The notes below the pieces were generated by a model. That model saw only the letters and a list, made by a program, of their open reading frames with translations. It was not told the origin of the DNA and did no database searches. Below are positions 1 through 64,000 of a stretch of DNA of 64,000 nucleotides, piece by piece. A program made the translations under genes and the position numbers. This stretch comes from a bacterium (GTDB lineage Bacteria; AUK180), in the NCBI GenBank assembly GCA_023144005.1, contig JAGLGN010000006.1, positions 124,001 to 188,000 of the forward strand, given 5' to 3'. Position 1 is the first letter of the stretch, and the number at the start of each line of letters is the position of its first letter.

Positions 1-459
1 ACAGAGCGTACCCTTGACCCCCACGCTCTTCAGTATAGAGGAGATATCTTCGAGACTGCCACCTATATAACCGCCGGAGACATGATGGTCAAATATAGTT
101 GTTGTTCCGCCTTTGATGCCCTCGATAAGCGGAAATATCACCGAATAATAGAGCTCTTCGCGAGTTAATTCCCGATCCAATTTCCACCAGAAATTTTCCA
201 GTACCTCTACAAAATTCCTGGAGGGTGCGCCGGGAAGAGAGAGCCCCCTGCCCAGAGTTGAATAGAAGTGCATATGAGCATTGACCTGACCCGGCAACAG
301 AACCGTCCCGCCCATATCATATTCGTCCACGTCGGTGATATTCAATTCGCTTCCGATCTGAACGATCCTGTCGTCCTCAATAAGTATTTGCGCTTTATTT
401 AAGAACGGATTCTTCTCATCAAAGGTAATGCCGGTGACATCGGTCAATAAATATTTCAT
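1..459 (-). CDS. ssnA: SsnA-like amidohydrolase, N-terminal part (cut by window edge)
   Basis: The first 153 residues are present; the rest lies left of the window. The metal-dependent hydrolase (amidohydrolase) fold is indicated by VNAHMHFY, the usual His-x-His metal motif after the first beta strands, and by the following STLGRG and NFVEVLENFWWKLD segments that are typical of SsnA/chlorohydrolase-like proteins. The family deaminates or hydrolyses heterocyclic or guanidine-type compounds; the substrate here is unknown. Start ATG at 459 has a GAGGAA Shine-Dalgarno sequence and overlaps the ybeY stop by 4 bases, so it is the last visible gene of the aspS-phoH-ybeY operon. Confidence 0.8.
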   Translation of the reverse strand, partial: MKYLLTDVTGITFDEKNPFLNKAQILIEDDRIVQIGSELNITDVDEYDMGGTVLLPGQVNAHMHFYSTLGRGLSLPGAPSRNFVEVLENFWWKLDRELTREELYYSVIFPLIEGIKGGTTTIFDHHVSGGYIGGSLEDISSILKSVGVKGTLC

Positions 460-935
460 TTTTTCCTCTGTTTTTTCATTACATACGAGAAGATATTCTC
501 CTTCACCTCATCCATGCGCGAAGCTTTCTCATCATTCTCATGAGAAAATCCTATGATGTGCAGGATCGCGTGAGCTATAAAGTTAAGAAGCGAAAGTTTT
601 TTATCTTCAAAACTGCCCGAAGAATCTCTCAGCAGTTCATCCCAATTTATCACGATCTCCCCGACAACGGTTGACGCGGGATCATCCATATATGAAAAGG
701 AGAGTTCATTGGTCGGCAGAGCGTTGTTTCTGTACCTTTTATTCAGCTGTATCATTTTTTTATCGTCGCATATGAGCACGGATACGGATGCCTTTATCCC
801 GAAATTCCGCATCTTTATATATCCCCGGCGGAAAAGATGGTCAAAAGAAAGCTGGACAACATCTCTTATGAAGGGGTGGTAAGGTGTCTTTATCTTGATA
901 TTCTGATAAGAGATCTCAGTTTTTATTATCCTCAT
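456..935 (-). CDS. ybeY: Endoribonuclease YbeY (rRNA maturation factor)
   Basis: A 159-residue single-domain zinc metalloprotein that processes 16S rRNA 3' ends and takes part in ribosome quality control. The diagnostic H-x3-H-x5-H zinc motif is visible as HAILHIIGFSH near residue 121, and the upstream strand NELSFSY matches the family (usually DVLSFP). Length is normal. It overlaps the pgpH stop by 20 bases, and the order phoH-pgpH-ybeY is the classical bacterial arrangement, which strongly supports the call. Confidence 0.95.
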   Translation of the reverse strand: MRIIKTEISYQNIKIKTPYHPFIRDVVQLSFDHLFRRGYIKMRNFGIKASVSVLICDDKKMIQLNKRYRNNALPTNELSFSYMDDPASTVVGEIVINWDELLRDSSGSFEDKKLSLLNFIAHAILHIIGFSHENDEKASRMDEVKENIFSYVMKKQRKK

Positions 936-3156
936 CGTATTCTATCCTTTTATGGTACATCGTTTGAATGGTCTTGATAAAACTACTGGCCACGCGGTTC
1001 AATTCCTGCAGGCTTATCGGGCAATCCGCCAACTGCTCCTCATCAATGAGCGCTTCATACAGGGTCTCCATCACCATTTTCTTAATTGTGGAATACTTAT
1101 AATTGGTCAGTACCCTTGATTTCGCTTCGACGCGGTCGGCGAGCATCACAATGGCGGATTCTTTAAATGTGGGTTTATTGCCATGATACATAAATTCACT
1201 TTCATCCAATTCCTTGATCTCCCCTTTCTTCAGTTGAAGCTTGGCCTTATTATAGAAATACTTCATGAAGGAAGTCCCATGGTGCTCCAGGATGATCTTT
1301 CTTACGGGCTTGGGAAGCATATAATCTAATGACAGCTGATATCCGGATATCACATGCTGTCTGATATATTTAACGCTCATAATGGGGCTTAATTTATCGT
1401 GAGGGTTCTTTTTAGTGAACTGATTTTCTATGAAGTAGCCCGGGTTCTTTATCTTGCCTATGTCATGGAACATCGCTCCTACCTTTGCAGTTATCGGGTC
1501 AGCCCCGATCTCAACCGCCGCAGCTTCGCTCATATTCGCCACACCAAGAGAGTGCTGATATGTTCCCGGAGCGATAAGCGTGAGATTCTTGAGCGCCGGA
1601 TGCTCACCGCTTATCAATTCAATCAGCTGAAAGCGTGTGGGGATATCCAGTATGGATTCAAAGAACGGCATGATCGAGATGAGAAGTATATATGAAAAGA
1701 GATTACCCACCATAACGGCAGCTATATTACTCATGATTATCCCGGCATTGAAGCCCTTCAATAATCCGATCGATACCGGCACCAGCATCGATACTATTCC
1801 TATGAGAAGGAAATCATAGAAAAGAGTGCTTCTTTTATTGATATTCCGGGTAATGTAAACGGTGAAAAGGGAGTTCACGAACCCATACAGCAATATGTCA
1901 AGGTTGTAGCCGAAGAAGAACGCTGTAATAATTGAGATTATAAGGGAAGAGAAAATAGCGAATTCGACATCAATAAAGAGGATCACAATGATGGTGAAGA
2001 GCGAGAAAGGAAGGCTGAAGCCCGATAAGAATGTATCCTCCGATATTCCGGAAAAATACTTAACGGCCAGAATAGCGGCGAGAAATATCATTAAATTGAA
2101 AAACATGACAAGATATCCTTCATTCGCCCTGAAATGAGCTCTTTTGAACCTCCTTACATAAAATATCAGAAGGAGAAAAAGAAGCAGAATGAACATCGCA
2201 AGTCCGGTCACCCTTTTTACGGTTACCCGCGTCGAAAGGTAATTATTAAGGGTATCGATGACTTTCTTGTCCTGATTAGTGTATATCTCCCCCCTTCTTA
2301 ATACGATCTGACCTTTGATAAAGGAATCCCTTTCGGGAGGCAGAGATTGAGCCAATACCTCGGCACGCTTCGCGGTCTGCTGCATATTGAACTCAAGGTT
2401 TGTTGAAAGGTAATGCGATAAGAGCTGGATAACAAAGCGGATTATACCCGGCGGGAAATTATGATCTTCAAAAAGAGCTTCTTTGACCTCGCTCAACGGC
2501 ACTATTTCAGAAACATTTTTCGTAATTTCTCTACCGTTGGGGGAAATGACCACAATGGAATTTCTGTTCTTATTCCATCTCTCAAGATTATCGATGAATT
2601 CCGCTCTCTCCCTTGAGATGCCGGCCTTCATATAGGGACTGACCTTCAATGTAATAAGATTGGTGATCTCATCGTAGTTGATTATCGCAAATAGCGCTTC
2701 CCACTGCTGCAGAGACAATCGGAAAAACGGATAATCCTCTCTTATCCAATTGATCCGGCCGTAAATAGACAGGCCCGGAGCATTCTTAATTTTTTCAAGA
2801 GAGGATACCACTACGCGGATATTCTCATTGAAGATCTCCTCTGTTTTAGGGTTCACTCTGAACACCGCGGGAAGGCGGGAGACCTTTTCTTTTGTCTTCC
2901 TTTCTGTCTTTTCATCATTGTCAACTGAATAATCTATCGGAGATATATAATCCTGGTGAATAATGTCGCCTATCTTGTAATTCACTGTATGAAATTTGAA
3001 ATGAGCTGAGAAAAGGAAGAATAACAAGATCACCGTAACCAGCATTATGAGCACTTTGAAGGCGCTGTTCTTCCCGGCAAGGCTTTCCTTGACAAAGTTC
3101 TGAAGCTTTCTTATTATTCTTTCCAGATCCAATTTATTGCTTTGAGTTTCCATCAT
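916..3156 (-). CDS. pgpH: 7TM-HD family cyclic-di-AMP phosphodiesterase (PgpH type)
   Basis: About 746 residues. An N-terminal membrane anchor (FKVLIMLVTVILLFFLF) is followed by a large extracytoplasmic 7TMR-HDED region, then about seven membrane segments, then a cytoplasmic HD domain with GAMFHDIGKIKNPGYF (HD pair near residue 564) and a downstream EHHGT motif. PgpH proteins hydrolyse c-di-AMP to pApA. I chose ATG 3156 rather than the longer frame (to 3219) because that reads through the end of phoH; the following codon (3153) is also ATG. A GAGG lies upstream inside phoH. It sits between phoH and ybeY as in many bacteria. Confidence 0.92.
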   Translation of the reverse strand: MMETQSNKLDLERIIRKLQNFVKESLAGKNSAFKVLIMLVTVILLFFLFSAHFKFHTVNYKIGDIIHQDYISPIDYSVDNDEKTERKTKEKVSRLPAVFRVNPKTEEIFNENIRVVVSSLEKIKNAPGLSIYGRINWIREDYPFFRLSLQQWEALFAIINYDEITNLITLKVSPYMKAGISRERAEFIDNLERWNKNRNSIVVISPNGREITKNVSEIVPLSEVKEALFEDHNFPPGIIRFVIQLLSHYLSTNLEFNMQQTAKRAEVLAQSLPPERDSFIKGQIVLRRGEIYTNQDKKVIDTLNNYLSTRVTVKRVTGLAMFILLLFLLLIFYVRRFKRAHFRANEGYLVMFFNLMIFLAAILAVKYFSGISEDTFLSGFSLPFSLFTIIVILFIDVEFAIFSSLIISIITAFFFGYNLDILLYGFVNSLFTVYITRNINKRSTLFYDFLLIGIVSMLVPVSIGLLKGFNAGIIMSNIAAVMVGNLFSYILLISIMPFFESILDIPTRFQLIELISGEHPALKNLTLIAPGTYQHSLGVANMSEAAAVEIGADPITAKVGAMFHDIGKIKNPGYFIENQFTKKNPHDKLSPIMSVKYIRQHVISGYQLSLDYMLPKPVRKIILEHHGTSFMKYFYNKAKLQLKKGEIKELDESEFMYHGNKPTFKESAIVMLADRVEAKSRVLTNYKYSTIKKMVMETLYEALIDEEQLADCPISLQELNRVASSFIKTIQTMYHKRIEYDEDNKN

Positions 3157-4102
3157 ATTTTTCAAATGCCTCAATGATATTCTGAACCATAGTGTGGCGG
3201 ACAACATCACGCTTATCAAGGTAGAGTACCTTTATTCCTTCTATATCCGCAAGGATTTTGCTTATGACCACTAACCCTGACAAATTCTTATTCGGAATAT
3301 CGATCTGTGTGATATCCCCGGTAACAATTACCTTGGAATTGTGTCCTGTGCGGGTCAGGAACATCTTCATCTGCTCAATGGTCGCGTTCTGCCCCTCATC
3401 GAGAATAATAAAAGAATCGTTCAATGTGCGTCCTCTCATAAAGGCCAAAGGCGCTACCTCGATCACCCCCTTTTCCATTAAAAGCTCCACCTTATTAAAG
3501 GACATGTGTTCGTAAAGCGCATCAAATATCGGCCTTAAATAGGGATCTACCTTCTGCGCGATGTCTCCGGGTAAAAATCCGAGTTTTTCCCCGGCCTCAA
3601 CGGCGGGGCGGGTAACGATGATGCGGGAAACCTCCTTTTCCATCAGGGCTTCAACGGCACGGGCAACACCGATATAGGTTTTTCCCGTACCTGCGGGGCC
3701 GATACATATTGTAAGGTCGTTCTTTTTTATTTCCGAAATATATCCCTGCTGGCCATATGTCTTTGCCTGAACAAAGCCCCGCTGCGGGCCAACCCGAATG
3801 AAAGAAGAAAATAGTTTTTCTGAGTCTATTATCCCCTTATCTTTATGAAAATCGATCAGATATTTGAAGGTCTTTTTATTTATCCTATATCCGTTCTTTA
3901 TAGAATTTGAAAGGTCTTCGATGATCTCGGCGACAAGCTTCTCTGCGGCGGGGTCCGGGGCGGATATCTCCAGAGAACCGTTGTCTGAACTGATCTTCAC
4001 TTCAAAAACAGACGAAAGATATTTCAGATTCTCATCGTTATTGCCAAAAAGAGACGACAATTTACCCTGCTCGTTCAGGCCATGAAGATCTATCCTCATC
4101 AT
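3134..4102 (-). CDS. phoH: PhoH-like ATPase (YbeZ)
   Basis: A 322-residue P-loop ATPase with Walker A GPAGTGKT at about residue 134, the family signature TRPAVEAGEKLGFLPG, and Walker B FIILDEGQN. The N-terminal 100 residues carry a KH-like part usual for this group. PhoH/YbeZ partners with the YbeY ribonuclease in rRNA processing, and both genes are in this operon. Two adjacent ATGs (4102, 4099) overlap the aspS stop codon, so translation is probably coupled. Confidence 0.95.
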   Translation of the reverse strand: MMRIDLHGLNEQGKLSSLFGNNDENLKYLSSVFEVKISSDNGSLEISAPDPAAEKLVAEIIEDLSNSIKNGYRINKKTFKYLIDFHKDKGIIDSEKLFSSFIRVGPQRGFVQAKTYGQQGYISEIKKNDLTICIGPAGTGKTYIGVARAVEALMEKEVSRIIVTRPAVEAGEKLGFLPGDIAQKVDPYLRPIFDALYEHMSFNKVELLMEKGVIEVAPLAFMRGRTLNDSFIILDEGQNATIEQMKMFLTRTGHNSKVIVTGDITQIDIPNKNLSGLVVISKILADIEGIKVLYLDKRDVVRHTMVQNIIEAFEKYDGNSKQ

Positions 4103-5838
4103 ACTTCGTCCCCTGAAAGCCCTATGCCTAATTCATCTAATTGCTCTTGAGCAACATCGGACGGCGAGCCGGTCAGCAGACAATTGCCTGTGGTCGTCTT
4201 GGGAAATAGAATAAAATCCTTTAAACTGCCGTCACCATACAAGCCTATGGCCGTACGGCCGATGCCCAGAGCGATACCACCATGCGGAGGAAGGCCATAA
4301 TCGAGTGCCTCCAAAAAGAATCCGAAGCGGTCCTGCTGAGTTTTTTCATCCATACCCAGTATCTGAAAAACCTTTTTCTGAAGTTCCGCCATATTGATCC
4401 TGATACTTCCGGACCCGAGCTCTATCCCGTTGAGAACCAGATCATATGCACGGGATAAAATACCGGCAAGATCTTTTTCACCATCAAGGCCAGAACCTTC
4501 CGCAGGCATCGTGAAAGGGTGATGGGCAGAGGCGTATCCCTTCAGCTCCTCATCGTAAAGGAAAAGAGGGAAATCCGTAACCCAGAGAAATTCATAGCCC
4601 TTTGTCAATAATTGATTCTCCTTTCCCAGATAGTCTCTCAGGAAGGAAAGAATATGTTCATTGGAATTACCGATCTGGAAGAAGATGCTTTCGCCTTCTT
4701 TCAATTTCAGAGATCCATAGAACTCAGAATTAGCAAATTTGGCCAATGTGAATGAATATTCACCTTCATTGCGGGAAATAAATATAGAGCCCTGAGCGCC
4801 TTCATTCTTTAATATCCCTTCGATTTTCTTAGAGGCGGAGCGGGAATATGCGGCAGGCACCCTGATCCCCCTTATGCGATCGCCTTTTTCCAAAGCATCC
4901 TTTATGAAATTAACGGGCAGCACTTTGAATTCTCGGCTGAAATCTTCGATCACAAGAGGATTTCTGAGGTCCGGCTTATCTGACGCATATCTCTCCATTG
5001 AATCATTGTATGTGATCCGGGTAAAAGGGGTTTTTATGTTTAATTGCATCTTTTCAGAAATGTAAGAGAACATCTTCTCTATTTCCTGATAGATCTCCTG
5101 CTCATCGGTAAAAGCCCTTTCTACATCCAGCTGAGTAAATTCCGGCTGACGGTCCGCGCGCAGGTCCTCATCCCTGAAGCAGCGGGCAAGCTGAAAATAT
5201 CGCTCGAACCCGCTTCCCATGAGAAGCTGTTTCAGAAGTTGCGGGGATTGCGGAAGAGCGTAGAACTTACCCTTGAAATTTCTCGATGGAACGACGAAGT
5301 CACGAGCTCCTTCGGGTGTACTTTTAATAAGATACGGGGTCTCCAGTTCCTGATAATTCCTGGAGTAGAAATACTCTCTGATACGGCGGACAAGATCGTT
5401 CCTGAAGCGGATCTTTTTAGTGATCCCGTAGGATCGAAGTTCGAAATAGCGGTATTTGCCCTTTAAAGATTCATTTATTTCATCGATGACAGACAGCTCG
5501 AAAGGAGGTACCTTGCCCTTTACCAGTATATTTAATTCGCTTCCATTCAATTCAAATTCACCCTGGGCGAGTCCGGCCTTGACCTGTGATTCCGGACGAA
5601 GGTTCAGCATCCCTTTGACCATAACTATGTTTTCATCTCTGAGCTGCTCCGCCGATTGGAATTGCTGATCAGAGACATTGCTCTTGTCGAATTGGACCTG
5701 CAGAACTCCGGTTTCGTCCCTTAGATAAAGAAAGAGTAAGCTCCCCATCTTGCGTATCGAATCCACATACCCGCAGAGAACAAGTTCGCTGCCGAGTTTG
5801 TCTTTATTTATATCGCCTATATATATTCTTTCTTTCAC
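4099..5838 (-). CDS. aspS: Aspartyl-tRNA synthetase (bacterial type)
   Basis: A 579-residue class II synthetase: OB-fold anticodon domain (residues 1-110), catalytic core with motif 2 RYFQLARCFRDEDLRADRQPEF, a GAD insertion in the middle, and motif 3 near residue 527. The usual GLDR of motif 3 reads GIGR here (HGGIALGIGRTAIGLYG): the class II arginine is kept but the aspartate is replaced by glycine. The C-terminal SPSDVAQEQLDELGI matches the family tail. Whether it is specific for tRNA-Asp or also charges tRNA-Asn cannot be decided without knowing if GatCAB is encoded elsewhere. Confidence 0.96.
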   Translation of the reverse strand: MKERIYIGDINKDKLGSELVLCGYVDSIRKMGSLLFLYLRDETGVLQVQFDKSNVSDQQFQSAEQLRDENIVMVKGMLNLRPESQVKAGLAQGEFELNGSELNILVKGKVPPFELSVIDEINESLKGKYRYFELRSYGITKKIRFRNDLVRRIREYFYSRNYQELETPYLIKSTPEGARDFVVPSRNFKGKFYALPQSPQLLKQLLMGSGFERYFQLARCFRDEDLRADRQPEFTQLDVERAFTDEQEIYQEIEKMFSYISEKMQLNIKTPFTRITYNDSMERYASDKPDLRNPLVIEDFSREFKVLPVNFIKDALEKGDRIRGIRVPAAYSRSASKKIEGILKNEGAQGSIFISRNEGEYSFTLAKFANSEFYGSLKLKEGESIFFQIGNSNEHILSFLRDYLGKENQLLTKGYEFLWVTDFPLFLYDEELKGYASAHHPFTMPAEGSGLDGEKDLAGILSRAYDLVLNGIELGSGSIRINMAELQKKVFQILGMDEKTQQDRFGFFLEALDYGLPPHGGIALGIGRTAIGLYGDGSLKDFILFPKTTTGNCLLTGSPSDVAQEQLDELGIGLSGDEV

Positions 5839-7614
5839 TTAGACTCCTGCGGTAACCCTTTTTACTTCTTCCAATGTGGTTAGCCCTTCGCTGACCTTTA
5901 AAAGCGCTTGCAGGCGCATCGTCATCATACCTTCTTCAACGGCCATATCCCTTAAAACCCTGAAGGAAGAATTCTCCATAATATGTTTCTGCATCGGTTT
6001 TGAGATCGGCATGACCTCAAAGAGTGCCGTCCTGCTGAAATATCCGGTATTGGAGCAATAATCGCAGCCCTCTCCACGATAGAATTTTTCAATGGTGTTC
6101 ACCTCTTCCGGTTCGATGCCCAGCGCTTCCATTTCATCATCTCCGTATGTAACCTCGGCCTTGCACTTGGGGCATGCGATACGGATCAGCTTCTGTGCTA
6201 CTACACAGGCAAGGGCAGCCGATATCAGAAATGGGGGGACGCCGATATTCATCAGTCGCGTTATGACAGAGGGAGCATCATTGGTATGAACGGAAGACAC
6301 CACCATATGGCCTGTCAGAGCGGCTCTGATGGCAATATCCGCCGTGACGGCATCACGGATCTCTCCCACCATTATCTTGTCGGGATCCTGACGCAAAAAC
6401 GCCTTCAATGCCTTCGCAAATGTCATCTTCCCCTCAAGGGCTTCCTTTTGTGTTTTATGTGAATGCTTATCTCCGAGTATAGATTCCTCATCTATCTTGA
6501 TATTGACCTGATTGACACCCTCGATATTGAACTCAACCGGCTCTTCAACCGTCATAATATTGGAGAAGTCATCATACATCTCTTTTACCATCGAGTAGAG
6601 GGTAGTGGTCTTTCCACTGCCGGTGGGACCCGCGACCAGGATCATTCCCCAAGGACGCGCAAGAGATAGCTTGACTTCGCTTAGATCTCTTTTGTTAAAG
6701 CCCAATGCATCCAGATTAAGCTCAACCCTTTGTTTATCACCTATTCGGATCTCCACTCTTTCCCCATACACCGTTGGCACGAATGAGGTTCTGAACTCGA
6801 TCTCCCTTCCCTGAAATTTATACTGGAACCGGCCGTTTTGCGGCTTTCTCGATTCATCTATCTTGGCTCCCGACTTCAGTTTAAGTATGGTAACAACCGG
6901 ACGAAGGACCGCGATCGGGTATCGCTTTTCTTCGTAAAGGACGCTGTCTATACGGTAGCGTATCCTTACCATACGCTCGTCAAAGGGTTCGACATGAATA
7001 TCTGAAGCCCTCTTTTGCAATGCGCGGGCAATGATGTACTTAATAAGGTTTTCATTCTGCTTATCCTCGGACATCTTCAGAAGCTCGTCGGACGAGACCT
7101 CCGATCGTTCCTGCTCATCAATAACATCGGCGTCAACGACCGTTTCCTGATCAAGCATCTCCGTAAAATCTTCCTCATCCATTCCCTTGTGTGAACTGTA
7201 GAGACGTTCAATGGCTTCTTTGATCTCGGAAGGGACTCCCAGCATAAGCTCCAATTCCAGTCCGGTAAGCATATGGATATCCTGAATTACCGAACGCTTC
7301 ATGGGATTTGCCATGACCACGGTAAGTGAGTTGCCAAGTATCTCGACAGGGACCATAAGCTCTTTTCTGGCTATCTTGAAGGGGATCTTCTCCAGTACAA
7401 AATCCTCCACTTCCATATCCTTGATGCCGGGAAAGAAAGGAATATCAAGCTGCTCGGATATAATAGCGACCAGCCGCTCTTCATCCACGAATTCTTTTTC
7501 GACCAGGATAAGTCCCAGAAATTCTCCTGATTCCTTCTGTTCGGCAAGAACTATTTCCAATTGTTCCTGAGTAAGAAGGCCTTTACTAATAAGAAGCTCG
7601 CCTAAGCGTTTCAT
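5839..7614 (-). CDS. GspE/PilB-family secretion or pilus assembly ATPase
   Basis: About 591 residues. An N-terminal MshEN-like domain (LGELLISKGLLTQEQLEIVL) precedes the AAA-type core with Walker A AGPTGSGKTTTLYS (about residue 325), the Asp box, Walker B and GEIRDAVTADIAIRAALTGH, and a tetracysteine zinc site (CPKCK and CDYCS). Such ATPases power type II secretion or type IV pilus extension. No pilin, GspF or PilT gene is in the window, so it is an orphan here at the head of the aspS operon. Start: ATG 7614, six bases after a TATAAT box; a TTG at 7632 preceded by AGGGG is the alternative. Confidence 0.9.
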   Translation of the reverse strand: MKRLGELLISKGLLTQEQLEIVLAEQKESGEFLGLILVEKEFVDEERLVAIISEQLDIPFFPGIKDMEVEDFVLEKIPFKIARKELMVPVEILGNSLTVVMANPMKRSVIQDIHMLTGLELELMLGVPSEIKEAIERLYSSHKGMDEEDFTEMLDQETVVDADVIDEQERSEVSSDELLKMSEDKQNENLIKYIIARALQKRASDIHVEPFDERMVRIRYRIDSVLYEEKRYPIAVLRPVVTILKLKSGAKIDESRKPQNGRFQYKFQGREIEFRTSFVPTVYGERVEIRIGDKQRVELNLDALGFNKRDLSEVKLSLARPWGMILVAGPTGSGKTTTLYSMVKEMYDDFSNIMTVEEPVEFNIEGVNQVNIKIDEESILGDKHSHKTQKEALEGKMTFAKALKAFLRQDPDKIMVGEIRDAVTADIAIRAALTGHMVVSSVHTNDAPSVITRLMNIGVPPFLISAALACVVAQKLIRIACPKCKAEVTYGDDEMEALGIEPEEVNTIEKFYRGEGCDYCSNTGYFSRTALFEVMPISKPMQKHIMENSSFRVLRDMAVEEGMMTMRLQALLKVSEGLTTLEEVKRVTAGV

Positions 7615-7620
7615 AGGATA

Positions 7621-7649
7621 ATTATAATACAAACTACCCCTTATTGCAA
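7621..7649 (-). promoter_or_regulatory. Sigma70-like promoter of the GspE-aspS-phoH operon, apparently leaderless
   Basis: On the minus strand TTGCAA (7644-7649), a 17-bp spacer and TATAAT (7621-7626), followed by only six bases before ATG 7614. A start site seven bases past the -10 box would be the A of the ATG itself. Confidence 0.75.
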
Positions 7650-7838
7650 ATAAAGTGCGTTTAAATTACCATCGATAAAAGCAGTAAGAAGTGCGGTGCA
7701 TTAAGAAGTGTGAAGTGTGGAGTGTGAGGTGTAAAGTGAGGAGAACAAGACAATATACACGCCCGTAACCAGAAAGACACTATTTCGCTTACCCCATTAG
7801 GACTTCTGTTACAATCATATCACGCCGCACCCCAATCA

Positions 7839-7908
7839 AGATATGGGACATGTCGTACGCCACAGGCGTTCGTCTGTCCCGATGTAAAAGTACCAAGCAA
7901 AGAGTTGA
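7839..7908 (+). repeat. 70-bp dispersed hairpin repeat, copy A
   Basis: Matches 44500-44569 in reverse complement at about 65 of 70 positions. The core forms an imperfect hairpin between GGGACATGTCGTACGCC (7845) and GGCGTTCGTCTGTCCC (ending 7880) with a 3-base loop, the one spot inside the core where the two copies differ. REP-like intergenic repeat. Confidence 0.8.
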
Positions 7909-7984
7909 CAGGAAGCGAAGCGTGTAAACTCTTTGCCTCGTTAGAATCACACGTTAACATTACATACACTGTATTCTCCCCAAA

Positions 7985-8004
7985 GGGCACGGCATGCCGT
8001 GCCC
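7985..8004. repeat. Perfect 20-bp palindrome
   Basis: GGGCACGGCATGCCGTGCCC is identical to its reverse complement. It lies inside the degenerate element and not at a promoter; no second copy was seen in this window. Confidence 0.9.
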
Positions 8005-8118
8005 CTACACCAATTCCTATTTTTCTCTTTCTTCTATTCCACTTGTACCTTGGTCCACTACGCAGCGCGTCGCTTGTGCACCTATCACCCATTGTCATTG
8101 CATTTATGAAACAGTGCG

Positions 8119-8448
8119 CTAGGAAAATAGGATAAGGAGCAAAATTATAGCCGTCCCGCTGCCCGCAAGATCCCACACAAGGTCTTTATAAGAGAATGAG
8201 GATAGTTTTTTATCTCTGATGCTGTCCGTGATCTCCTTGAACACTCCGGTGGTCAGGGTCACGGAAAAAGACAATGTAATTGCGGAAGAATGCTCCATTT
8301 CCAGCTGATACCGGGCAAAAGGATAGCTCCAGAGCGTTGAGGCAAAGGAATATGAGAAATGCATCAGCTTATCCTGTGAGAACCAGCTGTCCCCGAAAAC
8401 CGGGGAAATGCAGACCAAAATGATCAGGAAGAACAATATCTTTTTCAT
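8119..8448 (-). CDS. Small secreted or membrane protein, YfiM/DUF2279-like
   Basis: About 109 residues with an N-terminal signal or membrane segment (ILFFLIILVCISPVFG), then DKLMHFSYSFASTLW, a KEITDS segment, FSYKDLVWDLAGSG and a C-terminal hydrophobic run. The DK-x-x-HF and KDLxWDxxG motifs resemble the YfiM/DUF2279 family of small envelope proteins of unknown role. ATG 8448 is chosen over an upstream TTG (8457). A TATAAT box ends eight bases before the ATG. The stop codon is shared with the end of an inverted-repeat element. Confidence 0.6.
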   Translation of the reverse strand: MKKILFFLIILVCISPVFGDSWFSQDKLMHFSYSFASTLWSYPFARYQLEMEHSSAITLSFSVTLTTGVFKEITDSIRDKKLSSFSYKDLVWDLAGSGTAIILLLILFS

Positions 8449-8456
8449 TTTGATCA

Positions 8457-8462
8457 ATTATA
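8457..8462 (-). promoter_or_regulatory. Putative -10 box before the YfiM-like gene
   Basis: TATAAT eight bases before ATG 8448, implying a very short leader. No good -35 box is seen at 17 bp, so support is moderate. Confidence 0.4.
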
Positions 8463-8488
8463 TCATATTTCGCAGAAAAATGGTGCTA

Positions 8489-8514
8489 GGATGATAGGGT
8501 GATAAGTTGATAGG
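8489..8514 (+). repeat. Dispersed GATAGGGTGATAAG repeat, copy 1
   Basis: ATGATAGGGTGATAAGTTGA followed by TAGG. Near-copies occur at 34852-34876 and 55356-55383, always in intergenic DNA. Confidence 0.7.
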
Positions 8515-8563
8515 TAAAGAAAGAGAGATCAGAGCCCAAATGAACCAATAAACACATCCCACG

Positions 8564-9412
8564 TCACACGCCACGATCAGACCGTATCCACCTGAAGATA
8601 TATTCCTGCAATACTCCGCTATAGGGGTGAAATTTCTCGGTGAACTTCCTGCCATTGTCCGCGCAATATTCCGCATAAAAGCGTTTGATCCAGGTATCCA
8701 CAGGGACAATATCATGATCGGCGAAGGAAAATAGCATTATACAATGAGCGACCTTGGGGCCGATGCCCAGAAAAGAGGTCAGCCACGAGAATTTCTTTTC
8801 ATAGGAAAAACCCGCAATGGCGTTCAGCTCATATTCTGAATCCAGTCTTTCAATGAAAGAAATAATATATCTGGAGCGGAATCCCAGTTTCAACTCTCTT
8901 ATCGCATCAATTCTATTCTTTAATTGTTTTAATGATGGAAAGAGGTATCTTGCGGTATTGCCGATAGCATTCTCCGGGAACAATGAGCTGATCTGTTCTA
9001 TGCGGCGGACAATGAGCTGTATCGTGGATTGAATAGAAAGGATATATGAGATCGCCATCTCGAATGGCTCCTGCCTTAATATTCTCAATCCCGCTGAAAA
9101 ATCAAGTATTTTTGTATATAACTCTCTTTCATTGCCGGATTTTTCCAGCACATGGGCGCGAAAAGCAGAGAGGTCAAAGGGGAAATCGAAGTAATTGGTC
9201 AGATATTCGGTCGGATCGGAAATGTTATTGACTTGATGCGATTCAAGAGAACAGTGAAGTTCATTGCCCTTTCGGATGATATGGACAAGGCCCGGCTTGA
9301 GAATCCCGGTCCAGGCACCACTCTCATCCTTCTTCCATCGAAACGCCTGACCGCAATCCAATGTCGCATCAAGGTCAAATTCCCCGCGGAAGGGAATTTG
9401 CAGATCAATCAT
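8564..9412 (-). CDS. ogg: 8-oxoguanine DNA glycosylase, OGG1 type
   Basis: A 282-residue HhH-GPD base-excision glycosylase. The N-terminal QAFRWKKDESGAWTG strand is typical of OGG1, SILSIQSTIQLIVRRIEQI is the helix that normally carries the N-N-x-I motif, and the helix-hairpin-helix reads FLGIGPKVAHCI with the catalytic lysine near residue 221, followed by the essential aspartate in VPVDTWIKRF. It removes 8-oxoG opposite C. The start overlaps the asparaginase stop by eight bases. Confidence 0.88.
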   Translation of the reverse strand: MIDLQIPFRGEFDLDATLDCGQAFRWKKDESGAWTGILKPGLVHIIRKGNELHCSLESHQVNNISDPTEYLTNYFDFPFDLSAFRAHVLEKSGNERELYTKILDFSAGLRILRQEPFEMAISYILSIQSTIQLIVRRIEQISSLFPENAIGNTARYLFPSLKQLKNRIDAIRELKLGFRSRYIISFIERLDSEYELNAIAGFSYEKKFSWLTSFLGIGPKVAHCIMLFSFADHDIVPVDTWIKRFYAEYCADNGRKFTEKFHPYSGVLQEYIFRWIRSDRGV

Positions 9413-10397
9413 CGGTAAATTTTCTGATGAGGCGGTTTTGAGTATAATTCAATGACAGAAGCACTGCCAATTTTATTCTCGCCTTCTGCCCGGACAGAGC
9501 GCCAGCAAATATACATCCCATCTTGCTGAGCTCTTTACCGCCGCCCTTATATCCATAAACACCCAGAACGCGGCCCTGAGATGTGCGGGAAACGATAACT
9601 ACGGGTATCTTGGCCTTTAGGGCGGCCTTTATCCCGGGAACAACAGCCGGCGGAACATTGCCGCGGCCCAATGCCTCTATCACAATACCGACACAGCCGC
9701 TTTTGACGGCGCATTCTATGAGAGATGAATCGGAGCCGGCATAGGTCTTTATTATCGGGATATTTTCATTGATTTTCTTCACATCGTAGAATTCATGGAT
9801 ATGACGCCTTCTGAAGAATATAACGCGATCCGTGTCAACCAGCCCGAGAATACCCAGATACATACTCGAAAATGATGATATATTCGATGTATCTATCTTG
9901 GTCACTGTATGCGCGTCGTAGATATCATCGTTCATCACGACCATCACCTTCTGCTGTCCGGCATCCTTCGACGCGATCGTTCTGATGGCGCTGTAGATAT
10001 TCCGCGGACCGTCCAAACCAAGCTCTTGCGGCGAACGCATGGCAGCGGTCAGTACCACCGCCTTGCCCTTGGGAAGTGTGATATCCAGAAAATACGCGGT
10101 CTCTTCCAGTGTATCTGTACCATGAGTGATGACAAATCCGCAGTACTTATCATAATTGCGGAGGATCACATCACGGATCTCCAGCATATTATTGATCGTT
10201 ATATACGGGGATGGGTACTCCCCGTATTCGTGGATAACCACCGAAATATTTTCATCGAACGGAGGAAGCATTTTCATCAGGTCTGCGCCCTTGAAAACTG
10301 GAATTACCCCTTCCGCGCGGGGGTCGCCGCCCATTGCGATCGTTCCGCCGGTCGAGATCAGCAGTATTTTCTTTTTCTTGGAGCTGTCTTTTTTCAT
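9405..10397 (-). CDS. ansA: L-asparaginase
   Basis: A 330-residue asparaginase: the first threonine signature ISTGGTIAMGG near residue 15 and the second HGTDTLEETAYFL near residue 90 are intact, with AMRSPQELGLDGPRN as the third conserved block. It hydrolyses asparagine to aspartate and ammonia. No signal peptide is present (lysine-rich N-terminus), so it is cytoplasmic, type I-like. It overlaps the upstream kinase-family gene by ATGA. Together with IorAB, KorDABC and the formiminotransferase it fits amino-acid catabolism. Confidence 0.93.
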   Translation of the reverse strand: MKKDSSKKKKILLISTGGTIAMGGDPRAEGVIPVFKGADLMKMLPPFDENISVVIHEYGEYPSPYITINNMLEIRDVILRNYDKYCGFVITHGTDTLEETAYFLDITLPKGKAVVLTAAMRSPQELGLDGPRNIYSAIRTIASKDAGQQKVMVVMNDDIYDAHTVTKIDTSNISSFSSMYLGILGLVDTDRVIFFRRRHIHEFYDVKKINENIPIIKTYAGSDSSLIECAVKSGCVGIVIEALGRGNVPPAVVPGIKAALKAKIPVVIVSRTSQGRVLGVYGYKGGGKELSKMGCIFAGALSGQKARIKLAVLLSLNYTQNRLIRKFTDD

Positions 10398-10879
10398 TTG
10401 GTCTTATACCCGATCATTCTCAAAAAGTCCTTTCTCTTTTGTATGTCTTCATCTCCCTCAACACCCAAAGGCGTGAAGCCGTCAAATACTCCCAGAACCG
10501 CCCTTTGCTCTCCTTCTTCGGCGATGATAACTTTTGTAGGGTTCGCCGTTGCCGCCCAGATCGCCACGATCTCTTCCACGGACTGCAATTTTTTTAATAC
10601 ATTGATCGGAAAGGCATCTTTTAGAAAAAGAATGAAGAAATGTCCGGCGGCAATGTTCTGAGCATTCTCAACAGCAAGTTGTATCAAATTTTCATCTGTG
10701 CCAGTCTTTCTGATAAGCCGGGGACCGGAGGCCTCACAGAACGCCAGGCCGAATTTGATGCCGGGGACAGCGGTTATCAAGGCTTCGTGAACATCTTCAA
10801 CCGTTTTAATGAAGTGGCTTTGGCCGATTATCACATTATGGTCTTCGTCTTTTTTGATCGCGAGCGCGGTTAATTCCAT
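10394..10879 (-). CDS. Adenosine-specific kinase family protein (PF04008)
   Basis: A 161-residue protein that matches the archaeal/bacterial adenosine-specific kinase family along its length: VIIGQSHFIKTVEDVHEAL, GIKFGLAFCEASGPRLIRKTG, GHFFILFLKDAFPINVLK, IAEEGEQRAVLGVFDGFTPLGVEG. The family name rests on archaeal structural and binding work; the physiological role is unclear. It begins an operon with asparaginase and the OGG1-type glycosylase. ATG 10879 has GGAGGAGA at good spacing. Confidence 0.88.
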   Translation of the reverse strand: MELTALAIKKDEDHNVIIGQSHFIKTVEDVHEALITAVPGIKFGLAFCEASGPRLIRKTGTDENLIQLAVENAQNIAAGHFFILFLKDAFPINVLKKLQSVEEIVAIWAATANPTKVIIAEEGEQRAVLGVFDGFTPLGVEGDEDIQKRKDFLRMIGYKTK

Positions 10880-10899
10880 ATCTCCTCCGTTAATGGGAA

Positions 10900-10927
10900 A
10901 TTATACACCTTCCTGAAGAATATTCAA
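10900..10927 (-). promoter_or_regulatory. Promoter of the kinase-asparaginase-ogg operon
   Basis: TTGAAT (10922-10927), 16-bp spacer, TATAAT (10900-10905) on the minus strand, then a short leader with a GGAGG ribosome site. Confidence 0.75.
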
Positions 10928-10950
10928 GTTGGTGAGCTGATTTATAAATT

Positions 10951-12342
10951 CTAAAGCAGCTTCTCCAATATCATTAAAAATGGGAACAACAATATCAAAA
11001 GAGGGCGCATGTCCCGGGTCTCTGTTCTTTTTGGCGGAAGCGGCAGATCATTGTCAATATGACACACGGATGCGATGTTCTCTATTCCATATCCGTCCGA
11101 AACCAATTTCTTCTTAATAAAGCCGTCCAGGGACGAGATCCCCAGAAATGCGATATCTTCATTGTTCAAGCCGGATATGGAACCGGCGCGGAGGGGAAAA
11201 CCCCATGACATCTTATCACCTGAAATGCAAAGAAATGCGCGGCCCGAAGAGCCGAGGATAAGGCTTTCACCATCTATTTGCTCTTCAATGGGCGATGCCT
11301 TGACCTTAAATGCCGGCAGATCGCTTTCCCAAGTGAATACCACCGTGTCCTCAATGGTTTTAGCTCCTATATAAAAAGATATGTCGGCAGCCGGCGTGAG
11401 ATGGCTGCCGATCGCGAGATAGGCATTGTCGGGGTTGTCAACTCTCTTAAAATCAGTTTTAAATGAAGAGATAACTCTTTCCACAAAGGGGAATTCTCTA
11501 TCAATATTATAAGTCCACTTCTCTGGAAATCTAAGTTTAACTTCGTTATCATAGGGATAATCATCGCTTCTACCAATGGATTCGACACGGATGAGCAGAT
11601 CTCCGTCAAGCTCCGCTCTGAATTTTGCTTTATTTGATTTTCCGCGTTTGATGACGCCCTCCCGAAGGGTACGGCTCTGGCCGTTCTTCTCCAGAACAAT
11701 TCGATATTCTCCATCAAATCCGAAGGAATTCACATCCAGAAATACCGAGCCGTTAGCGATGGAGAGGTCATATGCGGATATACTGAGGGAAGAAAAATCC
11801 TTCGGGAAGAGGTCATAACCATATCCGGGGATCTTAAATTCTTTTGTCATGGGAGATATTAGTATATATACAAAATCATCATCGTGAGACCAGGGCAATG
11901 TAATATCCCACTCTCTATTTATTGGTTTTATCTTGCTTATCTTTCTGCTGATGTCGTATCCTTCGGGAGTCAGATATATCACCCGTTCATTTGTTTGCTT
12001 CTGATCCTTCAGGATCTCCATGGATCGCTCAAAGAGCGCAACTCCGCCTTTGCCTACGATAAGGGAATGCCGGGAATTATCCAGCACAAATACTCTCTTT
12101 TTCCCCATATCCCCGGAGATAGGGTGAGCAAAGATCATTACTAAATTGGCTATTATCAGCATTCTCAATAACAATTTCAATATATCCCGGATGCTTAGGC
12201 CACGGCTCTCCTGCTTCGAGCGAAGAAGAAAGAGCAATGGAAAAGGACGGCCTTTTTTGGAAAAACGCTCAAGGATATTCAAGATGACCGGGATCAATAC
12301 CGCTGGCAAAGCCCAGAGAAAGAACGGATTAAGAAACCCCAT
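10951..12342 (-). CDS. BatA-like membrane protein
   Basis: A 463-residue protein starting with the aerotolerance BatA-type N-terminus (FLNPFFLWALPAVLIPVILNIL), a second membrane segment (LLRMLIIANLVMIFAHP), a VWA-like start (KRVFVLDNSRHS) and a long poorly conserved periplasmic region, ending in a C-terminal hydrophobic anchor (PLLILLFPFLMILEKLL). The VWA part keeps D-x-S but not a full DxSxS motif. It overlaps the DUF58 gene by 14 bases. Pairs of DUF58 and BatA-like proteins usually accompany a MoxR ATPase, which is missing here. Confidence 0.7.
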   Translation of the reverse strand: MGFLNPFFLWALPAVLIPVILNILERFSKKGRPFPLLFLLRSKQESRGLSIRDILKLLLRMLIIANLVMIFAHPISGDMGKKRVFVLDNSRHSLIVGKGGVALFERSMEILKDQKQTNERVIYLTPEGYDISRKISKIKPINREWDITLPWSHDDDFVYILISPMTKEFKIPGYGYDLFPKDFSSLSISAYDLSIANGSVFLDVNSFGFDGEYRIVLEKNGQSRTLREGVIKRGKSNKAKFRAELDGDLLIRVESIGRSDDYPYDNEVKLRFPEKWTYNIDREFPFVERVISSFKTDFKRVDNPDNAYLAIGSHLTPAADISFYIGAKTIEDTVVFTWESDLPAFKVKASPIEEQIDGESLILGSSGRAFLCISGDKMSWGFPLRAGSISGLNNEDIAFLGISSLDGFIKKKLVSDGYGIENIASVCHIDNDLPLPPKRTETRDMRPLLILLFPFLMILEKLL

Positions 12343-13210
12343 TCACGGCCCCCGCGGAAAGCTTCAACAATACCTCCAGAGGATCGCTGGCGGTAGAGAT
12401 CATAATGCGCTTAACCATCATATCGATACATGACTTCTCAACCGTCTGCTGCCACTCAAGTGAACGCTTTTGTAGGTCCTCACCTTTTGAAAATGACTTT
12501 TTCGTCCGATGTTCCGGATCAAAGTAAAAACCGGGCGCAAGCGGCGTAACTCCTAATTCTTTGGCGGTAAGCAGCTGCAGCGCGATTATATCGTGGCCCG
12601 AATGCGTCAAGATCCCAAGGCCCTTCTTCAGATCGTCCGGGGAAAAGATCAGATCACTTATCAGGATCACAATGGATCGCCTTTTTACCTTTTTTTGAAA
12701 TTCCTCCATACAGGAATAAAATGTCGAGGTTCCCCTCGGGTTTAAACCCGAAACCGTGTCGATAAAAAAGTTATGCTCCTTCCTTCCAGAGGCGGAAAAG
12801 ACAAAATCGAAGTTGTCCGAGAACGAAGAAAGCACAACACGGTCATTTTGCCTTGTAAAAAGAAGATAGAGCAATACCGCGAGCTCTTTCGCCATTTGAT
12901 GTTTATTGTTCATCTCTTTGCCATAATCCATGGATAATGTCGAATCCACCATTATATGTACTGTGGCATTGGTATCTTCTTTAAATCTTTTTATAAATAG
13001 TTTTTCTGTGCGGCCCCAAAGAGGCCAATTGATCAATTTGATATTATCTCCGGGATTATATTGACGATGATCCTCAAAATCCGCGCTGAAACCCAGATAT
13101 GGGCTCCTGTGAAGTCCGGCGAATAATCCCTGCAGAACTTTCGAACTGCGGATATTCATATTCTCCACAATATGTATGTATTTAAGGATCCGTTGTGTGA
13201 AGTCCTTCAT
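12329..13210 (-). CDS. DUF58 domain protein (MoxR-associated type)
   Basis: A 293-residue DUF58 protein: GLFAGLHRSPYLGFSADFEDHRQYNPGDN followed by INWPLWGRTEKLFIKRFKED is the family signature, then a VWA fold with MVDSTLSMDYG (D-S-T-x-S variant of MIDAS) and an ILISDLIFSPDDL segment. Such proteins act with MoxR ATPases in protein maturation or stress; the partner is not next door. The ATG lies nine bases after a TAGAAT box. Confidence 0.88.
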   Translation of the reverse strand: MKDFTQRILKYIHIVENMNIRSSKVLQGLFAGLHRSPYLGFSADFEDHRQYNPGDNIKLINWPLWGRTEKLFIKRFKEDTNATVHIMVDSTLSMDYGKEMNNKHQMAKELAVLLYLLFTRQNDRVVLSSFSDNFDFVFSASGRKEHNFFIDTVSGLNPRGTSTFYSCMEEFQKKVKRRSIVILISDLIFSPDDLKKGLGILTHSGHDIIALQLLTAKELGVTPLAPGFYFDPEHRTKKSFSKGEDLQKRSLEWQQTVEKSCIDMMVKRIMISTASDPLEVLLKLSAGAVNGVS

Positions 13211-13219
13211 CTTGCGAAT

Positions 13220-13248
13220 ATTCTATCACAAAAGAATATAAGATGCAA
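13220..13248 (-). promoter_or_regulatory. Promoter of DUF58-BatA operon, short or no leader
   Basis: TTGCAT (13243-13248), 17-bp spacer, TAGAAT (13220-13225), then nine bases to ATG 13210; predicted leader about three bases and no Shine-Dalgarno sequence. Confidence 0.65.
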
Positions 13249-13288
13249 AGGCGGGAGTGCCGCGTCATTTATTGTCTGGAAATTGGGC

Positions 13289-13930
13289 TCACTTTTTAAA
13301 TTTCTGAAATATTCTATTTAACGCTTGCACTTTTTGTACGATATCTTCTGCTCCTACGATCTCGGTGACACAACACACGGTCTTTGCTCCTCTTTCAAGG
13401 ACACTCTCAATATTGTGTTCCTTTATCCCGCCAATAGTCACATAATCGATATCGATGTTACTTTCAATATATTCCAGGTACCCCACCCCCACGGCTTTTA
13501 CTTTCTTTACTCCGGCTCCGAACAACGCTCCAACACCGATATAATCGATATCTTCTCCAAGTGCCTTTCGGGCTTCTTCGGGTGAATGTGTCGATATACC
13601 GATCATTACTTCCGGCCCAACTATCTCCCTGACAATATCTACCGGCAGGTCATCCTGGCCGAGATGTATGCCGTCCGCTTCACAGGCAAGGGCCAAAGAA
13701 GGATAATCATTTACAATAAATTGAACATTGTGGTCTTTTGTGATTTTCCTGATCTCCCTGCATTCTTCAAGCATAAAGGAAAATGAAAGGTCGCTATGTT
13801 TCTCCCTATATTGAATTATCGAAATCCCGCCTTCAACCATCTTATGAGATACTTCAACATTTGATCTGCCTTTGGAAAACCGCATTGCAGTTATCCCGTA
13901 GAGCCCTTCCTTTAGAAGCCCTTTCTTCAC
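13289..13930 (-). CDS. thiE: Thiamine-phosphate synthase
   Basis: A 213-residue TIM barrel that couples HMP-PP and the thiazole phosphate. Visible blocks: GLYGITAMRF, the IIQYREKHSD strand (usual QLRxK), VNDYPSLALACEADGIHLGQDDLP, and GISTHSPEEA. The phosphate-binding loop that normally reads GPIFPTxTK is GALFGAGVKKVKAVGV here. It overlaps the thiH stop by ATGA and ends the thi operon. Confidence 0.92.
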   Translation of the reverse strand: MKKGLLKEGLYGITAMRFSKGRSNVEVSHKMVEGGISIIQYREKHSDLSFSFMLEECREIRKITKDHNVQFIVNDYPSLALACEADGIHLGQDDLPVDIVREIVGPEVMIGISTHSPEEARKALGEDIDYIGVGALFGAGVKKVKAVGVGYLEYIESNIDIDYVTIGGIKEHNIESVLERGAKTVCCVTEIVGAEDIVQKVQALNRIFQKFKK

Positions 13931-15036
13931 TGTGAAATATCCTCCCAGTCCTTAAAGATCGGCTGCAGTCCCTTTTCTCTAATAACCCTGACAATCTCTT
14001 CAACACTTCTGGAATCCGATATCTCGAACTGGGGAACGGACTGTTCATCTTCAGTATATCCACCCACTTCCGTATGCGACCCTGCTGAAAATCTCGTGAC
14101 ACCGAGATTCAGAAGATTATCCCTGAAATCAGAGGTTTCCCGTGTGGAAACTGTAATGCCGCTCCGGGGAAGGAATAGGCGATATGCAAGAAGAATCTGC
14201 ACAAATAATCTATCGCTGAGCAAATAATCCGGACTGTACCCTCCCGGGATATTCCGAATTCTTGGGATTGAAAGGCTTATTTCGGTGTCCAAGTATCTGT
14301 TTTCAAGGTATTTCGCATGCAGGGCACATAGAAAAGCCTCACTCCTCACCGGAGCGAGTCCGAAAAGAGTACCGATATTTATATAGCGCAATCCCGCTTT
14401 CGCTGCCCTTTCCGGTGTTTCCAATCTGTATTTGTAGTTCTTTTTTCTTCCCGCAGGGTGCACCTTGTCATAGATCTTGGTGTCATACACTTCCTGATAA
14501 ACTGTTATTCCGTCAACTCCGGCTTTTTTCAAGATCCTGTAATCCTCGGTATCCATCGGGTATACTTCTATCGAAACGGAAGGAAAGTATTTTCTCAGAA
14601 GTTTTATCACATCTGAAAGCATTTCAAGGGGAGTGATCTTGTGCGCTTCGCCGGTAAGTAGCAGGATATGCCTGATGCCTTGTGCATTTAGAAAACGGGC
14701 TTCCCTTTCTATTTCGTCATGCGTAAGAAGTTTTCTTGCGATCTTATGGGAACGGTTGAATCCGCAATATATACATTCATTGATACAATGATTGGAAATA
14801 TACAATGGAGCGTACAAGGATACTGTTCTCCCGAAATACTGAACGGTTAGAGAACGGACTTTTTGAGCCATCTCTTCCAGATGATCCTGTGCAGCGGGAG
14901 AGAGAAGGGCCATAAGATCCAGTTCATTGAGTTTGTTCTTTGCAAGAGCTCTTTTTACTTCAACGGATGACATCTTCCCAATGCTTTTTTCAATATCCTT
15001 CGGATCAAACTTTTTTATGGTCTCGAAAAAGCTCAT
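13927..15036 (-). CDS. thiH: 2-iminoacetate synthase (radical SAM)
   Basis: A 369-residue radical SAM enzyme that cleaves tyrosine to dehydroglycine for the thiazole ring. The cluster motif CINECIYCGF (C-x3-C-x2-C) is near residue 88, followed by ILLLTGEAHKITPLEML, VYQEVYDTKIYDKVHPAGRKKNY and a STRETSDFRDNLLNLGVTRFSAGS-type tail typical of ThiH. Use of ThiH rather than ThiO oxidase fits an anaerobe. It lies 12 bases after thiG. Confidence 0.95.
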   Translation of the reverse strand: MSFFETIKKFDPKDIEKSIGKMSSVEVKRALAKNKLNELDLMALLSPAAQDHLEEMAQKVRSLTVQYFGRTVSLYAPLYISNHCINECIYCGFNRSHKIARKLLTHDEIEREARFLNAQGIRHILLLTGEAHKITPLEMLSDVIKLLRKYFPSVSIEVYPMDTEDYRILKKAGVDGITVYQEVYDTKIYDKVHPAGRKKNYKYRLETPERAAKAGLRYINIGTLFGLAPVRSEAFLCALHAKYLENRYLDTEISLSIPRIRNIPGGYSPDYLLSDRLFVQILLAYRLFLPRSGITVSTRETSDFRDNLLNLGVTRFSAGSHTEVGGYTEDEQSVPQFEISDSRSVEEIVRVIREKGLQPIFKDWEDISQ

Positions 15037-15048
15037 GACCGGTCTCGG

Positions 15049-15816
15049 TTACCTTAAAAAACCGGTAAGCGGTGATGATGGGTTGGCTTCTTTTGATTCC
15101 TCTGTAAGTTTTGCCAGAAATGCCATCCTTCCGGCTTTCACCGCATATGAAAAAGCCTCTCCCATTCTAACGGGATCACGGGCGGCGGAAATCGCTGTAT
15201 TTACAAGAACGGCGTCAGCGCCCATCTCCATAGCTGCCGCAGCATGAGAGGGCTTTCCTATCCCTGCGTCAACAATTATCGGAACGCTACAACAGTCAAT
15301 AAGAATCTCGATGAGTTCCCTTGTCCTGATCCCGCGATTTGAGCCGATCGCCGATCCTAAGGGCATTATTGCCGCCGCGCCGGCTTCTTCCAATTTCTTC
15401 GCAAGGGGAAGATCGGGATTAATATAAGGAAGAACTATAAATCCGTCTTCGGCCAAGAGCCGAGTCGCACTCAGGGTCTCTTCATTATCGGGCATAAGGT
15501 ATTTCATATCAGTGATGATCTCTATTTTGATGAAATTTCCGCATCCGGCTTCCCGTGCAATATTCGCTATCCTTACGGCCTCGCCGGCATTTCGCGCGCC
15601 CGAAGTGTTTGGAAGGAGCGTCACATTATCCGGGATATGTTCAAGTATATTCTCTTCCTTTGAAGTTAAGTCAACCCTTCTAAGAGCTATGGTTATCATC
15701 TCTGAGCCGCTCGCTTCCAGCATTTTGCTTATAAGTTTTTTAGATCTGAATTTTCCTGTTCCGGTAAAAAGCCTGTTGGTAAAGGATTTTCCACCGAGAA
15801 TTAAGCCTGATTCCAT
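15049..15816 (-). CDS. thiG: Thiazole synthase
   Basis: A 255-residue barrel: [10 protein letters not shown]-like start ([14 protein letters not shown]), [33 protein letters not shown], the lysine strand [10 protein letters not shown], and [31 protein letters not shown]. It forms the thiazole from dehydroglycine, DXP and ThiS-thiocarboxylate. It starts two bases after the thiS stop codon with a GGGAGGGGG ribosome site inside thiS. Confidence 0.96.
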
Positions 15817-15817
15817 A

Positions 15818-16015
15818 TCATCCCCCTCCCACGAATCTCAAGATTTCAATTGTATCGTTTTCCATTATCTTTTCCGTTGGCCATGAATCCCGTCTTTTTA
15901 TCTTCAAGTTGTGCTCGATTATCACAGAATCCGGCGGAAGCTCTTTTTCCAATACCAGATCATAGAGATTGGAGGCCTTCACATTCTCTACATGGCCATT
16001 GATATTAATTTTCAT
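15818..16015 (-). CDS. thiS: Sulfur carrier protein ThiS
   Basis: A 65-residue ubiquitin-like protein, [14 protein letters not shown] through EILRFVGGG, ending in the Gly-Gly needed for thiocarboxylation. ATG 16015 with an AATGGAGAGATA leader is chosen; the reading frame upstream to 16081 is 5' untranslated sequence. It heads thiSGHE. thiF and thiC are absent from the window, so adenylation and HMP synthesis must be encoded elsewhere or done by other enzymes. Confidence 0.92.
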
Positions 16016-16139
16016 TATCTCTCCATTAAATACCGAGGGACGCTCAAGGTACCACATTATCCGCCCATAGTAATCAGCCAAGGTTCATGAAATTGAAAGC
16101 ACCCATTGCCGCTTCACTGCTCCCGTAGCGATACCGGAA

Positions 16140-16168
16140 ATTATAACAAAAAGATATGTTAAATTCAA
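16140..16168 (-). promoter_or_regulatory. Promoter of the thiSGHE operon
   Basis: TTGAAT (16163-16168), 17-bp spacer, TATAAT (16140-16145) on the minus strand. It implies a leader of about 118 bases before thiS, long enough to hold a structured regulator. Confidence 0.75.
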
Positions 16169-16302
16169 TAGCTATATACAGGCCGGGAGTACGCAAAGCC
16201 ATTTTCCGAAGGCACAAATCCGGTCTACCGGAAAATCACTGTAATATTATTTTCTCGATCTGGAAGGGTAATTGTGAGTAAACCGTGGAGTCGTAAGGTA
16301 CC

Positions 16303-17106
16303 TTAGAATTCTACCGCCGCCACACCAAGCGGGGTTTTAAGCGTACCCTTGAATTGCGGCGTAAAATTACCCGACTTCAATGTACTTACAAGGGATGATC
16401 CCAAGGATAGAAGACCAACATCCACCGCCACCGCGGAAGACGAAGTACTCAAGGCGGCAATATTCATCATTGAGGTCAATTCGCTGAGCTGCTCGCCGTT
16501 CACAAAGAACGCCCCATTTATCTCTATGCCCTTATAGGGGATCTTGCCGAGATTCTTTGCGTTTATATCAAAACTTATCCGCAATGTAGTAAGGTTCTTG
16601 AAAGATACGCTCGGCGCGGATATGCTGAATTGCGGCAATTTAGGAAGCGGAATGCTCTTATTGAGCGTGAAGGTAGCGCTCAAAGGTAATGTCGAAGAAA
16701 ATACCAGCGTATTATTCAATGTCAACTGCACCTCTTCTTTTGACGAGGTCAAGATCTCCGCAAGATCACCAAGGACCGAAACGGGTATCTCTATATTAAC
16801 AGCAATCATATTTCCCATTCCCGGGTGAAGTACCTTTCCTGCAAGCGGCGTATCTACCGTAAGCATATCCTTGCCTTCGATCTGAACTCCTGTCTTCAAA
16901 GAAGCCAGCATCAGATCTGCGGGGGTGGGATTCTCCACATCCAGGGTCAGTATAATGGTAATGCTTTGCGAGGTGATCTCGCCGATCTTAGTGGAATCTA
17001 CAATGACCTTCGGCTCTCTTATCCCCATCACGCCCTCCAGCAAAGAACAGCCGGAAAAGAGTACCGTCAGGATCAACAGAAACAATAATGCGATATTTTT
17101 TCTCAT
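16303..17106 (-). CDS. LEA type 2 (WHy domain) lipoprotein
   Basis: A 267-residue protein with a lipoprotein signal (LLILTVLFSGC, cysteine near residue 20) and two WHy/LEA_2-like repeats: SITIILTLDVENPTPADLMLASLKTGVQIEGKD and TLRISFDINAKNLGKIPYKGIEINGAFFVNG. Bacterial members are envelope proteins of unclear role, related to desiccation proteins by fold. It has its own promoter and a GAGGAG ribosome site. Confidence 0.82.
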   Translation of the reverse strand: MRKNIALLFLLILTVLFSGCSLLEGVMGIREPKVIVDSTKIGEITSQSITIILTLDVENPTPADLMLASLKTGVQIEGKDMLTVDTPLAGKVLHPGMGNMIAVNIEIPVSVLGDLAEILTSSKEEVQLTLNNTLVFSSTLPLSATFTLNKSIPLPKLPQFSISAPSVSFKNLTTLRISFDINAKNLGKIPYKGIEINGAFFVNGEQLSELTSMMNIAALSTSSSAVAVDVGLLSLGSSLVSTLKSGNFTPQFKGTLKTPLGVAAVEF

Positions 17107-17397
17107 AATAGCTCCTCGGATGAATTATACCATAAGAATAGTGAAAAGTGAAAAGCGAGAGATAGAGGTTGGAGGCTAGAGGATAGAGGTTAGTTCGAAA
17201 GGGAAATTCCCCTTATTCAATTCTCCAATTATTCATTGTTCATTATCTTTAAGAGTACGGCGTAGAATAATTGTAAGAGGCAAATCAATAGAGTAAGCGA
17301 AATATTGATTTCTTGATTACGCGTGGGTGCGTTACGCATCAATGTGTAATCACGTGATATTCTTTTCAACCGCTCCATGTGGAAAGGGCGCGTAATT
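17107..17397. other. Intergenic stretch with repeat remnants and a hairpin
   Basis: No gene seen in 291 bp. It contains the promoter above, a GAGGTTGGAGGCTAGAGGAT repeat (17165-17192) found in reverse at 55484-55521, and a hairpin near 17313-17353 (TGATTAC/GTAATCA outer stem, TGCGTTACGCA inner stem) beyond the end of the gene at 17398. The hairpin has no T run, so it is only a weak terminator candidate. Confidence 0.6.
17124..17152 (-). promoter_or_regulatory. Promoter of the WHy lipoprotein gene
   Basis: TTCACT (17147-17152), 17-bp spacer, TATAAT (17124-17129), then a leader with GAGGAG. The -35 box is weak. Confidence 0.55.
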
Positions 17398-19068
17398 TCA
17401 TTCCGACTTCGTCTTATTCAATCCCTTTATTACATGTACGCATTCGTTGAAGTAATTGCTTAGGGATTCAGGGAAATTACTGTCATATTGAAATCCTTTC
17501 AAAGTATTTCCTTTACTATCAAGCATAACAATGGTCGCCCATGGATATTTAGGGTATTCATCCGTATAATAATATCCGAATGTCCGCTCCGGCTCTATAT
17601 TGAAAAATACGTTGGCATCAGAAAGTTCGTAAAACAGTGCCGAATTCCCAATCTCTTCAACATTGGGATTTGTGACAATTATATTTACATCAAAATCTCG
17701 GTTTAATACGCAAAATTCAATTGCTTGTTTCATAATCGTCAGAAATTGGCATTTCCCGTCATTCGGATTTCTTGTCAAAATCAGAAAATGATAATTCTTC
17801 TCTTTATTTAATTTATCCGTTATTCTATATTCTTCATTATTGAAATCTTTAAAAATATGTTTAGAAGTGATCGTTTCATCTTTCCTGTTATATTCCTTTT
17901 CCCTAATATAGTTCATATTGTCGAATTGATCAGGGTACAGTTCTTTCACTTCTTCTGCTATTACAAATTTGCTCCTCTTTATTTTTTTCGCTTCTCTTAC
18001 TTTTCCGTCAAATGATACGGAATATTTTTCAATCGTTATTTTGCCAAGGTCCTCCCACTTTCCGAGATAAACATCCTTCCCCGAAGTCCCTACCATGAAC
18101 TTGTCTTCAATGCTCGTATGACCTAAATATTTCCTTTCTTTCAATGAATAAAAATCCAGATACAAAGTATTCTCTCTGCGCCGCGAGACTATAAAGTGGT
18201 TTTCACCGAACATCACTGGAAAATGCGTGAAGGTCCACGAGTCAAGCCATGTAAAGTGTTCTTTTCTGTTGGTTTTCAGATCTTTGTGGGAATAATCCGG
18301 AGGGGCTGAATATCCGACCGCGTCGCGAAATGGAACATAATGGTTGGGTACTTCGGTATACTCATGTAATAGTTGTCCGTCAAGCGAATACTCTTGAACA
18401 TTACTTGAGTTCGTTTGCGTAATAATGATTGATTCTCGGCCTGAGTAGACAAGAAACAAATTGCGCAGATATAACCAGAAATCGTATTTTTCAAGAAAAT
18501 CCTTCTGACTTTGATCGATTTTGAATATTTCCCTCTCTTCTCCCGTCACACTATCCATGACTCCGATTCCATCAACCCAATTATATTTCAGCAACTTATT
18601 GTTTATGAGCATTCGAAAGCCCGCACTCTGATAATTCGGCAAATTCATGCTTTTGGTCAGTTTTCCCATAGAATCATATATATTTAATTTTGAATGAATC
18701 CCGGATATATTAATTTCTTCATTATCATTTAGAAATATCAACGGCTCAAAATCCAATAATTCCCCCGGAGCCATCCCATATCTACATATCTTTTCGGACT
18801 CGCCGGTTTTCAAATCGACGCGGAAGATATCATGTGTGCCGATTTTCATGAATAGGTAATGGTTTCGTAGAATAAGGAATTGGGGAGGACTGTAAAAGAA
18901 GTATTCCGGATATTCATTGATTGTCTTCCTGGGATCTATTGATATTTTTTCTATGGAAATATCAATATTTTCTGTTTTATTCATTCTAATCAATAGATTT
19001 CTGCGCGTGCATCCGTAAAATAGTAAAACACTTATCCCGATAATAATCAGTACTATTATAGTTCTCAT
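17398..19068 (-). CDS. Lipoprotein with beta-propeller-like part and thioredoxin-like C-terminus
   Basis: A 556-residue protein. A lipoprotein signal ends at LLFYGC (cysteine near residue 20; atypical lipobox). Residues about 50-390 show short strand-rich repeats with turns like DLKTGESEKICRYG and SLDGQLLHEYTEVP, as in six-bladed beta-propeller lipoproteins. The end, from FNNEEYRITDKLNKEKNYHFLI onward, resembles a thioredoxin/AhpC-TSA fold (VNIIVTNPNVEEIGNSALFYEL, WATIVMLDSKGNTLKGF) but has no CxxC. Function unknown. It follows the lipoprotein at 19126 by 57 bases and probably shares its transcript. Confidence 0.6.
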   Translation of the reverse strand: MRTIIVLIIIGISVLLFYGCTRRNLLIRMNKTENIDISIEKISIDPRKTINEYPEYFFYSPPQFLILRNHYLFMKIGTHDIFRVDLKTGESEKICRYGMAPGELLDFEPLIFLNDNEEINISGIHSKLNIYDSMGKLTKSMNLPNYQSAGFRMLINNKLLKYNWVDGIGVMDSVTGEEREIFKIDQSQKDFLEKYDFWLYLRNLFLVYSGRESIIITQTNSSNVQEYSLDGQLLHEYTEVPNHYVPFRDAVGYSAPPDYSHKDLKTNRKEHFTWLDSWTFTHFPVMFGENHFIVSRRRENTLYLDFYSLKERKYLGHTSIEDKFMVGTSGKDVYLGKWEDLGKITIEKYSVSFDGKVREAKKIKRSKFVIAEEVKELYPDQFDNMNYIREKEYNRKDETITSKHIFKDFNNEEYRITDKLNKEKNYHFLILTRNPNDGKCQFLTIMKQAIEFCVLNRDFDVNIIVTNPNVEEIGNSALFYELSDANVFFNIEPERTFGYYYTDEYPKYPWATIVMLDSKGNTLKGFQYDSNFPESLSNYFNECVHVIKGLNKTKSE

Positions 19069-19125
19069 CGAATCCTCCCCGTTAATTTGACAACTTGTGT
19101 GCTGTTAGTACATACCAATTCATCC

Positions 19126-19896
19126 CTACGGTTGAAATATTGGATCTGGAAGTACTATGGGGTTCGCAAATAATGCATGACATTGACAAACTCCCGCCAA
19201 CGGACAGTCGCAAATATATGGAACCTTCTGCAATAATATCCCACGATAAAATGTTTCATTGTTTACTTCCTGCAGGTTAAATAAAACGTAAAAAATCGGA
19301 TCGTTAAAAAAGACATCTGGGTTACCTTCCACTTGCAGCATGCAGGATCTTTCGCCATAAAGACTCTGTAACCAGGCATATCCTGTTATCTCGGTTACTT
19401 CCTCAAAATAATCAACATTAATCAATACTTCCGGGCAACCATTTTTCAAAATAAAAAGAGTGGCCTCCAAGGACAAAACTGCGGATTTTTTGTGAGCATC
19501 TAAAAGCCATTTTTTTGTAAAGGGTAAAATATCCTTTTCTATCTTTTGAATTGCAGGGATATTTTTTCCAGCGGCAACTAATCTGATAACAACTTCAAGT
19601 TTTGATATCAGTGCATTTTTAACATTGGGATTATTCAATGTCAACCGGTCTTCCATAAGTGATGAGTAAACAAGCTTGAGTAAATAATCTTTTTCCATAT
19701 TAAACATTCTCGGATTTACGGTCGTGTAGTTGTTGATCAATGCTTCGTATTTATAATTAGAAGAAGATACTTCTCCACTTACGACCTTGGTCACATAATC
19801 GGTTCCGGGGCTCATTACATTTTCAGTAATTTTATCTGAGCATCCCACAAAAAGCACAAGACTGACGATAACAAACATTAGAAAAATTCTTCTCAT
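19126..19896 (-). CDS. Hypothetical lipoprotein with cysteine-rich end
   Basis: A 256-residue protein with a clear lipoprotein signal (MRRIFLMFVIVSLVLFVGCSDK). The middle is helical with no family I recognise; the C-terminus has YICDCPLAGVCQCHALF, a C-x-C-x5-C-x-C cluster that could bind a metal or form disulphides. ATG 19896 with AAGGAGGAAGAA is chosen; the open frame up to 20100 covers its promoter and is not coding. Likely first gene of an operon with the propeller lipoprotein. Confidence 0.6.
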   Translation of the reverse strand: MRRIFLMFVIVSLVLFVGCSDKITENVMSPGTDYVTKVVSGEVSSSNYKYEALINNYTTVNPRMFNMEKDYLLKLVYSSLMEDRLTLNNPNVKNALISKLEVVIRLVAAGKNIPAIQKIEKDILPFTKKWLLDAHKKSAVLSLEATLFILKNGCPEVLINVDYFEEVTEITGYAWLQSLYGERSCMLQVEGNPDVFFNDPIFYVLFNLQEVNNETFYRGILLQKVPYICDCPLAGVCQCHALFANPIVLPDPIFQP

Positions 19897-19960
19897 TTCT
19901 TCCTCCTTTGAAATTTTAACCGATATTTTTCGGAACACAGCAGCACCATGCTCACACACG

Positions 19961-19989
19961 ACTATACAATTTATATTTTTTAAAGTCAA
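19961..19989 (-). promoter_or_regulatory. Promoter of the lipoprotein pair
   Basis: TTGACT (19984-19989), 17-bp spacer, TATAGT (19961-19966). The leader carries a small CCGA/TCGG hairpin before the ribosome site. Confidence 0.7.
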
Positions 19990-20153
19990 GGTGAAATCGT
20001 GAGGGGAAACATGAGAACAATTTCCCATAGCCAGTATGAGAGTCAAAATGCAATAATTAACACTCAAAACAAATATAGAGTCAGAATATTTCGTTAACAA
20101 TTCCGCAAGAATGACTACATATGGTGTTATGGAATTTTAAGAATGTGGTTGCT

Positions 20154-21170
20154 CTAGAACAGAGAATCCGAAGTGGATGGAAGTGTCAAGCCGAGATATT
20201 CGACTGCGGAACGGGAGACAACACGGCCGCGGGATGTTCTTTTCAGAAATCCGATCTGTATCAGATAGGGTTCATAGACATCTTCAAGCGTCTCGCGCGC
20301 TTCAGAAAGTGCGATGGCAAGAGTATCGATCCCTACCGGCCCGCCATCATATTTTTCGATGATGAACCTCAAAATTCTCTTGTCAATATCATCCAACCCC
20401 ATCGCGTCTATCTTCAGCTTCTCGAGGGCATAATGCGTTATCTCTTTACCTATACTGCCGTCGCCTTTTACCTGAGCGTAATCGCGGACACGTTTTAAGA
20501 GCCGGATGGCGATCCTCGGCGTACCTCTGGACCTGCGGGAGATCTCAAGAGCAGAAGGCTTGTCTATACCTATCCCAAGGACATCAGCATCACGCATGGT
20601 GATCAAGGCAAGATCCTCCGGGCCGTAAAAATCCAATCTGTTGATTATACCGAAACGGTCACGAAGCGGGCCTGTGAGCATTCCCGCTCTTGTGGTCGCT
20701 CCGATCAATGTGAAATGAGGCACATCCAGCCGCAGAGTTTTGGCGGACGGCCCCTGTCCGATGATGATGTCAAGGGCATAATCCTCCATCGCGGGATAAA
20801 GCGTTTCCTCAACGGATCGGTTCAAGCGGTGAATCTCATCAATAAAGAGTATGTCTCTCTCATCAAGATTGGTAAGTATCGAGGCAATATCCTTTTTTCT
20901 CTCCATCGCCGGGCCGGTAGTGGTGTGCAGATTCACGCCGAGTTCGGCAGCCAGTATATAAGCCAGAGTGGTCTTTCCCAGTCCGGGAGGCCCGTAAAGG
21001 AGAATATGGTCCATCTGCTCCTTTCTTTCCGAAGCGGCCTGGACAGCGATCGCGAGCTGGTCTACAACTTCTTTCTGACCGACGAATTCTGATAATCTCT
21101 TTGGCCGCAGCCCCTTTTCGAATTCCTCTTCACCACCCATTTGTGATGGCCTGTTCAGATGATTAGCCAT
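20154..21170 (-). CDS. ruvB: Holliday junction branch migration helicase RuvB
   Basis: A 338-residue AAA+ motor: [12 protein letters not shown], Walker [12 protein letters not shown] near residue 60, Walker B FIDEIHRL, sensor GATTRAG with the arginine finger region GPLRDRFG, and a winged-helix C-terminus ([16 protein letters not shown]). It drives branch migration with RuvA. It overlaps the end of ruvA by eight bases. Confidence 0.98.
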
Positions 21171-21741
21171 CTTTCAAAACCTTCTTTACTATCTCTTCAG
21201 CGGAAAGTCCGGGCTTGGCCTTTTGCAGCTTAATTAATCTTTTGTCAAGAAATTCCGAGTCATATCCCATAGAGGAGAGTCCTTCACGAGCATCGGTGTA
21301 GGCATTTGAAAGAGGTTCTTTTGCCTTTTCTTTCATAGAAATGAATTTCCCGCTTAATTCAAGGATTATTCTGCCGGCACCTTTTTTGCCGATACCGGAG
21401 ACCTTACACAATGCGTTAATGTCTTCCTGCTCGGCAACTACCAGCAATTCGGAGAAAGTAAATTTATCAAGTATGGCTACTGCCGTTTTCGGCCCTACAG
21501 AATTAATACCCAGGAGTACACGGAAGGCATTTCTTTCATTTTCCGTGGAAAAGCCGTAAAGGTCCATCCCGTCATCACGAGTGCGTAAGTGCGTGTAAAA
21601 GCTTACACTATCGCCCTTTTGCACGCCGTTCAGATTTCTGGAGGTGGTATGAATACCCATAACGATGCCGCTCCCCGTAAGGATAAGCACCATATTCGGC
21701 TCGCGCTTACCCCATACCTTTCCATTCACGGCTTCTATCAT
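21163..21741 (-). CDS. ruvA: Holliday junction protein RuvA
   Basis: A 192-residue protein: OB-fold start [12 protein letters not shown], helix-hairpin-helix pair ([16 protein letters not shown] and [17 protein letters not shown]), and a C-terminal domain III ([14 protein letters not shown]) that contacts RuvB. ATG 21741 is chosen because it fits the family start and overlaps the ruvC stop as ATGA. Confidence 0.96.
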
Positions 21742-22223
21742 TTCAATACCTTTATCTTTCGCGAGTAGAGATGGCATATTCCCGCAGCAACGGCATCCGC
21801 CGCATCATCGGGTTTAGGGATCTCCTTAAGGCCCGTCAATCTCATCACCATCTCCTGCACCTGCCTCTTTCCGGCGCGGCCGTAACCGGTGACCGCGACC
21901 TTGATCTCATTCGGTGTATAGGAAAATACCGGAATACCCTTCTGTGCGCCTGTCAGGAGAACGACTCCTCTTGCCTGGCCCACTTGAAATGCGGTTTTCT
22001 GATTATTGGTGAAATACAGACTTTCAACAGCCAGCTCCTCAGGAGAATATTTTTCCAATAACAAGCATAGCTCTTCGTATATACGGAGCAATCTTTGGGG
22101 GTCGGCCAGGCTTTTAGAGGTTTCAATAACGCCGAAATCAATAAGATTTATACGGCTGCCTGCCTTTTCGACCAGAGAAAAGCCCATAAGGGCGATCCCA
22201 GGGTCAATGCCCATTATGATCAT
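21738..22223 (-). CDS. ruvC: Holliday junction resolvase RuvC
   Basis: A 161-residue RNase H-fold nuclease. The catalytic acids are visible in MGIDPG, LAVESLYF and PKPDDAADAVAAGICH, and the DNA-binding block TNNQKTAFQVGQARGVVLL is intact. It starts in an ATGA overlap with the EF-G-like gene. Confidence 0.97.
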   Translation of the reverse strand: MIIMGIDPGIALMGFSLVEKAGSRINLIDFGVIETSKSLADPQRLLRIYEELCLLLEKYSPEELAVESLYFTNNQKTAFQVGQARGVVLLTGAQKGIPVFSYTPNEIKVAVTGYGRAGKRQVQEMVMRLTGLKEIPKPDDAADAVAAGICHLYSRKIKVLK

Positions 22224-24295
22224 TCTTTATTGAACAGCTCCTCCCTCTCTTTTACTATCTTCTGAGAGAGGTTCGAAGGCACGGCCTCATAATGAGAGAA
22301 TTTCATGGAGTAAAATCCACGGCCGCCTGTCATCGATTTTAATATATTTATATAGGTGAACATCTCGGCTAAAGGAACACGAGCGGATATCACTACCTTG
22401 CCGCCTTTTTTCTGTTCTGTGCCCTGTATCTTTCCCCTTCTTCCCGAAAGATCTCCCATAATGTCGCCCTGATTTTCCTCAGGAGAGGTTATGAAGAAGT
22501 CATAGATCGGCTCAAGAAGGATCATTTTTGCTTTTTCACATGCATTTTTAAAGCCCATGGATCCGGCTACCTGAAAAGCCATATCCGAAGAGTCAACAGT
22601 ATGATAAGAACCGTCATAAAGGATCACCTTGACATTTACCACAGGATATCCGGCAAGAGCGCCCTTTTCCATTGCGCCTTTTACGCCCTTCTCTACAGAA
22701 GGAATGAAATTCTTGGGAATGGATCCACCGACAACGGCGTTCACGAATTCAAATCCTTCCGAACATGGCTCTAATTTTATCCAAGTATCTCCAAATTGTC
22801 CGCGTCCGCCGGACTGTTTTTTATACCTGCCCTGCGCCTCAGCTGAAGCAGTTATCGTTTCTCTGTAAGGAACCTGGGGATTGGCGGTGTCAACCTCCAC
22901 TCCGAATTTCCTTTTTATCTTCTCAAGTATCATACTCACATGTGTATCACCCATTCCTGATATGATGAAATCTCCGAATTCCTTGTCCATATACGATTTA
23001 AAAGAAGGGTCTTCCCTTGATATCTTGTTAAGGGCGATCGAAACCTTCTCCTGATCATCTTTTGACTTGGGCTGAATCGCCAATGAGTAGATCGGTTCGG
23101 GGAATTCGATCCCGGGAACCTGCAGCTGCGCAGCTTTTCCGCAGATCGAATCCATCGTTTCGGTAACTTTTAGCTTAACAAATGATACGATATCGCCGGC
23201 TGATGCCTCATCGATATTGTCTTTCTTATCTCCAAGAAGCACATAGAGCTGTCCGGATTTCTCTGCTTTCTCTTTATTCAAATTGTAGAAATCGGTGCCG
23301 GCTGCGACCTTTCCCGTGATCACCTTGGTGGTAACGACATCCCCAAGATGCGCATCTGAAAGGGTCTTGAACACATATGCGGTGAAAGGCGAAGCTTCAT
23401 TCCGGGCTAATTCAACCTGCTCTTCTCCCTTTAATAGACCGGCAGGCTTAAAATCAGAATATTTTGGAAAATACGCCGAAACTATATCCATAAAAGCGTC
23501 AACTCCGCCGTTTTTCACGGCCGATGAGACAAATAAGGGGCGGAATTTTCCGGCAGCAAGGCCCAATTTTAATCCCGTTGCGATATCCTTTTCGTCCAAT
23601 TCCATGGTCTCGAGATATTTCTCGGTCAATTCATCCGATGACTCCGCGATCGCCTCTATCATTTTCTCCCTGAAGGATTCAGCAATATCTTTGTGCTCCG
23701 CGGGAATATCTGTGATCTCCGGCTTACCGGAAGCGTCTTTATACATATGCGCCTTCATGGTCAGCAGATTTATTATTCCCTTGAAATTTCCCTTCTCACC
23801 GATAGGAATGGTCAATGGGGCAATACCCGTGGTCGAATATGATTCGATATCCTTAAAGGCCTTCTGCCATTCTGAGTTTTCTCTGTCTATGCCGTTTATT
23901 ATAAAAATAACGGGTTTGTCTCTGTCTTCCGCCAATTCCAGGGATTTCTCCAATCCCACTTCGATCGCGGACGCGGGGTTGATGAACAGCGCCGCAATAT
24001 CAGCGGCAAATAATCCCGAAATGATCTCGCCTTGAAAATCAAGGAATCCTGGTGCGTCTACTATCTGTATCTTCTTGTCCATGTGCTCGACATAACCCAT
24101 TGAAAGGTTAATTGATTGTCCTCTGTTCTGCTCTTCCACTTCAAAATCCAGTACTGTATTCTTTTCCTGGGTTTTCCCCATCCTGTTTATCAGTCCGGCA
24201 TTAAAGAACATGGTCTCGGCAAACGAAGTTTTTCCGCTGCTCATATGCCCAAAAAATCCAATGGTTATCTTCTTGTCTGATGTATATACTTTCAT
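22220..24295 (-). CDS. Elongation factor G-like GTPase (second EF-G type)
   Basis: A 691-residue five-domain translational GTPase: G1 GHMSSGKT, G3 DAPGFLDF, domain III-V with GGRGQFGDTWIKLEP, and the EF-G C-terminal motif LSGRRGKIQGTE. It belongs with the bacterial EF-G-like paralogues rather than the main FusA (short switch region, VEEQNRGQSINLS). The G4 guanine-recognition motif NKxD reads NGID (near residue 135). ATG 24295 follows GAGGAGGAATAGTG; GTG 24298 is also possible. It sits between yebC and ruvC. Confidence 0.85.
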   Translation of the reverse strand: MKVYTSDKKITIGFFGHMSSGKTSFAETMFFNAGLINRMGKTQEKNTVLDFEVEEQNRGQSINLSMGYVEHMDKKIQIVDAPGFLDFQGEIISGLFAADIAALFINPASAIEVGLEKSLELAEDRDKPVIFIINGIDRENSEWQKAFKDIESYSTTGIAPLTIPIGEKGNFKGIINLLTMKAHMYKDASGKPEITDIPAEHKDIAESFREKMIEAIAESSDELTEKYLETMELDEKDIATGLKLGLAAGKFRPLFVSSAVKNGGVDAFMDIVSAYFPKYSDFKPAGLLKGEEQVELARNEASPFTAYVFKTLSDAHLGDVVTTKVITGKVAAGTDFYNLNKEKAEKSGQLYVLLGDKKDNIDEASAGDIVSFVKLKVTETMDSICGKAAQLQVPGIEFPEPIYSLAIQPKSKDDQEKVSIALNKISREDPSFKSYMDKEFGDFIISGMGDTHVSMILEKIKRKFGVEVDTANPQVPYRETITASAEAQGRYKKQSGGRGQFGDTWIKLEPCSEGFEFVNAVVGGSIPKNFIPSVEKGVKGAMEKGALAGYPVVNVKVILYDGSYHTVDSSDMAFQVAGSMGFKNACEKAKMILLEPIYDFFITSPEENQGDIMGDLSGRRGKIQGTEQKKGGKVVISARVPLAEMFTYINILKSMTGGRGFYSMKFSHYEAVPSNLSQKIVKEREELFNKE

Positions 24296-24297
24296 CA

Positions 24298-25041
24298 CTA
24301 TTCCTCCTCTAAATCCATATCATCCGGAATATCCAGATTTGAAAAAATATTTGCTACGTCATCCAGGTCGTCTAGTAGCGAGAGAACCCTCAAGACCTTT
24401 TTGGTATTGTTCTCATCAATACTTACCAGATTCTGCGCAATATATATGATCTCGGCGCTTTCCACCGCGATATCTTTTTGTTTTATGGCATCCGCCACTA
24501 CGAACAGGTCCTTATAATCACAGGTTATATAATATCCGTCGTCCTCTGTTTTCAGGTCCTCGCCGCCGGCTTCGATGATGATATCCATAACGGTATCCTC
24601 GTCGGAGCTTTCCTTTTTTACAAAGACCTGGCCCTTCTTGTCAAAGTTCCATGCGACACAGCCATCTTCACCCAGATTTCCGCCGTACTTGGAGAGGATA
24701 TGCCGGATCTCGGAAGTTGTTCTGTTCTTATTGTCTGTGATAGTCATCATCATAAGCGCAATGCCTTTCGGGGCATAACCCTCATATAAATACTCTTCAT
24801 AGACAACTCCGGGAAGCTCGCCCGTTCCTTTTTTTAATGCCTTTTCTACATTGTCCTTTGGCATATTCGCGGCCTTCGCCTTATCAATGGCTGTCCTAAG
24901 GGCGGGATTTGAATCTGGATCGCCTCCACCTTTCGCCGCAAGTGTAATTTCTTTCGCGATCTTTGTAAATATTTGCCCTCTTTTGGCATCTGCGGCACCC
25001 TTCTTACGTTTTATGGTGCTCCATTTATTGTGGCCTGACAT
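24298..25041 (-). CDS. yebC: YebC/PmpR family protein
   Basis: A 247-residue protein with the signature MSGHNKWSTIKRKKGAADAKRGQIFTKIAKEI and PKDNVEKALKKGTGE, GYAPKGIALMM, TDNKNRTTSEIRHILSKYGGNLGEDGCVAW. Members act as transcription regulators or, as shown more recently for relatives, as translation factors easing ribosome stalling. Placement beside ruvC is common in bacteria. Confidence 0.96.
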   Translation of the reverse strand: MSGHNKWSTIKRKKGAADAKRGQIFTKIAKEITLAAKGGGDPDSNPALRTAIDKAKAANMPKDNVEKALKKGTGELPGVVYEEYLYEGYAPKGIALMMMTITDNKNRTTSEIRHILSKYGGNLGEDGCVAWNFDKKGQVFVKKESSDEDTVMDIIIEAGGEDLKTEDDGYYITCDYKDLFVVADAIKQKDIAVESAEIIYIAQNLVSIDENNTKKVLRVLSLLDDLDDVANIFSNLDIPDDMDLEEE

Positions 25042-25080
25042 AGCTCCTCCAATTTCATTAAATAACTGTGTATAGTGGTC

Positions 25081-25109
25081 ATTTTAGCAAAAAATAGAGG
25101 TTTTTTCAA
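25081..25109 (-). promoter_or_regulatory. Promoter of the yebC-ruvCAB operon
   Basis: TTGAAA (25104-25109), 17-bp spacer, TAAAAT (25081-25086), then a leader with GGAGGAG. It is divergent with the promoter at 25112-25140; the two -35 boxes are only two bases apart. Confidence 0.7.
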
Positions 25110-25111
25110 CC

Positions 25112-25140
25112 TTTACTTTACATTGGAATTTTGCTAAAAT
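25112..25140 (+). promoter_or_regulatory. Promoter of the formiminotransferase-cyclodeaminase gene
   Basis: TTTACT (25112-25117), 17-bp spacer, TAAAAT (25135-25140), then AAAGGAG before ATG 25163. Confidence 0.65.
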
Positions 25141-25162
25141 CCGTTAAGATAAAGGAGTTCAT

Positions 25163-26806
25163 ATGAAGAAGATCGTTGAATGCGTTCCCAATTTTTCAGA
25201 GGGAAGGGACCTGGCGAAGATCGAGGAGATCAGAAAAGCCATACTTTCGGTAAAGGGCGTGACCCTGCTTGATGTGGATCCGGGAAATGCCACCAACAGA
25301 ACTGTGGTTACAATCGTCGGCGAACCCGATGCGGTTGGCGAAGCCGCCTTCCGTTCTATAAAGAAAGCGGCGGAGATCATTGATATGAGCGGACACAAGG
25401 GCGAACATCCGCGTATGGGCGCTACCGATGTATGTCCTTTTGTTCCGGTGGCGAATATGTCAATGGAAGAAGCGGTAGAGCTTAGTAAAACGGTGGCAAA
25501 AAGAGTGGGAGAGGAATTGAATATCCCCGTATTTTTATATGAATATTCCGCATCCAACGAGAAACGCAAATCGCTCGCATATATCCGCGAGGGTGAATAC
25601 GAAAAGATGGCGGAAAAGATAATCACAGAAGAATTCAAACCCGATTTCGGGCCTCAGGACTTCAATGTGACCGCCGGCTGCACCGCCATCGGCGCGAGAG
25701 AGTTCCTGATAGCATATAATCTCAATCTCAATACCACAGATGTCAAGCTTGCCAATAAGATCGCGAAAAGGATCAGAGAGAAGGGATGGAAAGAGAAGCA
25801 GACCGACGGCTCCAGGAAGCAGGTTCCCGGCCTATTAAAATCGGTGCGAGCTGTGGGATGGTTTATAGAAGAATACGGTGTTGCGCAGATATCCGTTAAT
25901 CTGATCAATTATAAAGTAACTCCTCTTTGGAAGCTTTTTGAGGCGGCGGAAGAGGTTGGAAGGCAATTCGGCATTCGTATAACAGGAAGTGAATTGGTGG
26001 GCTTGATCCCGCTTCAGGCATTGAGGGAGACCGGAGAACATTTTCTTCAGAAAACAGCGAACTCCACCGCGATACCGGAAAGGGATATTTTGAAGATCGG
26101 CGTTCTGTCGATGGGCCTCTCAGAACTCTACCCTTTCAAACTTGAAGAAAAGGTCATTGAATATAAGATAGCTGAGGAGGGCATACTCTCTTCCATGAGA
26201 GTAGATGCTTTCTGTGATGAACTTTCTTCAAACTCCCCCGCTCCCGGCGGTGGTTCGGTTGCCGCTCTTTCCGGTGCTTTGGCAGCATCTCTGCTTTCAA
26301 TGGTAGCAAATCTTACCCATGGGAAAAAGAAATACAAAGATGCATGGGAAGAGATAGAAAAAGCCGGCAGAAAGGCACAGGATATTAAAAGCAGACTCGT
26401 CAGCATAGTCGATTCCGATACGGTCCTCTTCAATGAATTCATGGCAGTCAGAGGGATGCCGAAATCTACTGAAGAACAGAAAGAACTGCGAAAAAAGGCA
26501 TTAGAGCAGGCATCTTTGAATATCACACTTTCTCCCTTGGAATTACTCCGAGTCATGAAAGAGCTGATCTTCCCCCTGAGAATGATCGCGGAAAAAGGCA
26601 ATGTAAATTCCATTTCCGATGCGGGAGTAGCCGCGTCAATGCTTAGAGCCGGGGCGGAAAGCGCCCTGCTGAATGTCCTGATAAATCTGCCTTCGCTCAG
26701 CGACAGCGCTAGAGCGGATGAAATTAAAATTGAGGCCGATGCGCTTTATGCTGAACTCTTGAAGGGTTCGCAGGAAATATTCGAGCAGGTGAAGAACGAT
26801 CTGTAA
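25163..26806 (+). CDS. ftcD: Fused glutamate formiminotransferase / formimino-THF cyclodeaminase
   Basis: A 547-residue bifunctional enzyme of histidine breakdown. Residues 1-340 are the formiminotransferase: VECVPNFSEGRD, DVDPGNATNRTVVT, and GEHPRMGATDV with the catalytic histidine near residue 82. Residues about 345-547 are the cyclodeaminase: FCDELSSNSPAPGGGSVAALSGALAASLLSMVANLT and ISDAGVAASMLRAGAESA. It moves the formimino group to tetrahydrofolate and releases ammonia to give methenyl-THF. The same fusion order occurs in mammalian FTCD. No other hut gene is in the window. Confidence 0.94.
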   Translation: MKKIVECVPNFSEGRDLAKIEEIRKAILSVKGVTLLDVDPGNATNRTVVTIVGEPDAVGEAAFRSIKKAAEIIDMSGHKGEHPRMGATDVCPFVPVANMSMEEAVELSKTVAKRVGEELNIPVFLYEYSASNEKRKSLAYIREGEYEKMAEKIITEEFKPDFGPQDFNVTAGCTAIGAREFLIAYNLNLNTTDVKLANKIAKRIREKGWKEKQTDGSRKQVPGLLKSVRAVGWFIEEYGVAQISVNLINYKVTPLWKLFEAAEEVGRQFGIRITGSELVGLIPLQALRETGEHFLQKTANSTAIPERDILKIGVLSMGLSELYPFKLEEKVIEYKIAEEGILSSMRVDAFCDELSSNSPAPGGGSVAALSGALAASLLSMVANLTHGKKKYKDAWEEIEKAGRKAQDIKSRLVSIVDSDTVLFNEFMAVRGMPKSTEEQKELRKKALEQASLNITLSPLELLRVMKELIFPLRMIAEKGNVNSISDAGVAASMLRAGAESALLNVLINLPSLSDSARADEIKIEADALYAELLKGSQEIFEQVKNDL

Positions 26807-26830
26807 TCCAAATCCAATTGCAAAAACATC

Positions 26831-26866
26831 GAGAGCGGTGCGCTTGCTGTCTGCGGCCACTCTCAT
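26831..26866 (+). terminator. Possible terminator after ftcD
   Basis: GAGAGCGG paired with CCACTCTC around a loop of about 18 bases (with one mismatched pair), followed by ATTTTCC. The U run is short. Confidence 0.35.
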
Positions 26867-26920
26867 TTTCCTCTCGAACTGCGCTCATCTTCATAAAGGT
26901 ACATTTAATATCCTTGGCTT

Positions 26921-26949
26921 TTGCTATTCCCAGTGAAATTTGTTAGAAT
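26921..26949 (+). promoter_or_regulatory. Promoter of the iorAB-glyS-ppdK cluster
   Basis: TTGCTA (26921-26926), 17-bp spacer, TAGAAT (26944-26949); an AGGAGAG ribosome site precedes ATG 26977. Confidence 0.65.
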
Positions 26950-26976
26950 ATAAAAACATTATAATTAGGAGAGCTT

Positions 26977-28767
26977 ATGTCGAAGGAAATGATGTCAGGA
27001 AACGAGGCCATTGCCCGAGCGGCTTACGAAGCCGGAGTTAAGGTTGCAGCAGCATATCCAGGCACGCCATCGAGCGAAATAATGGAAAATGTTGCTAAGT
27101 ATGACGAGATCTTTTCCCAATGGGGGCCCAATGAAAAGGTCGCCTTCGAAGTCGCCTTAGGAGCTGCTTTTGCCGGAAAACGAGCCATCTGCGCAATGAA
27201 ACATGTCGGGCTCAATGTTGCGGCAGACCCTTTCTTTACCGCTTCATACTCAGGGGTCGAAGCCGGATTTGTGATCGTTTCGGCCGATGAGCCGGGGATG
27301 CATTCTTCACAGAACGAACAAGATAACAGGAATTACGCCAAATTTGCTAAGATCCCCATGCTCGAACCCTCCGACTCACAGGAGGCGAAGGACTTCACAA
27401 AACTTGCTTTCGATATTTCCGAAAAATTCGACACCCCCGTCCTGATGAGGGTCACGACCAGGATCTGCCATTCCAAGAGCATGGTGGAACTGAAAGAGCG
27501 GAAAGAGACGGGACTTAATGAATTCCCCAAGAAAAATACAAGGAAGTATGTCGTAATCCCGGCACATGCCAGGATAAAGAGGGTCATGGTCGAGCAAAGG
27601 CTGAAAGACTTGGCGGAATATGCCGAAAACACCGACATCAACAGGATAGAAGAAGGAACCCGAGATCTTGCATTTATTACCTCCGGGTTCTCTCACAATT
27701 ATGTTAAAGAAGTTTATCCGGACGCGCATTTTCTGAAATTGGGCTTCACCTATCCGCTTCCTATGAAAATGATCCGGAAATTCGTGGATCAGCACAAGAA
27801 GGTGATCGTGGTGGAAGAATTGGACCCCTTCATGGAAGATCAGATAAAAGTAGCGGGGATCAATGTTCATGGAATGGATATAATCACGAATATCGGGGAA
27901 CTTAACTCTGATATTATACGCAACTCAATAGAGAATACGAAGGACGAGGTCAACGATATCGGGGTCAGCATACCCGTAAGGCCGCCCGCACTTTGCCCCG
28001 GCTGCCCTCATAGAGGCGTTTTCACGATCCTGAGAGAACAGAGCGTACGCGTTATGGGAGACATAGGATGTTATACACTGGGAGTGCTGCCGCCGCTTGA
28101 CAATCTTGATTGGTGCGTATGTATGGGAGCCGGCGTATCTATGGTGCAGGGACTTGAAAAAGCATGGGATGATGAACATGCCGATAAGATCGTAGGCATG
28201 GTCGGAGATTCCACATTCTTTCATTCCGGCATAACGGGCCTGGTAGATATTGTGTATAATCATGGTATCGGAACTATTTTCGTCCTGGACAATTCAACGA
28301 CCGCTATGACAGGAACGCAGGAGAATCCCGCAACGGGAAAGGATATAAAAGGAAAGCCCGCCACGCGTGTAGATATCAGGAAGATATGCGAAGCAGTGGG
28401 GATCAAGGAGATCTACGATGTGGACCCACAGGACCTTGATGCCTTGGGCGAAGTAGTGGCTAAGGCCTTGGCTTCAAAAAACCCTACGGTAATAATAACA
28501 CACAGGGAATGTATTTTACTGCCGCTCCGAGCTAAAGTTAAATTTACGCCACTGAAGATAGATACGGAAAAGTGTATCGGCTGCAAGAGCTGTGTCTCGG
28601 TCGGATGCCCCGCGTTGGCTTATGATAAGAAGTTAAGAAAAACAAGGGTTCTCCCCGAACTCTGTGTCGGATGTGAAGTATGCTCAAGAATGTGCCCTAA
28701 AAGCGCCTTTACCAAGAACGGAGAACCTCTGGTCTATGAAAAACGGCATAAGATAAGGGGGAAATAA
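26977..28767 (+). CDS. iorA: Indolepyruvate ferredoxin oxidoreductase, alpha subunit
   Basis: A 596-residue thiamine-PP enzyme: pyrimidine domain with AAAYPGTPSSEIMENVAKY, CPGCPHRG, the TPP-binding GMVGDSTFFHSGITGL through VLDNSTTAMTG, and a C-terminal pair of [4Fe-4S] motifs (CIGCKSCVSVGCPAL near 532 and CVGCEVCSRMCPKSAF). It oxidises aryl pyruvates from aromatic amino acids to acyl-CoA with ferredoxin in the cytoplasm. It overlaps iorB. Confidence 0.96.
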   Translation: MSKEMMSGNEAIARAAYEAGVKVAAAYPGTPSSEIMENVAKYDEIFSQWGPNEKVAFEVALGAAFAGKRAICAMKHVGLNVAADPFFTASYSGVEAGFVIVSADEPGMHSSQNEQDNRNYAKFAKIPMLEPSDSQEAKDFTKLAFDISEKFDTPVLMRVTTRICHSKSMVELKERKETGLNEFPKKNTRKYVVIPAHARIKRVMVEQRLKDLAEYAENTDINRIEEGTRDLAFITSGFSHNYVKEVYPDAHFLKLGFTYPLPMKMIRKFVDQHKKVIVVEELDPFMEDQIKVAGINVHGMDIITNIGELNSDIIRNSIENTKDEVNDIGVSIPVRPPALCPGCPHRGVFTILREQSVRVMGDIGCYTLGVLPPLDNLDWCVCMGAGVSMVQGLEKAWDDEHADKIVGMVGDSTFFHSGITGLVDIVYNHGIGTIFVLDNSTTAMTGTQENPATGKDIKGKPATRVDIRKICEAVGIKEIYDVDPQDLDALGEVVAKALASKNPTVIITHRECILLPLRAKVKFTPLKIDTEKCIGCKSCVSVGCPALAYDKKLRKTRVLPELCVGCEVCSRMCPKSAFTKNGEPLVYEKRHKIRGK

Positions 28768-29348
28768 TGGAAAATCTGAATATATTAATAGTTGGTGTTG
28801 GCGGACAGGGCGTGATCCTTGCTTCGGAAGTCCTTACTCTGGTTGGGATAAAAGCCGGATTTGATGTTAAAAAGAGCGAGATCCACGGCATGTCTCAGCG
28901 CGGTGGAAGTGTTTCCTCGGACATCAGATTCAACAAGGTCAAGGTGCATTCTCCTGTTATCGCCAGAAAAAGCGCTGACTTTCTTGTGGGATTTGAAAAA
29001 CTCGAGGCACTGAGAGCCATCGATATGGTCGCTGACGACGGTATAATAATATCATCCAATTACCGCCTGGATCCGATGACCGTCTCCGCCGGCAGTATGA
29101 TATATCCCGACGATGTTGAGGGTATTGTCAAAGAGAACCATGAGAAGACATATTTCTTTGATCACGTTGAGACCATTGAGAAGATAAAGAATCCAAGAGC
29201 GGTAAATATCTATATACTCGGCGCATTGGCTTCATTTATTGATATTGATAAAGAGATCTGGATCGAAGTGATAAAGAGCCGCGTACCTCCCAAAACGGTT
29301 GAATTGAATCTCAATGCTTTTGAAGAAGGGTTGAAGATTGGCGGTTAA
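28767..29348 (+). CDS. iorB: Indolepyruvate ferredoxin oxidoreductase, beta subunit
   Basis: A 193-residue 2-oxoacid oxidoreductase gamma-type subunit: LIVGVGGQGVILASEVL near the start and VKKSEIHGMSQRGGSVSSDIRF, which is diagnostic. It begins in a TAATG overlap with iorA and shares its last bases with the start of glyS. Confidence 0.96.
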   Translation: MENLNILIVGVGGQGVILASEVLTLVGIKAGFDVKKSEIHGMSQRGGSVSSDIRFNKVKVHSPVIARKSADFLVGFEKLEALRAIDMVADDGIIISSNYRLDPMTVSAGSMIYPDDVEGIVKENHEKTYFFDHVETIEKIKNPRAVNIYILGALASFIDIDKEIWIEVIKSRVPPKTVELNLNAFEEGLKIGG

Positions 29349-31362
29349 CAACCTCGTATTCTCCATATTGACCGAAGATATCCCCTTTGACGAGATACTG
29401 AGAACAAGAAATGTTTTCAGAAATATGATAGAGAAGCTTTTCTCCGACAATTCCATTGAAAAATCGGATCTGAAATTCTTTGCCACCCGAAACAGATCCG
29501 GCTTCATCGCCATGGACATGGAAGAGAAGCAGCCGGATTACCGCGAGGAAGTCTGGGGGCCGCCCAAAGCGATATGCTTCGACGGCGCCGAAGAACCCAC
29601 AAAGGCATTATCCGGATTCTGTAAAAAAGCGGGCATCGAGATCGGCGAAGCGGAATTTCATGATAAAGGGGGCAAGCCCTACGCTTTTTTCAATAAAAGC
29701 ATCAAAGGAGAACGGTCCGTAGACATTCTTTCAAGACATCTTCCTGAGCTGATCAGCCGACTGCCTTACAAAAAAAAGATGAATTTCGACGGGAAACAAA
29801 ATTATATCCGTCCGATAAGAAGGGTGCTGTATCTCCTTGGGGACAAGGTGATCCCCTTGAAGATATTTGATGTATGCAGTTCAAATACCACATTAACAGC
29901 CCACTTCTCCCGCGAGATCAAGATAGATAAGGCCGGGGACTTTATCGGGCAAATGGAAGGTAACGGTGTTCTGATCGAGCTTCATAAGAGAAAGGACCTG
30001 ATCCGCAAGCAATTAGCAGCTCTTTCAGGTAATGGAATGAATATCGAGCTGGAAGATGATAAATTAACATATCTGGCGTTCCTGAACGAGAACCCCAGAG
30101 TCCTGGCAGGCAGTTTTCCCGAAAATTTTCTTGACCTTCCCGCAGAGATCATTGACCAAACCCTTTGGAAGCATCAGAAATGCGTCACTCTTACTAAAGA
30201 TAATAAGGTGACGAATTCCTATATCACCGTGGTTGAAGAAGGCTGCGATCTGGAAAAAGTAGAGGCCAATTATTCTGATGTTATGCTATCGCGTTTATAT
30301 GATGCGCGTTTCTTCTTTAATAATGACCTGAAACATAAGCCCGATCAAATGCAGAAAAAGCTGGAGCATGTTGTGTATTTCAATGATTGGGGAACCCTCG
30401 CGAGGGCCTCTGAATACCTCGTAATAATCGGAGAGTATCTTGCCCGGAAATTGGACCTTGACCCAAAGATCACCAGAGATGCGGCGCATTATTCAAAAAT
30501 AGACCTTGTCTCCGAAATAATTTCCGAAAAAACATACACCGACCTTCAGGGAATAATGGCAGGATACTATCTCAAGGAAGCGGGATTCGCCAAAGGGATC
30601 AGCGCGGCAGTTTCACAGCAATACCTCCCGGCGGGAGAGAATTCAGCATTACCCGAGACCATCGAAGGAGCGATCCTGTCTTTATCCAATAAGATATTAC
30701 TGATGGCGGTATCGCATTTTTTGAATCTTCCCGTTACCGGTTCAAAGGATATATACGGCGTCCGCAGGGCGGCATTGGGATTTTATAAGGTCCTTTCTGA
30801 ATTCAATATCCATATTGATATAAGCGCTCTTTTGAACCGCATTGACTTTCTGAATGAAATGCAGAAGAAACAGGTTTATAGCTTTATCGTTGAAAGGATA
30901 CGGGCATTTGAAAGTGAGGTACACGGTATAAGCCGAGAGATAATCGACGCTGCCGCATATTCCCCGGAACCCGATCTTCTCATGCTTAAGAAGAAGATAT
31001 ATTCATTAGAGAAATTCTCCAGGAATCCTGCATTTAGCGACACTAAAACTACCCTGAAAAGAGTATTGAACATACTAGAAAAGGGCAGGGCCTTTGAGTT
31101 CCAGGAAGATTTTCTGATAGAAGATGCGGAGAAGCAGCTCTTTGACGAATTCCTTTTATTCAAAGAAAAGGTGGAGGGCGCCGGCGCGGACTTTGACCGG
31201 ATCTGGAGCGCTATTTTGGACCTTAAGCCCGAGATCGACCATTTCTTTGACAAAGTAATGGTCAATGTTGAAGATGAAAAGATAAAAAATAATAGAAAGG
31301 GCCTTTTGGCCTTGATCGGCGATATGCTTTTGAAGATCGCCAACTTTAAAATAATTAGCTAG
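29338..31362 (+). CDS. glyS: Glycyl-tRNA synthetase beta subunit
   Basis: A 674-residue beta subunit of the two-subunit bacterial GlyRS: LTEDIPFDEIL start (usual ElPa), WGPPKAICFD, LPYKKKMNFDGKQNYIRPIRRVLYLL, EVVYWTEWP-like INENPRVLAGSFP, and an HD-like helical region with LARASEYLVIIGEYLA, ending in an anticodon-binding helical part. The start is TTG 29338 inside the end of iorB with GAAGGG upstream. The alpha subunit gene glyQ, normally adjacent, is not in the window. Confidence 0.92.
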   Translation: MAVNNLVFSILTEDIPFDEILRTRNVFRNMIEKLFSDNSIEKSDLKFFATRNRSGFIAMDMEEKQPDYREEVWGPPKAICFDGAEEPTKALSGFCKKAGIEIGEAEFHDKGGKPYAFFNKSIKGERSVDILSRHLPELISRLPYKKKMNFDGKQNYIRPIRRVLYLLGDKVIPLKIFDVCSSNTTLTAHFSREIKIDKAGDFIGQMEGNGVLIELHKRKDLIRKQLAALSGNGMNIELEDDKLTYLAFLNENPRVLAGSFPENFLDLPAEIIDQTLWKHQKCVTLTKDNKVTNSYITVVEEGCDLEKVEANYSDVMLSRLYDARFFFNNDLKHKPDQMQKKLEHVVYFNDWGTLARASEYLVIIGEYLARKLDLDPKITRDAAHYSKIDLVSEIISEKTYTDLQGIMAGYYLKEAGFAKGISAAVSQQYLPAGENSALPETIEGAILSLSNKILLMAVSHFLNLPVTGSKDIYGVRRAALGFYKVLSEFNIHIDISALLNRIDFLNEMQKKQVYSFIVERIRAFESEVHGISREIIDAAAYSPEPDLLMLKKKIYSLEKFSRNPAFSDTKTTLKRVLNILEKGRAFEFQEDFLIEDAEKQLFDEFLLFKEKVEGAGADFDRIWSAILDLKPEIDHFFDKVMVNVEDEKIKNNRKGLLALIGDMLLKIANFKIIS

Positions 31363-31372
31363 GAGGATATGA

Positions 31373-34075
31373 ATGGCTGAAAAAATGGTTTATTTTTATG
31401 GCGGAGGTGGAGCGGAAGGCAATACCTCTATGAGGAATTTGCTCGGAGGAAAGGGCGCAAATCTTCATGAAATGGCAAAGATCGGAGTTCCGGTTCCCCC
31501 CGGATTTACCATAACTACTGAAGTATGTGTTCATTACGCCAATTCTGGAAATTACCCGGAAGGCGTGAAAAAAGAAGTGGATGAGCATCTTGAGAAAATG
31601 GGAAAGGTACTCGGAAAAACTTTCGGTGACAATGACAATCCGCTTTTAGTATCGGTCAGATCCGGCGCGAGAGTATCGATGCCCGGAATGATGGATACCG
31701 TTCTAAACTTAGGACTGAACGAGAACGCTCTCGCCGGAATAATCAAAAGGACCGGAAATGAGAGATTCGCTTATGACTCATACAGACGATTCATTCAGAT
31801 GTACGGCGATGTCGTCCTGGAAGTCGATCTTCATCATTTTGAAACAAAGCTCAGCCAGGTCAAGAAAGAATACGGCGTGAAGCTCGATACGGAACTCAGC
31901 GTCGAAGGACTGAAGAAAGTTATTGAAGAATACAAGAAAACGGTCAAAGAACACGGCAAAGAATTCCCTGAAGACCCGAAAGAACAGCTTTGGGGCGCGA
32001 TCTCCGCTGTTTTCGGTTCATGGAACAATCAAAGAGCCATCGATTACAGAAAGATCAATTCAATTCCCGATAATTGGGGAACCGCGGTAAATATCTGCTC
32101 CATGGTCTATGGAAATATGGGAAATGATTCCGCAACCGGAGTTGCCTTCACAAGAGACCCCTCGACCGGGGAAAAGAAATTCTTCGGGGAATTCCTCATC
32201 AATGCACAAGGCGAAGATGTCGTCGCAGGCACCAGAACTCCTCAGCATGTCACAAAGAAGGACGCTGACGAGTGGGGAGCGGAGAACGGGATCGATGAAA
32301 AGGAAAGATCGGAGAAATTCCCTTCACTGGAAGAGTTCATGCCTGAGAATTATAAGGAATTAGTTGAAATTTATCAAAATCTGGAAGAGCATTACAAGGA
32401 TATGCAGGATCTGGAGTTCACCATTGAAAAAGGAAAGCTCTATCTTCTGCAGACAAGAACAGGAAAAAGAACAGGAAAGGCAGCCATCAGGATAGCCGTT
32501 GAAATGGTCAAAGAAGGCCTGATCGACAAGAAGACCGCCGTCCTCAGGGTTGATCCGGCTCAGCTTGATCAATTGCTGCACCCCATGCTGGACCCCGAAG
32601 CTATCAAGGCAAATAAGCCCGTCGCAAAGGGACTTCCCGCTTCACCGGGCGCAGTAAGCGGACAAATCGTCTTCACCGCATTGGAAGCCGATCAATGGGT
32701 CGAAAATGGGAAGAAAGTCATCTTGGTTAGACAGGAAACCTCACCCGATGATATAAAAGGAATGCAGGTCTCCGAGGGAATCCTTACAGCAACAGGTGGA
32801 ATGACCTCACATGCCGCGGTTGTCGGCAGAGGTATGGGTAAATGCTGTGTGGTCGGATGCGGTGATATATCCATTGATTACGGTAAAAAAGAAGTAGCGA
32901 TCGAAAAGGCCGGACTGACTTTTAAGGAAGGGGATGTCATCACCTTAGACGGAACCACCGGCAGAATTTATAAAGGTACTCTCGCAACGATCGATCCGGA
33001 ATTTACAGACGAGTTCACAGAATTCATGACATGGGTCGATGAGTTCAGAACAATGGGGGTGAAAACAAACGCGGACACTCCGGAAGATGCTCGGAGAGCA
33101 AGGGACTTTGGCGCTGAAGGTATCGGCCTTTGCAGAACCGAACACATGTTCTTCGGCGGAGACAGGATCAAAGCTATGAGAGAAATGATCTTAGCGGAAA
33201 ATCTTGAGGACAGGGAAGAAGCATTGGCTAAACTCCTGCCTATTCAGGAAGAGGATTTCTACGGTATCATGAAAGTAATGAAAGACCTTCCCGTTATCGT
33301 CCGCCTTCTCGATCCACCATTGCATGAGTTCCTTCCCCATGAAGAAAAAGATCAGAAGATCATGGCGGAAGAAATGGATGTTTCTGTCGAGAAGATCAAA
33401 CATCTTGTCGAGGGACTGCATGAATTCAATCCGATGCTTGGCTTCCGCGGATGCCGTCTCGGCGTTACCTATCCCGAGATCAATAAGATGCAGGTCACCG
33501 CGATTTTGAGAGCAGCGGCACGCCTTCACAAAGAAGGGATCAATGCAATTCCCGAGATCATGGTACCGCTTATCTGTGATGTCAATGAATTCATACCTGT
33601 TAAGAAAATGGCACATAAGATCGCGAAAGAGGTCTTTGAGGAATTCGGAGTGACCTTTAAGTATATGGTCGGAACGATGATCGAAATACCAAGAGCCGCA
33701 TTACTTGCCGGCGGTGTCGCCAAAGAAGCGGAGTTCTTCTCCTTCGGCACGAATGACCTTACACAGATGACCTTCGGGCTTTCCAGAGACGATGCGGGAA
33801 AATTCCTGCCTCTCTATGTGGACAAGAAGGTATTGGCATCCGATCCTTTCCAGCAGTTGGATCAAACCGGCGTGGGAATGCTCGTTGAAATGGCAACAAA
33901 GAACGGTAAAAAAGCAAATGACAAACTTGAGGTAGGGATCTGCGGAGAGCACGGTGGAGAGCCGACTTCCGTTGAGTTCTGCTATAGAACGGGACTTGAT
34001 TATGTTTCCTGTTCACCTTTCAGGATCCCGATAGCCCGTCTGGCAGCGGCACAGGCAGCGCTCAAGGATAAATAA
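31373..34075 (+). CDS. ppdK: Pyruvate, phosphate dikinase
   Basis: A 900-residue enzyme interconverting pyruvate, ATP and phosphate with PEP, AMP and PPi. ATP-grasp part LLGGKGANLHEMAKIGVPVPPGFTI, swivelling phosphohistidine domain TGGMTSHAAVVGRGMGK (histidine near residue 480), and PEP/pyruvate barrel GIGLCRTEHMFF to SFGTNDLTQMTFGLSRDD and CGEHGG. Full length. Strong AGGAGG site. In anaerobes it serves PPi-linked glycolysis or gluconeogenesis from amino acids. Confidence 0.98.
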   Translation: MAEKMVYFYGGGGAEGNTSMRNLLGGKGANLHEMAKIGVPVPPGFTITTEVCVHYANSGNYPEGVKKEVDEHLEKMGKVLGKTFGDNDNPLLVSVRSGARVSMPGMMDTVLNLGLNENALAGIIKRTGNERFAYDSYRRFIQMYGDVVLEVDLHHFETKLSQVKKEYGVKLDTELSVEGLKKVIEEYKKTVKEHGKEFPEDPKEQLWGAISAVFGSWNNQRAIDYRKINSIPDNWGTAVNICSMVYGNMGNDSATGVAFTRDPSTGEKKFFGEFLINAQGEDVVAGTRTPQHVTKKDADEWGAENGIDEKERSEKFPSLEEFMPENYKELVEIYQNLEEHYKDMQDLEFTIEKGKLYLLQTRTGKRTGKAAIRIAVEMVKEGLIDKKTAVLRVDPAQLDQLLHPMLDPEAIKANKPVAKGLPASPGAVSGQIVFTALEADQWVENGKKVILVRQETSPDDIKGMQVSEGILTATGGMTSHAAVVGRGMGKCCVVGCGDISIDYGKKEVAIEKAGLTFKEGDVITLDGTTGRIYKGTLATIDPEFTDEFTEFMTWVDEFRTMGVKTNADTPEDARRARDFGAEGIGLCRTEHMFFGGDRIKAMREMILAENLEDREEALAKLLPIQEEDFYGIMKVMKDLPVIVRLLDPPLHEFLPHEEKDQKIMAEEMDVSVEKIKHLVEGLHEFNPMLGFRGCRLGVTYPEINKMQVTAILRAAARLHKEGINAIPEIMVPLICDVNEFIPVKKMAHKIAKEVFEEFGVTFKYMVGTMIEIPRAALLAGGVAKEAEFFSFGTNDLTQMTFGLSRDDAGKFLPLYVDKKVLASDPFQQLDQTGVGMLVEMATKNGKKANDKLEVGICGEHGGEPTSVEFCYRTGLDYVSCSPFRIPIARLAAAQAALKDK

Positions 34076-34084
34076 TCTCATATC

Positions 34085-34115
34085 GGGGAGGGGCGGAAAG
34101 TCCCTCCCTGTATCA
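34085..34115 (+). terminator. Weak stem-loop after ppdK
   Basis: GGGAGGG pairs with CCCTCCC across a GCGGAAAGT-type loop; there is no uridine run, so termination may be partial and the HAD gene could be co-transcribed. Confidence 0.35.
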
Positions 34116-34161
34116 TTGTTTCATGACCATTGGAAAATAATAGAAGACAAAGAGGGGTTTT

Positions 34162-34839
34162 ATGGAATTTACAGGAGTCGTTTTCGATTTTTATGACACG
34201 CTATGCAGGGTTGACGAAAAGATATTCGTCTCCGGCAGAAGACAGGTCGCCGAAGCAGTAAATATACCATTTGAAACCTTTTATACTGCGTGGAAAAAGT
34301 TCGGAAGAAAGAATATCACCGGCGAATTGCTAACTACTCAGGATCGTATGGCTGCCGTTTTAAAATCACTTGAAGTAGAGGCAGATGAAAATTCGATTTC
34401 CGAATACACCGCGATCTGCGACAATGCCTTTTTAAGGGCAGCAGAGCCGTACCCTGAAACATTTGAGACAATAAGCTCTCTGAAAGAGAAGGGCATCCCT
34501 CTGCATATACTCTCCAATGCTTCGCAGAACGCGCAATTGATCGCGCGGAAACTTGAGCCTTTATTGAAGCAATTTGACTCCGTGTATTTCTCCTATGCCC
34601 ACGGACTGGCGAAACCGGACATAGGATTTTATAAATTACTGATCAGGGAACAGAATATTGATCCCCGGAAGTTTCTTTATTGCGGTGACGGAAATGACCG
34701 CGAACTTGATATCGCCACATCGCTTGGATTTACTTCGGTCAAGGTCGACCATGAGGTGATGGCATCATACCGATTCGGAGAATCCACAGATTTTGAACAT
34801 ACGATACCTGATCTGAGAGGAATACTAGAATTTTTCTGA
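34162..34839 (+). CDS. HAD-superfamily hydrolase
   Basis: A 225-residue haloacid dehalogenase-type phosphatase: motif I DFYDTL, motif II HILSNAS, motif III lysine in GLAKPDIGFYKLL, motif IV CGDGNDRELD. A helical C1-type cap lies between motifs I and II. It resembles 5'-nucleotidase/phosphoglycolate phosphatase-type members; the substrate is unknown. AGAGGGG precedes ATG 34162. Confidence 0.88.
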   Translation: MEFTGVVFDFYDTLCRVDEKIFVSGRRQVAEAVNIPFETFYTAWKKFGRKNITGELLTTQDRMAAVLKSLEVEADENSISEYTAICDNAFLRAAEPYPETFETISSLKEKGIPLHILSNASQNAQLIARKLEPLLKQFDSVYFSYAHGLAKPDIGFYKLLIREQNIDPRKFLYCGDGNDRELDIATSLGFTSVKVDHEVMASYRFGESTDFEHTIPDLRGILEFF

Positions 34840-34851
34840 ACAGTAAGAATC

Positions 34852-34953
34852 GGTGATAGGATGATAAGTTGATAGGGTTGTAGGTGGAGAGTAGGATAAG
34901 AGAAATTTACATAATCCGTCATCTTGAGTGAAACGAAAGATCCATCCCTCTCG
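34852..34953 (+). repeat. Dispersed intergenic repeats between HAD gene and hipT
   Basis: First half (34852-34876) is copy 2 of the GGTGATAGGATGATAAG repeat. Second half (about 34917-34953) reads GTCATCTTGAGTGAAACGAA followed by AGATCCATCCCTCTC, matching the reverse complement of 44372-44411. Both kinds are non-coding. Confidence 0.65.
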
Positions 34954-34957
34954 TTTC

Positions 34958-35860
34958 CTACAATCTCTGAAATCGCTCTGTAACAATCTGAATTAATTTC
35001 TCTTTATATTCGGGATTTAACTGAGAATCATCGATCTGATCAATAATTAATTGTTTCTTTGCCGTCATATTGTTCATTACTTTTTCAGGAATACTAAATT
35101 TATCGGAAAAGGCGGCGAAATCGGTAAGCTGAATATTATTTTTCTTGCCATTCAATGCCAGGGCCAGATCCTCTTCGCGCGGGATCACTAATTTTGATGA
35201 AACAATATCATATGCGGGAGATAATCGTATATTATTCATGTCTGTATAGATTACTGAATAATTCTTCAAATGCGCGTCACCGTTTCCGATTATAAAAGAA
35301 AATAGGACTCTTTCAAAGAGGTATTGAATGTCCAGGGCCGGTATTTCCGAGATCTCATTCAGCTTATTGGCTATCTGCTCCACCGATCCCGTATATTTGT
35401 CCTTTTTGGATTTTCCTAGAATCTGACAGAAATCTTCCTGATTGATCTTTCTGTTATTTTCACGGTCGAATCTCTTTACAATATAGGCATAGGAATCATC
35501 CTTCAATTTCATTAAAGCATGGGAAGGAATATCTATTCCGAGAAGTTCGGCTATTGTCATACAGAGATTTTCATTTTCAGGGATCTGATCATAAACCCGG
35601 CTTTGCGGCTTTAAAATATATTCTCCACCTTCTGTAACGGACATTAATTTCTTTGATCTTTTGTTCAATTTCATTGAAAGTTTTGGTTGAACTCCCGAAA
35701 TTGACAACTTACCCGCCATCTCCTGAGCTTTAATGGTTATTTCACTTAAAGCCAGATCAATACCGGGGATATAACTGACTCCAAAGAGTCTATTTATGCA
35801 GGATTTGTGCATTGCCTGATCTGTATTGAGTGGTTTTCCGCATACCGGACATCTGTTCAT
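34958..35860 (-). CDS. hipT: HipT-like serine/threonine kinase toxin
   Basis: A 300-residue HipA-fold kinase lacking the HipA N-subdomain, which is a separate gene upstream. It starts with a C-x2-C-x10-H-x2-C zinc-type motif (MNRCPVCGKPL, HKSC), then the Gly-rich loop KLSISGVQPKLSM. The SIS motif matches the dual autophosphorylation serines described in HipT. Catalytic block FIIGNGDAHLKNYSV and metal aspartate LSPAYDIVSS are intact. HipT of E. coli phosphorylates TrpS; the target here is unknown. ATG 35860 with GAGGAG overlaps the hipS stop as ATGA. Confidence 0.88.
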   Translation of the reverse strand: MNRCPVCGKPLNTDQAMHKSCINRLFGVSYIPGIDLALSEITIKAQEMAGKLSISGVQPKLSMKLNKRSKKLMSVTEGGEYILKPQSRVYDQIPENENLCMTIAELLGIDIPSHALMKLKDDSYAYIVKRFDRENNRKINQEDFCQILGKSKKDKYTGSVEQIANKLNEISEIPALDIQYLFERVLFSFIIGNGDAHLKNYSVIYTDMNNIRLSPAYDIVSSKLVIPREEDLALALNGKKNNIQLTDFAAFSDKFSIPEKVMNNMTAKKQLIIDQIDDSQLNPEYKEKLIQIVTERFQRL

Positions 35861-36180
35861 AGGAGCTCCTCTACCGATATGGAGCCAATGGTTTCCCGGC
35901 ATGTTGAAAGGAGTATTCCAAAATCATCATCCTTGTCTATTTTCAATGTAGAAGACACTACTTCAAGATACCAACCCTCCGGAAGCAGTCCCTGAAAGAA
36001 GGGGAATAATTCATCGTCCTCATAAGGCGCTTTCCTTAACGGTAATGAAATTGAGATCGGCACATTTTCTTGAATGAATTCCTTTTCATATGTGAATTTA
36101 TACCCACCTTCTGTCTCTTCCAAGATACCCGCTTTTTGTTCATTTGAGTAAATCACTGCTTTTCTAAAATCACTTCTCAT
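35857..36180 (-). CDS. hipS: HipS-like protein (free HipA N-terminal subdomain)
   Basis: A 107-residue protein equal to the HipA_N/couple domain: KAVIYSNEQKAGILEE, FTYEKEFIQENVPISISLPLRKAPYEDDELFPFFQGLLPEGWYLE. In HipBST systems the corresponding small protein is the antitoxin that neutralises the HipT kinase. ATG 36180 overlaps hipB by 11 bases; a TTG at 36195 is less likely. Confidence 0.88.
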   Translation of the reverse strand: MRSDFRKAVIYSNEQKAGILEETEGGYKFTYEKEFIQENVPISISLPLRKAPYEDDELFPFFQGLLPEGWYLEVVSSTLKIDKDDDFGILLSTCRETIGSISVEELL

Positions 36181-36370
36181 CTTTGATAATCTCAATATGA
36201 TGTCCGAAAAACCGCAGAACCTGATTCAGCTTATCAAGCCGTATAGTTGCTTTGTTATTTTCCAGCTCTCGGATAAATCTTAGGCCTACACCGGCTCTTT
36301 CCGACAATTCAACTTGCGTTAAATCATATTTCTTTCTTAGTTCTTTAATTCTTTTACCAATATTGTTCAT
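36170..36370 (-). CDS. hipB: HipB-like XRE-family DNA-binding protein
   Basis: A 66-residue helix-turn-helix protein, IGKRIKELRKKYDLTQVELSERAGVGLRFIRELENNKATIRLDKLNQVLRFFG, which is the HipB type. It heads hipBST, presumably autorepresses through the repeats at 36391-36536, and has an AAAGGT ribosome site. Confidence 0.92.
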   Translation of the reverse strand: MNNIGKRIKELRKKYDLTQVELSERAGVGLRFIRELENNKATIRLDKLNQVLRFFGHHIEIIKDEK

Positions 36371-36387
36371 AATTACCTTTCCGCTAC

Positions 36388-36416
36388 ATTATAATCCCTT
36401 TAGGGTATAATGTCAA
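36388..36416 (-). promoter_or_regulatory. Perfect consensus sigma70 promoter of hipBST
   Basis: TTGACA (36411-36416), 17-bp spacer, TATAAT (36388-36393) on the minus strand. The innermost operator-like repeat (CCCTTTAGGG, 36396-36405) fills the spacer, so a bound repressor would block polymerase. Confidence 0.85.
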
Positions 36417-36536
36417 GAGGATTGCTTAATTATTTATACCTCATCGGGTATAATATGGCTGATTTATCGAATTATTAATCCCTTTCGGGTATATATTCAC
36501 ACATACACCCCCAGATTTGCACCCTATCGGGTATAA
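36391..36536. promoter_or_regulatory. Four operator-like repeats with about 42-bp spacing
   Basis: Partial inverted repeats centred near 36400, 36443, 36484 and 36526, consensus CCCTWTCGGGTATAATAT with arms related to TTATACC/GGGTATAA; the second copy is a 20-bp palindrome with two mismatched pairs. Centre distances are 43, 41 and 42 bp, that is, four helical turns, so all four face the same side of the DNA. Confidence 0.75.
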
Positions 36537-36539
36537 TAT

Positions 36540-36849
36540 CTTGCATTAAAACATCTGTCGCTTTGGAATTAGTCCTAAAAATGTCTACTTTGTCCACCAC
36601 CGGCCCCAATGTTTATGTAAACGACCGACTGTTCCAGATAAAAATTCTCAAGCAGCTATCATCTTCGATAAAATAACATGATTCTAACATGACGCCGTAT
36701 AATCGAATATTTAACCCCCTGTTCGACTTCAATTGATTTTTTTAGGTTTTTATGGTAGCCTTTAATCAGTTGTAGGATGGGAAGGTAGTAGTTGAGTAAT
36801 TTTCAATATCTCCCAACCAGCGTAGATTTAGTGCTTCCTTATTGTTCTT
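36540..36849. other. Intergenic stretch without gene
   Basis: AT-rich; contains a GTTTATGTAAAC palindrome near 36615 and T-rich runs near 36735-36755 but no open frame with a ribosome site, no RNA gene and no further operator copies. Confidence 0.6.
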
Positions 36850-36878
36850 TTGACAGCAGAAACAAAGTGATTTAGAAT
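36850..36878 (+). promoter_or_regulatory. Promoter of the GT4 glycosyltransferase gene
   Basis: TTGACA (36850-36855), 17-bp spacer, TAGAAT (36873-36878); leader of about 20 bases with GGGGT before ATG 36907. Confidence 0.75.
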
Positions 36879-36906
36879 ATGATTAAATATTCCAGGGGTC
36901 CATTAT

Positions 36907-38181
36907 ATGAATATCGGTATTATTATTGGAAGGATTGGTGATGTTGATGGGGTTGCTCTAGAAACAGAAAAATGGATACAAGTTCTCAAAGGAATGGGGC
37001 ATAGGATATTTATTATGTCGGGACGATATGCAAGACATATCGTCGAACCGGAAGATGAAACACTTGTCCAGATGCTTTCTTTCTTTTCACCTGAATGTGA
37101 ATGGGAACAAAAAAGAGCATTTTTTCTTCCGAGATTTGAAGATCTTGATGAGCTTCTTGATCAACTTGAATATTCCTCCAACAGAATTGCTGTTTATATT
37201 TTCAAATGGATCCTTACCAACAGGATAGACATACTGCTTTCTGAAAATGCCTCCACTCTGCCATGTCATCTTTCGATGGGAATGGGTATCAAAAAAGTTG
37301 TTAAAAATACAGGCCTCAGAATTGTGTGTCACGATCACGATTTTCATTGGGAAAGGGGGGATAGATATAAATCACCGTTTAAAGAAATAAATGATCTTGT
37401 TAACGGTACCTTCCCGCTGCTTTCTCCAAATGCCTCCCACGCGGTAATAAATACTTATTCAAAAAATACATTGAGGGAAAAATTTGACATCGATGCTACC
37501 CTGGTCCCCAATGTAATGGATTTCAATGAACCTTATGCCGAAATAGATGAATATAACAGGGATATGCTTGATAATATCGGACTGGGAAAGGGGGATATTC
37601 CAATTTTTCAAGCCACCAGAATAGTGAGACGAAAGGGAATCGGAACGGCAATAGAACTTATTGAACGGATTCAGGACACTAAAGTGAAATTGATAATAAC
37701 AGGGACTTATGCCGATGACGAGAGATATGGATATTACAAGGAACTAATGCAGCTTGTAAAAGATAAAAATCTTAATGGCCGTGTATTTTTTTCTCGCAAC
37801 AGAATACTCAGTCATAGAACTCAGTCGCACACGGGGAAAAAAATATATTCCCTGTCAGATGCTTATGCTCATGCGATAGCCTGCACATATTTCAGCAAAT
37901 ATGAAGGATTTGGAAACGCATTTATCGAGGCGGTACTTGCGAAGCGCCCTGTTTTTGTAAACAATTATAAGCCTGTGTTCTGGCACGACATAGGTTCCAA
38001 GGGTTTTAAAACGGTTATGATCGAGGAAAATAATTTAACAGATGCCGCTGTGGATGAAATCTTTAAAATAATACACAGTAAAAAATTAAGAGGGGAAATT
38101 GCCGAACATAATTACAAACTTGCTCAAAAGTACTTTTCTTATGATGTGCTGGAAGAAAAATTAGCAGAACTATTTTACTGA
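36907..38181 (+). CDS. GT4-type glycosyltransferase
   Basis: A 424-residue GT-B enzyme: N-terminal Rossmann part with IGRIGDVDGVALETEKW (acceptor loop), a CHDHDFHWERGDRY block, then the sugar-nucleotide part with QATRIVRRKGIGTAIELIE, LIITGTY and the E-x7-E-type motif SKYEGFGNAFIEAVLAKRP. Such enzymes move a sugar from a nucleotide donor with retention. The HDF-x-W block recurs in the protein of the next gene (NNHDFYWEGG), so the two glycosyltransferase parts are paralogous. Donor and acceptor are unknown. Confidence 0.85.
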   Translation: MNIGIIIGRIGDVDGVALETEKWIQVLKGMGHRIFIMSGRYARHIVEPEDETLVQMLSFFSPECEWEQKRAFFLPRFEDLDELLDQLEYSSNRIAVYIFKWILTNRIDILLSENASTLPCHLSMGMGIKKVVKNTGLRIVCHDHDFHWERGDRYKSPFKEINDLVNGTFPLLSPNASHAVINTYSKNTLREKFDIDATLVPNVMDFNEPYAEIDEYNRDMLDNIGLGKGDIPIFQATRIVRRKGIGTAIELIERIQDTKVKLIITGTYADDERYGYYKELMQLVKDKNLNGRVFFSRNRILSHRTQSHTGKKIYSLSDAYAHAIACTYFSKYEGFGNAFIEAVLAKRPVFVNNYKPVFWHDIGSKGFKTVMIEENNLTDAAVDEIFKIIHSKKLRGEIAEHNYKLAQKYFSYDVLEEKLAELFY

Positions 38182-38189
38182 ACAGGCTA

Positions 38190-38461
38190 GTGTACTGTTC
38201 CATAAATACCATAACAATGGCTGAAGCTATTTTGTTACGGATTCAAGGCGCGAGGAACATCGCATACCCACTGCGGTATGTAAGCGACGAGCAACGCAGA
38301 AGACAGGAAAAGAGCTTCAGCCCGAAGGGAATATCAGCTTTGGTCAATTTCTTTCTCTCTTTTCGTTTATGTACCACTAAGGGTACGCCGCACTCATCGT
38401 TCGTTGAGATTGACTCAAATCTAAGCATTCCATTGTTATGGTATTTATGGAACCGTACACT
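38190..38461. mobile_element. MITE-like element, 272 bp, 31-bp terminal inverted repeats (copy 1)
   Basis: The left end (38190-38220) starts GTGTACTGTTCCATAAATAC and the right end (38431-38461) in reverse complement differs from it at one of 31 positions. The interior has no transposase and no believable gene. Flanks show TA next to the left end and TTA at the right. It starts eight bases after one stop codon and ends 15 bases before the next start; the GGGAGGT ribosome site of that gene lies just outside. Confidence 0.85.
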
Positions 38462-38476
38462 TAGGGAGGTAAGTTT

Positions 38477-41400
38477 ATGAAAAGCGCAAAGGAAATGATG
38501 TTTTCTCTCAGGTCAGAAAAGATAGAAACATGGTTTGATTTAGGACTCTATATAGACAGGATACGAGAAAGCAGAGATACACCGCAAACAGAAGGTTTTA
38601 ATGATTTTGAGAGATTTACGGAGTTTGTTGCCGGGGGCATTGCATTTATCACCTTCGATCTTTCAGTCGACGGTGTTTCCACTGAGATCGGGAAATATGC
38701 AAAATCCTTCAGGAAAATTATTAAAGATGTACCGGTGCATTTTATCCTCGGTAAACTCAGCAATAGGGTAGGAAAAGATATTATAGACCCGTCCTATAAA
38801 ATATTCGAGGTTCCTGAAATTGTTGGATTCAGTAAATGGAAACATTATAATGATTTTTTTCACACAGACCTTGAACGGGGGAGTGAGTCTTATAATAGTC
38901 TGATTTTGAATTTCTGGGATGAGGTTTTGAGTATAACAGAGAAATTGGGAAAGTATATTGAAGAAAATGATATAAGATTACTATTTTTAATCAATGCTTG
39001 TTCAAATCCCGGAAATGTATCCCTCGCGCTTGCAATGGTATTTATTTCCGAGTTTATGGGTCTACCCGTCATAAACAATAATCATGACTTCTATTGGGAG
39101 GGGGGCAACAGCAGAATCGATATTGCAACTCAAAATCTAAACCCCGGACCAAGAGACCATTTTTTCCATAATTCACATATTGGGGAATTTTTTTCCCTGA
39201 TTGAAGTTCTTTATACCTGGGAATCCCGTTCATGGCTGCAGATCAATATTAATAATTTTCAATCCCAACAACTTATTGAAAGGTACGGTCATAATCCAGC
39301 AAATATAACGGAGATAGGAACGGCAATAGATTTTAAATATTATAGCGGCATAGAAAACGGAAGGATACTGGATATATATAAACAATTATTTGATATTTTT
39401 AGGAGTAAAAAGAAATATATCAATCCTCTTACTGCCAAAGAAGTAATTTCAAGAGAATTAATGTCAAAGGAAAATCCATTGCCCGTTTTCATAGGCAGGC
39501 GTAGGACCCTGTCATTAAAGGAAATAATTAATGATAATTTTATTTTTGTCCAACCGACCAGAATAGTAGCACGGAAAAAAATAGAGGTCAATTTTATTTT
39601 AATAAAGAAATTATTTGAAAACAAAGAATTTTCAAGATGCTTTGACAATAATCGACAGTTGAAATTAACTCTTTTAATAACCGGACCAATTGCGGGGGGG
39701 CATACCGAATATGCCGAAAGGCTTACTTGTTTGTTTTCCGAAATGCTGTCTAAAATGGATTCCCGTTATCGAAATAGAATATTTCTAGGATTTATTTTCA
39801 GTGAATTTGATCATCCTAATTTCAAAGGTCGATATGAAAAACCGATTTCAATACCGGAACTGTACAATATTGCATCACTTGTTCTGCTACCAAGTGAAAC
39901 AGAAGGCCGTGGTCTGCCCATTATTGAGTCATCTGCCTGCGGGACACCTATTTTTGTTCGCAGGTATTACCCTGAGCATGTGTATTCCGCAGTGATTGGA
40001 GAACACCTTTCAATAGAAGAGCGTTTGAAAGTAATCGAGTTTAATAATGATAATATAGGAACGGAAATTATCGACAAGGTTGCAGATCATGTACTTCATC
40101 CCCAGGATTATATGATAGAAGCAGCTGAAAATAAACAAGTGGTCCGGAACAGATATACGCTCAACTCAATGAAAAACGATATCAGGAATGCGTTATATAA
40201 ATTATTTCTTCAACTTTGTGATAATTCAGATAGCATGGGGCTTGCAATCTGGGCTTTAGAACAACATAACCATATTACCGAAAAAGATAATCTGGACTTG
40301 GAGAAAATACTGGATACCAATAATCGCCAATATTTGCCCGGATATGGGAAGATGCGGTTTATGATATTTCTCAAGTCGTTAATAGACCCAAGCTATTTCC
40401 GAGTAGAAGAACAGCGGTTCAAAGGGATGGCAATGAAATTCGCAAGCAATCTTGTTCAATACAATCCAGACCCCACACCTCTTTCCCAGGAAAAAAAACA
40501 CAAATTCTTTAACGCTGTGAATGATATATTTCTGTATAGAAAAGGTGATGTCCCCATAAGAATTGACCATTCCTTTAATTATAGACATCGAAACAAAAAG
40601 CATTATCCGTACAGGGACCTTACCTTTCAGGAGCTCACGGGGGTAATAACCATACTTTTTAATAAAATCGCATCTCCGCCCCCATATATAGAATTCAGGA
40701 ATGAAGTCAGGCATTTAATTAATTTTAATCAGGCGATCCTTCAACTCACGAACAGCTCCGAACTTGCTATAGATCATAGAAAAAGATTAAAAGGAAGACT
40801 TGAAGAGAATGTCCCGGTAGCATTATTCCCCGGGAATTATATAAATTACGAAATGGAGTTTTTTGTTCTTCAACCTATCCGTAAGCGGCTTGGGTTGATG
40901 GCGGAAGAGGAACTTACCGCTCAAATTCTTGAGTTAGCTGAAGATCTCGCTCCGATATACGTAATAAAACATAATGTCCCTATTGGACTTTCGATAACTG
41001 CCGATGCGTTAAAAAGCTATATTTCAAGTTCTGATAATTCAGAGATGAAACTTCTATTCGAATACGGGGTATGTAAAATAATTAAGAGTAATCAGGTAAC
41101 GGTGGGAGTCCATTTTGAACAGCTTGGAAAGGAAGCTTTAAGAGCTTTAAGAGATGTAAAAGAGGGAAGTGGCTTTATTATCGCGAGTGGAGACCATTCC
41201 GCAATGATGACCGATCTTGTAAATATCGAAACATTTCATATTGGAAGAGCAACAAAAATATTAGCTTCAAAGATAATGGGGATCCCGGTTGGAAGCGGCT
41301 ATCTTAATTGGGTGCCCGCCGGTCTGAGAAGTTGTCTTTCTTACCCCACTCCGGTGCAGACTTCTAGGGATTTCAGCGCGGCGCTGAAGAGCTCTGTTTT

Positions 41401-42649
41401 CAAAAGACTCTCTAAGAAATACGGTGAAGAGAAGATACTTGAAATTCTTAAGAAAGATGCCTCAACAAAGGGTTCCCCTGTAATGGATGTTTTAAACTCT
41501 CTTGTTTCGGATAAAGTATCAAATAAAGGTATTTCAACATCTCAAATCATGGGGATTTACAAGGACGGTCTGCCTTGGGCAGGTGCGATGGCAAGGGTTG
41601 CGATAAAGGACAGCCGAAGACAATGGAATTTTAGTATTCAGGCCCGCGAGAACAATGAGACCATAACGGTACCGGAATTTTGCCGGGATTTTTATAAGAA
41701 GACCGGAAAGAAGCCTAATATTGCATGGAACGGCGGTTATATACTGAATTCCGAGCTTGTCGGCAAACTTGGCATTTCGGCATCGTATATTGGTTCCTCA
41801 CTCGGTCTAGTTATAACAGAGAAAAAGATAGTATCTCCGCCACTCTTCAATAAACCCGCATTTGGTATCTTTTCCAACGGCACATTGAAAATTGAGCGGG
41901 TAAATTGTTCTGAAGGAATTACCATTGTTGATACGAACAAGGAGATCGTTATTACAAAAGATCATTACAACATCTCCGATCCTGAAGACAAACCCTGTTT
42001 CTATGACCTTATGTATCCAGATGAATATATCAATGGCAACGGCCATGTAATTTTCCGTTTTTCCCGAAATGTTATCAAAGAAATAATTCATACAAAAAAG
42101 GGAGAAAAAATTAAACTGTTGCCAGTGGGTCTCACCTTCTCATTTCCAAAACGATTAGTACCCGAGAGCTGGGATAGAATCGAAAAAGAGGCTATTTTCA
42201 AACTTCACTTCTGGAATGATGTTAAACACGCGCTTGAAGCCGGACCCATGCTTGTAGAGAACGGTAGGGTTTGTATAGATATGGAGTTGGAGGGATGGAA
42301 AACCACGAATTCCATTAGTACACAAGCCAGCAGACTTGATTATCTTGATATGCGTGGCCCTAAAATAGCGGTTGGACTTGATATAGACGGAAATCTTATT
42401 GTCTTAACAGTAAATGGCAGAATAAGGGAATCGGTAGGCGCGACACATATAGATATGGCGGAAATTCTTTTATCAAAGGGAATAGTGACAGGTATGGGGT
42501 TTGACCCGGGCGGCAGCAGTACACTTGTAGTACATAATAAGATCCTGAATATTTCTCCGTATAATCATAAATATGAGAACGATATATATACCCTTCCACC
42601 GGAACCCAGAGCGGTATCAAATGTGGTGATCGGTTATTCAAGTAAGTAA
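38477..42649 (+). CDS. Three-part enzyme: GT4 glycosyltransferase, unknown middle part, phosphodiester glycosidase-like end
   Basis: A 1390-residue cytoplasmic-looking protein (no signal, no membrane segment). Residues 1-600: GT-B glycosyltransferase with NNHDFYWEGG, FVQPTRIVARKKI (about 355) and PSETEGRGLPIIESSACGTP (about 475). Residues about 600-1070: unrecognised, with SGFIIASGDHSAMM and GIPVGSGYLNWVPAG. Residues about 1075-1390: NAGPA-like phosphodiester glycosidase fold (IAWNGGYILN, LEAGPMLVENG, GMGFDPGGSSTLVV). NAGPA-type domains remove GlcNAc from a phosphodiester. The fusion suggests making and trimming of one glycan, but the product is unknown. AGGGAGGT precedes ATG 38477. Confidence 0.75.
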   Translation: MKSAKEMMFSLRSEKIETWFDLGLYIDRIRESRDTPQTEGFNDFERFTEFVAGGIAFITFDLSVDGVSTEIGKYAKSFRKIIKDVPVHFILGKLSNRVGKDIIDPSYKIFEVPEIVGFSKWKHYNDFFHTDLERGSESYNSLILNFWDEVLSITEKLGKYIEENDIRLLFLINACSNPGNVSLALAMVFISEFMGLPVINNNHDFYWEGGNSRIDIATQNLNPGPRDHFFHNSHIGEFFSLIEVLYTWESRSWLQININNFQSQQLIERYGHNPANITEIGTAIDFKYYSGIENGRILDIYKQLFDIFRSKKKYINPLTAKEVISRELMSKENPLPVFIGRRRTLSLKEIINDNFIFVQPTRIVARKKIEVNFILIKKLFENKEFSRCFDNNRQLKLTLLITGPIAGGHTEYAERLTCLFSEMLSKMDSRYRNRIFLGFIFSEFDHPNFKGRYEKPISIPELYNIASLVLLPSETEGRGLPIIESSACGTPIFVRRYYPEHVYSAVIGEHLSIEERLKVIEFNNDNIGTEIIDKVADHVLHPQDYMIEAAENKQVVRNRYTLNSMKNDIRNALYKLFLQLCDNSDSMGLAIWALEQHNHITEKDNLDLEKILDTNNRQYLPGYGKMRFMIFLKSLIDPSYFRVEEQRFKGMAMKFASNLVQYNPDPTPLSQEKKHKFFNAVNDIFLYRKGDVPIRIDHSFNYRHRNKKHYPYRDLTFQELTGVITILFNKIASPPPYIEFRNEVRHLINFNQAILQLTNSSELAIDHRKRLKGRLEENVPVALFPGNYINYEMEFFVLQPIRKRLGLMAEEELTAQILELAEDLAPIYVIKHNVPIGLSITADALKSYISSSDNSEMKLLFEYGVCKIIKSNQVTVGVHFEQLGKEALRALRDVKEGSGFIIASGDHSAMMTDLVNIETFHIGRATKILASKIMGIPVGSGYLNWVPAGLRSCLSYPTPVQTSRDFSAALKSSVFKRLSKKYGEEKILEILKKDASTKGSPVMDVLNSLVSDKVSNKGISTSQIMGIYKDGLPWAGAMARVAIKDSRRQWNFSIQARENNETITVPEFCRDFYKKTGKKPNIAWNGGYILNSELVGKLGISASYIGSSLGLVITEKKIVSPPLFNKPAFGIFSNGTLKIERVNCSEGITIVDTNKEIVITKDHYNISDPEDKPCFYDLMYPDEYINGNGHVIFRFSRNVIKEIIHTKKGEKIKLLPVGLTFSFPKRLVPESWDRIEKEAIFKLHFWNDVKHALEAGPMLVENGRVCIDMELEGWKTTNSISTQASRLDYLDMRGPKIAVGLDIDGNLIVLTVNGRIRESVGATHIDMAEILLSKGIVTGMGFDPGGSSTLVVHNKILNISPYNHKYENDIYTLPPEPRAVSNVVIGYSSK

Positions 42650-42682
42650 AAGAAAGAGGAAAGAAAGGTACCTGCTTTCAAG

Positions 42683-42710
42683 TTGAAATAATTATTACAT
42701 GTGGTATAAT
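42683..42710 (+). promoter_or_regulatory. Promoter of the PutP-like symporter gene
   Basis: TTGAAA (42683-42688), 16-bp spacer, TATAAT (42705-42710), then GAGGAGG before ATG 42731. Confidence 0.75.
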
Positions 42711-42730
42711 TTCCAGAGAGGAGGATTCGA

Positions 42731-44230
42731 ATGACCGACAAAGTTGTCCTTATGCTGAGTTTCGGTGGATATCTTACATTTATTCTCATTATCGGGATCA
42801 TTGCATCCAAGTTCAATAAAACACTTTCTGATTTTTTACTAGGCGGCAGAAAGCTCGGACCGTGGCTGCTCTCCATCTCCGAAAGGGCATCAGGAGAGAG
42901 CGCCTGGCTGATCGTCGGGTTTACGGGAACGGCTTTCGCCATGGGTCTGAAGGCGATCTGGATCGCGCTCGGATGCGCGCTCGGGATCATATTCAATTGG
43001 CTCTTCATCGCTAAAAAACTCAGAGAGGCGGGAGGGAAATACGATTCCCTTACGATTCCCGATTATTTAGCGGAGCGCTACGGGGATAAGAGGCACATTC
43101 TACGCATCACATCTGCGGTAATGATCCTGATCTTCTATGTTCTTTATGTGTCAGGACAGTTCATGGGTACTCAGAAGATACTTGAGGTGGCATTTAACAT
43201 ACCGCCGACCACCGGAATACTTATAGGTGCGGCGATCATTATCTTTTATACCGCGCTGGGCGGATTTATGGCGGTGGTATGGACTGATTTCTTTCAGGGA
43301 CTTATTATGCTTGCAGCACTCGTTCTGCTCCCGATCCTCGGACTGATCAAACTGGGGGGATTCGGCGCCGCGATCGAGATGATCCGGGCGGCAAGAGGGC
43401 CCGAAGCGGCAGGGCTCTTTTATTCCGGCAATTTCTGGCAATCTGTAGCTCTTGTGATATCCGGCCTCGGATGGGGACTCGGATATATGGGACAGCCGCA
43501 TCTTCTGGTGAGATTTATGGCATTTGATGATACAAAGAACATAAAAAAGGGAGCCACGATTGCGATCATATGGACCGTGCTCGCATATACCGGTGCGGTG
43601 ATAATAGGGATAATCGGACTGGCGGCGCTGAAAGGAAGTCTTGAGAACGGAACGCTTTTCGGGGCGGTGATCACGGACAAGGAACATGTGATGCCAATGC
43701 TTGCATTGAAACTTGTGCCGGCGTTCCTAGCGGGGATATTCATTTCCGGCGCGATTGCCGCTATGATGTCTACCGCCGACTCCCAGTTGCTCGTATGTAC
43801 CTCAACGGTCACCGAGGATTATCTGATCAAGGTGAAAAAGAAAGACCTCAGCAATAAGCAAATGGTCAGGATCAGCAGAATAGTGACCGTAGTGCTTGGC
43901 GTCATTGCTCTTGTGTTCGGTATGCTGGGAAGCAAGGTCTTTGACCAGGTACTGCACGCGTGGGCCGGGCTGGGCGCGACCATAGGCGTAACAATGCTTC
44001 TGTCCATTTACTGGAAAAGGTCAAATCTGAACGGAGCTCTCTGGGGTATGATCACCGGATTTTCCGTTGTCGTGATATGGAACGCGATAAAAATACTGAC
44101 TCATCTTGAGGGTGTACCGAAATTCTTTGTTTACAGCTTTGACAATGAGATAGTGCCTGCGTTCATACTTGCGGTTGCCGTCCATATGATAGTTTCGATA
44201 GCAACAAAAAAAACAGAGGTTAGAGGGTAG
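42731..44230 (+). CDS. Sodium/solute symporter, PutP-like
   Basis: A 499-residue protein of the SSS family with about 13 membrane segments. Family marks: SDFLLGGRKLGPWLLSISERASGESAWL, FYTALGGFMAVVWTDFFQG, SGAIAAMMSTADSQLLVCTSTVTED. The closest general match is Na+/proline permease; the substrate is not proven. It stands alone after the glycosyltransferase region. Confidence 0.9.
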   Translation: MTDKVVLMLSFGGYLTFILIIGIIASKFNKTLSDFLLGGRKLGPWLLSISERASGESAWLIVGFTGTAFAMGLKAIWIALGCALGIIFNWLFIAKKLREAGGKYDSLTIPDYLAERYGDKRHILRITSAVMILIFYVLYVSGQFMGTQKILEVAFNIPPTTGILIGAAIIIFYTALGGFMAVVWTDFFQGLIMLAALVLLPILGLIKLGGFGAAIEMIRAARGPEAAGLFYSGNFWQSVALVISGLGWGLGYMGQPHLLVRFMAFDDTKNIKKGATIAIIWTVLAYTGAVIIGIIGLAALKGSLENGTLFGAVITDKEHVMPMLALKLVPAFLAGIFISGAIAAMMSTADSQLLVCTSTVTEDYLIKVKKKDLSNKQMVRISRIVTVVLGVIALVFGMLGSKVFDQVLHAWAGLGATIGVTMLLSIYWKRSNLNGALWGMITGFSVVVIWNAIKILTHLEGVPKFFVYSFDNEIVPAFILAVAVHMIVSIATKKTEVRG

Positions 44231-44687
44231 AGGCCTATAGAGAAATTAAAAATGGACAATTGACAGTTGACAATTGCAGAGAGAAATGAAGAATGACGCT
44301 TCGCAGTGAACCAGCAGACCCAGTGGAACACGATGCGCAATGCACCAGGTAGGTGATAAGGTCGTACGTAGAGAGGGATGGATCCTTCGCGTGATAAGCT
44401 CAGGATGACAGAACAATATTAATAACATTCAAGGATGTGTGGAGAATGTTTCCATGTGATTCTAAACATTGCGAAGAGTGTACAATTGCTTCACAATTTT
44501 CAACTCTTCGCTTGGAACCTTTACATCGGGACAGACGAACGCCTGAAGCGTACGACATGTCCCATATCTTACTTCGCTCCGGTATTCTATTGTTTGAACG
44601 GATGATTTTAATGAAAGGAGCGATATAGCGTTTTTCCGGTCTTACTCCCACTTCGTACTTTCCTTTTGAATGTTATTTCAAATTTTA
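44231..44687. other. Repeat-rich intergenic DNA before tRNA-Ala
   Basis: No gene seen. It contains GAAGAATGACGCTTCGCAGT (44287) found in reverse near 55471-55491, a GTCATCCTGAGC-type repeat in reverse (44372-44411), and the 70-bp hairpin repeat at 44500-44569. Open frames here are products of the repeats. Confidence 0.7.
44500..44569 (-). repeat. 70-bp dispersed hairpin repeat, copy B
   Basis: Reverse-complement copy of 7839-7908, equal length, about five differences. Same imperfect GGGACA...TGTCCC hairpin; the loop bases differ. Confidence 0.8.
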
Positions 44688-44715
44688 TTGACTTAAAAGA
44701 AAAATAATGTAAAAT
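44688..44715 (+). promoter_or_regulatory. Promoter of tRNA-Ala
   Basis: TTGACT (44688-44693), 16-bp spacer, TAAAAT (44710-44715), 11 bases before the tRNA 5' end. Confidence 0.65.
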
Positions 44716-44726
44716 ATAACCCTAAT

Positions 44727-44799
44727 GGGGATGTAGCTCAGTTGGGAGAGCGATGCGTTCGCAACGCATAGGTCGTCGGTTCAAATCCGGTCATCTCCA
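44727..44799 (+). tRNA. tRNA-Ala (anticodon CGC)
   Basis: Full cloverleaf of 73 bases: acceptor GGGGATG/CATCTCC with discriminator A, D arm GCTCAGTTGGGAGAGC, anticodon stem ATGCG/CGCAT around loop TTCGCAA, T arm CGTCGGTTCAAATCCGG. The G3-U70 wobble pair, the alanine identity mark, is present. CCA is not encoded. A TTTTTTCC run follows as terminator. Confidence 0.95.
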
Positions 44800-44827
44800 T
44801 TTTTTCCTTTATCATTTATCTCAAAAC

Positions 44828-45357
44828 TAGTGATCTGATTCATAAAACAATAAAAGCAGTCTGAAATGTGAAGTGTGAAGTGGTGAAAAGACGGGATGAA
44901 ATAAAACTGGATCCCACGGTCGCCAACTCCCTCTGGATGACACTTTCCACTTCTTTATTTCCTTCCCGCATCCGCTCAACGGGAGCCCGGCAGCGCCGGG
45001 CGACCAACCCAAAAGAGTTTTGAACCATTTAAGCGACATTGACATTTTTAACGGCAAGAATGAATGGTGGCGAAGCCGAAAATATCCAATTGTCTGAGTG
45101 AGCGAAAGCTAACGAGTTTTGGGATTTTAATGAGTGATAGCCGTGGTGAGTATCGTTGCAAAAAATGACGTGAGAGCAAAAACGGATCAAAACTCAATTA
45201 AATAATCTTTATTCAATTGTCAATTTTACATTGACAATTCAAAGATGATATTCCCTTCGGGTAGATACTCTTTTTATGTCTTCTGCTTTCCTGCGGCTCT
45301 CATGCTGAACAAAATAGCATCAGCCATTGTCAATGGATTTATGAATTAGCTCACTAA
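44828..45357. mobile_element. Diverged inverted-repeat element, copy 2 (about 530 bp)
   Basis: Left end CTAGTGATCTGATTCATAAA (44828) and right end in reverse complement TTAGTGAGCTAATTCATAAA (from 45357) agree at about 19 of 23 positions. Read inward from the right end, ACAATGGCTGATGCTATTTT, GCAGAAGACA and CCCGAAGGGAATATCA match the interior of the element at 38190-38461 in the same order. No gene inside. The right end stops five bases from the stop codon of the next gene. Confidence 0.65.
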
Positions 45358-45361
45358 TAAA

Positions 45362-45853
45362 TTACTTGAATTTCTTAAGCAATGCGCCAAGAAAGGATGC
45401 CGGAAGGCCGTTCAGTATCGTATAATTGAAAACCTTATTCAGGAAATCATCACCCCAGAGGCCGATCTTCAGAAGCGCCATTGAGATGGTGATCAAAACG
45501 AATATAGAAAAGATAGCAAGAGCATTTCCGAGATAAGTCATGACCTCATCGGCGATAATATCGTACATAAGATCAAAGTACAAGCCAAAAAGAATGATCG
45601 CCCAGATATGATTGGAGGGTCCCATTACACCTGTTTTCAATACTGCCGCAATGATGCCCAATAGAAATCCTGTGTGCGGGAACACTATGAGCTTACGGGC
45701 AAAGAACAGGATACCCAATGCGATAAGCGACAGTATGGCAGATGAGAACATGACCTCATTACTAAAGAGAAATTCCCCGAGAAATATCTCAACAACACCC
45801 CAGAGCAGTCCGAAAACCAATATGCCAAGAAACTTTTTAGCTAAGGAACTCAT
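45362..45853 (-). CDS. Small membrane protein, ECF S-component-like
   Basis: A 163-residue protein with about five membrane segments (FLGILVFGLLWGVVEIFLGEFLF, SLIALGILFFARKLI, TGFLLGIIAAVLKTG and others). Length, and a conserved polar run in the middle (GPSNHIWAIILFGLYFDL), recall vitamin-uptake S-components, but no signature proves it. It overlaps the DinG-like gene and ends this long operon. Confidence 0.55.
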   Translation of the reverse strand: MSSLAKKFLGILVFGLLWGVVEIFLGEFLFSNEVMFSSAILSLIALGILFFARKLIVFPHTGFLLGIIAAVLKTGVMGPSNHIWAIILFGLYFDLMYDIIADEVMTYLGNALAIFSIFVLITISMALLKIGLWGDDFLNKVFNYTILNGLPASFLGALLKKFK

Positions 45854-48311
45854 CTAATTTCTCCAATGCGCTTTGCGTATCAATCAATTGAATCGAGATC
45901 GAAGGGTCGAGTTGAGTAAAAAAGGTCTCATATTGGCCCTGTCTGTATATCCGTTTATCCAGGATAAAGACTCCGCCCATATCAGTTTCGGTTCTGATAA
46001 GGCGGCCGATCGCCTGCTTAAAAGATAATTTCGCCTCAAAATCCATATAATTATTTATCATCTTTTTCCGTTTTTTCACAATAATATCATTCGGCGGAAG
46101 GTATGGCATCTTGAATATTACCAGGTATTTTAATATATCACCCGGAAAATCGATGCCGTACCAATAGGCCTTTACGCCCATTAGAACCGCATTTGTAGAA
46201 CTCCGGAATTTCTCATTGATATATTCCCTGTACCAGAGCCCCTGTTTTTGTAAAAGGATCTCATGTCCGCTATCGTTATTTGCCGATAATCTCTCGTAAA
46301 TATTATGCATGTCAGCATAGCTTGTAAAGAGCATCATCAGGCGGCCGCCGGTGTGATCGACCATCTTCTTCATCGAATGATAGGCAGAATCCCTGAAATG
46401 ATCCCTTGTGGAAAAAGAGTATGCGGGAATATCGTCTATCACGAAGATCTTCATCTGCTCACCGAGATCGAACGGGGAAGACAATTGACGCCATCGGAAG
46501 TCTTCAACCCCGCAAAGCCGCGTGAAATACGCCAATGAGCGGTCCACCGAGATAGTCGCGGAGGTCATCAACAATGATTTGACCTTGGGATAAAAATATT
46601 TTTTTAGAAGAAGGTCCGCCAGAACCGGACGGACGCTCAATGTCCATCCGCCGTTCTTGTCGGTGGAGAACAAAGATACCCATTCGGTCTCCTCTATGAT
46701 GCTCTCTCCGGAAAGAGCTTTATTAAGGGTGTCGTATATGAAAGACAGGTCCTCTATGAGATTGGATGTCCTCACATTCAGATATTTAGCGGCCGTGATC
46801 TCTTTTTCGTGATGATCCCGAATCAGGGAAAGGTATTCCAGAAGGAGCTTAACCTGAACCATAAGCTTTTGCAGGATGTTAAATACTCCCTCAAGATCAT
46901 GATTCTCCGTCTCATCATAGAGATTTACATTAATAAACCGGGAATTCTCTGTTTTGATCACTGTTGACAAAAGTATCCTTATTCGCTTTAAGAATCTTTG
47001 GATCTCTTTGATAAATGCGTTCTTATCGGACATCGAGATCGAATCCTCCAGATTAAAGAGCTCCTCAAAGGTTCTCATAAATGTACGTTTTCCGGTAGAT
47101 ATCCCCTTCAACACACGGAATATATAGTATGTGGATATCTCTTGAGTATATGCGGAAACGGCAGCGTCATCCAGTTTATCGGCCTCATCAATAACACAGT
47201 CGATATTTTCAAATTCACCCGAGGCGATATAGCCGAGCATATTCCAGTGATTAACTACGCCTATATTTGATTTCTTGATCTTTTTGATCGCATTGAAGTA
47301 AGGACATTCCTTGAAGAATGTGCAGCGTTTATTTAAACAATCCTCCCTTCGGGCGCAGATATCCCTGAAAGTGGAATAGAACTCGCTCTCATCCAGCGTT
47401 GCGTGGGGAAAGATAAATTGCGGGAGGTCCTCTTCAAGATGGGCATGGATATATTGCGAAATTATGCCGAAAAAGATCAGTTTTTCCCTTTTTGAAAAGA
47501 GAGTGGAGCCGCCGCTGCTTTCCACCATCTCCATCTTCAGAAGGCAGGGATAATTCTCCCGCCCGAAGAGAACGGCAGGACGGAACGGCGGAAGGATCTG
47601 CTTCAAAAGGTTCAGTTCCTTTTTATAAACCTGGACTTGAAGGGATTTTGTATATGTGGAAATGAATACGGGCTCTTTCTTGAAATATGAACGCAGCAGC
47701 GCGGGGATCAGATAGCCGAGCGTCTTTCCGGTTCCTGTGGGCGCTTCAATTACCACCGACCCTGTTGAGTTGAATGCGTCATTGGCAAGGCGCGCCATTT
47801 CGATCTGCGACTCTCTCTCCACATACCCTTTGCTTTTCATCGTTGAGATCAATGCCGAAAGGGCTTCAAGAACCTTCTCTTCTTCAATGGGAGCGGAGTT
47901 CTCTTGGCGGAAAGTCTCATACTTGACCGGTTTAAGCATGGCCTTGAAGAGATCCCTTGAACTTATTTCAGGAACCGTTTTCATAGCCAATCGCTTGCGG
48001 TCTTCTTTCAGCATAAGAAAAAGAGGTGAAAATCTTCGGTACTCCTTTGAAGATGAAAGGATCTCCAATGATTGATAAATATATTCCCTTAGCATTGACG
48101 GAAGGGCGTAATGCCGAGCCAGAGCTGCTTCTGCCGCTTCGGCGATATCATGTGTTTCTCCTTCCCCGAAAAAGTTCTTCATAATTCCGGAAAGGGTAAA
48201 AGCCACATCCTTGGGAGAAAGGAAGAATACCAGATCCCTTAATGACAGGTTCCCTGAATCTCCTTCATCGGAAGGGTCTAAAGTTATGCCTTTGAAATTA
48301 AGACCGGTCAT
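45837..48311 (-). CDS. DinG/XPD-type ATP-dependent DNA helicase
   Basis: An 824-residue superfamily 2 helicase: Walker A APTGTGKTLGYLIPAL near residue 192, DEAx box CVIDEADKLDD, and the C-terminal motif VI KQAIGRLIRTETDMGGVFILDKR. Between motifs I and II a cysteine group (NYPCLL, CARREDC, KRCTFFKECPYF) fits an XPD-type [4Fe-4S] cluster. It unwinds DNA 5' to 3', or R-loops. It overlaps mrp by 14 bases. Confidence 0.85.
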   Translation of the reverse strand: MTGLNFKGITLDPSDEGDSGNLSLRDLVFFLSPKDVAFTLSGIMKNFFGEGETHDIAEAAEAALARHYALPSMLREYIYQSLEILSSSKEYRRFSPLFLMLKEDRKRLAMKTVPEISSRDLFKAMLKPVKYETFRQENSAPIEEEKVLEALSALISTMKSKGYVERESQIEMARLANDAFNSTGSVVIEAPTGTGKTLGYLIPALLRSYFKKEPVFISTYTKSLQVQVYKKELNLLKQILPPFRPAVLFGRENYPCLLKMEMVESSGGSTLFSKREKLIFFGIISQYIHAHLEEDLPQFIFPHATLDESEFYSTFRDICARREDCLNKRCTFFKECPYFNAIKKIKKSNIGVVNHWNMLGYIASGEFENIDCVIDEADKLDDAAVSAYTQEISTYYIFRVLKGISTGKRTFMRTFEELFNLEDSISMSDKNAFIKEIQRFLKRIRILLSTVIKTENSRFINVNLYDETENHDLEGVFNILQKLMVQVKLLLEYLSLIRDHHEKEITAAKYLNVRTSNLIEDLSFIYDTLNKALSGESIIEETEWVSLFSTDKNGGWTLSVRPVLADLLLKKYFYPKVKSLLMTSATISVDRSLAYFTRLCGVEDFRWRQLSSPFDLGEQMKIFVIDDIPAYSFSTRDHFRDSAYHSMKKMVDHTGGRLMMLFTSYADMHNIYERLSANNDSGHEILLQKQGLWYREYINEKFRSSTNAVLMGVKAYWYGIDFPGDILKYLVIFKMPYLPPNDIIVKKRKKMINNYMDFEAKLSFKQAIGRLIRTETDMGGVFILDKRIYRQGQYETFFTQLDPSISIQLIDTQSALEKLDEFLS

Positions 48312-49347
48312 TGCCCCCCTTCACCAGATTGTCAACCGCTTCCATATATGCTTTGGTAATAGCGGAGTCGGGCAGGGAATCCACAATGGGATGGCCTGAA
48401 TCGCCATGTTCGGTAATGCTTCCGTCGATCGGGATCTGTCCTATCAAAGGTACATCATGCTCTTTTGACACCAGCTCTCCTCCGCCTTTGCCGAATATAT
48501 GATGTTTTTTGCCGGTATCGGGACATTGGAAATAACTCATATTTTCAATAATACCTATTACGGGGATCTCGAGGCGCTTGAACATTACAATGCCCTTAAT
48601 GGCATCGATATACGCCACTTTCTGCGGAGTTGTAACTATTACCACTCCATCGATCTTTGCCTCTTGTGTCAGCGTCAGCTGCACATCACCGGTTCCCGGA
48701 GGCAGATCGATAAAAAGATAGTCAAGGTCGGGCCAGCGTACATCCGTCATGAACTGTTTAAGGGCTCCCACAACAAGCGGGCCGCGCCAGATCACCGGCA
48801 TATTCTTTTCAACAAAATACCCGATGGACATCATTTTTATTCCGTGATTTTCAATAGGCATGATCTTCTTCTGCTCGTCTGCAAAAGGCTGTTCGTCTTC
48901 GGTACCCATCATTGTGGGAATGGAGGGGCCCAATATATCCGCGTCCAGAAGTCCCACACTATAGCCTTTCTTAGCGGTAGCGATAGCGAGATTCACGGCA
49001 ACTGTCGATTTTCCGACACCGCCCTTTCCCGAACCCACAGCGATCACATGCTTGATATTGCTGAGCAGCTTACTTATCTTCACTCCGGGTTTCGGTGCCT
49101 GCCCGGGAGGGGAGGCTTTCTTCAATTCCACATTGCACTTCTCTCCCAGTCCGGCTTCCTTTACCAATGAAAGTATCTGCTCTTTGATCGTATTGAATTT
49201 CCCCTGGTCCGTGATATTCTTTATCAGTATACTCACCTCCCCGTCTGGGCTGATCTCCGCCTTTTCTATCATATGGAAATCCACGATATCCCTTTCCATT
49301 CCGGGATAATTCACTTTTGCTAAGATCTTTAATAATTTCTCATCCAT
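48298..49347 (-). CDS. mrp: Mrp/NBP35-type iron-sulfur carrier ATPase
   Basis: A 349-residue protein with an N-terminal MIP18/DUF59 domain (KILAKVNYPGMERDIVDF) and a P-loop ATPase with the deviant Walker A AVGSGKGGVGKSTVAVNLA, DADILGPSIPTMMG and DYLFIDLPPGTGDV. It carries and delivers Fe-S clusters. The usual CPxC reads QCPDTGK, so only one of the two cysteines is present. Placement after the ferredoxin-linked Kor genes fits Fe-S supply. Confidence 0.92.
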   Translation of the reverse strand: MDEKLLKILAKVNYPGMERDIVDFHMIEKAEISPDGEVSILIKNITDQGKFNTIKEQILSLVKEAGLGEKCNVELKKASPPGQAPKPGVKISKLLSNIKHVIAVGSGKGGVGKSTVAVNLAIATAKKGYSVGLLDADILGPSIPTMMGTEDEQPFADEQKKIMPIENHGIKMMSIGYFVEKNMPVIWRGPLVVGALKQFMTDVRWPDLDYLFIDLPPGTGDVQLTLTQEAKIDGVVIVTTPQKVAYIDAIKGIVMFKRLEIPVIGIIENMSYFQCPDTGKKHHIFGKGGGELVSKEHDVPLIGQIPIDGSITEHGDSGHPIVDSLPDSAITKAYMEAVDNLVKGGNDRS

Positions 49348-49921
49348 TTTTCACCTTCTCTTCTTGAAAGTTCTCTTTTTCTTTCAAGCTGTATTCACAT
49401 CCGCAGTAATCCTGGCGGTATATATTAAGGGCCTTGGATAACCTGATACTCATCATGTATCCGTCCTTCTTCTTGAAATTCGTTCTCAAATAAGCGATCT
49501 TCGTTTTCTCTTCGATCTTCGCGCCGAGCTCATCAAGCATCTGGATCTTTTTTCTGGGGGAATTAGTCAGTGTAGTGGCGAACATATCAAAATCCTCGCT
49601 TTTTGCCTTGAGCGCAGTTTTATAAAGGGAGTTCATGATGCATCTTCTACATCTTTCGGAATACTCGCAGAGATGCTCAAATCCCTTTACCGCATCGTGC
49701 CATTGATCCGGCTCATACTCCCCTTCCAAAAGCCGGTAATGCTGCAATTTGGCAAGGGCCTTGACATCGTTCAATCTCTTTTCATATTCCCTGCGGGGAT
49801 ATATGTTCGGATTGTAAAAATAACCGGTAATTTCATGATCTTGTCTCAAGAGCGGTACGGAGTACACGGCATCAGGGGCACAACATATATGTATAAGGAC
49901 CTTCTTTTTATCTTGACGCAA
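49340..49921 (-). CDS. queH: Epoxyqueuosine reductase QueH
   Basis: A 193-residue QueH (former DUF208): HICCAPDAVYSVPLL, YNPNIYPRREYEKRL, the CEYSERCRRCIMN cysteine group and YRQDYCGCEYSL. QueH reduces epoxyqueuosine to queuosine in tRNA with a cobalamin-free Fe-S chemistry. Overlaps korC and mrp by short stretches. Confidence 0.94.
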   Translation of the reverse strand: MRQDKKKVLIHICCAPDAVYSVPLLRQDHEITGYFYNPNIYPRREYEKRLNDVKALAKLQHYRLLEGEYEPDQWHDAVKGFEHLCEYSERCRRCIMNSLYKTALKAKSEDFDMFATTLTNSPRKKIQMLDELGAKIEEKTKIAYLRTNFKKKDGYMMSIRLSKALNIYRQDYCGCEYSLKEKENFQEEKVKNG

Positions 49922-50435
49922 GTTCCCTGCCCAGGGTAAAGGCCTGAAGATTCTCTTTTATATACCGCTTGAAGCCGGTCTCTATCGCATTAATAAAATG
50001 CCTTTTCTCAATTTCTTTAAAAAGATGGGAGACCGCGCCGAGCATTATGATATTCGCAAGGCCGGGCATATTGAATTTCTCCAGGGATAATTCTGTCGCT
50101 GCGATCGGCATCTTGCTGCCTTTTGAATCCTCAGTGGGAACAAATATGGAGCTGTCATAAATCACCACACCGTCTGCCTTGAGATATTTATTATACTTTT
50201 CAAAGGCGGCAAGGTTGAAGGCAGCGTGAATATCGCCATCGTGAACATGCGGGAAATCAATGACATCAGAAGAGAGTATCGTCTCACCCTCCGTTATGGC
50301 GCCGCGTGCCGCGGCATCATATCTTGCCGTTTGCGCCGCATAAAGCCCGGCGAGCATGCCGGCTTCAGCAAGAAGTATCGCGGATTTAACTATCCCCTGT
50401 CCGCCGATGCCTGTAAATATTACTTCTTTTTTCAT
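49908..50435 (-). CDS. korC: 2-oxoacid:ferredoxin oxidoreductase, gamma subunit
   Basis: A 175-residue gamma subunit: IFTGIGGQGIVKSAILLAEAG, TARYDAAARGAITEGETILSS and IMLGAVSHLF. ATG 50435 is chosen over the long upstream frame because it begins at the family start and overlaps the korB stop as ATGA. Confidence 0.92.
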   Translation of the reverse strand: MKKEVIFTGIGGQGIVKSAILLAEAGMLAGLYAAQTARYDAAARGAITEGETILSSDVIDFPHVHDGDIHAAFNLAAFEKYNKYLKADGVVIYDSSIFVPTEDSKGSKMPIAATELSLEKFNMPGLANIIMLGAVSHLFKEIEKRHFINAIETGFKRYIKENLQAFTLGRELASR

Positions 50436-51187
50436 TTGAACTCTCCGATCACGATCTTGCCTTTCAATTCCTCGGAAGTCATCTCCGCCGATTTCTTGAT
50501 ACGCACAGAATTCTTCTTGTAATATTCCAGCATTGCAGGGGCATCGAGACCCATCGTTTTTCCATAATGCGTCGGGCATTGAGAGATCGCTTCTATGAAA
50601 GAGAAGCCGGGATTCTTAAATCCTTCCCTTATGCTTGAGATCAACTCCCTTACCTGAAAAGCAGTGAAGCGCGCAACATATGAAGCACCCGCGGCCTTGA
50701 CCAGGCCGGCGAGGTCAAATCCGTCATATTTATTTCCCTGGGGGTCGGTAACTGTTTTGAATCCCTTCGGCGTAGTGGCGGAGGTCTGTCCGCCTGTCAT
50801 GCCGTAAATAGAGTTATTGGCGCAGATCACCGTGATATCGATGTCTCTTCTTGCGGCATGGATCAGATGATTCCCGCCGATCGTCGCGAGATCGCCGTCA
50901 CCGGAGATAACAATAACATTCAGATCAGGGCGGGCGGTCTTAACACCGACCGCGGCAGCGATAGCGCGTCCGTGGGTGGTATGAAGCGTATCCGCGTTAA
51001 TATTAGGAGAAGATATCCAGCCGCCGCAACCGATACCTGAAACAAATACCGTTTTATCGATATCAATATTCTCTGCCTGCAGGGCTCTAATGACGGAGCC
51101 GAGAACTATGCCGTGCCCGCAGCCCGGACAGAACTTCGTTGGCTGAGCAGCCATTCTTATATGTTGAAATACCGGACTTGGTCTCAT
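50432..51187 (-). CDS. korB: 2-oxoacid:ferredoxin oxidoreductase, beta subunit
   Basis: A 251-residue TPP-binding subunit: FCPGCGHGIVLGSV, SGIGCGGWISS, VISGDGDLATIGGNHLIHAARRDIDITVICANNSIYGMTGGQTS. Together with KorA, C and D it oxidises 2-oxoglutarate (or a similar 2-oxoacid) to the CoA ester with reduction of ferredoxin. Confidence 0.95.
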   Translation of the reverse strand: MRPSPVFQHIRMAAQPTKFCPGCGHGIVLGSVIRALQAENIDIDKTVFVSGIGCGGWISSPNINADTLHTTHGRAIAAAVGVKTARPDLNVIVISGDGDLATIGGNHLIHAARRDIDITVICANNSIYGMTGGQTSATTPKGFKTVTDPQGNKYDGFDLAGLVKAAGASYVARFTAFQVRELISSIREGFKNPGFSFIEAISQCPTHYGKTMGLDAPAMLEYYKKNSVRIKKSAEMTSEELKGKIVIGEFK

Positions 51188-52317
51188 ATGACACTCCTGA
51201 ACTTTCTTATGATCTCTGAGGGATACAAGGGCTCTGAATTGATCTTATTAATACCGTATACGGGACATTTTGAGATCTTCTTCACCTCTCCCGCTATCTG
51301 TCCCATATTCAGCTCGGGGACAAAGACATCCTTGACTTTGAGCGAAAGGGCTTTGATCGTTTTATACGGGAACGGCCAGATGGTATTCAGCGTCATCAGC
51401 CCCGCCTTTATTCCTTCTTCTCTAAGGGCTTTCACGGAAGACAGGGTTGAACGAGCGGAAATGCCGAAAGAGATAAAGAGATATTCCGCATCATCCATCA
51501 TATATCCGTCCCAATCTTCGATTTTCGAACTATTCTTTTCGATCTTATCGTTCAAACGGTTCACCAATTTTTCATGAGCATCATTATCGGCGGTCTTTCT
51601 TATGCCGTTCTCGTCATGAGTGGAGCCGGTGATCATCAATTTCTTGCCGTCGCCGAATTTGGGCATATCGGGGACCAAACGGCCGCCGAACGGCGGTGTT
51701 TCTCCCTTATTCTCCCGGTTGAAAGCCTCATATTCCTGCGCGATATCCAGAGTTTCACGGGCATGTGATACGGTTTCATCCAGAAGAAGAATTACAGGAA
51801 CACGATACTGCTCCGAAATATTGAAGGCCTTGATGGTCTGCTCGAATGCACTTTGCACCGAGTGAGCCGCAAGGACTATATTATTATGTATTCCGTGCGT
51901 TCCCCATCTTGCTTGAAGGACATCGCCCTGCGAAACCTTGGTCGCCTGGCCGGTGGAAGGGCCTGAACGCTGAACATCCACCACCACACAGGGTGTTTCT
52001 GTCATTATGGCAAGCCCTATGTTCTCAAGCATCAGAGAAAGGCCGGGGCCCGATGTGGCGGTCATTGATTTTACTCCACCCCACGAACCGCCTATCAAAG
52101 CGGCCATAGAACCGATCTCGTCTTCCATCTGAATGAACTTACCGTCGACCTCAGCAAAATATTTTATGACGGATGTCATGATATCACTGGCGGGAGTGAT
52201 CGGGTAACCCGCAAAAAACCGGCAGCCGGCGGTAACTGCGCCCAATGCGCAGGCCTCATTGCCGGACATCAGATAACGGCCCGGTGAGACCACCGGTGTA
52301 ACCTTGATACTACCCAT
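51184..52317 (-). CDS. korA: 2-oxoacid:ferredoxin oxidoreductase, alpha subunit
   Basis: A 377-residue alpha subunit: GNEACALGAVTAGCRFFAGYPITPASDI, MEDEIGSMAALIGGSWGGVKSMTATSGPGLSLM and DVQRSGPSTGQATKVSQGD. The PITP and GPSTG motifs mark the 2-oxoglutarate type. Overlaps korD and korB. Confidence 0.95.
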   Translation of the reverse strand: MGSIKVTPVVSPGRYLMSGNEACALGAVTAGCRFFAGYPITPASDIMTSVIKYFAEVDGKFIQMEDEIGSMAALIGGSWGGVKSMTATSGPGLSLMLENIGLAIMTETPCVVVDVQRSGPSTGQATKVSQGDVLQARWGTHGIHNNIVLAAHSVQSAFEQTIKAFNISEQYRVPVILLLDETVSHARETLDIAQEYEAFNRENKGETPPFGGRLVPDMPKFGDGKKLMITGSTHDENGIRKTADNDAHEKLVNRLNDKIEKNSSKIEDWDGYMMDDAEYLFISFGISARSTLSSVKALREEGIKAGLMTLNTIWPFPYKTIKALSLKVKDVFVPELNMGQIAGEVKKISKCPVYGINKINSEPLYPSEIIRKFRSVI

Positions 52318-52534
52318 TTTCCACCTCCTCTATGAATATGACCTGATCAGGACATAAGAACTCGCAATTCTTACATCCGATACATTTTTCGGGAAATGCT
52401 ATATCAGTCAATACATAGCCCTTGGGAGATATCTCATCCCCTCTTTTATAGAGCTTTACGGGGCAGACATCTATGCAGATGCCGCAACCCTTGCATATCT
52501 CTCTGTTCAAGTGAATAATAAATTTCTTTGCCAT
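52310..52534 (-). CDS. korD: 2-oxoacid:ferredoxin oxidoreductase, ferredoxin (delta) subunit
   Basis: A 74-residue 2[4Fe-4S] protein: CKGCGICIDVCP and CIGCKNCEFLCP. It feeds electrons from KorAB to ferredoxin. korD-A-B-C is the usual order in anaerobes. Confidence 0.94.
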   Translation of the reverse strand: MAKKFIIHLNREICKGCGICIDVCPVKLYKRGDEISPKGYVLTDIAFPEKCIGCKNCEFLCPDQVIFIEEVENG

Positions 52535-52544
52535 GATATTCCCT

Positions 52545-53729
52545 TTAAACCGCGCCGTCGCTTTTCAATTCTTCGATCTGATCCTCATCGTAGCCGTATT
52601 CCTTGAGGATCTCGTCTGTATGCTCTCCCAGAAGTGGGGGGTGTCTGTCTATCGACAGGTCAATATTGGAAAAATGTATCGGGTTCTTCATTAATTTGAT
52701 CGTACCTGCCGTAGGATGCTTAACTTCCTGAACAAAATCCCTGGCAGCCATCTGTGGATCCGCGAATGTTCTGTCCATTGTATTGATCGGTGCACAGGGT
52801 ATATGCTCTTTCCTGAAGAGCTTGATCCATTCATCCCCTGATTTTTCGGCGATACGCTCAGAGATCATTTTTATTATCTGCTCTCTATTGCTTACCCTTA
52901 CATCATTCGTTCTATATTTCTCGTCCGAGGCCCATTCGGGATGACCGAGCAAAGCGGATAATTTACCGAATTGCCTGTCATTTCCGATGCCTATGATGAT
53001 ATAGATATCTTTCGCGTGGAAGGCCTGATAGGGAACTATATTCGGATGTGCGGTGCCATGCGGCTTCGGGATCTGATCACCGATCAAGTAATTATTGGCG
53101 ATATTGACCAATGCCGAGGTCATACATTCATATAAGCTGTTGTCTATCATAGAACCCAGTCCGGTTTTATCTTTATATCTGAGAGCGGCCTGTATGGCAA
53201 TGACCGTATATAATGCGGTAAAGACATCCGCTACGGCAACACCGACCTTAACGGGAGCACCGCCTTCTTCGCCGGTGACGCTCATCAAGCCGGACATTCC
53301 CTGTATCATAATATCGTATCCCGGAAGATGCGCACTCGGGCCGTGAAGTCCGAATCCGGAAATATTCGCCCAGATGATATCTTCTTTTATCCCGCGCGCC
53401 CATTCATATGTGAGGTTGAGTTTTTCCAATGTCTGTACGGGGAAATTCAACAATACCACATCTGAGGCCTTCAGAATATCTTCAATTATCTTCTTACCTT
53501 TCTCATTTTTGAAATTGACCGTAATGCTTCTTTTATTTCTGTTTGCGGACAAATAATAGGCAGATTCGGTATCAGCCCAAGGCGGGCCCCATCCCCGAGT
53601 CTCATCACCGCCATTCGGATTTTCAACCTTAATGACATCGGCTCCAAGATCTCCCAGTATCGCTGATGTTGTCGGCCCCGCCAGCACGCGTGACAGGTCA
53701 AGTATGCGTAATCCGCTAAGAGGTTTCAT
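52545..53729 (-). CDS. CaiB/BaiF-family (type III) CoA-transferase
   Basis: A 394-residue protein: LSGLRILDLSRVLAGPTTSAILGDLGADVIKVENP, the ANRNKRSITVNFKNEKGK block and LPGYDIMIQGMSG, whose aspartate is the catalytic residue of the family. It swaps CoA between organic acids. Next to KorDABC it could use the acyl-CoA product (for example succinyl-CoA), which is inference. ATG 53729 is chosen over an upstream frame extension; it overlaps the symporter stop by 14 bases. Confidence 0.9.
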   Translation of the reverse strand: MKPLSGLRILDLSRVLAGPTTSAILGDLGADVIKVENPNGGDETRGWGPPWADTESAYYLSANRNKRSITVNFKNEKGKKIIEDILKASDVVLLNFPVQTLEKLNLTYEWARGIKEDIIWANISGFGLHGPSAHLPGYDIMIQGMSGLMSVTGEEGGAPVKVGVAVADVFTALYTVIAIQAALRYKDKTGLGSMIDNSLYECMTSALVNIANNYLIGDQIPKPHGTAHPNIVPYQAFHAKDIYIIIGIGNDRQFGKLSALLGHPEWASDEKYRTNDVRVSNREQIIKMISERIAEKSGDEWIKLFRKEHIPCAPINTMDRTFADPQMAARDFVQEVKHPTAGTIKLMKNPIHFSNIDLSIDRHPPLLGEHTDEILKEYGYDEDQIEELKSDGAV

Positions 53730-55251
53730 TTTTCTGCACCATTGTAAGCCGTACCTTCTGCTTTTGAAAAATAGAGATCCCGAGGGCAAGAACAAATGTT
53801 ACGATAAGGGAAACATATATCTTGTCCAGGAAAATATTCTTAGCGTAATGCTGCGCCCAATAAGCCGCGCCCTCTGTGGAAACCACCGAGATCTTGAAAA
53901 GGACCACACCGAGAGATGCAAGAGACGCGGTAACTATCGCGAATTTGGCGGCGACCGGAGTGATGAAGTGGAACTTATCATTCTGCCGCTTGACGATCAG
54001 AAGGAGACCCAGGATGACGATGACCGAACCTGAAGCCCTGATCGCATAGGAGATATATGAGGTATCAAGAATATAGCCCTTAAAGAACATGGCTGCCGGA
54101 ATAACGATAAGGCCGACCACAAGGGTTACCAATTGCGAAACCTTGAGGAGCTTTTTATCATCAGCTTCCTTATGCAGTATCAGGTGATATACATCCTTTG
54201 TCATGATCGTTGATATCGCCAGCATAACAGGGGAAATAGTTGACAGTATGGCGGCAAGTATACCCGCCATTGCCAGGCCGCCCAGCCACGGAGGCATGAA
54301 ATCCGGGTTCATAAAGAGATGCGGAAGCGCCTGCTTGGCTGTTGCCGGCAGGCCGAATTTCCCTGTGGCGACTATCATTCCCAATGTGGAAACAAGCAGA
54401 CCCAGAGGAGCTATGAACAATGCCGAAAGCAGTGAAGCGTTTCTGGCGGTCTTGATATCTTTTGTCGCAAAGACCGGCTGTATCGATGCCTGGGAAGCAA
54501 ATGCCGCCAGCATACCGCCCAGTATCCACGAAATCGCTTTGAAAACACCGAACCCGAACGGAGATTTAAAGGTCTCTACCGTGGCATTCGCCTGGTAAAG
54601 CTCGGGCCGCGCCTGTATGGCACCGTCAAGAAGTTCAAAAAGCCCCGAAAATCCGCCTACCTTTATAAGCCCTATTGTAAAGGCGACGATAAGCGTGGAA
54701 TACATAAGAATAACATGCGCCATATTGGTAAATGATACCGCCCAGATGCCGCCGAATACGGTATATGCGGTAACAACAATGCCGCCGATCAATGTGCACC
54801 ATTGAGGAGATAGGCCCAATACGGGAGACAAGAGCGAACCGATAGCGCGCAATTGAACAAATGCAAGTATATAAAAAGCGATCAAAAAGGCGAAAGATGC
54901 CACGACCCTGGTCTTTCTATTGTATATCTTTTCTATCATCTCTCCCACGGTATGCACCTTGTTCCGCCTGTAAACCATAGAAAGTGTGAGTGCGAAGATC
55001 ACCATTCCCAATGCGGTGGAAACATTGTACCAGAGCGGGGAAAATCCGCTGCGGAATGCCATTTCCGAGGTTCCGATAGTGGAATTGGCACCGAGCCATT
55101 CACCCACGATGGTAACCGTGGCGAGCGAGATACCCAGGCTCCTGCCGGCAAGCAGAAAGTCCGATGATGTCTTTGCTTTTGACTTGGCGAGCCAGCCCAG
55201 AAAGATCAAAAAGGCAAAGTACGCAATAATTATGAAAAGTTGGATCGACAT
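53716..55251 (-). CDS. Sodium/solute symporter (SSS family)
   Basis: A 511-residue transporter with about 13 membrane segments: SSDFLLAGRSLGISLATVTIVGEWLGANSTIG, TVFGGIWAVSFTNMAHVILM and AGILAAILSTISPVMLAISTIMTKDVY. It heads the operon with the CoA-transferase and KorDABC, so it likely imports a carboxylic or amino acid used by them. It is distinct from the PutP-like protein at 42731. Confidence 0.9.
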   Translation of the reverse strand: MSIQLFIIIAYFAFLIFLGWLAKSKAKTSSDFLLAGRSLGISLATVTIVGEWLGANSTIGTSEMAFRSGFSPLWYNVSTALGMVIFALTLSMVYRRNKVHTVGEMIEKIYNRKTRVVASFAFLIAFYILAFVQLRAIGSLLSPVLGLSPQWCTLIGGIVVTAYTVFGGIWAVSFTNMAHVILMYSTLIVAFTIGLIKVGGFSGLFELLDGAIQARPELYQANATVETFKSPFGFGVFKAISWILGGMLAAFASQASIQPVFATKDIKTARNASLLSALFIAPLGLLVSTLGMIVATGKFGLPATAKQALPHLFMNPDFMPPWLGGLAMAGILAAILSTISPVMLAISTIMTKDVYHLILHKEADDKKLLKVSQLVTLVVGLIVIPAAMFFKGYILDTSYISYAIRASGSVIVILGLLLIVKRQNDKFHFITPVAAKFAIVTASLASLGVVLFKISVVSTEGAAYWAQHYAKNIFLDKIYVSLIVTFVLALGISIFQKQKVRLTMVQKNETS

Positions 55252-55280
55252 CTCTTAAAATCCTCCATAATAATAGTGAA

Positions 55281-55308
55281 ATTATACCACTTTAACATTA
55301 AAATTCAA
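55281..55308 (-). promoter_or_regulatory. Promoter of the symporter-kor-queH-mrp operon
   Basis: TTGAAT (55303-55308), 16-bp spacer, TATAAT (55281-55286), then GGAGGA before ATG 55251. Confidence 0.75.
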
Positions 55309-55355
55309 TCAATTCCATTATCACATAGATAATGGAAGGTACGAGACGTGAAAAT

Positions 55356-55521
55356 GGATGATAGGGTGATAGGTTGATAGGTTTGTATGTGGAGAAAGAA
55401 ACAAATGTAATTGATATTTGACTTCTTCACGGGACACGTGAAACCTTGTCCCTTGTGCACTGCGAAGCGTCATTCTTCATCTCTTAACTAACCTCTAACC
55501 TCCAGCCTCTAACCTCTATCC
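55356..55521. repeat. Intergenic repeats between the kor operon and polysaccharide genes
   Basis: Copy 3 of the GATGATAGGGTGATAGGTTG repeat (55356-55383), the reverse copy of the GAAGAATGACGCTTCGCAGT repeat (about 55471-55491), and CTAACCTCTAACCTCCAGCC-type sequence (55484-55521) matching the reverse of 17165-17192. No gene seen. Confidence 0.65.
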
Positions 55522-55535
55522 TACTTATCCCTTTA

Positions 55536-55564
55536 TTGCATTTGCGCCGCAAAAGAATTATAAT
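55536..55564 (+). promoter_or_regulatory. Leaderless-type promoter of the flippase gene
   Basis: TTGCAT (55536-55541), 17-bp spacer, TATAAT (55559-55564), five bases, ATG 55570. No Shine-Dalgarno sequence is possible in the predicted transcript. Confidence 0.75.
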
Positions 55565-55569
55565 TATCT

Positions 55570-57018
55570 ATGCTGGAAGGAATAAAAAAGATCCTACAAA
55601 AATCCTTTAATAAAGATAATCTGGAATTCATCCGACATTCCAAAAATTATGTGTCGGGGGAATTGATAAAGAAATTCGCCGCCTTTCTGGTTCTGCCCAT
55701 ATTCACACGCTTGATCAATCCCGCTCAATACGGGCTTTTGTCGCTATTCAATACCCTTCTGGGGTTGATCACTGTTATCATATTTTTTAATATACAGGGA
55801 GCATTTTCCAGATACTGGTATGAGAAGGCGGATGATTATAATGATTTCGTTCTTTCCAATCTGATTTTTGCCGCATTCCTTTTTGCTGTTTTTTCCCCTT
55901 TGCTGATCATCTTTTCAAAGGAAGTGTCAGCTTTCATCGGACTGCCTACGGGAAATAATATTGTCATTTTCGCGGTATGCGGAGCGGCAGCGGGATTTCC
56001 TTTCATAGTATTTCTGAAATACCTTAACACATCTAAACAGAGCAAGAAATACACTTTTATAAATGTAGTCGAAAGCGTCTCATTATTGCTGATCTCCGTT
56101 CTCCTGGTCTATTTGCTGAAAGAGGAGCGGTATCTGGGAAGGATATACTCAATAATAGGGATAACGGGAGCTTTTTCCCTGTACTCGCTTGCCAAACTGC
56201 TGGGAATGAAGGGCAGGTTCAAATTTAAACATATCAAGTATGCCCTGCTCTTTGGCGTACCGCTCGTACCGCATGCTCTATCGGGATATGTTTTAGGGTA
56301 TTTTGACCGCATCATAATCCAGCAATTAACATCATCAACTCAGACGGGATTGTATTCATTTGCCTATAATGTGGGACTTATAATGAATATGATAGTTATC
56401 GGACTCAATAAAGCATGGGTACCGCAATTCTACGGATTTCTTCGCGACGAGCGAAGAGAAGCGATCGTGGGAGTGGTAAGAAATTACAGCCGTATCATCT
56501 ATTTCTTTGCGGGTTCCCTTATCCTCTTTTCAAAGGAGCTTGTTTTCATATTAGCTGGGAAACAATATCATTCTTCCGCGCCTTTGGTCCCCATTATCGT
56601 TCTGGGATATGTTTCATATTTCATCTATACTATTTATGCCAATTATGCTTTCGCCAGAAAAAAAACATTGTTGATATCAATAAGCACTCTAATCGCGGCC
56701 ACTGTGAATATTATTCTCAACTATACATTTATTCCGATCTATGGATATGCGGCGGCGGCGTATACTACCTGGGCATCATGGACACTTTTGATCTTCCTGC
56801 ACTATTGCAATGTCAGGGTAATATTAAGAGAAAAGGTCATATCTCCGCTGATCGTATTATCCCGATATCCGCTGCTGATATGCGCGGCATTGTTCTACTA
56901 CCTGCAGGAGCGTTTCATCGGAGGACTGCCGGGATTCTTGTTTAAGGTACTCTTTTATGGTATATTCACATGGATGATGTTCAGAGGTAAATATGGGAAT
57001 CATAAACAAAGCGGGTAA
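55570..57018 (+). CDS. Polysaccharide flippase (Wzx/MATE type)
   Basis: A 482-residue membrane protein with about 12-14 segments: NYVSGELIKKFAAFLVLPIFTRLINPAQYGLLSLFNTL at the start, FGVPLVPHALSGYVLGYFDRIIIQQLTSSTQTGLYSFAYNVG in the middle, both typical of O-antigen/polysaccharide export flippases. It moves lipid-linked sugar units across the inner membrane. Confidence 0.9.
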   Translation: MLEGIKKILQKSFNKDNLEFIRHSKNYVSGELIKKFAAFLVLPIFTRLINPAQYGLLSLFNTLLGLITVIIFFNIQGAFSRYWYEKADDYNDFVLSNLIFAAFLFAVFSPLLIIFSKEVSAFIGLPTGNNIVIFAVCGAAAGFPFIVFLKYLNTSKQSKKYTFINVVESVSLLLISVLLVYLLKEERYLGRIYSIIGITGAFSLYSLAKLLGMKGRFKFKHIKYALLFGVPLVPHALSGYVLGYFDRIIIQQLTSSTQTGLYSFAYNVGLIMNMIVIGLNKAWVPQFYGFLRDERREAIVGVVRNYSRIIYFFAGSLILFSKELVFILAGKQYHSSAPLVPIIVLGYVSYFIYTIYANYAFARKKTLLISISTLIAATVNIILNYTFIPIYGYAAAAYTTWASWTLLIFLHYCNVRVILREKVISPLIVLSRYPLLICAALFYYLQERFIGGLPGFLFKVLFYGIFTWMMFRGKYGNHKQSG

Positions 57019-57505
57019 ACCCTTCAGAAAATTAAAGTCCTTCTGCCTGACGCGCGGCGCAAAAAGCCGTCTCGGAGCTTATGGAAAAGGTCTTCGAGTA
57101 AATCATAAGTGCCGTTTCAGCAAGCACACATATATAGGAAATAATTGCCATTTTAACGGGATCTCCATCGAAGGCGGCGGCAAGGTGACCATCAGGGACA
57201 ACTTCCATTCGGGCCACTCGATAATCCTCATCACACAAAATCATAATTATGAAGGAGACGAGCTTCCTTATGATTCAAAATACACTCTCAAAGACATAGT
57301 TATCGAAGAAAATGTGTGGCTGGGAAGCAGAGTGATAATACTGGGAGGAGTTACCATCGGCGAAGGCGCGATCATACAGGCGGGAAGCGTTGTTGTAAAT
57401 GACATTCCTCCGCTCGGCATAGCGGGAGGCCATCCGGCGAAGGTCTTCAGAAGCAGGGACAAGGATCATTATCAAAAATTAAAATTTCAGAAGAAATTTC
57501 ATTAG
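56993..57505 (+). CDS. Hexapeptide-repeat acyltransferase
   Basis: A 170-residue left-handed beta-helix protein: YIGNNCHFNGISIEGGGKVTIRDNFHSGHS, LKDIVIEENVWLGSRVIILGGVTIGEGAIIQAGSVVVNDIPP and GGHPAKVFRSRD at the end. It resembles sugar O-acetyltransferases (NeuD/WbbJ type). It overlaps the flippase gene by 26 bases and converges with the next gene. Confidence 0.9.
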   Translation: MGIINKAGKPFRKLKSFCLTRGAKSRLGAYGKGLRVNHKCRFSKHTYIGNNCHFNGISIEGGGKVTIRDNFHSGHSIILITQNHNYEGDELPYDSKYTLKDIVIEENVWLGSRVIILGGVTIGEGAIIQAGSVVVNDIPPLGIAGGHPAKVFRSRDKDHYQKLKFQKKFH

Positions 57506-58632
57506 AATTTATCGATATAACCCTTCATTATCTTTTCAGCTGAATTGATAGTGTCTTCAAGAGACGAAAAGCCGATCCAATCGTTCCCAATATGATCCTC
57601 TATTATTTTCTTTGTCTGCTCTACCATTCTTCTTGAAGATGATGTGACAGGAAATATCTTTCCTATCGCTTTTCTGATAAACACACTATTGACCGTATTG
57701 CTTATCTTGCCGAAAAATGTGTATCTCCAACCGTCTATGCTGTTCAAAGAGAAGGCGGCCTGGACACCGCGGCCGCGCCCGTCCTCATTGATCAGAATAG
57801 AGGGCGCCAATCGGCTGAGAAAGTGTATATGGGCATGTACGCGATAGCCTACGTGCAGGTCGCAATCGGAGTAGAAGGCGATATTGTCAAGATCATAGGA
57901 AGTATCATGGATGCTTATTCTATCCGGAGACAGGGCTCGTAGTTTATCCGCAAGCGCACGGGCGGTATCGGCTTCCGTTTCGGTCGTGAACTCATCGGCT
58001 GAAAGCCCCCGATGAAAGGAAATCTGGAACTTCGCATTGGGAAAAATTCGGCTCAATTGCAATAGCAGCTCCGCGCTTTGCTCGTGATACACGGATAATT
58101 GCGGGGGTGTAAATGCGATCGAGTTTATCTCGGCAGGCGGCAGGAAGCTATCGGGCAAACCTTCTGGGCGATACCATGCCGGGCAGCCGGTCATTAATGC
58201 CGGAAAGCCGTTTTTTTCTAAAACTGTTGCGGTTAAAGGGTCGCGGCAGCTCAAAGGACCGACGCATTCTTTCATTCTATTCAGCAATCTCAAGGAATCT
58301 CCGCTGAATCTATATCCCTTAAGATCAAGCATGTCGCCGGGAAAACTCTTCCAGCCCAGGCCAAGAGGAATGATAGGGACTTTGATCTGGTCCAGGTCGG
58401 CAAAGAGTTTGTAAATACCGGGATACATCTCGCGCCGATACCCCGGACCGCCCAATATTATTATACCTTTGGAAGAATTGATCTTTTCAAGTTGAGAAAC
58501 GGAGAACTCCTGCCAATGAGGAAGCACCTCGAATTCTTCGTCCGGTTTATGTTTTTTTAATAATTTCAATGCTCTGTCTGTTATGAGGAAATCACCCAAA
58601 TTCTTCTTTGCTCCGGTAAGACAAATATACAT
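57502..58632 (-). CDS. Polysaccharide pyruvyl transferase-family protein
   Basis: A 376-residue protein: GAKKNLGDFLITDRALKLLKK at the start, GIIILGGPGYRREMYPGI, CVGPLSCRDPLTATVLEKNG, LHVGYRVHAHIHFLSRLAPSILI. This is the PS_pyruv_trans pattern (GDx, R-D, H-x-H). Members add pyruvate ketals or are other sugar-transfer enzymes. It directly follows neuB. Confidence 0.82.
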   Translation of the reverse strand: MYICLTGAKKNLGDFLITDRALKLLKKHKPDEEFEVLPHWQEFSVSQLEKINSSKGIIILGGPGYRREMYPGIYKLFADLDQIKVPIIPLGLGWKSFPGDMLDLKGYRFSGDSLRLLNRMKECVGPLSCRDPLTATVLEKNGFPALMTGCPAWYRPEGLPDSFLPPAEINSIAFTPPQLSVYHEQSAELLLQLSRIFPNAKFQISFHRGLSADEFTTETEADTARALADKLRALSPDRISIHDTSYDLDNIAFYSDCDLHVGYRVHAHIHFLSRLAPSILINEDGRGRGVQAAFSLNSIDGWRYTFFGKISNTVNSVFIRKAIGKIFPVTSSSRRMVEQTKKIIEDHIGNDWIGFSSLEDTINSAEKIMKGYIDKF

Positions 58633-59699
58633 TAATTCCCTAACATATCAAAATTTATTGTCGTATCGTCCGGAATATCCCGGAGTGCGGTCTTGCCCAA
58701 TGCTTCATCCGCTCTATATGGCGGGATACCAGTGCCGGGTCTTTTAAAGGTAATATTGTCGATAGTGAGTTTTTCTCCTTTTTTGATCTTGCCGTTTGAG
58801 ACCAGTGATCTGCGGGCAAAGGACTTGGAGTTCTCCTCCCCCGGTAGACAGGCTTTCTCTTTAGAGCCGGCAAGTTTGATGAATCTGGAGGCCTTATTCA
58901 GAAATTTCTTTGCGTCCTTTGCATCCATGGCATGGTAGTGGTCATTGCCGGCGAGTGCTTTGTTCAGAGTAAAATGCTTTTCAATGACGCGAGCTCCCAG
59001 TACGAAAGCTGAAAATAAATTATCCATTTCAGAGTCGGGAACCGTATGGTCCGAATAACCCAATACAAGATCAGGAAAATGCTCTTTAAGGTCTCTGATC
59101 ATAAGAAGATTCGCGTCCTCATCGGGAGTCGGATACTCCAGAATGCAATGCATGACACCTACCATCTTATTGCCGGTAGAAAAAACCGCGTCAACGGCGC
59201 GCCGGATCTCCCTGATCTCGGCTGCGCCCGTAGAAATAAGCATTGGCTTTTTCTTTTTTGCCATATACTTGATGAACGGTATATTATTTATATCTGAAGA
59301 GGAGACCTTGTAAATATCCATAAGGCCCTCTAAATAATCCGCGGCTTCCTCATCAAAGGGAGTTGACATAAAATCTATTTCCTTCTCCTTAGAATACAGA
59401 GACAGTTCTTCGTATTGTTCGGCGCCGAAATGGTCGAATTTTTCAAAGAGCTCCCTCTGGGACCCGATACTTTCCTTGCTGGTATCCCAATAGGAAGGGG
59501 CTGAGGCGGTAACCAGTTTATCACCCTTATAGCTTTGGAATTTGACGCAATGTATTCCGGCGGCAACGGCTTCGTCTATCATGAGTTTGGCGGCGGCAAG
59601 CGGGCTTATTTCCCTTTCTTTCGCGATATCATAATAATTCACGCCGATCTCGGCTATCAGATACACATCCCCGAAACATTTAAACTCTTCAAATCTCAT
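58632..59699 (-). CDS. NeuB/SpsE-type nonulosonic acid synthase
   Basis: A 355-residue PEP-dependent sugar acid synthase: VYLIAEIGVNYYDIA, AVAAGIHCVKFQSYK, STPFDEEAADYLEG, KVSSSDINNIPFIKYMAKKKKPMLISTGAA, LGYSDHTVP and VIEKHFTLNKALAGNDHYHAM, plus an SAF (antifreeze-like) domain at the end (RRSLVSNGKIKKGEKLTIDNI). It condenses PEP with a hexosamine to make sialic, legionaminic or pseudaminic acid; which one is not decided here. Overlaps the NeuA-PseG gene by ATGA. Confidence 0.92.
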   Translation of the reverse strand: MRFEEFKCFGDVYLIAEIGVNYYDIAKEREISPLAAAKLMIDEAVAAGIHCVKFQSYKGDKLVTASAPSYWDTSKESIGSQRELFEKFDHFGAEQYEELSLYSKEKEIDFMSTPFDEEAADYLEGLMDIYKVSSSDINNIPFIKYMAKKKKPMLISTGAAEIREIRRAVDAVFSTGNKMVGVMHCILEYPTPDEDANLLMIRDLKEHFPDLVLGYSDHTVPDSEMDNLFSAFVLGARVIEKHFTLNKALAGNDHYHAMDAKDAKKFLNKASRFIKLAGSKEKACLPGEENSKSFARRSLVSNGKIKKGEKLTIDNITFKRPGTGIPPYRADEALGKTALRDIPDDTTINFDMLGN

Positions 59700-61342
59700 T
59701 TTTTCCTCTCATATGAAAGGATAAAGCCAACCACCCGGGAGGCACCGGAACCGAGATCGTGCGCGCAGAGGCGGTCGTACATCTTTTTTCTGAATGATGT
59801 TGAGCTTGCTATTTTTTTCAATGCCCTTTCCAGCCGGGCCGGCGAAACAAGATCTCCCCTGCCTAAAAAAAATATTCCGTTTTTCAAAGAAGCAAAACGG
59901 TGGCGCATCTCACGCGGGTTCTGTGCCATTACAAGCGTCGGTACGGCAAGGGATGAGAATTCATAAACCGTACGGCCGGCTGAGGTTATGCCGAGATCTG
60001 CTTTCCCCATGAATTCCCCCATATTCTTCACATCCCTGTAGATATTTACTTTACCATTGTTTCTGTATGTCTTTTCAAGTTCTTTGCTGCCCTTGAATCC
60101 CAGTCCGAGAACAACATTGATATCGGCTTGAATATTCAAACGGCAAAGCGCATCTAGTGTCTTGGATGTAAGGCCAGCTTCATCGACGCCGCCGAAAGTC
60201 ACGAGAATATTGTCTATTTTCTTTGCAAAAGGCCTTCTTGGGATTATTCTGAGATCATTTCTAAGGCAGTAATATTTCCTTCCCGAAAAATGATTGCCGG
60301 CGGGATGAGGGGTTTCATACAGGGCATTTATCACCAGATCCGCTTCTTTCGAACCGGGACCCATATCCTCAAAACTTACGGTTAATTTCGAATGGCTCTT
60401 TAGAAGCTTCATTTCTTTCAAATTCGTATCGAGCGTGTCATTGATTATTATATCGGGCGAAAATTGCTCCAGAATGCGCCGGAGGCCCTGAGAATTCTCA
60501 AATAATTCCAAGGGATAATTGCTTGATCTTAATTTCTCGATACCTTCCTTATGATTTTTTGGAATGGTGAAAAGGACATTGTGATCGACCAGTTCATCCG
60601 CAAGGATCAGCCCTCTGTATATATGGCCGAGACCGGTGCTTCTTTTGCCGATCAGGTTGATCAGTATTTGTTTTTTACCGAGAATATGCGATGCAGAAGC
60701 CCAATCTGTCTGGTTATCAATATCAATGCTTTCCTCACGGGTCAGCGGGAAGACGGCAATTTTTTTTCCGAAGCGGGAACCACTCGCGAGGACAGCTCTA
60801 TCACAGATCACAAAGCCGCCTGTCTCTTTGAATCTTAGTGGAAGCTGCTGTCGATTCACTCGCTTTTCATAAAGGGGCGTGTACTTACCTTTGCTGATGC
60901 CCCATGCAAGATGCGTATCGGGGGCAGCGGAAAGCAAACTGTCATGTCTTTCATTTGAGAATGTTTCCATGGCTTTGTCAATAGAGGATACCTTGAGTGT
61001 GGGAGATGTAGGCTGCAGAGTAATAATTATTTTGAAGCTTCGGGAAAGCATTGCCTCTACTTCTTTGACACCGTGAGCGATAACCGGCTCCAATGTAACA
61101 TCGTCCGATGCCAGCTGCGAAGGCCTGTTCAGAACCCGCGCTCCGCATTGCCGGGCATAATATGCGATCTCATCATCATCGGTGGAGACAAAGACCACGT
61201 CTATGTATTTTGAGTTAAGGGCATTTTCGATAGAATAGCCCAATAACGGCTTCCCTTTTAAGAAACGGACATTCTTTCTGGGAATGCCTTTGGAGCCGCC
61301 GCGGGCAGGGATCAGGCATAAAACGCTTTTACCGTCTATCAT
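59696..61342 (-). CDS. Fused CMP-nonulosonate cytidylyltransferase and PseG-like protein
   Basis: A 548-residue fusion. Residues 1-225 are NeuA-like: LCLIPARGGSKGIPRKNVRFLKGKPLLGYSI, VSTDDDEIAYYARQCGA, LQPTSPTLKVSSID. Residues about 226-548 are PseG/SpsG-like, a GT-B fold: GKRSTGLGHIYRGLILADEL, ILVTFGGVDEAGLTSKTL, ITSAGRTVYEFSSLAVPTLVMAQN. In the pseudaminic acid pathway PseG hydrolyses the UDP-sugar and PseF adds CMP; here both are joined. ATG 61342 lies six bases after a TATAAT box. Confidence 0.92.
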   Translation of the reverse strand: MIDGKSVLCLIPARGGSKGIPRKNVRFLKGKPLLGYSIENALNSKYIDVVFVSTDDDEIAYYARQCGARVLNRPSQLASDDVTLEPVIAHGVKEVEAMLSRSFKIIITLQPTSPTLKVSSIDKAMETFSNERHDSLLSAAPDTHLAWGISKGKYTPLYEKRVNRQQLPLRFKETGGFVICDRAVLASGSRFGKKIAVFPLTREESIDIDNQTDWASASHILGKKQILINLIGKRSTGLGHIYRGLILADELVDHNVLFTIPKNHKEGIEKLRSSNYPLELFENSQGLRRILEQFSPDIIINDTLDTNLKEMKLLKSHSKLTVSFEDMGPGSKEADLVINALYETPHPAGNHFSGRKYYCLRNDLRIIPRRPFAKKIDNILVTFGGVDEAGLTSKTLDALCRLNIQADINVVLGLGFKGSKELEKTYRNNGKVNIYRDVKNMGEFMGKADLGITSAGRTVYEFSSLAVPTLVMAQNPREMRHRFASLKNGIFFLGRGDLVSPARLERALKKIASSTSFRKKMYDRLCAHDLGSGASRVVGFILSYERKK

Positions 61343-61348
61343 AAGAAC

Positions 61349-61377
61349 ATTATACAGGATTTAAAGAAAATTTCCAG
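61349..61377 (-). promoter_or_regulatory. Leaderless-type promoter of the NeuA-PseG operon
   Basis: CTGGAA (61372-61377), 17-bp spacer, TATAAT (61349-61354), six bases, ATG 61342. The -35 box is weak. Confidence 0.6.
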
Positions 61378-61378
61378 A

Positions 61379-61407
61379 TTGGAATAAATGAGCAAATAAG
61401 TTAAAAT
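61379..61407 (+). promoter_or_regulatory. Leaderless-type promoter of the glycosyltransferase-like gene
   Basis: TTGGAA (61379-61384), 17-bp spacer, TAAAAT (61402-61407), five bases, ATG 61413. Back to back with the promoter above. Confidence 0.6.
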
Positions 61408-61412
61408 ACTTC

Positions 61413-62798
61413 ATGGACCCCTATTTGAAAGCATATGAGGAATTTACTGAATTGGAGATCGCCTTCGATCTTGATACTCTTCGGCTGAATGAAGCGAATC
61501 CCTGGGAATTGATCCGCTTCTTCGCCTATAATGAATTGATGAAGGCACGGGGGGTATTCGGTGAGGGCCAGCACAGAGCACACAAGGGAGTTCTTAAAAA
61601 GCTCAAAGAGCATTCTGTGCCGTTCTTCGGCCATGATCCCATCACTGCACCGAGAGACAGGGTGCTCGTTATCGGCCATCAGAGGCGCATCAAAACGGAT
61701 CAAGGACTTTATCGCGATGTCTATTGTGAGCCGTATCTCGAAATTATGCAGAAAAACAATATCCCGTTCAATTATATGGAGCGTCCCTATTCTCTGCCGG
61801 CACATTTCACTCCGACAGAAACAAAGAAGGTCTTTTACCTTGACAATATACTGCTTGGGAAACACGACAGCGGAAGCAAGGAGAACTTTGTTTCTCTGTT
61901 AAAAACAAAAGCTGCGCAGTTTTGCAAGGAACTGGGCATACCAAGCGGCCCTTTAATGGCATATATTGACAATGCCGGAAGGCATTTTTCAGCAGGAACT
62001 GATAATATCCGCCGTCTTCTTAAAAAGATAGTCCCGAAAAAGATCGTTATGGCGATAGGATATATAAGGGTAAATCAGCTCATTTCACTGGAAGCGAAAA
62101 AAATGGGCATCGAAGTGATCGAGATACAGCATGGGATAATCTCCAAATTCCATATGGGATATTCATATGAGAAGTGGCGGAAAAACCCGCCGGCATTTCC
62201 TGACAAGATACTTCTTTTCGGAGATGACTGGGCCGCTTGCGCCCCATTCCCAATAGACAATAAAGAGCTCATAACCTTGGGCGCTCCGCGTTTTCAGGAT
62301 AAAAAGAAGATATCTCAAGGCATCGGGGCAAGGAAGAATATTCTATTTATTTCACAGGGATCCATAGGAGAAAATATCATTTCGGCGGCACTGGAGCTGG
62401 AAAAATCGGTAGATGAAGAATTACATATCGGAATTAAGCTGCATCCGGCGGAAGTGGGAAGAAAGTCGAAGATATACGATCAATTAAGGCAAAACGGAAA
62501 TATTGATATATTTGACGGAAATGAGGACATATACGCCTTATATGAACAGTACGGGACGGCGGTCGGGGGATATTCCACCGCTTTATTGGAAGCCAGAGAG
62601 TTCGGACTGGTTGCCTATTGTCTCGATGTGCCGGGGGTACATTATTTCGATAGATTTATTACAAACAAGAAAGTGAGTCTTATTTCCTCTATTCATCATT
62701 TAGCCGAAACGATCAAAAAACAGGGCGATAGCAAAAATAGAAATACGGGGAATATCTTTTCCGATTTCCGGCCGGATAAGTTTCTGGAACTACTGTAA
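61413..62798 (+). CDS. Putative capsule glycosyltransferase, sialyltransferase-like GT-B protein
   Basis: A 461-residue soluble protein. The C-terminal half has the GT-B nucleotide-binding pattern: EVIEIQHGIISKFHMGYSYEKW, DKILLFGDDWAACAPFP, ITLGAPRFQDKKK, ILFISQGSIGEN, GIKLHPAEVGRKSKIY, AVGGYSTALLEAREFGL. Proteins with QHG, KxHP and G-G-x-ST blocks include capsule polymerases and polysialyltransferases. Beside NeuA/NeuB genes, a CMP-nonulosonate-using transferase is likely, though not proven. Confidence 0.65.
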   Translation: MDPYLKAYEEFTELEIAFDLDTLRLNEANPWELIRFFAYNELMKARGVFGEGQHRAHKGVLKKLKEHSVPFFGHDPITAPRDRVLVIGHQRRIKTDQGLYRDVYCEPYLEIMQKNNIPFNYMERPYSLPAHFTPTETKKVFYLDNILLGKHDSGSKENFVSLLKTKAAQFCKELGIPSGPLMAYIDNAGRHFSAGTDNIRRLLKKIVPKKIVMAIGYIRVNQLISLEAKKMGIEVIEIQHGIISKFHMGYSYEKWRKNPPAFPDKILLFGDDWAACAPFPIDNKELITLGAPRFQDKKKISQGIGARKNILFISQGSIGENIISAALELEKSVDEELHIGIKLHPAEVGRKSKIYDQLRQNGNIDIFDGNEDIYALYEQYGTAVGGYSTALLEAREFGLVAYCLDVPGVHYFDRFITNKKVSLISSIHHLAETIKKQGDSKNRNTGNIFSDFRPDKFLELL

Positions 62799-63656
62799 CC
62801 GCTTCTTGCCGGTTTTAAAAAATATCCCTCGAAACAATCCGTTTAAATATGCTGCCGCGAGTATAATAAAAAGCAGTCGCTCACGAAGAGTCAATCTGAT
62901 GGATAAGGTTTGGGATACTGACGCACCGGCCTTTTTGAAAGGGTAGGATACTAACTTGATCAGAAAACTTTTGACACTCATCGTCCCGGTCTGGGCATGA
63001 CCGATGCCAATTCTGTATCTCTTCTTCCACATCGACACAAAGGTTTTCTTGGAATGATGAAGCACGCGCACATCGGGAGCGTATATCATTGAGAAGCCTT
63101 TCTCCGTCGCGCTTTTACTCCATAACATATCGGCGCCGGAAACGATTTCCACAGGAAAGATACCCTGGGAAAGAAAGACAGAATTTCTGATCAATAAATT
63201 CCCCCCGGCTGACATCCCCTTTTTGGAATAATTGCGTTGATTCACATGCATCTTAGCATCCATTTGTTCCCAGATATTATGATCCGATTCCCTGTATAGC
63301 TCGATATGTCCCGCCACCATATCATATTTCCTCAAGTACTCCAGAGCATTTTCCAGCCAATCAGCAAGCGGTATACAATCATCGTCTATGAAAGCGATAA
63401 GATCGCCCGATACTGATGCCAATCCAAGATTGCGGGCGGCATAAGATGAGGCGATCGTATCTTCTCTTACTATCTGAACATCCAATCCGTTCAATGATCT
63501 GAGATATTTCTCCGAATCATCTGTCGTCAGGTTCAAGACCACTATCACCTCGAAGTTATTATATGTCTGTGCCTTCAGAGCCTCCATGCATTGCGGTAAT
63601 ACGCCCATGCCGTTATGAGAAGGTATAATAATCGAAAATTTTTCTTCGCTTTTCAT
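62790..63656 (-). CDS. Family 2 glycosyltransferase
   Basis: A 288-residue GT-A enzyme: FSIIIPSHNGMGVLPQCMEALKAQTYNNFEVIVVLN, LGLASVSGDLIAFIDDDCIPLADWLENAL (DDD metal site) and a membrane-proximal C-terminal end (LLFIILAAAYLNGLF). It inverts and transfers a sugar in surface glycan assembly. It converges on the gene at 61413, overlapping by nine bases. Confidence 0.9.
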   Translation of the reverse strand: MKSEEKFSIIIPSHNGMGVLPQCMEALKAQTYNNFEVIVVLNLTTDDSEKYLRSLNGLDVQIVREDTIASSYAARNLGLASVSGDLIAFIDDDCIPLADWLENALEYLRKYDMVAGHIELYRESDHNIWEQMDAKMHVNQRNYSKKGMSAGGNLLIRNSVFLSQGIFPVEIVSGADMLWSKSATEKGFSMIYAPDVRVLHHSKKTFVSMWKKRYRIGIGHAQTGTMSVKSFLIKLVSYPFKKAGASVSQTLSIRLTLRERLLFIILAAAYLNGLFRGIFFKTGKKRLQ

Positions 63657-63687
63657 TGTCCAGCCTTCATATATTTATCTCATATCC

Positions 63688-64000
63688 TCATATGATTATA
63701 TCATCCATACGGGGAAATTTAAATCCGCTCTGTGTAAATTTCGAAATTTCTTCCGTGTATTCAGCGATCTCACCCATTGACCGCTCAAATTGCCTTTTTC
63801 TCCGCACTTTTTTACTATAGACGCTACCGTCAAGCAGTCCGAAATTCGCGCTCATGGGTTTGAACCCGGATTTGCCGGGAGGGGAAGAAAGATATCGCAA
63901 AAGCGCGCCGGTCATCGTATTTTCCCCGGGTATAATGAACTCTCCTTTCTGCAGGTCCTGCAGCATCGCCAGGCCCGCAACGATACCGCTTACGGCGGAT
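63688..64000 (-). CDS. trmFO: TrmFO, folate-dependent tRNA methyltransferase, C-terminal part
   Basis: Only the last about 103 residues are in the window; the frame is open to the edge. VSGIVAGLAMLQDL, TGALLRYLSSPP and FKPMSANFGLLDGSVYSKKVRRKRQFERSMGEI match the end of TrmFO, the FAD/methylene-THF-dependent m5U54 tRNA methyltransferase. It precedes the GT2 gene. Confidence 0.88.
   Translation of the reverse strand, partial: SAVSGIVAGLAMLQDLQKGEFIIPGENTMTGALLRYLSSPPGKSGFKPMSANFGLLDGSVYSKKVRRKRQFERSMGEIAEYTEEISKFTQSGFKFPRMDDIII

Follow-up and report, generated by a model that had tools for sequence, protein, structure and literature searches.

Layout of the fusion protein

The gene examined here raises the question of what a single protein would do with a glycosyltransferase (GT) at its N terminus, a phosphodiester glycosidase (NAGPA) at its C terminus, and a long unfamiliar stretch between them. 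The first-pass annotation of the window (the whole stretch of DNA analyzed, 64,000 nucleotides) had proposed such a fusion. The open reading frame (ORF) is real, its translation has zero internal stops over 1390 residues, and the three-part layout holds and is widely conserved. The features of the gene are as follows.

38477..42649, + strand: GT4 - DUF89-fold - NAGPA fusion protein, 1390 aa; ATG start, stop included
38477..40186, + strand: GT4 (GT-B) glycosyltransferase part, residues 1-570; no variation at R366/K367 and E476-x7-E484 among 43 sequences
40199..41518, + strand: middle domain, residues 575-1014; predicted DUF89/ARMT1 phosphatase fold in which G786 and S839 replace the catalytic aspartates
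41525..42646, + strand: NAGPA (phosphodiester glycosidase) domain, residues 1017-1390; AWNGGY, EAGP, and FDPGGS kept, Arg replaced by Lys1296

Both ends are recognizable, as had been claimed. The Pfam models Glycos_transf_1 (PF00534; residues 456-498, 30.4 bits, cut-off 26.4) and NAGPA (PF09992; residues 1237-1383, 60.8 bits, cut-off 25) each scored above their cut-offs. Catalytic-looking residues are largely in place at the two ends. The 43 sequences in which the donor-site residues of the GT part (the R/K pair and E-x7-E) are invariant are all full length. The NAGPA motifs NGGY, AGP, and D-x-GG-S are likewise kept, and the one departure is conservative: the Arg of the R-(T/S)-A-x-G motif found in solved NAGPA proteins is Lys1296 here. 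Because of this replacement, NAGPA activity is not certain. Judged by the families of its ends, one chain may both add a sugar and cleave a sugar phosphodiester, as had been proposed. A cytoplasmic location, also part of that proposal, is suggested because neither a signal peptide nor a membrane helix could be made out convincingly in the fusion protein; the single 19-residue hydropathy peak (2.05) lies within the GT fold.

A phosphatase fold between the two ends

No Pfam model matched the fusion protein between Glycos_transf_1 and NAGPA, and sequence searches of Pfam and the PDB with the middle part returned nothing credible. We therefore relied on predicted structure. An earlier model made from six sequences was poor (pLDDT 47) and was superseded by an AlphaFold model of residues 575-1390 built with 97 homologues (pLDDT 90.6, pTM 0.88). 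In this model the NAGPA fold (Z of 27.1 to 3ohg and 26.5 to 6pku by VIA-align) begins near residue 1017, not 1070, and runs to the end of the protein, so the middle part shrinks to about 440 residues from the roughly 470 first estimated.

The remaining domain, residues 575-1014, resembled DUF89/ARMT1 proteins. By VIA-align, Z was 21.5 for 1xfi (289 aligned, 3.6 Å), 19.6 for 2g8l (245 aligned, 3.0 Å), 18.1 for 2ffj, and 12.8-15.3 for further DUF89 entries, most of them fungal; the best unrelated structure reached only 6.6. Foldseek gave the same family (E 3.7e-9), and the match spans best about residues 604-969. When a DUF89 reference alignment assembled from 18 PF01937 proteins was compared with the middle domain by hhalign, E was 4.7e-6 and the probability 86%; the reverse run was weaker (E 4.8e-4, probability 32%) and its register was identical. 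As modeled, the middle is a DUF89/ARMT1 metabolite-phosphatase fold, and the profile-profile alignment supports this. The middle part that had been called unknown thus has no Pfam match but does have relatives by fold. It is neither a known GT domain nor a glycosidase accessory domain, the alternatives considered at the outset.

The fold appears to have lost its catalytic site. In a register that rests on the profile alignment, the Asp of the DUF89 DN..E motif aligns to Gly786 in 93 of 97 middle domains, the position of the ND-motif Asp (839) is occupied by Trp, Ser, Gln, or Asn, and the KGQGN and AKC motifs are gone. Both aspartates are essential in PANK4 (PMC9352595). Because they are replaced across the family, the middle would be a pseudo- or retooled phosphatase. 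At the sequence level, none of 31 middle domains matched PF01937 at E up to 1. The most conserved stretches of the middle, KSLIDPS(Y/F)FRxEE and YRHRNK, have no counterpart identified in DUF89. We had considered GDHSAMMTD as a version of the DUF89 motif DNxGE..D and dropped it: in the profile alignment that motif corresponds instead to residues 784-794 (FPGNY...), with SGDHSAMM opposite KGQGN.

Distribution and a partner glycosyltransferase

A scan of GTDB genomes with the middle part gave 92 relatives; 80 of these loci were retained. The genomes carry the labels of about 16 phyla, although metagenome-assembled genomes (MAGs) may be assigned to the wrong phylum, and the two copies labelled DPANN are open to doubt. 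Most loci are in Bacteroidota; others are in Calditrichota, Chloroflexota, Myxococcota, Desulfobacterales, Planctomycetota, Gemmatimonadota, WOR-3, KSB1, Fermentibacteria, and further groups. Five come from Marinifilum genomes without a MAG label. A genome survey for the same fusion had been suggested, and it bore the fusion out: among the 62 ORFs with a complete middle domain, 60 join the GT, middle, and NAGPA parts. Of the other two, L108 has a broken frame, and L110 is split into one piece with the GT and another with the middle-NAGPA portion. Over its whole length the protein is 97% identical to a same-genus orthologue, 72-73% to same-family orthologues (one copy being split over two contigs), and 48-52%, with length unchanged, to orthologues in other phyla; identity between the proteins of distant groups is 39-53%. 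Bacteroidota largely cluster in the tree (4 changes versus 20.8 with shuffled labels), and the surroundings of the gene are syntenic among them, a pattern consistent with inheritance that is old and mostly vertical. Collections of phage, plasmid, and viral sequences held zero relatives of the fusion, so an origin in mobile elements is unsupported. PADLOC defense models gave no match.

Only one neighbor recurs across phyla, a smaller GT encoded just upstream in the window:

36907..38181, + strand: partner GT4, 424 aa, paralogous to the GT part of the fusion protein; nearest named family NF041101, 219 bits, cut-off 640

The two GT units are paralogues because residues 63-580 of the fusion protein align with the small GT over 414 columns (hhalign E 1.4e-31). 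The best named model for the GT part of the fusion is also NF041101, mannosylglucosylglycerate synthase (MGGS), at about 33 bits. The sole PDB match to the profile of the partner was 6kih (Tll1590), a GT like sucrose-phosphate synthase.

The gene for the small GT lies inside the examined flank at 47 of the 80 loci. In most genomes outside Bacteroidota it is directly upstream on the same strand, with spacing from a slight overlap to 324 bp where it is single copy; in most linked Bacteroidales it is 1 to 4 kilobases downstream on the opposite strand. Across the 80 loci, genes for nucleotide sugars, phosphatases, and transport were not consistently linked; the small GT was. Radical SAM (HemN-like), Rrf2, RpiB, NadA, VanZ, and RuvB genes near the fusion gene in Bacteroidota seem to reflect ordinary synteny. 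In the window a PutP-like Na+/solute symporter gene follows the fusion gene, which it does not do as a conserved neighbor at other loci, and a flippase-like Polysacc_synt protein is encoded elsewhere.

Counting the small GT as present above 650 bits, we found the fusion in 13 of 247 genomes of the Marinifilum order and the small GT in the same 13 (next best score, 281 bits). Among 386 relatives sampled around the window, both genes were in the same six genomes, and the next best small-GT homologue scored 343 bits. The hypergeometric chances of such co-occurrence are 7e-22 and 2e-13, respectively, values that overstate the case since the genomes are related. Linkage does not explain the co-occurrence, because in several Bacteroidota the pair is on different contigs (e.g., C1 and C3 of G465). 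In the two DPANN-labelled genomes (G717 and G718) a full fusion was found and the small GT went undetected, for which MAG completeness or binning may account.

The two GT units also appear to be lost together. In two Chloroflexota (L040 and L089) the open frames lack about residues 288/304-570, i.e., the donor half of the GT with its R/K and E-x7-E residues, and the middle and NAGPA domains stay. A small GT over 650 bits was absent from these genomes and from a third (L061), whose contig starts within the middle domain, leaving its GT unread and the readable GT cases at two of three. Co-loss within these three draft genomes links the small GT to the GT part of the fusion, and it suggests that neither GT unit is required for the middle and NAGPA domains to work; a complete GT is not essential to the function of the two proteins that lack one.

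Candidate functions of the gene pair

Comparative evidence (architecture, folds, conservation, co-occurrence, and co-loss) gives good support to a conserved two-gene sugar pathway, and the small GT and the fusion protein probably form a sugar-making pathway that has not been described. Conservation under about 16 phylum labels, with the partner in the same genomes, implies a real metabolic function, one unnamed in the family libraries searched. As our best explanation, held tentatively, we propose that both proteins belong to one cytosolic biosynthetic pathway that makes a small soluble glycoside or glycoconjugate; its chemistry, donor, acceptor, and product are all our inference. The paralogous GT4 units would act successively, or paired, to build the product, in the manner of the mannosylglucosylglycerate synthase/sucrose-phosphate synthase branch of GT4. 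Placed between two catalytic ends, the DUF89-fold middle would hold a phosphorylated intermediate. It would do so as a pseudo-phosphatase scaffold or sensor or through a rebuilt active site, because the metal-binding aspartates are gone. The NAGPA domain would hydrolyze the glycosyl-1-phosphodiester bond of an intermediate or activated donor and so finish or trim the product. A broader proposal earns somewhat more of our confidence, if short of a firm claim: that this widespread pathway makes a new class of small glycosides or sugar phosphodiesters and that the DUF89 fold is a new active site or a phosphosugar sensor linking the two enzymes.

Four other explanations were weighed. The first, which we consider unlikely, joins a synthase and a hydrolase in one chain: GT4 makes and NAGPA breaks a glycoside (or a nucleotide sugar), and the middle senses metabolites and so tunes the balance between the two. 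In its favor, the residues at both ends look catalytic, and the ligand-binding fold between them lacks catalytic aspartates. The animal NAGPA enzyme is reported to hydrolyze UDP-GlcNAc as well (PMC12024695), and so the NAGPA domain of the fusion may act on the donor. The partner GT and its co-loss with the GT donor half, however, fit a biosynthetic series equally. As for stand-alone NAGPA-like proteins, of the two that we inspected (L135 and L136), L135 lacks the NAGPA motifs.

A compatible-solute synthase of the GT-plus-phosphatase type is a weaker candidate still. Here the GT would use an acceptor that carries a phosphate, and a rebuilt site in the DUF89 fold would remove the phosphate, GT4 followed by a phosphatase fold being the order seen in sucrose-phosphate synthase/phosphatase. 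Among named GTs the closest is MGGS, a compatible-solute enzyme; the cultured hosts are members of the marine genus Marinifilum; and the symporter gene follows in the window. On the other side, neither catalytic aspartate of DUF89 is retained, and the symporter is not conserved beside the gene elsewhere. GpgS feeds the known phosphorylating route to mannosylglucosylglycerate. In 20 genomes bearing the fusion, 0 had a GpgS (NF010496) over the cut-off of 262, a result that also fails to support a plain mannosylglucosylglycerate pathway. A separate clade of MGGS-like GTs, scoring about 250-340 bits, occurs without the fusion; two of its members lie beside a GH13-type phosphorylase-like gene, one of them also by a GH38-like mannosidase (identities assigned by eye).

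The first-pass annotation had raised the idea of a new glycan or glycolipid pathway. The idea of a new pathway gains strength from the wide conservation and from a partner gene that looks obligate, but its glycolipid or envelope version, with a polymer or lipid-linked acceptor, is only a rival and an improbable one. GT4 and NAGPA families are frequent in cell-surface glycan work, and the flippase-like protein of the window would suit such a role. Against it, the fusion protein has no convincing membrane segment or signal peptide, and genes for a flippase, a polymerase, or a lipid carrier do not recur beside the pair at the 80 loci. Sugar transfer to a macromolecule, be it protein or RNA, that the middle and NAGPA domains would bind or edit is very improbable: the long multidomain chain and the highly conserved non-DUF89 motifs KSLIDPS and YRHRNK might suit it, but the nearest GT relatives use small-molecule acceptors and Pfam revealed no RNA- or protein-binding domain.

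Comparison with known systems

The component families are known; within the literature and libraries searched, their combination and the aspartate-less DUF89 fold inside it are new, and the literature search found no description of a GT4/DUF89-fold/NAGPA fusion. Because cultured Marinifilum species have the fusion, the product of the small-glycoside pathway favored here can be sought directly.

Mannosylglucosylglycerate synthase (NF041101) is the closest named family for both GT units, which share its R-K and E-x7-E residues, although the scores of both fall far under its cut-off. With NAGPA (the uncovering enzyme, DUF2233; PF09992; 3ohg, 6pku, and 5h3k) the fusion protein shares the fold and the NGGY, AGP, and D-x-GG-S motifs. 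It differs in having this domain behind GT4 and a DUF89 fold, with no convincing signal peptide and with Lys1296 for Arg, and is thus a predicted case of a NAGPA domain in the cytosol behind a glycosyltransferase. With DUF89/ARMT1 (PF01937; 1xfi, 2g8l, and 2ffj) the modeled middle domain shares the fold in a consistent profile register, yet it lacks the catalytic Asp, KGQGN, and AKC and goes unrecognized by PF01937. The protein would therefore show the DUF89 phosphatase fold built into a larger enzyme, with the catalytic metal site lost. In fusions of the sucrose-phosphate synthase type, too, a phosphatase fold comes after GT4. Their phosphatase part is a HAD fold, whereas in the protein described here its place is taken by a DUF89 fold without the catalytic Asp, followed by a NAGPA domain.

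Genes flanking the giant

Two further features of the window lie on either side of the gene pair formed by the small GT (the 424-residue partner GT4) and the giant (the 1390-residue GT4–DUF89-fold–NAGPA fusion protein).

34958-36195, (-) strand: HipA-like kinase with a C-terminal HipA domain
42731-44230, (+) strand, as the giant: PutP-like Na+/solute symporter (420 bits, below the cut-off of 515.5)

The symporter gene starts 81 bp past the end of the giant and was also found in the sister genome, but it is not conserved elsewhere. Upstream of the kinase is a short, separate N-terminal ORF; together, the two may represent one hipA gene that has been split or has undergone a frameshift.

Variation among homologous loci

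In Calditrichota and KSB1 genomes, the giant is preceded by two tandem small GT copies (L027:7187-9897, L038:332-2990, and L039:3242-6047). Two DPANN-labelled archaeal MAGs (L043 and L044) have a full giant, with no small GT detected; these giants may be due to binning error or transfer. In the Chloroflexota giants L040:52-3393 and L089:1410-3758, the GT4 part is missing its donor-binding half but the frame remains open, and their genomes also lack a canonical small GT (over 650 bits). The giant copy L117:1-3750 (genome G440) has an in-frame gap in its middle domain (approximately positions 374-443 of the 511-residue query), which may be an assembly fault.

Relatives of the parts

One Bacteroidales-type genome encodes a NAGPA-domain relative that stands alone (L135:1501-2595); this relative has lost the NAGPA motifs and is not recognized by Pfam.

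GTs resembling mannosylglucosylglycerate synthase (250-300 bits) are present at Chloroflexota loci L216:8283-11808 and L219:11-7291. By eye, a GH13-type sugar-phosphorylase-like gene adjoins the GT at both loci, and at L219 GH38-like mannosidase and GH130-like genes also lie next to it. With gene identities assigned by eye, these groups are possible mannosylglucosylglycerate clusters, distinct from the giant/small GT system.
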